The notes under the pieces: generated by a model
Database searches by the model: none
Seen by the model: only the letters and a program-made list of their open reading frames with translations
Told to the model about the DNA's origin: nothing
Position numbers and translations under genes: made by a program
Shown: positions 1-24,526 of the stretch, piece by piece
Layout: every line of letters starts with the position of its first letter
How positions within the stretch are numbered: the stretch's first letter is position 1
Origin: a virus
Direction: 5' to 3' (one strand)
Virus record (IMG/VR): IMGVR_UViG_3300042987_001264
Span: 1 to 24,526 of that record
DNA length: 24,526 bases

Positions 1-78
1 AGAGCACAACTCCATGACCTCAAGACAATGATTGAAGAAGTCCTTAAGGAATGTGCAGGAGATCAGGATTTTGACTGA
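1..78 (+). CDS. 44: C-terminal end of sliding-clamp loader large subunit (gp44-like), partial
   Basis: The window opens inside a reading frame that runs to a TGA at 76-78. The 25 visible residues (ending CAGDQDFD) are too few to show any AAA+ motif. The call rests on position: in T4-like phages gene 44 lies directly upstream of gene 62, and the two overlap here as in a clamp-loader operon. The gene 62 start overlaps the end of this frame by 8 nt, so translation is probably coupled. The gp44/gp62 complex loads the gp45 clamp onto primed template. The name is inferred from synteny. Confidence 0.65.
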   Translation, partial: RAQLHDLKTMIEEVLKECAGDQDFD

Positions 79-484
79 CATTTTTAGAGATATACTTCCA
101 TCCATAATGAAGACAAAGCAGAAATGCGTCCTAGCACAAGAGAATGAATATGTTCCTTTTCTTGTGAATAGGGCGCTTTCTTTTCATTATGATTGCGCCA
201 TGCTGGCCAATGAGATGAATAAATTGCCCGGTCTCGACCAAAATCTACAATATGACTACCTTCTAAATACAGTCAGGGCCTATAGACGGCCCTTTAAAGG
301 GTGGATAAAAAAAGAGACTATTCAAAATTTGGCTGTAATACAAGAGTATTATAAATGTTCCTCTGAAAAGGCTAAAGAGATCATCTCCATTTTATCACCA
401 CAACAGATAGAAGAATTGAAAAAAAGAATTTATAAGGGTGGTGTAAATGATAAACATAAACGAACTGATCGAGGTGAAACTTAG
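71..484 (+). CDS. 62: Sliding-clamp loader small subunit gp62-like
   Basis: This 137-residue protein resembles the short gp62 type of marine and alphaproteobacterial T4-like phages. It has the typical order: YVPFLVNRALS near the N-terminus, then LANEMNKL, LQYDYLLNTVR and a KGWIKKE segment. It should act as the small subunit of the 4:1 gp44/gp62 clamp loader that places the sliding clamp on DNA for gp43. The start chosen is TTG at 71, which has AGGAGAT at 57-63 about 7 nt upstream and gives MTDIFRDILPS; no ATG is available in frame near the N-terminus. The frame is open back to a TTG at 32, but that would lie well inside gene 44. It overlaps regA by 38 nt. Confidence 0.85.
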   Translation: MTDIFRDILPSIMKTKQKCVLAQENEYVPFLVNRALSFHYDCAMLANEMNKLPGLDQNLQYDYLLNTVRAYRRPFKGWIKKETIQNLAVIQEYYKCSSEKAKEIISILSPQQIEELKKRIYKGGVNDKHKRTDRGET

Positions 485-860
485 ATCACCTGACGATTTC
501 CTTAAGATCAAGGAAACTCTTACAAGAATCGGTATAGCATCTAAGAAAGAGAAGACGCTATACCAATCCTGTCATATATTACATAAGCAGGGCAAGTACT
601 ATATCGTCCATTTCAAAGAAATGTTCCTGCTTGATGGCAAGAGCTCAAATTTCTCAGAAGATGACAGAAAGAGACGAAACACAATTATTAATCTATTGCA
701 TGAATGGGAATTGCTAGACATTGTTGATGAAAGCAAGGTTCCTGATGACATGACATCTATTAACCAAATCAAGATCATTCCTCATAAGGAAAAGAGTGAG
801 TGGACATTGGTTACAAAGTATACAATTGGTAAGAAGCGAAAGGATACAAATAATGGGTAA
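447..860 (+). CDS. regA: RegA-like translational repressor of early genes
   Basis: The 137-residue product is collinear with T4 RegA (122 aa). Conserved segments include DDFLKIKETLTRIGIA, TLYQSCHIL, YYIVHFKEM near residues 50-60, and a C-terminal LVTKYTIG. RegA binds AU-rich sequence around the start codons of many early phage mRNAs and blocks ribosome entry. It follows gene 62 as in T4. Compared with T4 RegA there is a short N-terminal extension (about 6 residues) and a basic C-terminal tail. An AAGGGTGG stretch precedes the ATG. The last 8 nt overlap the dUTPase gene. In T4 gene 43 comes next; here it lies 15.5 kb downstream. Confidence 0.93.
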   Translation: MININELIEVKLRSPDDFLKIKETLTRIGIASKKEKTLYQSCHILHKQGKYYIVHFKEMFLLDGKSSNFSEDDRKRRNTIINLLHEWELLDIVDESKVPDDMTSINQIKIIPHKEKSEWTLVTKYTIGKKRKDTNNG

Positions 861-1383
861 TGTGGCACTGAAGTTCTATAAGACACATGAAGCAATTGAA
901 ATTCCCAAATTCTCAACAACCGAAGCAGCATGCTTTGATATTGCTTTCCAGATAGCAGGCAAACACAGTTATACTGGATATAACGCAATGAACAAAAGGA
1001 TTGAGAGACCCACACCCAAGGGTGAGGTTTATGTTGGTGCAGGTGAGAGAATCATGGTACCAACAGGATTGAAGTTTGACATTCCAAAGGGGTATTCAGT
1101 ACGAATTCATCCTAGGTCTGGTCTATCACTAAAGACTGGATTGATACTTGCAAATTCGGAAGGCGTTATTGACTCTGATTATACAGATGAGGTTTTCGTC
1201 CTTATATGGAATATATCTGATGTTGGTATTTCTCTCCGCAATGGCGACCGTATTGCTCAGGGTGAATTGGTTCCTGTTCTCAATTATGATTTAGTTACCG
1301 CCGATGATGAACCAAAGAAAAAGGGTAATCGTAAAGGCGGAATGGGGTCAACCGGAGTAAACAATGAGCAAACCAGCACTTAA
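853..1383 (+). CDS. dut: Trimeric dUTPase (dUTP diphosphatase)
   Basis: This 176-residue protein carries all five motifs of the homotrimeric dUTPase family: AACFD at 25-29 (I), PRSGLS at 87-92 (II), GVIDSDYTDE at 104-113 (III), NGDRIAQ at 130-136 (IV) and RKGGMGSTG at 160-168 (V, the P-loop-like arm). It hydrolyses dUTP to dUMP, keeping uracil out of phage DNA and feeding dTMP synthesis. T4 itself uses an unrelated enzyme (gp56), so this gene replaces that function. Start ATG 853 has AAGGAT at 841-845; the frame is open further upstream but within regA. An insertion of about 25 residues follows motif I. The end overlaps the next gene by 20 nt. Confidence 0.93.
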   Translation: MGNVALKFYKTHEAIEIPKFSTTEAACFDIAFQIAGKHSYTGYNAMNKRIERPTPKGEVYVGAGERIMVPTGLKFDIPKGYSVRIHPRSGLSLKTGLILANSEGVIDSDYTDEVFVLIWNISDVGISLRNGDRIAQGELVPVLNYDLVTADDEPKKKGNRKGGMGSTGVNNEQTST

Positions 1384-1600
1384 AAAAATATATGATAAGG
1401 TGCGAATTAAGAGACCCTCCATCATTGAAATAGATGGAGGGATCACCATTTTTGTTGACTCGGATAACAATGTTACCATAACTGGTCAGAACAAGACTAA
1501 AATAACCACAAAAGATAACTTGGAATTGAGTTCAAATAACATAAATATCAAAGCAGATAATGATATTCGAATTCGAGGTAAAAAGGTATACATCAACTAA
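1364..1600 (+). CDS. Small beta-helical spike-like protein (gp5 C-domain/VgrG-like)
   Basis: This is a 78-residue protein. From about residue 20 onward it is a run of short alternating strands rich in T, N, D, I and V (INIKADNDIRIRGKKVYIN at the end). That pattern is typical of the triple-stranded beta-helix in T4 gp5 C-terminal domains and VgrG needles. The next gene encodes a PAAR tip protein, which supports a role as part of a membrane-puncturing central spike. It has no lysozyme or OB-fold domain, so it is either a detached needle segment or a secondary spike. A strong hairpin (1415-1441) lies inside the gene. The family was recognised by repeat character only. Confidence 0.6.
   Translation: MSKPALKKIYDKVRIKRPSIIEIDGGITIFVDSDNNVTITGQNKTKITTKDNLELSSNNINIKADNDIRIRGKKVYIN
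1415..1441 (+). repeat. Perfect 9-bp inverted repeat inside the spike gene
   Basis: CCCTCCATC at 1415-1423 and GATGGAGGG at 1433-1441 are exact reverse complements around a 9-nt loop. This would form a stable RNA hairpin about 50 nt after the start codon of the spike-like gene. No T-run follows, so an intrinsic terminator is unlikely. It could slow ribosomes, protect mRNA or simply encode the RPSIIEIDGG segment. Confidence 0.55.
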
Positions 1601-1893
1601 TGCCAGGAGCACATAGGCACGGCGATGCCAGATTTTGTGGCGCCACAACAGTCGCGCTCGGTCAATCAACCCTCATAATAAACGATAAAGTGGCGGCCGT
1701 AGAGGGTGATAAAAATACCCATGGCAATGGAGACCTGATTGCGTCATATGGTGACGGTTCTATTATAATCGAGAACCAGAAACTAATTTGTGCCGTCGGT
1801 GATACGGCACAGACAGATAATCAAGGACACCCAAGTCCTTTATCCGATCCATCACAAGCATCTTCTGATGTCTTTCTGTATGAAGGCTCTTGA
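1600..1893 (+). CDS. PAAR-domain spike tip protein (gp5.4-like)
   Basis: The 97 residues match the PAAR family layout: an N-terminal Gly/His-rich start, Ala-rich strand turns, VEGDKNTHGNGDL in the middle, and a late HPSPLSDPS loop. Conserved His and Cys residues could hold the single metal ion at the tip. PAAR proteins cap the gp5 or VgrG needle and form the sharp conical point that touches the outer membrane during sheath contraction. T4 gp5.4 is of similar size. The ATG overlaps the stop codon of the spike gene by one base, so the two are probably translated together as one spike module. These are normally late structural functions but sit here beside early replication genes. Confidence 0.82.
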   Translation: MPGAHRHGDARFCGATTVALGQSTLIINDKVAAVEGDKNTHGNGDLIASYGDGSIIIENQKLICAVGDTAQTDNQGHPSPLSDPSQASSDVFLYEGS

Positions 1894-1922
1894 CAACTAT
1901 ATCAGAATGTGTTATATATAAT
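1890..1922 (+). promoter_or_regulatory. Sigma70-type promoter of hsp20
   Basis: TTGACA at 1890-1895 is followed after 17 nt by TATATA at 1913-1918; an overlapping perfect TATAAT lies at 1917-1922 with a longer 21-nt gap. Transcription would begin near 1925, right at the first hairpin of the hsp20 leader. The -35 box overlaps the end of the PAAR gene. No sigma32-type CCCCAT box is seen. Confidence 0.75.
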
Positions 1923-1923
1923 A

Positions 1924-2004
1924 TAGTTGGGATAAAGGTTTAGCGTACCCAACTACCCCTTGCCTAATGGAAGGGATACAACTCGCTTAATAAGGAGATG
2001 AAAC
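1924..2004 (+). promoter_or_regulatory. ROSE-like RNA thermometer in the hsp20 5' leader (candidate)
   Basis: Three consecutive hairpins fill the leader. Hairpin I pairs TAGTTGGG (1924-1931) with CCCAACTA (1948-1955), 8 bp. Hairpin II pairs CCCTT-CC (1957-1964, G1962 bulged) with GGAAGGG (1969-1975) over a TAAT loop. Hairpin III pairs CTC-CTT (1982-1988, G1985 unpaired) with the Shine-Dalgarno AAGGAG (1992-1997). The TCGCT string facing AAGGA with one unpaired G is the hallmark of ROSE thermometers (UYGCU against the Shine-Dalgarno), which control small heat-shock genes in alpha- and gammaproteobacteria. Melting of hairpin III on warming would free the ribosome site. The assignment is from pairing by eye. 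Confidence 0.7.
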
Positions 2005-2457
2005 ATGAATATTACTGCACTTCAAGACCCATTTGGTTTTTCCAGACTTTCTGTTGGATATGATGAAATCATCAAGAGACTGAGTGAATTTGGTGAAGGG
2101 TTCCCTGGTGGTAAAATTCCAGTATTCCCACCATACAACATTAAGAAAATCTCGGAAAACGAGTACCTCATCGAAATGGCTGTGGCCGGTTTCGGTAAGC
2201 AAGACATTACAGTGACCATGGAAAATGGATCACTGATCATTAAGGGTAATCTCTCACAGACCGACAAGGACACAGAATTCCTTTATAAGGGAATTGCTGA
2301 GAGGGCATTTACCCGAACATTCAACCTTGCTGATACTGTTGAGGTTAAGAATGCTGAACTTCTCAATGGTATGCTGAAGATATTCTTGGAGAGATTTATT
2401 CCAGAAAGTCAGAAGCCAAAGAGCATTGAGATCAATGATGGTTCTAAGAAGAAATAA
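2005..2457 (+). CDS. hsp20: Small heat-shock protein, Hsp20/alpha-crystallin family
   Basis: The 150-residue protein has an N-terminal arm (MNITALQDPFGFSRLSVG) like IbpA-type Hsp20s. The alpha-crystallin domain spans about residues 37-140, with YLIEMAVAGF, ENGSLIIKG, FTRTFNLAD and NGMLKIFLE, and a C-terminal KPKSIEI tail. Such proteins are ATP-independent holdases that keep unfolding proteins soluble. Hsp20 genes are frequent in marine T4-like phages, where they are thought to help scaffold assembly or host stress survival. AAGGAG 8 nt before the ATG is a strong ribosome site but is predicted to be masked by a thermometer hairpin. The gene has its own promoter and terminator, so it is a single-gene unit. 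Confidence 0.95.
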   Translation: MNITALQDPFGFSRLSVGYDEIIKRLSEFGEGFPGGKIPVFPPYNIKKISENEYLIEMAVAGFGKQDITVTMENGSLIIKGNLSQTDKDTEFLYKGIAERAFTRTFNLADTVEVKNAELLNGMLKIFLERFIPESQKPKSIEINDGSKKK

Positions 2458-2466
2458 TTGAGACTG

Positions 2467-2500
2467 ATATATATGCCCTGGGCAACTGGGGCATATATAT
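2467..2500 (+). terminator. Hairpin terminator after hsp20
   Basis: ATATATATGCCC (2467-2478) and GGGCATATATAT (2489-2500) form a perfect 12-bp stem with a 10-nt loop, 10 nt after the hsp20 stop. The 3' side continues with a mixed T/A stretch (TATTATAAT) rather than a pure T-run, so termination may be partial, or the hairpin may mark an mRNA 3' end. It isolates hsp20 from the endolysin gene. Confidence 0.65.
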
Positions 2501-2524
2501 TATTATAATCTAGGGAGTTAGAAT

Positions 2525-3361
2525 ATGATCACAGTGAATCAAGCAATTCAATTCTTTTTACACAATCACAAACTATACAGCGGTCCAATTGATGGAAAAA
2601 TTGGTCCTAAGAGCAGAGAGTCCATTGACAAACTCCTTAAGAAGGAGGGTGTGAATACCGATAAGTGGAACAATGCTAGAAAGTTGCTAGCGGCCGAGCA
2701 ATTACTGTACAAGAGTCAAAAGATTGATATTGGTAAGATTGATGGTCTGGAAGGACCAATGGTCAATCATGCGCGCGAAGTCTATAATGCCAAGATGGTT
2801 ACAACATGGCGAGACTTGGCAGAACAAATCAACAAGATCACACCGGTTGAGCCGGTCAGACCTATATTACCAAAAGTAAACGGTTTCATTCAAAATATGG
2901 GATGGCCACGTCAGGCAAATTGCGCTGAATATTATGGTGGTGTAGGCAAGAACCAGGTTACCTGCAACGTACCATTTACGATGGTGCTTGCCTGGGATAC
3001 TAAGCAAAAACTCAAATCATATTCATGCCATAAGTTGGTGAAAGAACCAATGGAGAGAATTTGGAACAGAACACTTGAGCATTATGGTTATGATAGAATT
3101 GTGGACCTAAGACTGCACTATTTTGGTGGATGTTTGAATGTCCGCAAGATGCGTGGTGGTTCTGCCTGGAGTATGCATTCATGGGGCATTGCTGTAGATA
3201 TTGATCCTGATAGAAATGCACTTAAGATGAACGCAAAGCAGGCAACACTGAGCAAACCTCCATATGATAAGTTTTGGCAGTTTGTCTATGATGAAGGTGC
3301 GATTTCATTGGGCAAAGAAAGAAACTTTGACTGGATGCATTTTCAGTTCGCACGTCTTTAA
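2525..3361 (+). CDS. Endolysin: peptidoglycan-binding repeats plus M15 metallopeptidase
   Basis: The 278-residue protein begins with a PG_binding_1-like segment (residues 1-40, YSGPIDGKIGPKSRESI) and a second degenerate copy at about 57-90. The C-terminal M15/VanY-type catalytic domain (about 150-278) carries SMHSWGIAVDI with zinc ligands H218 and D225, and DWMH with catalytic D269 and ligand H272. By family it cleaves a peptide bond in peptidoglycan stem peptides (L-Ala-D-Glu or D-Ala-D-Ala type). No signal peptide is seen, so it needs a holin; small membrane proteins follow at once. AGGGAG at 2512-2517 precedes the ATG. The modular N-terminus is less usual than a bare M15 domain. Confidence 0.88.
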   Translation: MITVNQAIQFFLHNHKLYSGPIDGKIGPKSRESIDKLLKKEGVNTDKWNNARKLLAAEQLLYKSQKIDIGKIDGLEGPMVNHAREVYNAKMVTTWRDLAEQINKITPVEPVRPILPKVNGFIQNMGWPRQANCAEYYGGVGKNQVTCNVPFTMVLAWDTKQKLKSYSCHKLVKEPMERIWNRTLEHYGYDRIVDLRLHYFGGCLNVRKMRGGSAWSMHSWGIAVDIDPDRNALKMNAKQATLSKPPYDKFWQFVYDEGAISLGKERNFDWMHFQFARL

Positions 3362-3380
3362 TGGATAAAAGACCTTCAAA

Positions 3381-3521
3381 ATGATTATATTGACAATATT
3401 ACTTTTATCATGTATAGTATCATTAATATATATGATATACGCAATAACTGGAATAATACCAGCAATAATGGCCACAGCTGTTATTGCTGGTTTGATTGAG
3501 TTGTGCTGGAAAGAATCATGA
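3381..3521 (+). CDS. Possible 46-aa two-span membrane protein
   Basis: An open frame of 46 codons starts with a very hydrophobic stretch (MIILTILLLSCIVSLIYMIY), then a second hydrophobic segment and a polar end, CWKES. It lies just after the endolysin, and its stop overlaps the next start as ATGA. Two membrane spans would fit a small holin, antiholin or spanin-like role. Against it, the upstream ribosome site is weak, and the same DNA holds a near-consensus promoter (3390-3418) and an 11-bp inverted repeat (3458-3491). The stretch may therefore be an untranslated leader that only looks hydrophobic because it is T-rich. Confidence 0.4.
   Translation: MIILTILLLSCIVSLIYMIYAITGIIPAIMATAVIAGLIELCWKES
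3390..3418 (+). promoter_or_regulatory. Sigma70-type promoter downstream of endolysin
   Basis: TTGACA (3390-3395), a 17-nt spacer and TATAGT (3413-3418) make an 11-of-12 match to the consensus. Transcription would start near 3425, giving a leader of about 90 nt to the small membrane protein at 3518, with an 11-bp hairpin (3458-3491) in that leader. Confidence 0.65.
3458..3491 (+). repeat. Perfect 11-bp inverted repeat in the lysis region
   Basis: ACCAGCAATAA at 3458-3468 and TTATTGCTGGT at 3481-3491 are exact reverse complements around a 12-nt loop. The loop itself contains TGGCCA and AGCTG, so further pairing is possible. It lies between the promoter at 3390 and the start codon at 3518. No T-run follows. 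It could be a leader hairpin stabilising the transcript or a weak terminator for read-through from the endolysin gene. Confidence 0.6.
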
Positions 3522-3697
3522 TGCACCATTTGTTTTTGCTTCCATTATACTTGTTTGCAGTCCTATTTGTTTTTTACATTATACCAAGTCTATTATATTT
3601 GAGTTATTTGGAGCTTGGTTTTTGGCAATTCATAGGAACGTTGGGAACAACAATATATCTTGTATTATTATTCATTTATGCAATAACGAGAAAGTGA
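3518..3697 (+). CDS. Small two-span membrane protein, holin candidate
   Basis: The 59-residue protein (start MMHHLFLLPLYLF) has a first hydrophobic span at about 4-26 and a second at about 37-55, then a short basic tail ending ITRK. Length, two spans, charged C-terminus and location right after a signal-less endolysin fit a class II holin. GGAAAG stands about 5 nt before the ATG, which overlaps the preceding stop codon. An in-frame GTG at 3503 is a less likely start. There is no sequence family I can name, so the role is inferred from context only. Confidence 0.6.
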   Translation: MMHHLFLLPLYLFAVLFVFYIIPSLLYLSYLELGFWQFIGTLGTTIYLVLLFIYAITRK

Positions 3698-3700
3698 CAA

Positions 3701-3994
3701 ATGCTATATGAAGAACTCAACCTCGGTGATATAGTTTGCGCCAGGACTGAAAATGGTGATTTGGATGTGAAGACACTGGGCCAAATCACCAAAATACTTC
3801 CAAAGAGTGGATATGAGGACATGAAGGTTATTACAGTCGCTCATTACTATGAAGGAATGAATAAGAGGTCTGGATACACTTATTATGCACCAAAAGATTT
3901 ATCTTTGTTGGATGCCAGAATACTATACCATATCATGTGTCTGATGCCAAAATGGCAGCATCATGAAAATATTATAAAGAAGGGCGCAATATGA
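3701..3994 (+). CDS. Conserved-looking hypothetical protein
   Basis: This is a 97-residue soluble protein with no recognised family. The N-terminal half looks like a small beta-barrel (LGDIVCARTENGDLDVKTLG, KVITVAHYY), the sort of fold seen in KOW/SH3-like or regulatory phage proteins. The C-terminal half looks helical with a His-rich stretch (KWQHHENIIKK). The ATG lies 3 nt after the preceding stop, and its own stop overlaps the next start as ATGA, so it is part of the same polycistronic unit as the membrane protein and the nuclease. Confidence 0.65.
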   Translation: MLYEELNLGDIVCARTENGDLDVKTLGQITKILPKSGYEDMKVITVAHYYEGMNKRSGYTYYAPKDLSLLDARILYHIMCLMPKWQHHENIIKKGAI

Positions 3995-4491
3995 AAAAAT
4001 ATCCTGATAATGTTGATGCTCTTATTGTGCTATCATTCATGCTCCCTATTATTGGCATTGTACTATTATTAATAACTGGTATTATTGATACTAAAGTATC
4101 AGAAAGAACCAAAGTAATTGCCCAGAGCAATGAAATGCAAGTTATACGTGTCATTGACGGTGATACTGTTCAAATTACTGCGCCTTTCCTTCCACAGAAC
4201 CTCAAGAAGGAACTGGCACTGAGAATTTATGGTGTTGATACTCCTGAGCGTGGACAAAAGGCAAAATGTAAAAGGGAGCGCGAACTATCTGAGTCTGCCA
4301 AAACTTTTGTGGTCAATACCTTATCATCGGCCAAAAATATAGAAATACAGTTGCATAAGTGGGACAAGTATGGTGGCCGTGTTCTGGGTGACTTGATCAT
4401 TGATGGAGAGTCTTTATCGTCTCGCCTTATCAATGGTGGCCTCGCCTTTAAGTATGATGGTGGTAAGAAAAAATCATGGTGTGGGAGATAG
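3991..4491 (+). CDS. Membrane-anchored thermonuclease (staphylococcal nuclease-like)
   Basis: This 166-residue protein has an N-terminal transmembrane segment at about 10-32 and then an SNase domain (about 48-166). The catalytic set of the family is intact: VIDGDTV with D58 (like SNase D21), R78 in LRIYGVD, E86 in DTPE (like E43), and R130 in YGGR (like R87). SNase enzymes are Ca-dependent phosphodiesterases that cut DNA and RNA. The segment looks like an uncleaved anchor, which would place the nuclease in the periplasm facing the outside. It follows lysis genes. Possible jobs are degrading incoming rival DNA or digesting nucleic acid at lysis; these are inferences. Confidence 0.85.
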   Translation: MKKYPDNVDALIVLSFMLPIIGIVLLLITGIIDTKVSERTKVIAQSNEMQVIRVIDGDTVQITAPFLPQNLKKELALRIYGVDTPERGQKAKCKRERELSESAKTFVVNTLSSAKNIEIQLHKWDKYGGRVLGDLIIDGESLSSRLINGGLAFKYDGGKKKSWCGR

Positions 4492-4494
4492 ATA

Positions 4495-4740
4495 ATGGAA
4501 TATGATAGACGAGTTAGAGAACCATATTATTCCTTGATGTATAAGGCATCTGAAGGATACAATGAACATTTTTGGAAATGTCCTCCTGAGTTACTTGAAA
4601 AATTCGCCGATCTGATCGTTTTGAGGTGTGCAGAGATCGCAGAGAACACAATCTGGAAGACAGCATTTGGACCAGAAAAAATAGCTACACCAAAAGAAGT
4701 GGCAGAGGCCATCAAGTTTATGATGAAAGTTGAACAATGA
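4495..4740 (+). CDS. Conserved-looking hypothetical protein
   Basis: This 81-residue, mostly helical protein has a central segment LLEKFADLIVLRCAEIAEN. I recognise it as similar to short helical proteins common in marine T4-like phages, but it has no assigned function. The C-terminal half (KEVAEAIKFMMKVE) is amphipathic. It starts 3 nt after the nuclease stop, with a weak ribosome site, and its stop overlaps the 2OG oxygenase start as ATGA. No membrane span or metal motif is visible. Confidence 0.7.
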   Translation: MEYDRRVREPYYSLMYKASEGYNEHFWKCPPELLEKFADLIVLRCAEIAENTIWKTAFGPEKIATPKEVAEAIKFMMKVEQ

Positions 4741-5342
4741 GCAATTACATTTATGTTGGTGATGATGTACTTGATCCTGCGTTGTGTGATCGGTTCATAG
4801 AAATCTTTACCTCAAACCAAGACCTACATCAGTCGTTTAATGGTAATCCTGGTTTCACTCAGTTGAACTATGGTGAGTCTGTACGCCATAGTAAATTGAT
4901 TCAGGAATATATGCTCAATGCATTTGAGGTCAAAAATCTGCACAACACCATGGTGCAGACGGCCATCCAGGTCTATAAGAGATACATGGAACTCCATAGT
5001 GAATTGGACTACCTACCTAGACCATTTAAAATGGAGGACTTGAGAATCAAGCACTACAGAGGCAATGGTATGGATAGGTTCAATATGCATATCGATACTG
5101 CCTCAGCCAATACCGCCAATAGATACCTGGCAATGTTCTGGTACTTGAATGATGTTGAAGAAGGTGGGCATACTAATTTTCCTGTTCAAAACATGAGCAT
5201 TCAACCAAGGAGGGGGCGTGTTGTAGTCTTTCCTCCTTTTTGGACTCACCCTCATGAAGGACTTCCTGTGACCAAAGGTGAGAAGTATTTAATGAGCACA
5301 TATATGCATTATAGGAACGACAATGATTTCAATAAGAATTGA
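4737..5342 (+). CDS. 2OG-Fe(II) oxygenase (prolyl 4-hydroxylase-like)
   Basis: This 201-residue protein ends in a P4H-type double-stranded beta-helix. The iron ligands are H118 and D120 (HID) and the distal His in FWTHPHEG (H171 or H173), with K183 in GEKYLMSTY binding 2-oxoglutarate. EEGGHTNFP and RRGRVVVFPP are family signatures. These enzymes hydroxylate proline, lysine, sugars or nucleobases using Fe, O2 and 2-oxoglutarate. They are frequent in T4-like phages, mostly with unknown substrate. It sits at the upstream edge of the glycan island; hydroxylating a protein residue that later receives sugar is one possibility. Its last 20 nt overlap the GT2 gene. Confidence 0.9.
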   Translation: MSNYIYVGDDVLDPALCDRFIEIFTSNQDLHQSFNGNPGFTQLNYGESVRHSKLIQEYMLNAFEVKNLHNTMVQTAIQVYKRYMELHSELDYLPRPFKMEDLRIKHYRGNGMDRFNMHIDTASANTANRYLAMFWYLNDVEEGGHTNFPVQNMSIQPRRGRVVVFPPFWTHPHEGLPVTKGEKYLMSTYMHYRNDNDFNKN

Positions 5343-6069
5343 GAAAAGCGTAGCTGTTATTACTCCATCAATCGCATTGCCATATCTTAGGCAATGTATT
5401 GATAGTGTAACAAATCAGACATACAAAAACCTAAAGCATATTATCGTGGCCGACGGCCCCGAATATCTAGGAGCAGTAAAAGGTAAGGCCAAACTAGGTT
5501 TAGACGATTTCTCTACTATTACCTGTACACCAGAAAACACTGGACGCGGCGGATATTATGGCCATAGAATATACGCTGCCTATCCACATCTGATTGAGGC
5601 GGACTATATTGCCTTTCTTGATGAAGACAATTGGTATGAACCGAACCACATTGAGAGTCTGGTTGAAAAGTTGGAAAGAAATAATCATGATTGGGTGTAC
5701 TCGTTGCGAAATGTGTATTCCAATGAACAGTTCCTGGCGGCAGATTGTTGTGAGGCCATTGGTAAGTGGCCGATATACTTCTGGCCACAAGACAATCCAC
5801 AGCACCTAGTCGATACATCCACATATCTTTTCAAAAGAGATTTCTTGATCAATGTATGTCAGCACTGGAATTTTGGATGGGGTGGGGATAGACGTTTCTA
5901 CCAAATAATATCAAAACTGATGGGCCATACCAATTATGGCACAACTGGCCTTCATACTCTGAATTATAGGGTTGATATAAACAAGGCATATGGTGGTGAC
6001 TTCTCATTCTTTGAAAGAGGCAATAAAGTAGTACTTGAGCGTTATGGAGGTAAATATCCATGGAACTAA
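5323..6069 (+). CDS. Family 2 glycosyltransferase
   Basis: The 248-residue product has a GT-A fold. VAVITPSIALPYLRQCIDS starts the nucleotide-binding half, QTYKNLKHIIVADG follows, and YIAFLDEDNWY at about 95-105 holds the metal-binding acidic motif. It transfers a sugar from a nucleotide donor to an unknown acceptor in the cytoplasm; no membrane span is seen. AGGAAC precedes the ATG, and the gene starts inside the end of the oxygenase gene. It overlaps the FkbM methyltransferase by 10 nt, so they are probably translated in sequence. Donor and acceptor cannot be read from sequence. Confidence 0.85.
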   Translation: MISIRIEKSVAVITPSIALPYLRQCIDSVTNQTYKNLKHIIVADGPEYLGAVKGKAKLGLDDFSTITCTPENTGRGGYYGHRIYAAYPHLIEADYIAFLDEDNWYEPNHIESLVEKLERNNHDWVYSLRNVYSNEQFLAADCCEAIGKWPIYFWPQDNPQHLVDTSTYLFKRDFLINVCQHWNFGWGGDRRFYQIISKLMGHTNYGTTGLHTLNYRVDINKAYGGDFSFFERGNKVVLERYGGKYPWN

Positions 6070-6767
6070 ATGATCTTCCTCATCAAATGAGAAAATATAA
6101 TAACATTGAGCAGGAAAGGTTCATTGGGGCCTGTATGCTTATGTGTAAGGAAAGCACTTCTCAGAATTTTCAGGATGTATGGGCCCTATTTGAAACTGGG
6201 TTCAAAAAGGAAGGTTATTTTGTCGAATTTGGTGCTTGTGATGGTATCGTGGGCAGCACAACACTATTGCTGGAGAACAAGTATAACTGGAATGGAATAC
6301 TAGCAGAGCCCAATCCGATATGGCATGAAAAGTTGGTAAATCGCAAGGCCTCTGTTTGTCGCAAGTGTGTCTGGACAGAGACAGGCAAGGAATTGACTTT
6401 TCATAATACTGCCGATCCTATGCTTGGCACACTTGATCAATACACAGATAGTGATGAACATGCTATGGCCAGGAAGAACAGTCAGACATTCACGGTTGAG
6501 ACCATAACTCTATGTGATATGCTTTCTTACTACTTGGTGCCTAAGGTTATAGACTTTGTATCGATTGACACAGAGGGCAGCGAGTATGACATACTTAGGG
6601 CATACTTTGATGATCCTCGTAAGGAAAAGTATGGAGTTAACCTGTTTTGTGTTGAGCATAACTATACAGAGAACAGAGAGAAAATCCATAGTCTGATGGT
6701 TGAAAATGGATACATGAGAGTGTTTGCCGACTTCACCAGGTGGGATGATTTTTATAAGAAGGTGTGA
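6060..6767 (+). CDS. FkbM-family methyltransferase
   Basis: This is a 235-residue class I SAM methyltransferase of the FkbM type. The SAM-binding motif is YFVEFGACDG (53-62), followed by LLENKYNWNGILAEPNP, whose acidic residue should hold the SAM ribose, and by DFVSIDTEGSEYDIL (165-179), the strongest FkbM signature. Family members O-methylate sugars or polyketides; in phage and bacterial glycan loci they cap glycans. GGAGGT is placed 9 nt before the ATG. The gene lies inside the glycan island and starts within the GT2 gene. The acceptor is unknown. Confidence 0.9.
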   Translation: MELNDLPHQMRKYNNIEQERFIGACMLMCKESTSQNFQDVWALFETGFKKEGYFVEFGACDGIVGSTTLLLENKYNWNGILAEPNPIWHEKLVNRKASVCRKCVWTETGKELTFHNTADPMLGTLDQYTDSDEHAMARKNSQTFTVETITLCDMLSYYLVPKVIDFVSIDTEGSEYDILRAYFDDPRKEKYGVNLFCVEHNYTENREKIHSLMVENGYMRVFADFTRWDDFYKKV

Positions 6768-6768
6768 T

Positions 6769-6870
6769 ATGGAAGTATTATTTGTGTTGCTTTTGTATGT
6801 GGCATGCTTTATAATAGGATATGCAATAGGTTGGGCACTAACTGAATGGTATGATAGGAATTGGAGATGA
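6769..6870 (+). CDS. 33-aa single-span membrane microprotein
   Basis: A short frame starts 1 nt after the FkbM stop and encodes MEVLFVLLLYVACFIIGYAI and then a GWALTEWYDRNWR tail. It has one hydrophobic span of about 20 residues and an amphipathic Trp/Arg tail, which resembles real phage microproteins more than chance translation. AGAAGGTGTG upstream could act as a ribosome site. Its stop overlaps the start of the next gene (ATGA). Function unknown. It could be an error of over-calling, but the tight spacing on both sides supports it. Confidence 0.6.
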   Translation: MEVLFVLLLYVACFIIGYAIGWALTEWYDRNWR

Positions 6871-7091
6871 TTTTAGTAGGCGCAAGACCCAGAGACAAAG
6901 ACAAGTGTGGATGCCGCAAATGCTGGCGAGCTCGCCGTGATGAGGAAGTAAATATGACAATTGCGGAGAGCCTCAACCATCCATTTATTGTATGCGAACA
7001 TTGTGGTAATAAGAGATGTCCGCACGCCGCCGACCATGAATTGGAATGTACCGGCAGTAATGAACCTGGACAACCTGGGAGTGATTATTAA
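6867..7091 (+). CDS. Cys/His-rich putative zinc-binding phage protein
   Basis: This 74-residue protein has two Cys clusters: CGCRKC near residue 14 and CEHCGNKRCPHAADHELEC in the second half, followed by TGSNEPGQPGS. The latter stretch is a motif I recall from many small tailed-phage proteins, also without assigned function. The spacing suggests one or two zinc sites. GGAATTGG stands before the ATG at 6867; an in-frame TTG at 6861 is less likely. It overlaps neighbouring microprotein genes at both ends. Such proteins may bind host RNA polymerase or nucleic acid, but nothing here proves it. Confidence 0.8.
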   Translation: MILVGARPRDKDKCGCRKCWRARRDEEVNMTIAESLNHPFIVCEHCGNKRCPHAADHELECTGSNEPGQPGSDY

Positions 7092-7219
7092 TGACCGAAA
7101 ACTTCATATACATACTTCCAATTATTATCATTGTGTCGGCCGCCATTGGTTGGCGCCTAGGTAAATTTTTGGCAGATAGAGTTTATAAACCCCGCGTTCG
7201 GAGGAACAAAAATGTATAA
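7091..7219 (+). CDS. 42-aa membrane microprotein
   Basis: The ATG at 7091 shares its A with the stop codon of the zinc protein. The product has a short polar start (MTENF), one membrane span (IYILPIIIIVSAAIGWRLG) and a basic tail (RVYKPRVRRNKNV), giving a likely N-out/C-in topology by the positive-inside rule. It overlaps the next glycosyltransferase gene by 8 nt, and the GGAGGAAC ribosome site of that gene lies within it. Function unknown. The composition and the overlaps argue that it is a translated gene. Confidence 0.6.
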   Translation: MTENFIYILPIIIIVSAAIGWRLGKFLADRVYKPRVRRNKNV

Positions 7220-8144
7220 AGACTTGATTATTGGTGCAATCTCAAACTATACTTGGAATGATATCAAGTGTTGGCTAAATTCAATCACGATGTCTGGGTT
7301 TGATGGTGATGTGGTTCTTGTTGGTACAAATATCAATAAAGACACCATTGATAAACTTACGGAACGCGGTGTTCGACTTGAACTATATGGAAAGAAGACC
7401 GAGGATGGTGGTGTGGTATCCACTGATAGTTCTATGCCGCCTCATGTTGAGAGATTTTTCTATATCTGGAATTACCTGAATAAGAATACAGGATATAGAT
7501 ATGTTATAACAACAGATACCCGAGATGTCATTTTCCAAAAGAACCCGGTAGAATATTTGGCCGCCGGTTTGACAATTCGCGAGATAATCTTTAGTTCTGA
7601 GGGCATTCGTTACGCCAACGAGCCATGGGGCTCTAAGAACTACCATCAGACATTTGGACCATATTTCTTTGATCAGATCAAGTATAGATTGATTTACAAT
7701 GTCGGTGTTATAGCAGGCCTACAACCAATTATGACCTCCTTGATGGCCCAGATTTTCCATATGTCAATGAACCGACCAATAAAGATTTGTGACCAGGCAG
7801 TATTCAATATGCTAATCACTCATTATCCATATAATATGGGGCGCCACTCTGAAAACGATGAGGGCTGGGCAATTCAGTTGGGCACAACAAAAGAAGCGGT
7901 CAAATCAGGATCGGGTGATATTGGACAGATATTCTCCAAGAATCCTATGCAATATGATATGATCTATGAGGACAAGCAACCGATAATTGATCCTCATGGA
8001 CAGGTGTTGACTGCTGATGGTGGAACATTATATACTATTGTTCACCAGTATGATAGAATACCAGAACTAAACGACAAAATACTGAAAATGTATGGAGATG
8101 ATAATGTTACTAAATCCAGAGTTACTTTCCATCACCCAGTCTAA
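7212..8144 (+). CDS. Putative glycosyltransferase, GT-A fold with TDTRD motif
   Basis: The 310-residue protein starts LIIGAISNYTWNDIKCWLNS, typical of the Rossmann-like start of GT-A enzymes. It carries YVITTDTRDVIFQKNP at about 97-112, the DxD-type metal and donor-phosphate motif found in GT8/GT32/GT77-like families. A later CDQAVFNML motif resembles the D-Q-near-acceptor signature of those families. I cannot assign a CAZy family. GGAGGAAC lies 6 nt before the ATG. The gene belongs to the glycan island and its 3' end carries a promoter and the start of the following methyltransferase. No membrane anchor is seen. Confidence 0.75.
   Translation: MYKDLIIGAISNYTWNDIKCWLNSITMSGFDGDVVLVGTNINKDTIDKLTERGVRLELYGKKTEDGGVVSTDSSMPPHVERFFYIWNYLNKNTGYRYVITTDTRDVIFQKNPVEYLAAGLTIREIIFSSEGIRYANEPWGSKNYHQTFGPYFFDQIKYRLIYNVGVIAGLQPIMTSLMAQIFHMSMNRPIKICDQAVFNMLITHYPYNMGRHSENDEGWAIQLGTTKEAVKSGSGDIGQIFSKNPMQYDMIYEDKQPIIDPHGQVLTADGGTLYTIVHQYDRIPELNDKILKMYGDDNVTKSRVTFHHPV
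8007..8036 (+). promoter_or_regulatory. Intragenic sigma70-type promoter before methyltransferase
   Basis: TTGACT (8007-8012), an 18-nt spacer and TATACT (8031-8036) lie within the 3' end of the upstream glycosyltransferase gene, about 68 nt before the methyltransferase start at 8104. Each box matches 5 of 6 consensus bases. Confidence 0.5.
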
Positions 8145-8649
8145 ACAGATGGGTATGTGGCCTAATGGCAATACAGTCGCGGATCAAATGTATCCGTATG
8201 TTAAACGCATGAAGGAACCAACCGTCAAAATTCTTGATATTGGCGATCCAAAGGGCGAGAATGTCTATAGATTCCTAGAATTGGATCAAAAGGGCAAAAT
8301 TGAATCGATTGACGTTATACAAAAGTTTCTAGCTAAATCAATGAGCGCAGAACTTGATAATTTGCGCGGAGAGAATTTGTGGTCTTGTCCATCGAAAGAA
8401 AAGGTGCATTTAAATACTGAGAAAAAAGTTGGCCATTATGATTTGGTTTGTGTTAATTCTGAATCAGGCCTTGACACAACATTGGATATGTACTATAATT
8501 CTCTGAAATCTGGCGGTATCTTTTGTGGTAACAATCATGGTCATCATCCAGTGAAAGAGGCCTTGGTGGCCTTTAGAAAGAAGAATAAGATAGGCACACC
8601 TATACTAACCGCTTTTGATGTATGGTTCTGGTATAAAAGGGAACAATAA
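8104..8649 (+). CDS. Putative SAM-dependent methyltransferase
   Basis: This 181-residue protein is a compact class I methyltransferase-like domain. VKILDIGDPKGENVYRFLE is a motif I with an acidic and Gly-rich turn, though the usual GxGxG is weak. YDLVCVNSES is motif IV, and LKSGGIFCGNNH is the late strand. The final HHPVKEALVAF and FDVWFWYK resemble small sugar or peptide methyltransferases. Start ATG 8104 has GGAG 6 nt upstream; ATGs at 8092 and 8098 are also in frame. It overlaps the upstream gene by 41 nt and the epimerase gene by 1 nt. The substrate is unknown. Confidence 0.7.
   Translation: MLLNPELLSITQSKQMGMWPNGNTVADQMYPYVKRMKEPTVKILDIGDPKGENVYRFLELDQKGKIESIDVIQKFLAKSMSAELDNLRGENLWSCPSKEKVHLNTEKKVGHYDLVCVNSESGLDTTLDMYYNSLKSGGIFCGNNHGHHPVKEALVAFRKKNKIGTPILTAFDVWFWYKREQ
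8471..8499 (+). promoter_or_regulatory. Perfect-consensus sigma70 promoter inside the methyltransferase gene
   Basis: TTGACA (8471-8476), exactly 17 nt, then TATAAT (8494-8499): a full 12-of-12 match. It lies within coding sequence, about 150 nt upstream of the GDP-mannose 3,5-epimerase-like gene. Transcription would start near 8506 and read the epimerase and GT10 genes. Confidence 0.65.
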
Positions 8650-9689
8650 TGGAAAAACAGAAGACTGCCCTTGTCCTGGGCGCGGGTGGATTTATTGGCC
8701 ACCACATGGTGAATAGACTGAAGATGGAAGGATACTGGGTCAGAGGTGTTGACCTGAAACGGCCTGAGTTTGAGAGAACTAAGGCCGATCATTTCATTGT
8801 GGCCGACCTACGCATGAAGAACCATGTTGAACAGATTATTTCCTATGCCGGCAGCAACAGAAATCCATATCAGACATGGAATAGAAAGTTTGATTTGCCG
8901 TTTGATGAAATTTATCAATTCGCCGCGGACATGGGTGGTGCTGGGTTTGTTTTCACTGGTGAGAATGATGCTAATATCATGCACAACTCAGCCACAATAA
9001 ATCTGAATCTTTTGGACTCATTGGCCGGGTATAATGAGATACACAAAACAAAGTCGCCAAGGATATTCTATTCCTCATCTGCCTGTGTATATCCTAAAGA
9101 AACTCAGGACTCCGATACACCTAATTGTGCTGAACACACAGCCTACCCTGCAAATCCTGACAGTGAATATGGTTGGGAGAAACTGTTCTCGGAAAGATTG
9201 TATCAGGCATATAAGAAGAACTATGGCATTCCGGTGTGTATTGGACGATTCCATAACATCTTTGGGCCTTTAGGCACATGGCAGGGCGGCCGTGAGAAGT
9301 CGCCAGCTGCAATCTGTCGCAAGGTAATACAGGCAACAGATTCCATTGAGATATGGGGCAATGGTTCTCAGAAACGATCATATCTCTATATTGATGATTG
9401 TATTGATGCTGTAAGATTGTTGATGAACCACAATGGTGCTATTATGGGCCCTGTGAATATCGGCTCGGAAGAAATGGTAAGCATTACTCAGTTGGTTGAT
9501 ATTGCCATGAGCATTGAAGGTAAAACACTTACCAAGGTATATGTGCCTGGTCCTGTTGGTGTCCATGCCAGAACATCAGATAATTTCCTGATTGATGTTC
9601 TGATTAATTGGAGTCCGAAGTATAGTTTGGAAGAGGGTATGAGAAGGTTGTACCCATGGATTAAAGGACAAATACATGCTGCCTCTTAA
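8649..9689 (+). CDS. gme: GDP-mannose 3,5-epimerase-like SDR
   Basis: The 346-residue protein matches GDP-mannose 3,5-epimerase along its whole length. Signatures are GAGGFIG (11-17, NAD), AADMGGAGF (92-100), SSSACVYP (142-149, catalytic C146), YGWEK (174-178, Tyr/Lys pair), GRFHNIFGPLGTWQGGREK (199-217, catalytic K217), RSYLYIDDC and VNIGSEEMVSI. The known enzyme turns GDP-D-mannose into GDP-L-galactose (and GDP-L-gulose), best known from plant vitamin C synthesis and some bacterial glycan loci. All catalytic residues are present. The next gene is a GT10 transferase that could use the product. The ATG overlaps the preceding stop. It may get its own promoter at 8471. Confidence 0.9.
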   Translation: MEKQKTALVLGAGGFIGHHMVNRLKMEGYWVRGVDLKRPEFERTKADHFIVADLRMKNHVEQIISYAGSNRNPYQTWNRKFDLPFDEIYQFAADMGGAGFVFTGENDANIMHNSATINLNLLDSLAGYNEIHKTKSPRIFYSSSACVYPKETQDSDTPNCAEHTAYPANPDSEYGWEKLFSERLYQAYKKNYGIPVCIGRFHNIFGPLGTWQGGREKSPAAICRKVIQATDSIEIWGNGSQKRSYLYIDDCIDAVRLLMNHNGAIMGPVNIGSEEMVSITQLVDIAMSIEGKTLTKVYVPGPVGVHARTSDNFLIDVLINWSPKYSLEEGMRRLYPWIKGQIHAAS

Positions 9690-10548
9690 ACTAGGATTCA
9701 CTGATACTTTTGGTGCCATTGAAGAATTCTTTACTGATATTCTGTCCAAGAGGTATACCATCACCAGAGATGATGCGAATCCAGACTATTTGATATTTGG
9801 TGATAGAAACTTTGGTAACAATAACGTAAATTATGACCCCAAGCGTGTTACTAAGATATTCTATACTGGTGAGAACGCACGTCCATGGGACTATTCATGC
9901 CACTTTTCTATATCATTTGATCATCATGAACTAGACGGAAAAAATTACAGATTGCCTCTGTATGTTATATATGATTGGGATAGCAATAGAAGAAATCCGC
10001 CTGTTCGCAACAGTAAATCAGTGCGTATGGCTAATGAGCTGACTATTTTCAATAAGGAATTTTGCTCATTTGTGGTAAAGAATCCAAATTGTGAGATGCG
10101 CAATACTTGGTTTCAAATACTTAATTCTTATAGGCCGGTCTCGTCAGGTGGTCCATTATTCAATAATATTGGTGGGGTTCTGCCTGGTGGTGATCAGGCT
10201 GTTTATACCAAGCAGGCATTTCTGAATAAGCACAAATTTAACTTGTGTTTTGAGAATGCATCCTACCCAGGATATGCAACGGAGAAGTTATATGAGGCAT
10301 TGTGTGCAAAGACTGTGCCGATATACTGGGGCAGTCCGACAATAGAACTGGACTTCAATCCAAAAGCATTTTTGAATAGGCATAACTATAATACAGATAA
10401 AGAGTTCCTATCAGCAATTATAGAATTGGATAAGGATCACAATAAATATTTGGATATATACTTCCAGCCAATGTTCGCGGGACCAAACAAATTCATGGAC
10501 ACAGATAGACTTTTGGCCTGGTTTGCTGAGAAGGTTTATAGGGGGTAG
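9676..10548 (+). CDS. GT10 (alpha-1,3-fucosyltransferase-like) glycosyltransferase
   Basis: The 290-residue protein has the GT10 hallmark FENASYPGYATEKLYEAL (192-209) followed by AKTVPIYWGSP (211-221), the GDP-sugar site of alpha-1,3/4-fucosyltransferases. YTGEN (63-67) and the HFSISFD strand match the bacterial enzymes. By family it moves a GDP-linked L-fucose-type sugar onto an acceptor by inversion. Because it starts inside the epimerase gene (14-nt overlap), its donor may be GDP-L-galactose, which is 6-hydroxy-L-fucose; that is inference. No membrane anchor or C-terminal heptad repeats are visible, unlike Helicobacter enzymes. Confidence 0.92.
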   Translation: MLPLKLGFTDTFGAIEEFFTDILSKRYTITRDDANPDYLIFGDRNFGNNNVNYDPKRVTKIFYTGENARPWDYSCHFSISFDHHELDGKNYRLPLYVIYDWDSNRRNPPVRNSKSVRMANELTIFNKEFCSFVVKNPNCEMRNTWFQILNSYRPVSSGGPLFNNIGGVLPGGDQAVYTKQAFLNKHKFNLCFENASYPGYATEKLYEALCAKTVPIYWGSPTIELDFNPKAFLNRHNYNTDKEFLSAIIELDKDHNKYLDIYFQPMFAGPNKFMDTDRLLAWFAEKVYRG

Positions 10549-10549
10549 T

Positions 10550-11302
10550 ATGACTAATCTTATAATATGTCCTGTTGGAATACCAATGTCATATGACAAA
10601 AGGTATGATGCTGGAAATCATTGGAGAAAGACTAATTGCGCAAAAAGAGAGTATGAAACTCTTGTGGTAGTCTATAATGATTTTGTTCCTGAAGAAAATT
10701 CATATGATCATATCCTTCATATGAAGGGCCACAAATGGCAGATCATCAGAGAAATACCTAAGGTATTCGATATAGAGAAATATGATTACATTGGTTGTGT
10801 GGATGATGATCTAATAACGGATATCCATTCATTCAACATTGGTCTGAACTTGGCCCATAATTTCGATTTCAAAATATGGCAACTCTCTATGATTGAGGGA
10901 TCGGGCATCATTTACCAATGTCTAATGCAGAATCCCAAATGGGCATTCACTGAGACCAATTTTATCGAGATGGGCAGTCCATTTTTCCGTAAGGACAAGT
11001 TTAAGGAGATTATTGAATTCTTCAACCAATTGGACTTCACAATAGGATGGGGAATCGATAAAGTGTTTTGTGATGTATTGAACTGTACAGCCAACGTTGT
11101 TCATTGTGCATCAATCTATCATCCACCGAACACAATCAAACCATCATATTATGACCAGGCAGAGGCCATGGCCGAGATGACACATATGATTGATAACGTG
11201 TATCCTAAAATCATGTTTGAGAAGTATGGTAAGCATCAATGGGCATTCTGTGATGTTCAACAAACACTAAAGGTGTGGGAATTTTCAGACGCGAGGAAAT
11301 AA
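10550..11302 (+). CDS. DUF707-like putative glycosyltransferase
   Basis: The 250-residue protein has a GT-A-like layout: LIICPVG start, KYDYIGCVDDDLITD (78-91) with an acidic DDD metal motif, and a late FIEMGSPFFRKDKF...GWGIDKVF (138-173) block. That block resembles the DUF707 family seen in plants and bacteria. A terminal VHCASIYHPP includes conserved His residues. Members are annotated as putative glycosyl- or lysine-ketoglutarate-related proteins; in this setting a sugar transferase is most likely. The ATG at 10550 follows a GGGGG stretch and sits 1 nt after the GT10 stop. Its final base is the first base of the dehydratase ATG. Confidence 0.72.
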   Translation: MTNLIICPVGIPMSYDKRYDAGNHWRKTNCAKREYETLVVVYNDFVPEENSYDHILHMKGHKWQIIREIPKVFDIEKYDYIGCVDDDLITDIHSFNIGLNLAHNFDFKIWQLSMIEGSGIIYQCLMQNPKWAFTETNFIEMGSPFFRKDKFKEIIEFFNQLDFTIGWGIDKVFCDVLNCTANVVHCASIYHPPNTIKPSYYDQAEAMAEMTHMIDNVYPKIMFEKYGKHQWAFCDVQQTLKVWEFSDARK

Positions 11303-12345
11303 TGGCAAAACGTATACTAATTACAGGTGGTGCTGGATTCATAGGGCACCATATAATTGATCATTTCCTAGCCACTACAGATTGGGAAATTATCTCTCTT
11401 GATAGACTTGACTACTCTGGCAACCTAAATCGTTTGGACTATGTGGTTAGTGCGTACCCCCAACATGTACGGAAAAGAGTTAAGATTGTCTGGCATGATC
11501 TAAAGGCAGAGATTGCGGAGATCAATCAAAACTTCCTTGGGGATGTGAATATTATACTTCATTTGGCTGCTAGCAGTCATGTGGATAGATCAATCACTCA
11601 TCCGATGGAATTTGTTCAGGACAATACAATTGGTACCATAAATGTCCTTAACTATGCGCGTAAACTGAAGAATCTTGAGAGGATCATTTATTTCTCAACA
11701 GATGAAATATTTGGTGATGCTCCACCTGGCGTATTGTATGGGGAATATGATAGGTATAACTCAACCAATCCTTATTCTGCCTCCAAGGCGGCCGCCGAAG
11801 AATTTTGTGTGGCCTATGAGAACACATATAAACTTCCAATCTTTGTGACACACACAATGAATGTGATGGGTGAGCGCCAGCATCCTGAGAAGTTCATTCC
11901 CATGTGTATACGAAAAATACGCGACTCAGAGAAGATTTTCATTCACTCTGATTCCACTCGCACACAAGCAGGAAGCAGGTTCTATATTCATGCCAAGGAT
12001 GTGGCAGAAGCAATGTATTTCCTATTACACCTGAATGCCGATCAGCATCAGATATTGAATGACCATATGAAATCTCTGGGTGTAAGATGCCCCAAATTCA
12101 ATGTGGTTGGTAAGGAAGAGATTGACAATCTAACCATGGTAAAGATTCTGGCCGCTGCGCAGAACAAAGACCCAATTTATGAGATGGTCGACTTCCACAC
12201 ATCAAGACCTGGCCATGATCTTAGATACTCTCTGGATGGTGCTTTTATGAGGAAACTTGGTTGGCAACCTAGAGTGGCACTAAAGGAAAGACTTGAACGA
12301 GTGACAGAATGGTCACTGAAACATCCGGAGTGGATTGAACTATGA
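11302..12345 (+). CDS. Sugar-nucleotide 4,6-dehydratase-like SDR (RmlB family)
   Basis: This 347-residue extended SDR has TGGAGFIG (8-15) for NAD, ASSHVDRSI (90-98), FSTDEIFGD (131-139) with the Thr-Asp-Glu triad of 4,6-dehydratases, YSASK (158-162) as catalytic Tyr/Lys, and NVMGERQHPEKFIP (187-200). This is the pattern of dTDP-glucose 4,6-dehydratase, which makes the 4-keto-6-deoxy sugar nucleotide from which branched and methylated deoxysugars are built. The nucleotide (dTDP, GDP or UDP) is not certain. GAGGAA precedes the ATG. The C-methyltransferase two genes downstream is a natural next step. The stop overlaps the next start. Confidence 0.88.
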   Translation: MAKRILITGGAGFIGHHIIDHFLATTDWEIISLDRLDYSGNLNRLDYVVSAYPQHVRKRVKIVWHDLKAEIAEINQNFLGDVNIILHLAASSHVDRSITHPMEFVQDNTIGTINVLNYARKLKNLERIIYFSTDEIFGDAPPGVLYGEYDRYNSTNPYSASKAAAEEFCVAYENTYKLPIFVTHTMNVMGERQHPEKFIPMCIRKIRDSEKIFIHSDSTRTQAGSRFYIHAKDVAEAMYFLLHLNADQHQILNDHMKSLGVRCPKFNVVGKEEIDNLTMVKILAAAQNKDPIYEMVDFHTSRPGHDLRYSLDGAFMRKLGWQPRVALKERLERVTEWSLKHPEWIEL

Positions 12346-13007
12346 ACACAAAATATTGCTGGGACATGTCAACCAAACCATCAGATAAATGGTTGCCTTA
12401 TTTTGAAGTCTATGATAGACACTTGAAAGACCTATATCCAAAACCAAAACACCTTGTTGAGGTAGGTGTACAGGGTGGTGGATCACTGGAAATGTGGTCA
12501 AACATATATGCTGGATCATGCAAAATAACCGGCATCGATATTGATCCTAAATGTGCTGAGTTAAGTTATCACTCAGATATGGTTAGTGTGATAATAGGTG
12601 ATCAGGGTGCTGATGATTTTTGGAATGAAATTTTGCCCAAATTAGGTAAAATTGATATTTTCATTGATGATGGTGGCCATTTTATGGATCAGCAAATACT
12701 TACCTTTGAGAAAGTATTCCCTAAACTGTCAGTTGGTGGTGTTTACATTTGTGAGGATACCCATACATCATATATGGAATACAATGGTGGTGGATTGTAC
12801 AGAAAGACATCCTTCATTGAATATTCAAAGCGCCTGATTGATACCTTACATATCGGATGGTTTGAGGAATTGGATAGTGAACAGGAAAGATTATCCAAAA
12901 TAACAAAAGACTTGACATCTATACATTTTTACGATAGTATGGTGGTGTTTGAAAAATTCGGCAAAAAGGATATGAAGCGTGGACAACCAAAAAGTTTCGA
13001 GTCTTGA
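12342..13007 (+). CDS. Class I SAM-dependent methyltransferase (CmcI/MycE-like)
   Basis: The 221-residue protein has KHLVEVGVQGGGSLEMW (36-52, SAM motif I), TGIDIDPK (63-70) and IDIFIDDGGHFMDQQ (104-118). The DDGGH motif is typical of metal-dependent sugar O-methyltransferases such as MycE and the CmcI hydroxylase-associated family. GGVYICEDTHTSY is the later strand. It probably O-methylates a sugar made by the neighbouring enzymes. The start overlaps the dehydratase stop (ATGA), and its last 29 nt overlap the C-methyltransferase gene. The exact acceptor position is unknown. Confidence 0.85.
   Translation: MNTKYCWDMSTKPSDKWLPYFEVYDRHLKDLYPKPKHLVEVGVQGGGSLEMWSNIYAGSCKITGIDIDPKCAELSYHSDMVSVIIGDQGADDFWNEILPKLGKIDIFIDDGGHFMDQQILTFEKVFPKLSVGGVYICEDTHTSYMEYNGGGLYRKTSFIEYSKRLIDTLHIGWFEELDSEQERLSKITKDLTSIHFYDSMVVFEKFGKKDMKRGQPKSFES
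12912..12940 (+). promoter_or_regulatory. Possible intragenic promoter before C-methyltransferase
   Basis: TTGACA (12912-12917), a 17-nt spacer and TAGTAT (12935-12940, 4 of 6) lie in the 3' end of the O-methyltransferase gene, 38 nt before the GTG start at 12979. Weaker than the other promoters reported here. Confidence 0.3.
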
Positions 13008-14211
13008 TAGGTGCTTGGCCTGTGATAGTATCAAACTAACACAGGTTCTTGACCTGGGTGAGCAACCACTGGCCAATTCCTTTAAGAAAAATGTTCGCGA
13101 CAAGGAAGAGAAATATCCTCTAGCCATTAATAAGTGCGATTATTGCTTCCACGTTCAGTTGTCACATATTGTCGATCCGGAAATAATCTATAAGGATTAT
13201 GCATACGTAAGCGGTACATCTGATACCATGCGCAAACATTTTGAATGGTTTGCCCGATGGTCTGTGGAATACTACAAACTTACCAATAGAAATGAACATT
13301 TTCGCGTTCTGGACATTGGTTGTAATGATGGATCACAATTGGATGCCTATAAGGCGATGGACCCAAAGATCATTACATTTGGTGTTGATCCGGCCGAGAA
13401 TCTATTTCCTGTATCATCAGAAAAGGGCCACAAAATCACATGCTCTATGTTTGATGGTAATTTTGTTAGGGGACTACAATCATACGAAATTCTTGTGGCC
13501 CAGAATGTGTTTGCCCATCAGGCAAATCCTTTGGCATTTTTACATTGTGCTAAACAAAGCATGCACTACAACAGCCTTCTGTTCATCCAGACATCACAGG
13601 CTGATATGATACGAAATGCCGAATATGATACAATTTACCATGAGCATATTTCATTCTATAACATCAATTCAATGAATAGATTGTGTAATCGTGCGGGTAT
13701 GAAGTTGGTTGATGTTATCAAGTGTCCATTGCATGGTAACAGTTACATTTTCGTTATAAGAACTGAGTTGGGACGTCCCAATCATATTGATAATCTGATT
13801 GATATGGAAAAGGACCTGCTTAGGCATGAAACGTATCTTGAGTATGCGGATAGATGCCGCGCTCATATGGAGAATATACACTACATTATTGAGAAGTACA
13901 GAAAGAACTATTATCCGATTATTGGTTATGGTGCGGCCGCCAAAGGTAATACTCTGATCAATTCGGCTAATTTGTACCTTGATTGCATAATTGATGACAA
14001 TCCTCTAAAGCAGGGTAAATTCACACCAGGTGCAAATATACCAGTGTTCAACTCAGGTATGCTAGAATATCATGAATCGCCGGTATTGTTTGTGCCTCTT
14101 GCCTGGAATTTCTTTGATGAAATCAAGAGCAAGATTAAGGATAAAAGGCCATCGCAGCTGGGTAAAGACCTTTTCCTAAGAGTGAACCCCAAGATGGAAG
14201 TTATACAATGA
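12979..14211 (+). CDS. Sugar C-methyltransferase (TylC3/NovU type)
   Basis: The 410-residue protein has the three-part layout of sugar C-3/C-5 methyltransferases. The N-terminal zinc domain has C12-x2-C15 and C53-x2-C56 with LDLGEQPLANSF between. The SAM domain has VLDIGCNDGSQLDAY (110-124). The C-terminal Rossmann-like domain has IIGYGAAAKGNTLIN (about 313-327) and IDDNPLKQGKFTPG. Known members add a methyl to a 4-keto-6-deoxy sugar nucleotide to make branched sugars. The 4,6-dehydratase upstream would supply the substrate. Start is GTG at 12979, with AAGGAT at 12967-12972; there is no ATG in frame before the zinc motif. Confidence 0.92.
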   Translation: MDNQKVSSLDRCLACDSIKLTQVLDLGEQPLANSFKKNVRDKEEKYPLAINKCDYCFHVQLSHIVDPEIIYKDYAYVSGTSDTMRKHFEWFARWSVEYYKLTNRNEHFRVLDIGCNDGSQLDAYKAMDPKIITFGVDPAENLFPVSSEKGHKITCSMFDGNFVRGLQSYEILVAQNVFAHQANPLAFLHCAKQSMHYNSLLFIQTSQADMIRNAEYDTIYHEHISFYNINSMNRLCNRAGMKLVDVIKCPLHGNSYIFVIRTELGRPNHIDNLIDMEKDLLRHETYLEYADRCRAHMENIHYIIEKYRKNYYPIIGYGAAAKGNTLINSANLYLDCIIDDNPLKQGKFTPGANIPVFNSGMLEYHESPVLFVPLAWNFFDEIKSKIKDKRPSQLGKDLFLRVNPKMEVIQ

Positions 14212-14474
14212 TCAGACTCAAATTGTCCATTCCTAGAAAGCCTCCCAAGGTCTTTCCTAAGGACTGGTATTATCGCGAATGGAAGATAAAAGAACACAAA
14301 TATTTGGAACTGCAAATTGTCTGTTTCAAGGGAGAATTCACACTGTTTGAATTTGAACTCTCTGCATATCCTTATTCTGACCACAGGCCTGTTAATTTGT
14401 ACCTGACTCTGTTGAATCTATCAATATACTTCACATATTATGATTCCAGACATGTAGAGGAAGACGACGAATGA
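14208..14474 (+). CDS. Conserved-looking hypothetical phage protein
   Basis: This 88-residue protein is mainly beta, with a basic Pro-rich start (IPRKPPKVFPKDWYYREW), then FTLFEFELSAYPYSDHRPVNL and an end YYDSRHVEEDDE. The DHxP and YDSRH elements recall a small phage protein of unknown function that occurs widely in tailed phages (an aspartate-histidine 'DHAGP ... YDxRHW' type). No catalytic motif is evident. It overlaps neighbours on both sides by 4 nt (ATGA), so it is part of the same translational chain. Confidence 0.7.
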   Translation: MIRLKLSIPRKPPKVFPKDWYYREWKIKEHKYLELQIVCFKGEFTLFEFELSAYPYSDHRPVNLYLTLLNLSIYFTYYDSRHVEEDDE

Positions 14475-15265
14475 AATCTGTTTTATTTTATCATGTCTAT
14501 ATGACCGAAGTCGCCTCATATTGGATCGATATTGTTGAAGAACAATTGAAATCAATGGAAAGAGGCGGAATGCTCAATGCATTGAGTGCACTAAAGGTCA
14601 ACGCAATATCGAGGGATCCTTTAGAAATAGAAATTCTGGATTCAATGTTTAGGTCATATGGCATCAAGTGCGCCAAAATAACTAGTATACAAAACACATT
14701 CAGAACCGATTATGATATGATAAACAACATCAATCAGATTCCGGTATCAGAAGGCAAGACATTATCAGACATCAAGGAATTCTGCAAAACATTGCCGGAG
14801 AATGTGGCTATTGGTTATATTCACACAAAGGGCATAACAGCATTCAAGTTTTTGCCCCCTTATGGTTGCAATTTCGATAAGTATAAGGTGTATAAGTCTT
14901 GGAGGCAATTGCTCAATAAGTGTGTACTTGAGCGATGGGAGGACGCGCATATCTATATCAATGTTATGGGATATGATACCGCAGGCGCGTATCTAACAAA
15001 GGACCCCACACTCCATTACAGCGGAAACTTTTGGTGGGCCCAGTCAAATTTCATTAATAAATTGCCAGACCCCGCGGATAATACTTGGTGGAACAACCTC
15101 AAGAACGAGACAACCGATAATTGGCTTAAGCACTGTCCTGATAGGTTCAAGGATGAGATGTGGTTGTGTTCTTCTAATGGTGGAGAACACATTCAAACTC
15201 TAAATGTGGGTGTTCAATCACCATCAACAGTTTACATATCAAGTGACTTTTTGGAGAATCTATAA
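14471..15265 (+). CDS. Putative glycan-synthesis protein, glycosyltransferase-like
   Basis: The 264-residue protein starts VLFYHVYMTEVASYWIDIVEEQ. It contains VAIGYIHTKGIT (about 112-123) and LHYSGNFWWAQSNFINKLPDP (about 181-201). The HTKG plus HYSGNFWWA combination is one I associate with unclassified proteins in bacterial capsule and O-antigen loci and in large viruses, generally annotated as glycosyltransferases. No DxD motif is obvious. The location at the downstream edge of the glycan island supports the call. Its ATG overlaps the preceding stop and its stop is shared with the next start (TAATGG). Confidence 0.55.
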   Translation: MKSVLFYHVYMTEVASYWIDIVEEQLKSMERGGMLNALSALKVNAISRDPLEIEILDSMFRSYGIKCAKITSIQNTFRTDYDMINNINQIPVSEGKTLSDIKEFCKTLPENVAIGYIHTKGITAFKFLPPYGCNFDKYKVYKSWRQLLNKCVLERWEDAHIYINVMGYDTAGAYLTKDPTLHYSGNFWWAQSNFINKLPDPADNTWWNNLKNETTDNWLKHCPDRFKDEMWLCSSNGGEHIQTLNVGVQSPSTVYISSDFLENL

Positions 15266-15492
15266 TGGCCAATCAATTTATTGAACTCACAGAAAATGCT
15301 GGGTCGACGGGGCCCCGCCAGCGGTTGTTTAATCTAAACAACATCGCCTCTATAAGACCATGGTTGGAATATAAAACATGGGGCCAGGACCGGAAGGAAT
15401 TAGGAACAATATTAGTAACAGTAAATGGAGACTTATACTATGTAAACGAAAAATATGAAGAAGTTAAAGAAATTCTTGAGAAAACGTACTAA
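15265..15492 (+). CDS. Hypothetical protein, FlbD-like small beta protein
   Basis: The 75-residue product has the shape of short phage and bacterial proteins related to FlbD: FIELTE start, a loop, LFNLNNIASIRPW, then TILVTVNGDLYYVNEKYEEVKEIL. Such proteins have a small beta sheet and a C-terminal helix. No function is established in phages. The A of its ATG is the last base of the preceding stop. A stretch GTCGACGGGGCCCCGCC near 15303 is more GC-rich than the surroundings. Confidence 0.65.
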   Translation: MANQFIELTENAGSTGPRQRLFNLNNIASIRPWLEYKTWGQDRKELGTILVTVNGDLYYVNEKYEEVKEILEKTY

Positions 15493-15503
15493 AAGGAAGA
15501 AAT

Positions 15504-15695
15504 ATGATTGTTAGAAAAGAACTGAAGCAGCGCGCATATGATGGCAAGTGGGAACTCCTAGGTCTATATCGCGATTTGTCTGAGCCGTGCCATACGTATC
15601 TTGATCCTGATACTGGACGACGCGTGTACATCAATGATGAAAAGTGGATTACACTAAATGTGTATGACGTATTAATGGAGGAAGTAAATGACTGA
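15504..15695 (+). CDS. Hypothetical protein
   Basis: This is a 63-residue protein with no recognised family. It is acidic and rich in aromatic residues, with HTYLDPDTGRRVYINDEKW in the middle, which looks like a beta hairpin. AAGGAAGAA precedes the ATG by about 4 nt, a strong ribosome site. The gene is separated from the previous one by 11 nt and overlaps the next by 8 nt. Confidence 0.65.
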   Translation: MIVRKELKQRAYDGKWELLGLYRDLSEPCHTYLDPDTGRRVYINDEKWITLNVYDVLMEEVND

Positions 15696-16014
15696 TGTTA
15701 AATTGCTTAAGATAATCACAGGCGAGGAAATCCTAGCCGAAGTGACTTTCAATACCGATGGCGATGCTCCCTTGTTGGTCAAGAACGCCACAAAGATCGT
15801 TCTAATGCCACCGAGAAATCCATCGCAGGATAGAAGTCCTGCTATTGGATTAGCACCTTGGATTGAATTTGCTGAGAATGATACTTTTTATCTTGACAAA
15901 TCTAAGGTTCTTGCTATAATGGACCCAATCCCGCAATTCATTCAGGAATTCAAGAGGATTCATAGTAAGCTTATTACTCCTCCAATTCAGAAGATCATCG
16001 TTCCGGAGAACTAA
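15688..16014 (+). CDS. Conserved T4-like phage protein, possibly Sm-like fold
   Basis: The 108-residue protein begins VKLLKIITGEEILAEVTF and has PLLVKNATKIVLMPP, then GLAPWIEFAE and DKSKVLAIMDPIPQFIQEF. The order 'ITGEEILAEV ... VKNA ... APW ... V' matches a small conserved protein I recall from T4-like marine phages near replication genes, with an Sm-like beta-barrel appearance. Function is not known. GGAGG stands about 7 nt before the ATG. A near-consensus promoter lies inside its 3' end. Confidence 0.68.
   Translation: MTDVKLLKIITGEEILAEVTFNTDGDAPLLVKNATKIVLMPPRNPSQDRSPAIGLAPWIEFAENDTFYLDKSKVLAIMDPIPQFIQEFKRIHSKLITPPIQKIIVPEN
15893..15920 (+). promoter_or_regulatory. Intragenic sigma70 promoter upstream of the polymerase unit
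   Basis: TTGACA (15893-15898), a 16-nt spacer and TATAAT (15915-15920) preceded by TGC (extended -10). Both hexamers are perfect; only the spacer is one short. It lies 95 nt before the gene at 16015 and would drive that gene and DNA polymerase. Confidence 0.65.
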
Positions 16015-16341
16015 ATGAGAATTCTAACTAAACGAGACTTTGCTGATTTTGTCATGACCCACAACGATAAGACAATCACAATAAAAAATCCATCTGTTGA
16101 ATACTTGGACTTCGAAAATGGTTATGTTTTTTGGAGATTTGAGGATTACACGGAAGGAATCATGATGATGTTTCTAAAGGAATCCGGTGTAATCACAAGA
16201 GAAATCGACATTAAAGATTATTGTTGTGAAGGATGTTTTGCTGTTGATGTTGATTTTATTACTGAAAAGTTTCGTGAAGTTGGAAGAGTTTTTGATAAAA
16301 GTAAAATGCCAGAAGGATTTATTGAGAGACCATATAGATGA
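16015..16341 (+). CDS. Hypothetical protein upstream of DNA polymerase
   Basis: This 108-residue protein is of unknown family. It starts MRILTKRDFADFVMTHNDK, continues with beta strands (VEYLDFENGYVFWRFEDY) and has a CCEGC cluster at about residues 69-73, which might bind a metal but lacks a second pair. The C-terminal part is helical and basic. GGAGAA precedes the ATG, and the stop overlaps the gp43 start as ATGA, so it is translated with the polymerase. Confidence 0.68.
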   Translation: MRILTKRDFADFVMTHNDKTITIKNPSVEYLDFENGYVFWRFEDYTEGIMMMFLKESGVITREIDIKDYCCEGCFAVDVDFITEKFREVGRVFDKSKMPEGFIERPYR

Positions 16342-18890
16342 CCTCTTTCTATACCAATGTTCAGGTGCATGGGTCTAAGATACTATACAGAGGTGTAGAA
16401 AACGGAAGAAAAGTAAAAGTAAAAGAAGACTATCATCCTTCTCTGTACTTGAATAGTAAAGACCCAACAAAGTTCACGACAGTCACCGGAAATTATGTTT
16501 CTGAGATCAAACCAGGAACAATCCGTGATTGTCGTGAATTTATTGCCACTTATGATAATGTCTCCAACTTTCCAATCTATGGAATGCAGAGGTACGAGTA
16601 TTGCTATATCACGGAGAAATTTCCTGGTGATATTCAATGGTCTAAGAACCTAATCGGCATAGGTAACATTGACATCGAGGTTGACTCGGAGAATGGATTC
16701 CCCGATCCTGCTATTGCCGCAGAGACTATCACTGCCATCACATTTTCGCTCAATGAGAAAATCTATGCCTTTGGTCTGAAGGATTACACTCCTTCCGATC
16801 CGAACGTGAAATATTTCAAGTGTGCGGATGAAATTGATCTGCTCAAGAAATTCATTGAGTTATGGTCATATGACTACCCGGATATATTGACTGGGTGGAA
16901 TATCAAATTTTTCGATATTCCATATCTTTTCAATCGAATTTCCAAATTGTTAGGCTCTGCCTGGGCCAAGAGACTTTCTCCTTGGAATGTACTAAGGGAA
17001 CGAGAGGTCTTTATCATGGGCAGGCCACAGAAGACCTACCTTCCCCTGGGTATTGCAATCATTGATTACCTTGAGGCATATAAGAAGTTTGCCAACAAAG
17101 GCAACTCGCGTGATAGTTATAAACTGGATTCAATATGCGAAATTGAAATCAAGGAAAAGAAGTTGTCATATGGTGAATATGGTAACCTGCATACCCTCTA
17201 TAGAGAAAACTTCCCATTGTTCATGGACTATAACCTCCGTGACCGTTATCTGGTTGCCAAATTGGATGATAAATTGAAGTTGATTGACCTTATTCTGACT
17301 CTGGCCTATGATAACAAGTGCAACATTGAGGATGTGTTTGCTCAAGTAAGAATGTGGGATGTTATCATTTACAACCACCTTCATGAAAATAATGTTGTAT
17401 TGCCTCCAACAAGCAGGCAATCAAAGGATGCATCATATGTTGGCGCATACGTCAAGGATCCAAAACTTGGCATGCATGAATGGGTTGCATCATTTGACCT
17501 CAATTCGCTCTACCCCCATTTGATCATCCAGTATAACATATCACCTGATACTATCATCGCACCCGACAACTATACGGATGGTATGAGGAGAATACTGGCA
17601 CAAAATATCAATGTCGATACTCTATTGGCTAAGAATGTGAATACTTCAGGTCTTGGTGCTGAGAAGGTGACACTGACACCTAATGGTCAATTGTTCACGA
17701 TTACTAGGCAGGGGTTTCTACCCAAGCTTATGGAGAAGATGTATAATGACCGCGTAGTGTATAAGGAAAAGCAGATTGATGCTGATAAGAGAAAACAGAC
17801 TGCCAAAACCGAAGAGGAAAAGAGAGAACTGGAGAACTTGTCATCCAGATATAAGAATCTACAGTTGGCCAAGAAGGTAAGTCTCAACTCTGCCTATGGT
17901 GCTCTTGGTAACCAGTTTTTCCGTTTCTATGACATTCATCAAGCAACGGCAATCACTACGGCCGGTCAGTTGTCTATTAGGTGGATTGAAGACAAAATCA
18001 ATATTTACCTAAATAGAATACTGGAAACAAAGGACGTTGACTATGTCATTGCATCAGATACGGACTCGATTTACTTGTCGCTTGATAAGTTGGTCTCTAG
18101 AACTATTATGGAAGCGATTCCTAATGCTCCAACAGAAAAGGTCATCGACTTCATGGATGCTATCTGTAAGGATAAAATCCAACCTGTTATTGACAAATCT
18201 TATAATGAGCTTAGCCGATATATTAACGCCTACGCCCAAAAAATGATCATGAAGCGAGAGTCCCTTGCCAACAGGGGAATCTGGACTGCAAAGAAGAGGT
18301 ATATTCTAAACGTTTATGATAATGAGGGCGTTCGATATGCTAAGCCAGATATCAAGGTTATGGGCCTTGAGATGGTCAAGTCATCAACGCCATCGGCCTG
18401 CCGTAAGAAAATGGAAGAGGCCATTGAACTCATAATCAATTCATCAAATGAAACTCTTATAGAATTTATCGATAAGTTCCGTGAGGAGTTTAAGACTCTC
18501 CATGAGTCCGAGATTGCATTTCCAAGAAGTGTCAATGGTATTGATGAATATTATGATGCCTCAACACAATCATATAAGAAAGCAACTCCTATACATGTTA
18601 GGGGCGCCATTGTCTATAATACAGCACTACGTAAGGCAAAACTGACCAATAAGTATCCCCTGATCAATAATGGAGAGAAAATCAAGTTCATATATCTAGT
18701 GGAACCTAATTTGTTCCGTAGTAATATTATTGCCTTTCATAATGACATGCCGAAAGAGCTTGACATTCGTAAATATATCGATTATAATACACAGTATGAT
18801 AAATCATTTCTAGAGCCAATAAAAATCATTTTGGATGTTATTGGTTGGAACGTTGAGGAAATAAATAGTCTAGAAAACTTATTTGTATAG
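16338..18890 (+). CDS. 43: Family B DNA polymerase gp43
   Basis: The 850-residue protein is a T4-type replicative polymerase. The proofreading exonuclease has NIDIEVD (Exo I, D112/E114), TGWNIKFFDIPYL (185-197, Exo II) and DYNLRDRYLVAKL (Exo III region). The polymerase has FDLNSLYPHLI (motif A, D387), KKVSLNSAYGALGN (512-525, motif B) and ASDTDSIYL (motif C, D574 and D576). The C-terminus should bind the gp45 clamp. The length is close to cyanophage gp43 and slightly shorter than T4 (898). No intein or split is present. The final base of its TAG stop is the first base of a tRNA gene, and a perfect promoter (18760-18788) is embedded in its last codons. Confidence 0.97.
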   Translation: MTSFYTNVQVHGSKILYRGVENGRKVKVKEDYHPSLYLNSKDPTKFTTVTGNYVSEIKPGTIRDCREFIATYDNVSNFPIYGMQRYEYCYITEKFPGDIQWSKNLIGIGNIDIEVDSENGFPDPAIAAETITAITFSLNEKIYAFGLKDYTPSDPNVKYFKCADEIDLLKKFIELWSYDYPDILTGWNIKFFDIPYLFNRISKLLGSAWAKRLSPWNVLREREVFIMGRPQKTYLPLGIAIIDYLEAYKKFANKGNSRDSYKLDSICEIEIKEKKLSYGEYGNLHTLYRENFPLFMDYNLRDRYLVAKLDDKLKLIDLILTLAYDNKCNIEDVFAQVRMWDVIIYNHLHENNVVLPPTSRQSKDASYVGAYVKDPKLGMHEWVASFDLNSLYPHLIIQYNISPDTIIAPDNYTDGMRRILAQNINVDTLLAKNVNTSGLGAEKVTLTPNGQLFTITRQGFLPKLMEKMYNDRVVYKEKQIDADKRKQTAKTEEEKRELENLSSRYKNLQLAKKVSLNSAYGALGNQFFRFYDIHQATAITTAGQLSIRWIEDKINIYLNRILETKDVDYVIASDTDSIYLSLDKLVSRTIMEAIPNAPTEKVIDFMDAICKDKIQPVIDKSYNELSRYINAYAQKMIMKRESLANRGIWTAKKRYILNVYDNEGVRYAKPDIKVMGLEMVKSSTPSACRKKMEEAIELIINSSNETLIEFIDKFREEFKTLHESEIAFPRSVNGIDEYYDASTQSYKKATPIHVRGAIVYNTALRKAKLTNKYPLINNGEKIKFIYLVEPNLFRSNIIAFHNDMPKELDIRKYIDYNTQYDKSFLEPIKIILDVIGWNVEEINSLENLFV
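18760..18788 (+). promoter_or_regulatory. Perfect-consensus sigma70 promoter in the 3' end of gene 43
   Basis: TTGACA (18760-18765), exactly 17 nt, then TATAAT (18783-18788). The start point would be near 18795, giving a transcript that begins about 95 nt before the tRNA and continues into the structured RNA, Bax inhibitor-1 and uvsX. Confidence 0.7.
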
Positions 18891-18966
18891 GACATATAGC
18901 TCAATTGGTTAGAGCCGACCGCTCATAACGGCCTGGTTCCAGGTTCAAGTCCTGGTGTGTCCACCA
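18890..18966 (+). tRNA. tRNA with CAU anticodon (Met or lysidine-type Ile2)
   Basis: A full cloverleaf can be drawn. The acceptor GGACATA pairs with TGTGTCC (one G-U). The D arm is GCTC/GAGC with GG in the loop. The anticodon arm is GACCG-CTCATAA-CGGCC (one A-C mismatch). The T arm is CCAGG-TTCAAGT-CCTGG, followed by discriminator A and encoded CCA. The CAU anticodon may be elongator Met, or Ile2 whose C34 becomes lysidine to read AUA. ATA codons are common in this window and the variable loop resembles Ile2, so Ile2 is favoured but not proven. Its first G is also the last base of the gene 43 stop codon. Confidence 0.93.
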
Positions 18967-18972
18967 ATGTCA

Positions 18973-19052
18973 GTAAGGGAAGGTCATGTAGCCCAATACC
19001 TCTAGCGGGCTATGTGACCAAGTCTTGGCAGATAGGGGTGCCCTTACTTTTT
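18973..19052 (+). ncRNA. Candidate structured RNA with pseudoknot, upstream of Bax inhibitor-1
   Basis: Three helices can be drawn. P1: GTAAGGG (18973-18979) with CCCTTAC (19041-19047), 7 bp. P2: GGTCATGTAGCCC (18982-18994) with GGGCTATGTGACC (19007-19019), 13 bp including two G-U pairs. P3: loop bases ACCTCTA (18998-19004) with TAGGGGT (19033-19039), 7 bp with one G-U, making an H-type pseudoknot. Five T's follow P1 (19048-19052). It is not a tRNA: there is no D arm, T arm or CCA. It could be a small RNA released with the tRNA or a cis-regulatory leader. Confidence 0.6.
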
Positions 19053-19102
19053 AAACCCATGGCGGGAGAGGCCCGTCGAACCGAGCACCGATTATAAAGG
19101 AG
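19037..19102 (+). promoter_or_regulatory. Possible alternative leader fold before Bax inhibitor-1
   Basis: GGTGC (19037-19041) can pair with GCACC (19085-19089), enclosing a hairpin GGCGGG/CCCGTC (19061-19077). This pairing excludes both P1 and the pseudoknot of the preceding RNA. It ends 9 nt before the AAGGAG ribosome site (19097-19102). Such mutually exclusive folds are typical of regulatory leaders, but here this is a pencil-and-paper prediction. Confidence 0.3.
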
Positions 19103-19108
19103 CAATAA

Positions 19109-19810
19109 ATGCGTAATCTATCAAGAACGTATGAGGATAAAGCAGTATATGATGCCGGCCTAGCATCACATTTTCAAACCATATTCACATGGATGGGCGC
19201 TGCATTGATGATAAGCGGTCTTACTGCTTTTGGTATTTACAGCTCACCAGAATTATCCAAATTGATTTGGACTACTAACCTGGCTTGGGTCGTTATATTT
19301 CTTCCATTGGTTATGTCATTCGGATGGATTTTCTTGATAAGTGCCGGACTCAGTCCGGTATTTCTACAACTCTATATGCTGTTATTTGCTGTCGCCATGG
19401 GTGCTTCAATGAGTGTGGTATTCATGGTATTCAAAATGGGCAGCATTGTACAAGTCTTTTTCATTACATCGGCAATGTTCACTGTGACCGCGGCCTGGGG
19501 TTATACGACCAAAAAGGACCTTAGTTCATGGGGCAACATACTTTTGATGGGCCTTATTGGTATCATCATTGCGGCTATCGTCAACATCTTTCTGGCAAGT
19601 AGTGCTTTGGCCTTTGCCATTAGTGTGCTAGGTGTGATAATTTTCACAGGCCTGACCGCCTATGATATGCAGAACCTAAAGGATGAATATTATCAGATTG
19701 GTGAACATGAGCGAAAGACATTTGCTCTAATGGGTGCACTGAGTCTATACATGAACTTTGTGAATCTGTTCTTTCATCTTCTGCAAGCACTAGGTGAGAA
19801 AAAGGAGTAA
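19109..19810 (+). CDS. Bax inhibitor-1 family membrane protein
   Basis: This 233-residue protein has about seven membrane spans. It starts [21 protein letters not shown], typical of bacterial BI-1 (YbhL/YccA/YetJ) proteins. It carries SMSVVFMVF in the middle, [20 protein letters not shown], and the strong signature [13 protein letters not shown] near residue 180, followed by a last hydrophobic pair of spans. Known members form pH-sensitive calcium leaks, and YccA restrains the FtsH protease. A phage copy may alter host membrane protein turnover or calcium, or delay death. AAGGAG precedes the ATG, after a structured leader. It ends 2 nt before the uvsX start. Confidence 0.93.
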
Positions 19811-19812
19811 AC

Positions 19813-20880
19813 ATGTCAGATATTTTTGGTGATCTATTAAAGGTCGCAGGCAATGAATACGCCAGTGTGGTTGACGATGGTGTTGACGCTGGTGATGTAT
19901 CAGGGTTTATTGGAACCGGATCATATGCACTCAACGCATTATTGTCCGGTTCCATCTATGGTGGTGCACCAGCCAACAAGGTAACTGCTCTGGCCGGTGA
20001 ACCATCAACAGGTAAAACATTCTATGCAATCAACATCGTTCGGCAGTTTCTGGCGGATAATCCAAAGGCATTCGTATTCTTTTTTGAGTCTGAATCAGCC
20101 ATTTCGAAAGAAATGATGTCCGATAGAGGAGTTGACACCAAGAGAGTGGCGATTTTGCCTGTGGCCACAATTCAAGAATTCCGTACACAGGCCATCAAAA
20201 TACTTGATAAGTACTTGGAAAATAAAAAAGAGAATAGTCCCCCTATTCTATTCGTGCTGGATTCTCTGGGCAATCTCTCAACAGAGAAAGAAGTTAATGA
20301 CATGTCCGAAGGTAAAGATACCCGAGACATGACACGGTCACAGTTGATCCGTGGTGCATTTCGAGTGCTTACCCTAAAACTTGGCAAGGCAAAGGCTGCT
20401 CTAATAGTTACCAACCACACATATGATGTTATTGGATCATACGTTCCAATGAAGAAAATGTCTGGTGGGTCTGGACTTGAGTATGCCGCCAGCACAATCA
20501 TATTCCTATCAAAGAAGAAGGACAAGACCGACGGTGAGGTAACAGGCGCCATTATCAGTGCTGTGACTAAGAAGGCACGACTGACCATTGAGAATAAAAA
20601 GGTAGAAACTCTATTAAACTATAGAGATGGACTTGATCCATATTATGGCCTGCTTGAACTGGCCGTTAGTGCTGGCATATTCAAGAAGGTATCAACCAGA
20701 ATTGAATTGCCTGATGGTACAAAGGCATTCGAGTCGGCGATAGAAAAGAATCCTGAGAAGTATTTTACTGAAGAAGTACTTGACAAGTTGGATGAATTCT
20801 GTCAAAATAACTTTAAGTATGGCAATACTATTATTGAGGAGGTTGCGTCCAATGATGACGAAAGACAAAACACTGAATAA
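19813..20880 (+). CDS. uvsX: RecA-like recombinase UvsX
   Basis: The 355-residue protein has the UvsX/RecA ATPase core: Walker A GEPSTGKT (62-69), the catalytic-Glu segment FFFESES (89-95), Walker B ILFVLDS (145-151), and [12 protein letters not shown] before the DNA-binding loop region [13 protein letters not shown]. It forms presynaptic filaments on ssDNA and drives strand exchange for recombination-dependent replication with gp41 and gp43. The type is closer to the cyanophage UvsX form than to enterobacterial T4. GAGAAAAAGGAG precedes the ATG. The 3' end overlaps the next gene by 29 nt. UvsY is not seen in the window. Confidence 0.95.
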
Positions 20881-21187
20881 CACAGATAATAATGGTGCAA
20901 GAAAAAATGTGCCGGATATCCAAATCTTCAATGGTGATATGTTTGTATTGATGTCCAAGGCATCTTCCGAAGAAGAAGGATGGATGAAATCAACCAAAGC
21001 ATGTCAAGTACCGGGTGGTTGTATTGTACAAGTAACAACTCAGCAAAGAGCTCTTAATGGCACATGGTCTGTTGCTGAGGCTCTCACCTATGTTCCTAAT
21101 GTTGCAATTCAGGAAGAAAGAGACCCACAAACATTAGAGCTCGTCGGCCGAACCTTTAGGGCCAGAAGGTTGGAGGACATTCTATAA
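20852..21187 (+). CDS. Conserved-looking hypothetical protein between uvsX and gp41
   Basis: The 111-residue protein has a charged, Asn-rich start ([18 protein letters not shown]) that looks disordered, then a folded part with [47 protein letters not shown] and a basic end [13 protein letters not shown]. No named family is known to me. The start chosen is ATG 20852 with GAGGAGG at 20836-20842; ATG 20855 is equally possible. Position between recombinase and helicase hints at a replication accessory role, but no motif supports it. It shares one base with the next gene. Confidence 0.72.
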
Positions 21188-21498
21188 TGGAGATAGGAGT
21201 GGACTTCAAATTCCGCGATGATATAAAGGCGGATACTGTACCTGTTGAACTGATCGGCGAACCTTATAATGGTATTGTATTACGATTTACCTCTGTGGCC
21301 ATCAAAGAAGAGGTAGGACAAAGTGCAACCATCAAGTTTGATTACGAATTATTTGAGTCCGGAGAACATACCATGATCGGTCTCAGAAAAGACAAAAAAT
21401 TCAATGAGCATATCGGACTGGTACTCAACTCAATGATATTGGAAGCAATTGATGCAGCTGACAACGGAACAAGTAATATTACAAAACCTACTGCGTAA
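21187..21498 (+). CDS. Conserved-looking small protein before gp41
   Basis: The 103-residue protein is beta-rich and acidic: VDFKFRDDIKADTVPVELIGEPY, VLRFTSVAIKEE, then KDKKFNEHIGLVLNSMILEAI as a C-terminal helix. A protein of this shape sits next to gp41 in several T4-like marine phages with no assigned function. The ATG shares a base with the previous stop. It overlaps the start of gp41 by 47 nt, the longest overlap here, so gp41 translation is likely coupled to it. Confidence 0.7.
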   Translation: MEIGVDFKFRDDIKADTVPVELIGEPYNGIVLRFTSVAIKEEVGQSATIKFDYELFESGEHTMIGLRKDKKFNEHIGLVLNSMILEAIDAADNGTSNITKPTA

Positions 21499-22825
21499 CG
21501 AGGACTATACCAGAAAAGTATTACCGTTTCTGGTTGAAGAATACTTTCATACTCAGAACGAGAGAATAATATTCTCAGCAATCAAGGATTTTGTGACGAC
21601 CTACAACGCGCCACCAACTCCTGAGGTTCTCCTGATTGATATCAATGATAAGAAAGGCATATCCGGTCCCGTCTTTGATGAAGTCAAGAAAAGCATAGAA
21701 GTTATCAAAGCAAGCACCACACCTCCTGCAAATGATTGGTTGATAAAAACAACCGAATCGTTCTGTCAGGAGAAGGCGGTCTATAATGCCATCATGAAGT
21801 CAATTGATATCATGAATGGCAAGCAGAGCCAGCCGAAAGGCGCCATTCCTGGTATATTGTCTGATGCTTTGGCAGTAACATTTGATCCTAATGTTGGTCA
21901 CGACTATTTGGATCAATCAGATCAGAGATATGAGTATTACCATAGGAAAGAAGAAAAGATACCATTTGATCTTGAGAAGTTCAATACTATCACAAAGGAT
22001 GGACTTCCAAAGAAAACACTAAACATCATTCTGGCAGGTACTGGTGTCGGTAAATCTCTGTTCATGTGTCATATGGCGTCATCATGCCTAAATCAAGGCA
22101 AGAATGTGCTTTACATTACATTGGAATTGGCTGAAGAGGAAGTTGCCAAGCGTATTGATGCAAACCTAATGAATATTACATTCGAAGACTTGGCTGAATT
22201 GCCCAAGGACATGTATGATAAGAAGGTTGCCGGCCTTCGAAGAAAAACAAATGGTAAACTGATCATCAAGGAATATCCTACTGCCAGTGCCAGTGTGACA
22301 CATTTCAGAGGCCTAATCAATGAACTAAGGTTGAAGAAAAATTTCACACCTGATATTGTGTTTGTGGATTACTTGAACATATGTACATCTGCGCGTATTA
22401 AGCCAGGTGGTAACGTAAACAGTTACTCTTATATCAAGTCAATCGCCGAAGAACTAAGAGGATTTGCAGTCGAGTTGCAAGTGCCCGTTGTGTCTGCCAC
22501 ACAAACAAACCGCACAGGTTTTGTTAGTTCTGATGTTGGACTGGAAGATACCTCCGAGAGTTTTGGTTTGCCGGCAACGGCCGACTTCATGTTTGCCTTG
22601 ATCGCAACCGAGGAATTGACCGAGTTGAACCAAATCATGGTCAAGCAGCTCAAAAACCGATATAATGATCCGAATGTATGTAAAAGGTTCATGATAGGTG
22701 TTGACAAAAGCAAAATGAAGTTGTATGATTTAGAAGAAAGCGCCCAGAAAGATTTGACTGATGCTGGAACACCAGCACCTGATGTGGAGAACAAACGATC
22801 TAAATTCAAAGGAATTAAAGTATGA
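21452..22825 (+). CDS. 41: Replicative DNA helicase gp41 (DnaB-like)
   Basis: The 457-residue protein has an N-terminal helical domain (1-150, LTTEQVILQNLLRNEDY) and a RecA-fold motor. Walker A is AGTGVGKS (195-202), followed by VLYITLELAEEEVAKRIDANLM (DnaB motif 1a) and Walker B DIVFVDYLNIC. A Q-rich motif 3 VPVVSATQTNR and LKNRYNDPNVCKRF close the domain. It forms a hexamer that unwinds the fork 5'-3' and works with the gp61 primase, which is not in the window. ATG 21452 has GGAAG 6 nt upstream; an in-frame TTG lies at 21449. The last 4 nt overlap the next gene. Confidence 0.95.
   Translation: MQLTTEQVILQNLLRNEDYTRKVLPFLVEEYFHTQNERIIFSAIKDFVTTYNAPPTPEVLLIDINDKKGISGPVFDEVKKSIEVIKASTTPPANDWLIKTTESFCQEKAVYNAIMKSIDIMNGKQSQPKGAIPGILSDALAVTFDPNVGHDYLDQSDQRYEYYHRKEEKIPFDLEKFNTITKDGLPKKTLNIILAGTGVGKSLFMCHMASSCLNQGKNVLYITLELAEEEVAKRIDANLMNITFEDLAELPKDMYDKKVAGLRRKTNGKLIIKEYPTASASVTHFRGLINELRLKKNFTPDIVFVDYLNICTSARIKPGGNVNSYSYIKSIAEELRGFAVELQVPVVSATQTNRTGFVSSDVGLEDTSESFGLPATADFMFALIATEELTELNQIMVKQLKNRYNDPNVCKRFMIGVDKSKMKLYDLEESAQKDLTDAGTPAPDVENKRSKFKGIKV
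22701..22729 (+). promoter_or_regulatory. Intragenic sigma70-type promoter in the 3' end of gene 41
   Basis: TTGACA (22701-22706), a 17-nt spacer and TATGAT (22724-22729) match 11 of 12 consensus bases. It lies 92 nt before the ATG at 22822 and would drive the small genes after gp41. Confidence 0.55.
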
Positions 22826-23397
22826 ACGCGCGAATGGAAAAACATTTAGAGAGAGTAAAATTCCTTAGAGAGGCTGAGGCGGCCGCCGGTGATTTGGAGT
22901 CAAGGATTGCCTTCTGTAAGGCCTTCCTTGAGAAGCATGAACCGAAGCCAAAACCACCAGCACCAGTGGAAAATGATCTCCTCGATGAAAAATATAAAGA
23001 AATGATGAGAGAGTTTCTAATAAAATATCCAGATATTGATTATGGTTTTTCACGTCGGCCGCCGGAGAATAACCTCCTACAACCATACAATAATGCAAAT
23101 AATGTTATACAAGGATATGACTCAAACACTTGGTCCATACATCCAATAACTGTTCCGAATCCAATTACACAGAGGTTCCGTGCATCATTTACCATACCTG
23201 AAGAACTATATCAAAACATTCGACCATCAGCAGAGTTGAATTTTGAAATTGAACATGGGGTTAGACAGGCCATGATAGAAATGATTGGGCCGTTGATGAA
23301 AGCAGGGTGTATGGATTTAAATACCCATATTGACCATTTGAGTTATAATAGAATAAATACCTTGTCGCTAGAGGCAGTAATATTGAGGAAACCATGA
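22822..23397 (+). CDS. Hypothetical protein with coiled N-terminus
   Basis: This is a 191-residue protein. Residues 1-40 are a charged helix (ARMEKHLERVKFLREAEAAAG), followed by a Pro-rich linker (KPKPPAPVEN). A helical segment and an Asn-rich loop come next. The C-terminal domain is ITQRFRASFTIPEELYQNIRPSAELNFEIEHGVRQAMIEMIG. The last domain resembles scattered phage proteins of unknown function. AAGGAATT precedes the ATG, which overlaps the gp41 stop. The stop overlaps the next start by 4 nt. No enzymatic motif is visible. Confidence 0.68.
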   Translation: MNARMEKHLERVKFLREAEAAAGDLESRIAFCKAFLEKHEPKPKPPAPVENDLLDEKYKEMMREFLIKYPDIDYGFSRRPPENNLLQPYNNANNVIQGYDSNTWSIHPITVPNPITQRFRASFTIPEELYQNIRPSAELNFEIEHGVRQAMIEMIGPLMKAGCMDLNTHIDHLSYNRINTLSLEAVILRKP

Positions 23398-23630
23398 TGA
23401 AAAAGTATAGTATTGAGGAAGTGGTTGAATCTGGAGTCCTGTTCTTTTGTTTGTTTGAACACGCAACAGAACAGGTACTGGACTACTCAATCGAAAAGGA
23501 AAGAATTCAAGAGGTCTATGATTTCCTTATGGGAGGTGGAGGGTTTGATGGGTTCACTCCTTCCTTCATGCTCATACCCATTCCATCCAAAAACCTAAAT
23601 GAGGAATTTGATAAATACAATTGGAATTGA
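23394..23630 (+). CDS. Small hypothetical protein
   Basis: The 78-residue protein starts MMKKYSIEEVVESGVLFFCLFE and has a DYSIEKERIQEVYDFLMGGGG middle and a Pro-rich end. No family is recognised. Its ATG overlaps the preceding stop (ATGATGA), and TTGAGGAAACC supplies a ribosome site. It ends at the -35 box of the promoter that serves the peptidase gene. Confidence 0.62.
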   Translation: MMKKYSIEEVVESGVLFFCLFEHATEQVLDYSIEKERIQEVYDFLMGGGGFDGFTPSFMLIPIPSKNLNEEFDKYNWN

Positions 23631-23655
23631 CTTTACGGGCAGACTAGTATATAAT
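23627..23655 (+). promoter_or_regulatory. Sigma70 promoter of the zinc peptidase gene
   Basis: TTGACT (23627-23632), exactly 17 nt, then TATAAT (23650-23655): 11 of 12. Transcription would start near 23662. The first ribosome site and ATG after that point are AGAGGGAAGG (23675-23684) and 23686, which decides the start of the next gene. Confidence 0.68.
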
Positions 23656-23685
23656 GATCACACCATAACTTGCAAGAGGGAAGGT

Positions 23686-24120
23686 ATGAGAATATATATC
23701 AGAGGAAAGAATGAGAAGATATGCAAGAAGGAAGTGAAGGAGATCGTTAACTTTTTCGGAACCCACCTGCTAGGACCCCGCCTTAATAAGAACATCACAC
23801 TGGAAATTATATACAGGCATGATTTTAAGGACGACCTTTACGGCCTTTGTGGTCCTGTGGACTGGGACGAGATGAGGAGTTTTGAAATGCTCCTTAATCC
23901 ACATATACCCAAGACTAAGCAAATCAACACACTGGCGCATGAGATGGTCCACCTTAAGCAATTCGCCAGAGGACATCTAAAACAGTATGTGCGTGGTGGT
24001 TATCGATGGATGGGTAAGTTTGTCGATAATCTTGAGTATGAGAATTTACCGTGGGAGAAGGAGGCCAACACCAAGGAGGCCATCCTAATGGAACTGTACC
24101 GACGCGCGATGCGTCAATAG
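23686..24120 (+). CDS. SprT-like zinc metallopeptidase
   Basis: The 144-residue protein has HEMVHLKQ (85-92), a zincin HExxH motif, with a probable third ligand in PWEKEA (E126). This HExxH plus downstream PWExEA layout is common in phage SprT-like or minigluzincin proteins. It may cut a host or phage protein in the cytoplasm; no signal peptide is seen. The start chosen is ATG 23686 with a strong AGGGAAGG site and a promoter just upstream. The frame is open back to ATG 23599 (173 residues), but that version overlaps the previous gene by 32 nt, spans the promoter and has a poor ribosome site. Confidence 0.8.
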   Translation: MRIYIRGKNEKICKKEVKEIVNFFGTHLLGPRLNKNITLEIIYRHDFKDDLYGLCGPVDWDEMRSFEMLLNPHIPKTKQINTLAHEMVHLKQFARGHLKQYVRGGYRWMGKFVDNLEYENLPWEKEANTKEAILMELYRRAMRQ

Positions 24121-24126
24121 GCAGCA

Positions 24127-24157
24127 TTGACATTTTTGCTGCAATGCAGTATAAATA
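24127..24157 (+). promoter_or_regulatory. Hybrid promoter: sigma70 boxes plus T4-late TATAAATA
   Basis: TTGACA (24127-24132), 17 nt, TATAAA (24150-24155). The same -10 extends to TATAAATA (24150-24157), the T4 late-promoter sequence read by gp55. An 11-nt palindrome CTGCA-A-TGCAG (24139-24149) fills the spacer next to the -10, resembling an operator. GCAGCA/TGCTGC (24121-24142) is a further inverted repeat. Confidence 0.65.
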
Positions 24158-24184
24158 GTATTGTTCAATAGAAAAGAGGAAAAA

Positions 24185-24340
24185 ATGGAAGATATTCTAA
24201 CTTATATCGTGGCGGCCGCGTGGCTTGCCGGGTGGACCTATATGGTCTTCATAATGAATGGTGGTATACGCAATAACGTTCAGGAACTCGTTAAGGAAAT
24301 CGAGAAAACCACTGGCCGTAAGGTCAAACTCTGTAACTAA
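24185..24340 (+). CDS. 51-aa single-span membrane protein
   Basis: The product starts MEDILTYIVAAAWLAGWTYM, a single membrane span to about residue 24, and continues with a soluble tail NGGIRNNVQELVKEIEKTTGR that looks like an amphipathic helix. AGAGGA stands 5 nt before the ATG. The gene has its own promoter upstream and another promoter downstream, so it is a one-gene unit. Function unknown; small early phage membrane proteins often interfere with host envelope or defence systems, but that is only analogy. Confidence 0.75.
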   Translation: MEDILTYIVAAAWLAGWTYMVFIMNGGIRNNVQELVKEIEKTTGRKVKLCN

Positions 24341-24365
24341 TTGATTCCTAAAGGAATAATATTGC

Positions 24366-24394
24366 TTGACTGATTGCGCCGGGTATGCTATAGT
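24366..24394 (+). promoter_or_regulatory. Extended -10 sigma70 promoter
   Basis: TTGACT (24366-24371), 17 nt, TATAGT (24389-24394), with TGC just before the -10 (extended -10 element). It lies in a true intergenic gap 37 nt before the ATG at 24431. Transcription would start near 24401. Confidence 0.72.
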
Positions 24395-24430
24395 ACTCTC
24401 ACAATCAGACAAGCACACAAGGAACATATC

Positions 24431-24526
24431 ATGAATTTGGAATTTATTGAGAAGTTTGGTCTTTGGCTTCTGGCTATCGCGGGTGGTGCCGCACTGGCAT
24501 TATTCGTCGCTCCCCTCCTAATCATG
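24431..24526 (+). CDS. Start of a small membrane protein, cut by the window end
   Basis: Thirty-two codons are visible: a short polar start (MNLEFIEKFG) and one hydrophobic span (LWLLAIAGGAALALFVAPLL). The frame is still open at the last base. AAGGAAC lies 5 nt before the ATG, and a strong promoter stands just upstream. Nothing more can be said of its role. Confidence 0.65.
   Translation, partial: MNLEFIEKFGLWLLAIAGGAALALFVAPLLIM

Follow-up and report, generated by a model that had tools for sequence, protein, structure and literature searches.

A two-hairpin, ROSE-like leader precedes hsp20 in diverse phages and probably controls its translation

In a 24,526-nucleotide stretch of viral DNA (hereafter the window, meaning the whole stretch analysed), we found that hsp20 is preceded by a leader in which two hairpins form a core element, the second of them masking the Shine-Dalgarno (SD) sequence. 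The same structure is conserved and covaries among relatives, is linked to hsp20, is present in named phages and in bacteria, and is served by different promoters in the two. We consider it probable that this leader is a ROSE-like translational control element, opened by heat and driven by a phage promoter.

The window carries T4-like replication genes (RecA/UvsX-type, B-family polymerase, DnaB-like helicase and dUTPase), and the features around hsp20 are collected in Table 1. An earlier note on this DNA had claimed that an hsp20 gene lies behind a sigma70 promoter and three successive hairpins, the last pairing AAGGAG with CTCGCTT (1982-1988) and leaving G1985 unpaired. The promoter could be read directly, the hairpin coordinates were confirmed in the sequence, the SD pairing was seen in both the sequence and the fold, and the Pfam match identified the gene as hsp20. 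The promoter was identified by eye; our promoter scanner did not list it because it requires T as the final base of the -10 box, and the same stretch also reads TATATATA, a sequence similar to the T4-type late box. When the leader was folded across temperatures, as had been proposed, RNAfold returned all three hairpins throughout the range of 15 to 42 C. The single-sequence fold only modestly beat shuffled sequences (z = -2.15; 9/200 shuffles equally good), so chance could not be dismissed from the window alone; that doubt was removed by the relatives, which show covariation, a covariance-model match and enrichment of the core. This core comprises hairpins 2 and 3 (window about 1957-2001).

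Table 1. Coordinates of features in the hsp20 region of the window and of a phasin-like open reading frame at other loci
Feature	Position	Strand	Description
sigma70-type promoter	1890-1918	+	TTGACA 1890-1895, 17-nt spacer, TATATA 1913-1918; read from sequence
Hairpin 1, optional part	1924-1955	+	stem 1924-1931/1948-1955, TAGTTGGG ... CCCAACTA; conserved loop GGATAAGGT..TTGCGTACC
Hairpin 2, core element	1957-1975	+	CCCTT-G(bulge)-CC-TAAT-GG-AAGGG; 1957-1961 and CC 1963-1964 pair with GG 1969-1970 and 1971-1975, G1962 bulged; strong covariation
Hairpin 3, SD-masking, ROSE-type	1979-2000	+	CTC 1982-1984, G1985 bulged, CTT 1986-1988, loop AAT, AAGGAG 1992-1997; core 1982-1997, outer pairs weak
hsp20 Shine-Dalgarno AAGGAG	1992-1997	+	read from sequence
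hsp20	2005-2457	+	class-A (IbpA-like) small heat-shock protein, 150 aa; start codon ATG 2005; Pfam HSP20 1.3e-17, tree, conserved residues
Strong hairpin 3' of hsp20	2465-2502	+	fold z -5.37
Phasin-like ORF	L262:741-968	-	
Phasin-like ORF	L339:6175-6393	+	
Phasin-like ORF	L223, about 1248		
Phasin-like ORF	L232, about 1239		

The strong hairpin 3' of hsp20 is a possible end of a single-gene transcript, termination being only inferred since a long T run is absent downstream. Elsewhere in the window, we observed a gene for a Bax1-I (Bax inhibitor 1 family) membrane protein at 19109-19810 (Pfam 1.1e-50), here in a phage, and a tRNA-Met gene at 18890-18966 whose start overlaps the stop codon of the DNA polymerase gene by one base, the final one. 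A long series of ORFs at 5323-14211 resembles, as judged by eye, glycosyltransferases, methyltransferases and sugar-nucleotide epimerases, and reads like a surface-sugar cluster within the phage genome.

To place the leader among relatives, we used the window Hsp20 protein as a query (80 IMG/VR loci, 48-64% identity), together with cyanophage and Pelagibacter-phage Hsp20 queries (160 further loci); almost all of these loci share the leader. With one rule for all, a UYGC...GGAG core preceded the start codon in 138/145 distinct phage hsp20 leaders, versus 12/287 other GGAG-bearing ORFs on the same contigs. These leaders had not been selected on the core, and the count upheld the proposal that UCGCU opposite AAGGA is a ROSE core. 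The core was found in 46/47 leaders of the window type, 40/41 of the cyanophage type, 33/33 of the HTVC115P type and 19/24 others. True or partial exceptions were L143, L220, L224, L227, L249, L047 and L048; L223 and L232 were exceptions in appearance only, because there the element precedes the small first gene of an operon. Within 655 kb around the first 80 loci, CUYGCU...GGAG...AUG gave one chance match outside hsp20 leaders, four other rows being the same hsp20 leaders with an alternative start. When IMG/VR was scanned with a single exact form of the pattern, at least 120 stretches were found; among the matches listed, 103 precede Hsp20, about 8 more precede an Hsp20 truncated by the contig end, and in a few the element stands upstream of an hsp20 operon's first gene. 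The identical pattern in cellular genomes had Hsp20 next in 3/119 stretches.

A few loci carried the element beside other genes. A small phasin-like ORF (about 71-79 aa, no significant Pfam match) lies behind the two-hairpin element and close before hsp20 at four loci (Table 1), and we read the pair as a two-gene operon with one shared element. At L318:1879-2108 the core occurs in tandem, the first copy before a rubredoxin-like 48-aa ORF (51 bits, the top of that model search) and the second before hsp20. On the viral contig L251, an AhpC-type peroxiredoxin gene (1907-2516, minus strand) has ACTCGCTTAACAAGGAG upstream (R1, 22 bits) and is possibly another gene controlled by a ROSE-like hairpin.

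The earlier note had pointed to covarying changes among related leaders as a check, and on comparison hairpin 2 covaried strongly and hairpin 3 in part. Fixed anchors were used to parse 82 nonredundant leaders; among these, outer pairs 1-5 of hairpin 2 form in 81, 81, 81, 79 and 72 leaders (shuffled means 72, 42, 34, 36 and 34), and pairs 2-5 show each of the four Watson-Crick types. A first MAFFT alignment (A1) misaligned hairpin 2 and was replaced by this anchor-based count and by A2, a structure-blind alignment of trimmed sequences. Across A2, 94.4% of hairpin 2 cells were paired and the covariation score was 0.748, as compared with 0.221 after shuffling and no more than 0.197 with slid partners; shuffle tests are inflated by sequence relatedness, which the slid control preserves. 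A2 is out of register between loop lengths on the SD side of hairpin 3, and the counts for that hairpin were made separately. Its core pairs are invariant and uninformative because the SD fixes them, which limits covariation to neighbouring pairs. The flanking pair, which lies just outside the core and is A-U, U-A or C-G depending on the phage, formed in 50/105 leaders (shuffled mean 26, maximum 38) and the second inner pair in 83/105 (mean 62, maximum 72).

We then built a covariance model from 51 relatives, leaving the window out. It recovered the element in the window (38.4 bits, E=4.8e-9), with no other match in 24.5 kb. At minimum the SD-masking core, if not the whole element, lies before hsp20 in cyanophages P-RSM1, P-SSM2 and S-PM2, Pelagibacter phages HTVC008M and HTVC115P, Methylophilales phage Melnitz-1, phage C48C1, marine virus AG-345-P14 and jumbo phage PA5oct. 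Whole-genome searches with the model placed the best match at hsp20 in P-RSM1, P-SSM2, S-PM2, HTVC008M, Melnitz-1 and PA5oct. P-SSM2 and PA5oct belonged to the training set; the other four did not, and in each of those the site directly upstream of hsp20 was the single genome-wide match at E<=0.1. The HTVC115P hsp20 leader, in which the hairpin 2 sequence differs, scored weakly and was not the top match, and the C48C1 genome gave no covariance-model match at E<=0.1. A separate observation in P-SSM2 was a manA RNA (L089:524-721, 181.6 bits), intergenic before a gene annotated purL and upstream of hsp20.

A scan with the Rfam ROSE models, which the earlier note had put forward as a check, was negative at gathering cut-offs for both the window and the sampled phage leaders. 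ROSE_3 (RF02523) was nevertheless the top Rfam family in the window leader (15.0 bits against a 43-bit cut-off) and the only match in all of Rfam for the P-RSM1 leader (21.8 bits, E 0.005, also below the cut-off). In the bacterial leader L506, ROSE_3 scored 18.3 bits and ROSE (RF00435) 19.7 bits, the latter under its 45-bit gathering cut-off; RF00435 had no match in the window. The sub-threshold ROSE_3 matches aligned the entire model every time (window, P-RSM1, L506), and other sub-threshold families (mir-200, RAGATH-34 and similar) were dismissed as chance. An above-threshold match in L084 ('Pseudomonas phage Y7'), where ROSE_3 matches a Pseudomonas ibpA-type element, was excluded as phage evidence, since this unverified record resembles a Pseudomonas chromosome with its own ibpA element. 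A fourU thermometer was rejected as well, the strand facing AAGGAG being CUCGCUU and not four consecutive U. By the published definition of a ROSE-like element, the SD lies in the last of two to four hairpins in the leader of a small heat-shock gene, opposite a U(U/C)GCU anti-SD with a predicted bulged G, the conserved secondary structure is supported by covariation, and translation increases with temperature as the last hairpin melts. The window leader satisfies each structural part (UCGCU at 1983-1987, G1985 unpaired in the fold), the evidence on melting being predicted opening energies only, and the ROSE reading was thereby supported on every architectural feature open to testing, namely gene, anti-SD, bulged G, SD hairpin and covariation. 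We call the element a phage variant of ROSE-type control; since it falls short of the curated cut-offs, we do not count it among the Rfam ROSE members.

Hairpin 1 was ruled out as a member of the core element, being absent from most relatives. It is present in only about a dozen (among them L002, L013-L015, L024, L027, L029, L030, L045 and L048), and an exact-pattern scan of viral contigs found it in two contigs only, both known hsp20 leaders. Its internal loop GGATAAGGT..TTGCGTACC is conserved, its stem varies with apparent compensation, and it was seen only before hsp20 elements; it could be a separate RNA motif. In some relatives (L012, L003, L008, L010, L032 and L044) the place of hairpin 1, just upstream of hairpin 2, is taken by a tRNA gene (tRNA-Met at L012:4853-4927) or by a merely tRNA-like sequence (L010, 26.3 bits, just below the Rfam cut-off), which suggests that processing of a tRNA precursor may release the leader. 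The leaders of L019 and L021 are near-identical in hairpin 3 and the coding start and quite different in promoter and hairpin 2, as if leaders had been exchanged by recombination.

To look for cellular counterparts, we used the phage-built model to search 289 genomes from the class to which L409 (titled Alphaproteobacteria) belongs and 185 genomes from that of L473. Strong bacterial matches lay before hsp20 in L506-L509, L511, L513 and L531, as did a match in L501, and most such cellular matches share the two-hairpin design; many weaker cellular matches were not before hsp20. By inspection, the cellular leaders L506 (CTTGAA...CCCATATAA), L511 and L531 have sigma32-like boxes, whereas 0/105 nonredundant phage hsp20 leaders do. 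Phage-type promoters were instead far more frequent in these 105 leaders than in shuffled sequences: TTGACA-N15..19-TATA in 26/105 (0.3 in shuffled) and the T4-type late box TATAAATA in 33/105 (1.9 in shuffled). The claim that the phage gene is controlled without host sigma32 was thus supported, and the thermometer appears to have been retained without the heat-shock promoter. In some two dozen leaders the late-like box ends 1-6 nt upstream of hairpin 2, so that the mRNA would start at the thermometer. Published phylogeny groups cyanophage small heat-shock proteins (sHSPs) with bacterial class A, apart from those of their cyanobacterial hosts (PMC3827213). In our Hsp20 tree, phage and cell rows are intermixed with weak backbone support; it therefore neither shows nor excludes a single capture and leaves the direction and number of captures unsettled. 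Most likely, phages took hsp20 and its ROSE leader together from proteobacteria and then swapped the promoter, although the direction is inferred.

The closest known relatives are the short ROSE-like Pseudomonas ibpA thermometers (Krajewski et al. 2013, PMC3669281), with which the phage element shares two hairpins in a leader of roughly 60 nt, the SD in the second, a U(U/C)GCU anti-SD with an unpaired G, a first-hairpin GCC...GG and a small heat-shock gene. The phage element differs in falling below the Rfam cut-off, in having a phage-type promoter in place of sigma32, in its shorter hairpins and in the sometimes present extra 5' hairpin or upstream tRNA. Rhizobial ROSE elements (RF00435) share the anti-SD logic and the gene class, but they are longer, with two to four hairpins, and no phage leader reached their Rfam threshold. 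The Pseudomonas leader of equal design is a proven thermometer, in which the second hairpin suffices and its melting was shown by probing (PMC3669281).

We therefore asked how the SD would be expected to open. Its predicted opening energy in the window fell from 6.5 to 5.3, 3.6 and 2.9 kcal/mol at 15, 25, 37 and 42 C; the same calculation on the P. aeruginosa-type ROSE_3 element of L084 gave 5.7 at 25 C and 3.9 at 42 C. Predicted energies of the phage leaders likewise dropped with warming, and at all temperatures from 15 to 42 C they were higher than in 153 control genes (p 4e-10 to 7e-7; medians at 25 C of 4.7 versus 2.9 kcal/mol). Deleting the bulged G in silico raised the energy by 3.5-4.4 kcal/mol, and in published work on ROSE-like elements its deletion plus a stabilising change abolishes heat induction. 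In the mechanism we propose, AAGGAG would be held at low temperature by pairing with U(U/C)GCU in the last hairpin, and the ribosome-binding site would stay hidden. On warming, this hairpin would open, since the unpaired G and the short helix keep the pairing weak, and Hsp20 would be translated from pre-existing mRNA. Transcription would come from a phage-type early or late promoter rather than through a heat-shock sigma factor, which would leave the RNA as the sole heat-responsive step. On the strength of the opening energies and the published bulged-G work, heat induction is the likeliest function, yet it is inferred, as is melting in the physiological range; no temperature experiment was made on the phage element.

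A role in heat alone is less obvious because many carriers inhabit water of fairly steady temperature. The leader may instead serve mainly as the site at which phage Hsp20 represses its own translation, with misfolded protein titrating Hsp20 away, a possibility to which we give appreciable weight, though short of even; it does not exclude a thermometer, because both functions can coexist. Such a leader would sense folding load in infection (massive capsid synthesis, for example) rather than heat. E. coli IbpA represses its own translation through its 5' UTR, for which Arg93 is needed, and Arg97/Lys98 and the aromatic residue at position 34 also matter (PMC10474464). We transferred residue numbers through the GIAER and PPYN motifs. 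The Arg93 equivalent, which sits in GIAER in the window Hsp20, is R in 168/170 phage Hsp20s, the Arg97 equivalent is R in 165/170, and the position-34 equivalent is aromatic (Y/F/W) in 170/170; the window protein has F, R and R at positions 34, 93 and 97. The matching relied on what we take to be the E. coli IbpA sequence. Hairpin 2, moreover, makes no contact with the SD and yet preserves its bulged-G/CC/GG motif, as a recognition site would be expected to do. The same three residues are, however, conserved across alpha- and gammaproteobacterial IbpA and could have been inherited for other reasons, the K98-equivalent position is not conserved in the phage proteins, and there are no binding data for any phage Hsp20. 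With the repression arginine kept in 168/170 proteins, aggregation sensing remains a live second function, and in water of steady temperature folding-load sensing in virion assembly may outweigh heat. We tentatively suggest, without holding it to be the likelier case, that many phages, including T4-like cyanophages, carry a complete, bacterium-derived chaperone feedback module, in which a class-A Hsp20 would bind and silence its own ROSE-like leader until heat, or unfolded protein in virion assembly, relieves the block, with phage promoters uncoupling the module from host sigma32.

The nearest-neighbour model predicted gradual rather than switch-like opening, which would also suit a static brake, a hairpin that senses nothing and merely holds Hsp20 at a low level whatever the temperature, or postpones its translation. 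We regard this as unlikely, as a brake needs no bulged G, no UYGCU and no two-hairpin design shared across diverse phages; simpler hairpins suffice. That the hairpins arose near the SD by chance, or reflect mere sequence conservation in close relatives, finds support only in the weak single-sequence fold and is already refuted by the covariation, with all four Watson-Crick pair types and 94% pairing in hairpin 2, and by the presence of the element across unlike phage groups and cells.

Returning to the ROSE-like thermometer as the preferred reading, the phage RNA thermometers described in the literature found are lambda cIII and two fourU cases, SPbeta blyA and a sigma70 gene from a Caudoviricetes record (PMC4166951, PMC11182007). 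They share temperature-dependent SD access in phage mRNA, but are single cases from other RNA classes and genes, none of them ROSE or hsp20. Cyanophage sHSPs, which belong to the identical protein family, have been inferred to derive by lateral transfer from bacterial class-A sHSPs, and the S-ShM2 protein is a chaperone in vitro (PMC3827213, PMC5028025); word searches of these two papers turned up neither a thermometer nor a control region upstream of the gene. Our search of full-text literature found no phage ROSE element or hsp20 thermometer and no description of phage hsp20 control; most subscription papers lie outside its coverage, and absence is not proof. The earlier note's remark that it knew of no described phage ROSE element was borne out to that extent, the literature found describing other phage thermometer classes only, and ROSE-like control in an hsp20 leader appears not to have been previously described in phages.

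In T4-like cyanophages, a group abundant in the sea, hsp20 belongs to the core genes. Together, our results provide a covariance model that can be used to annotate the element in phage genomes, and a testable rule: phage Hsp20 output would follow temperature or folding load at the level of translation. Phage RNA thermometers, so far a handful of isolated examples, would become a widespread class, and the element would show a regulatory RNA travelling between bacteria and phages together with its gene. Such control would also bear on the effect of warming water on infection.
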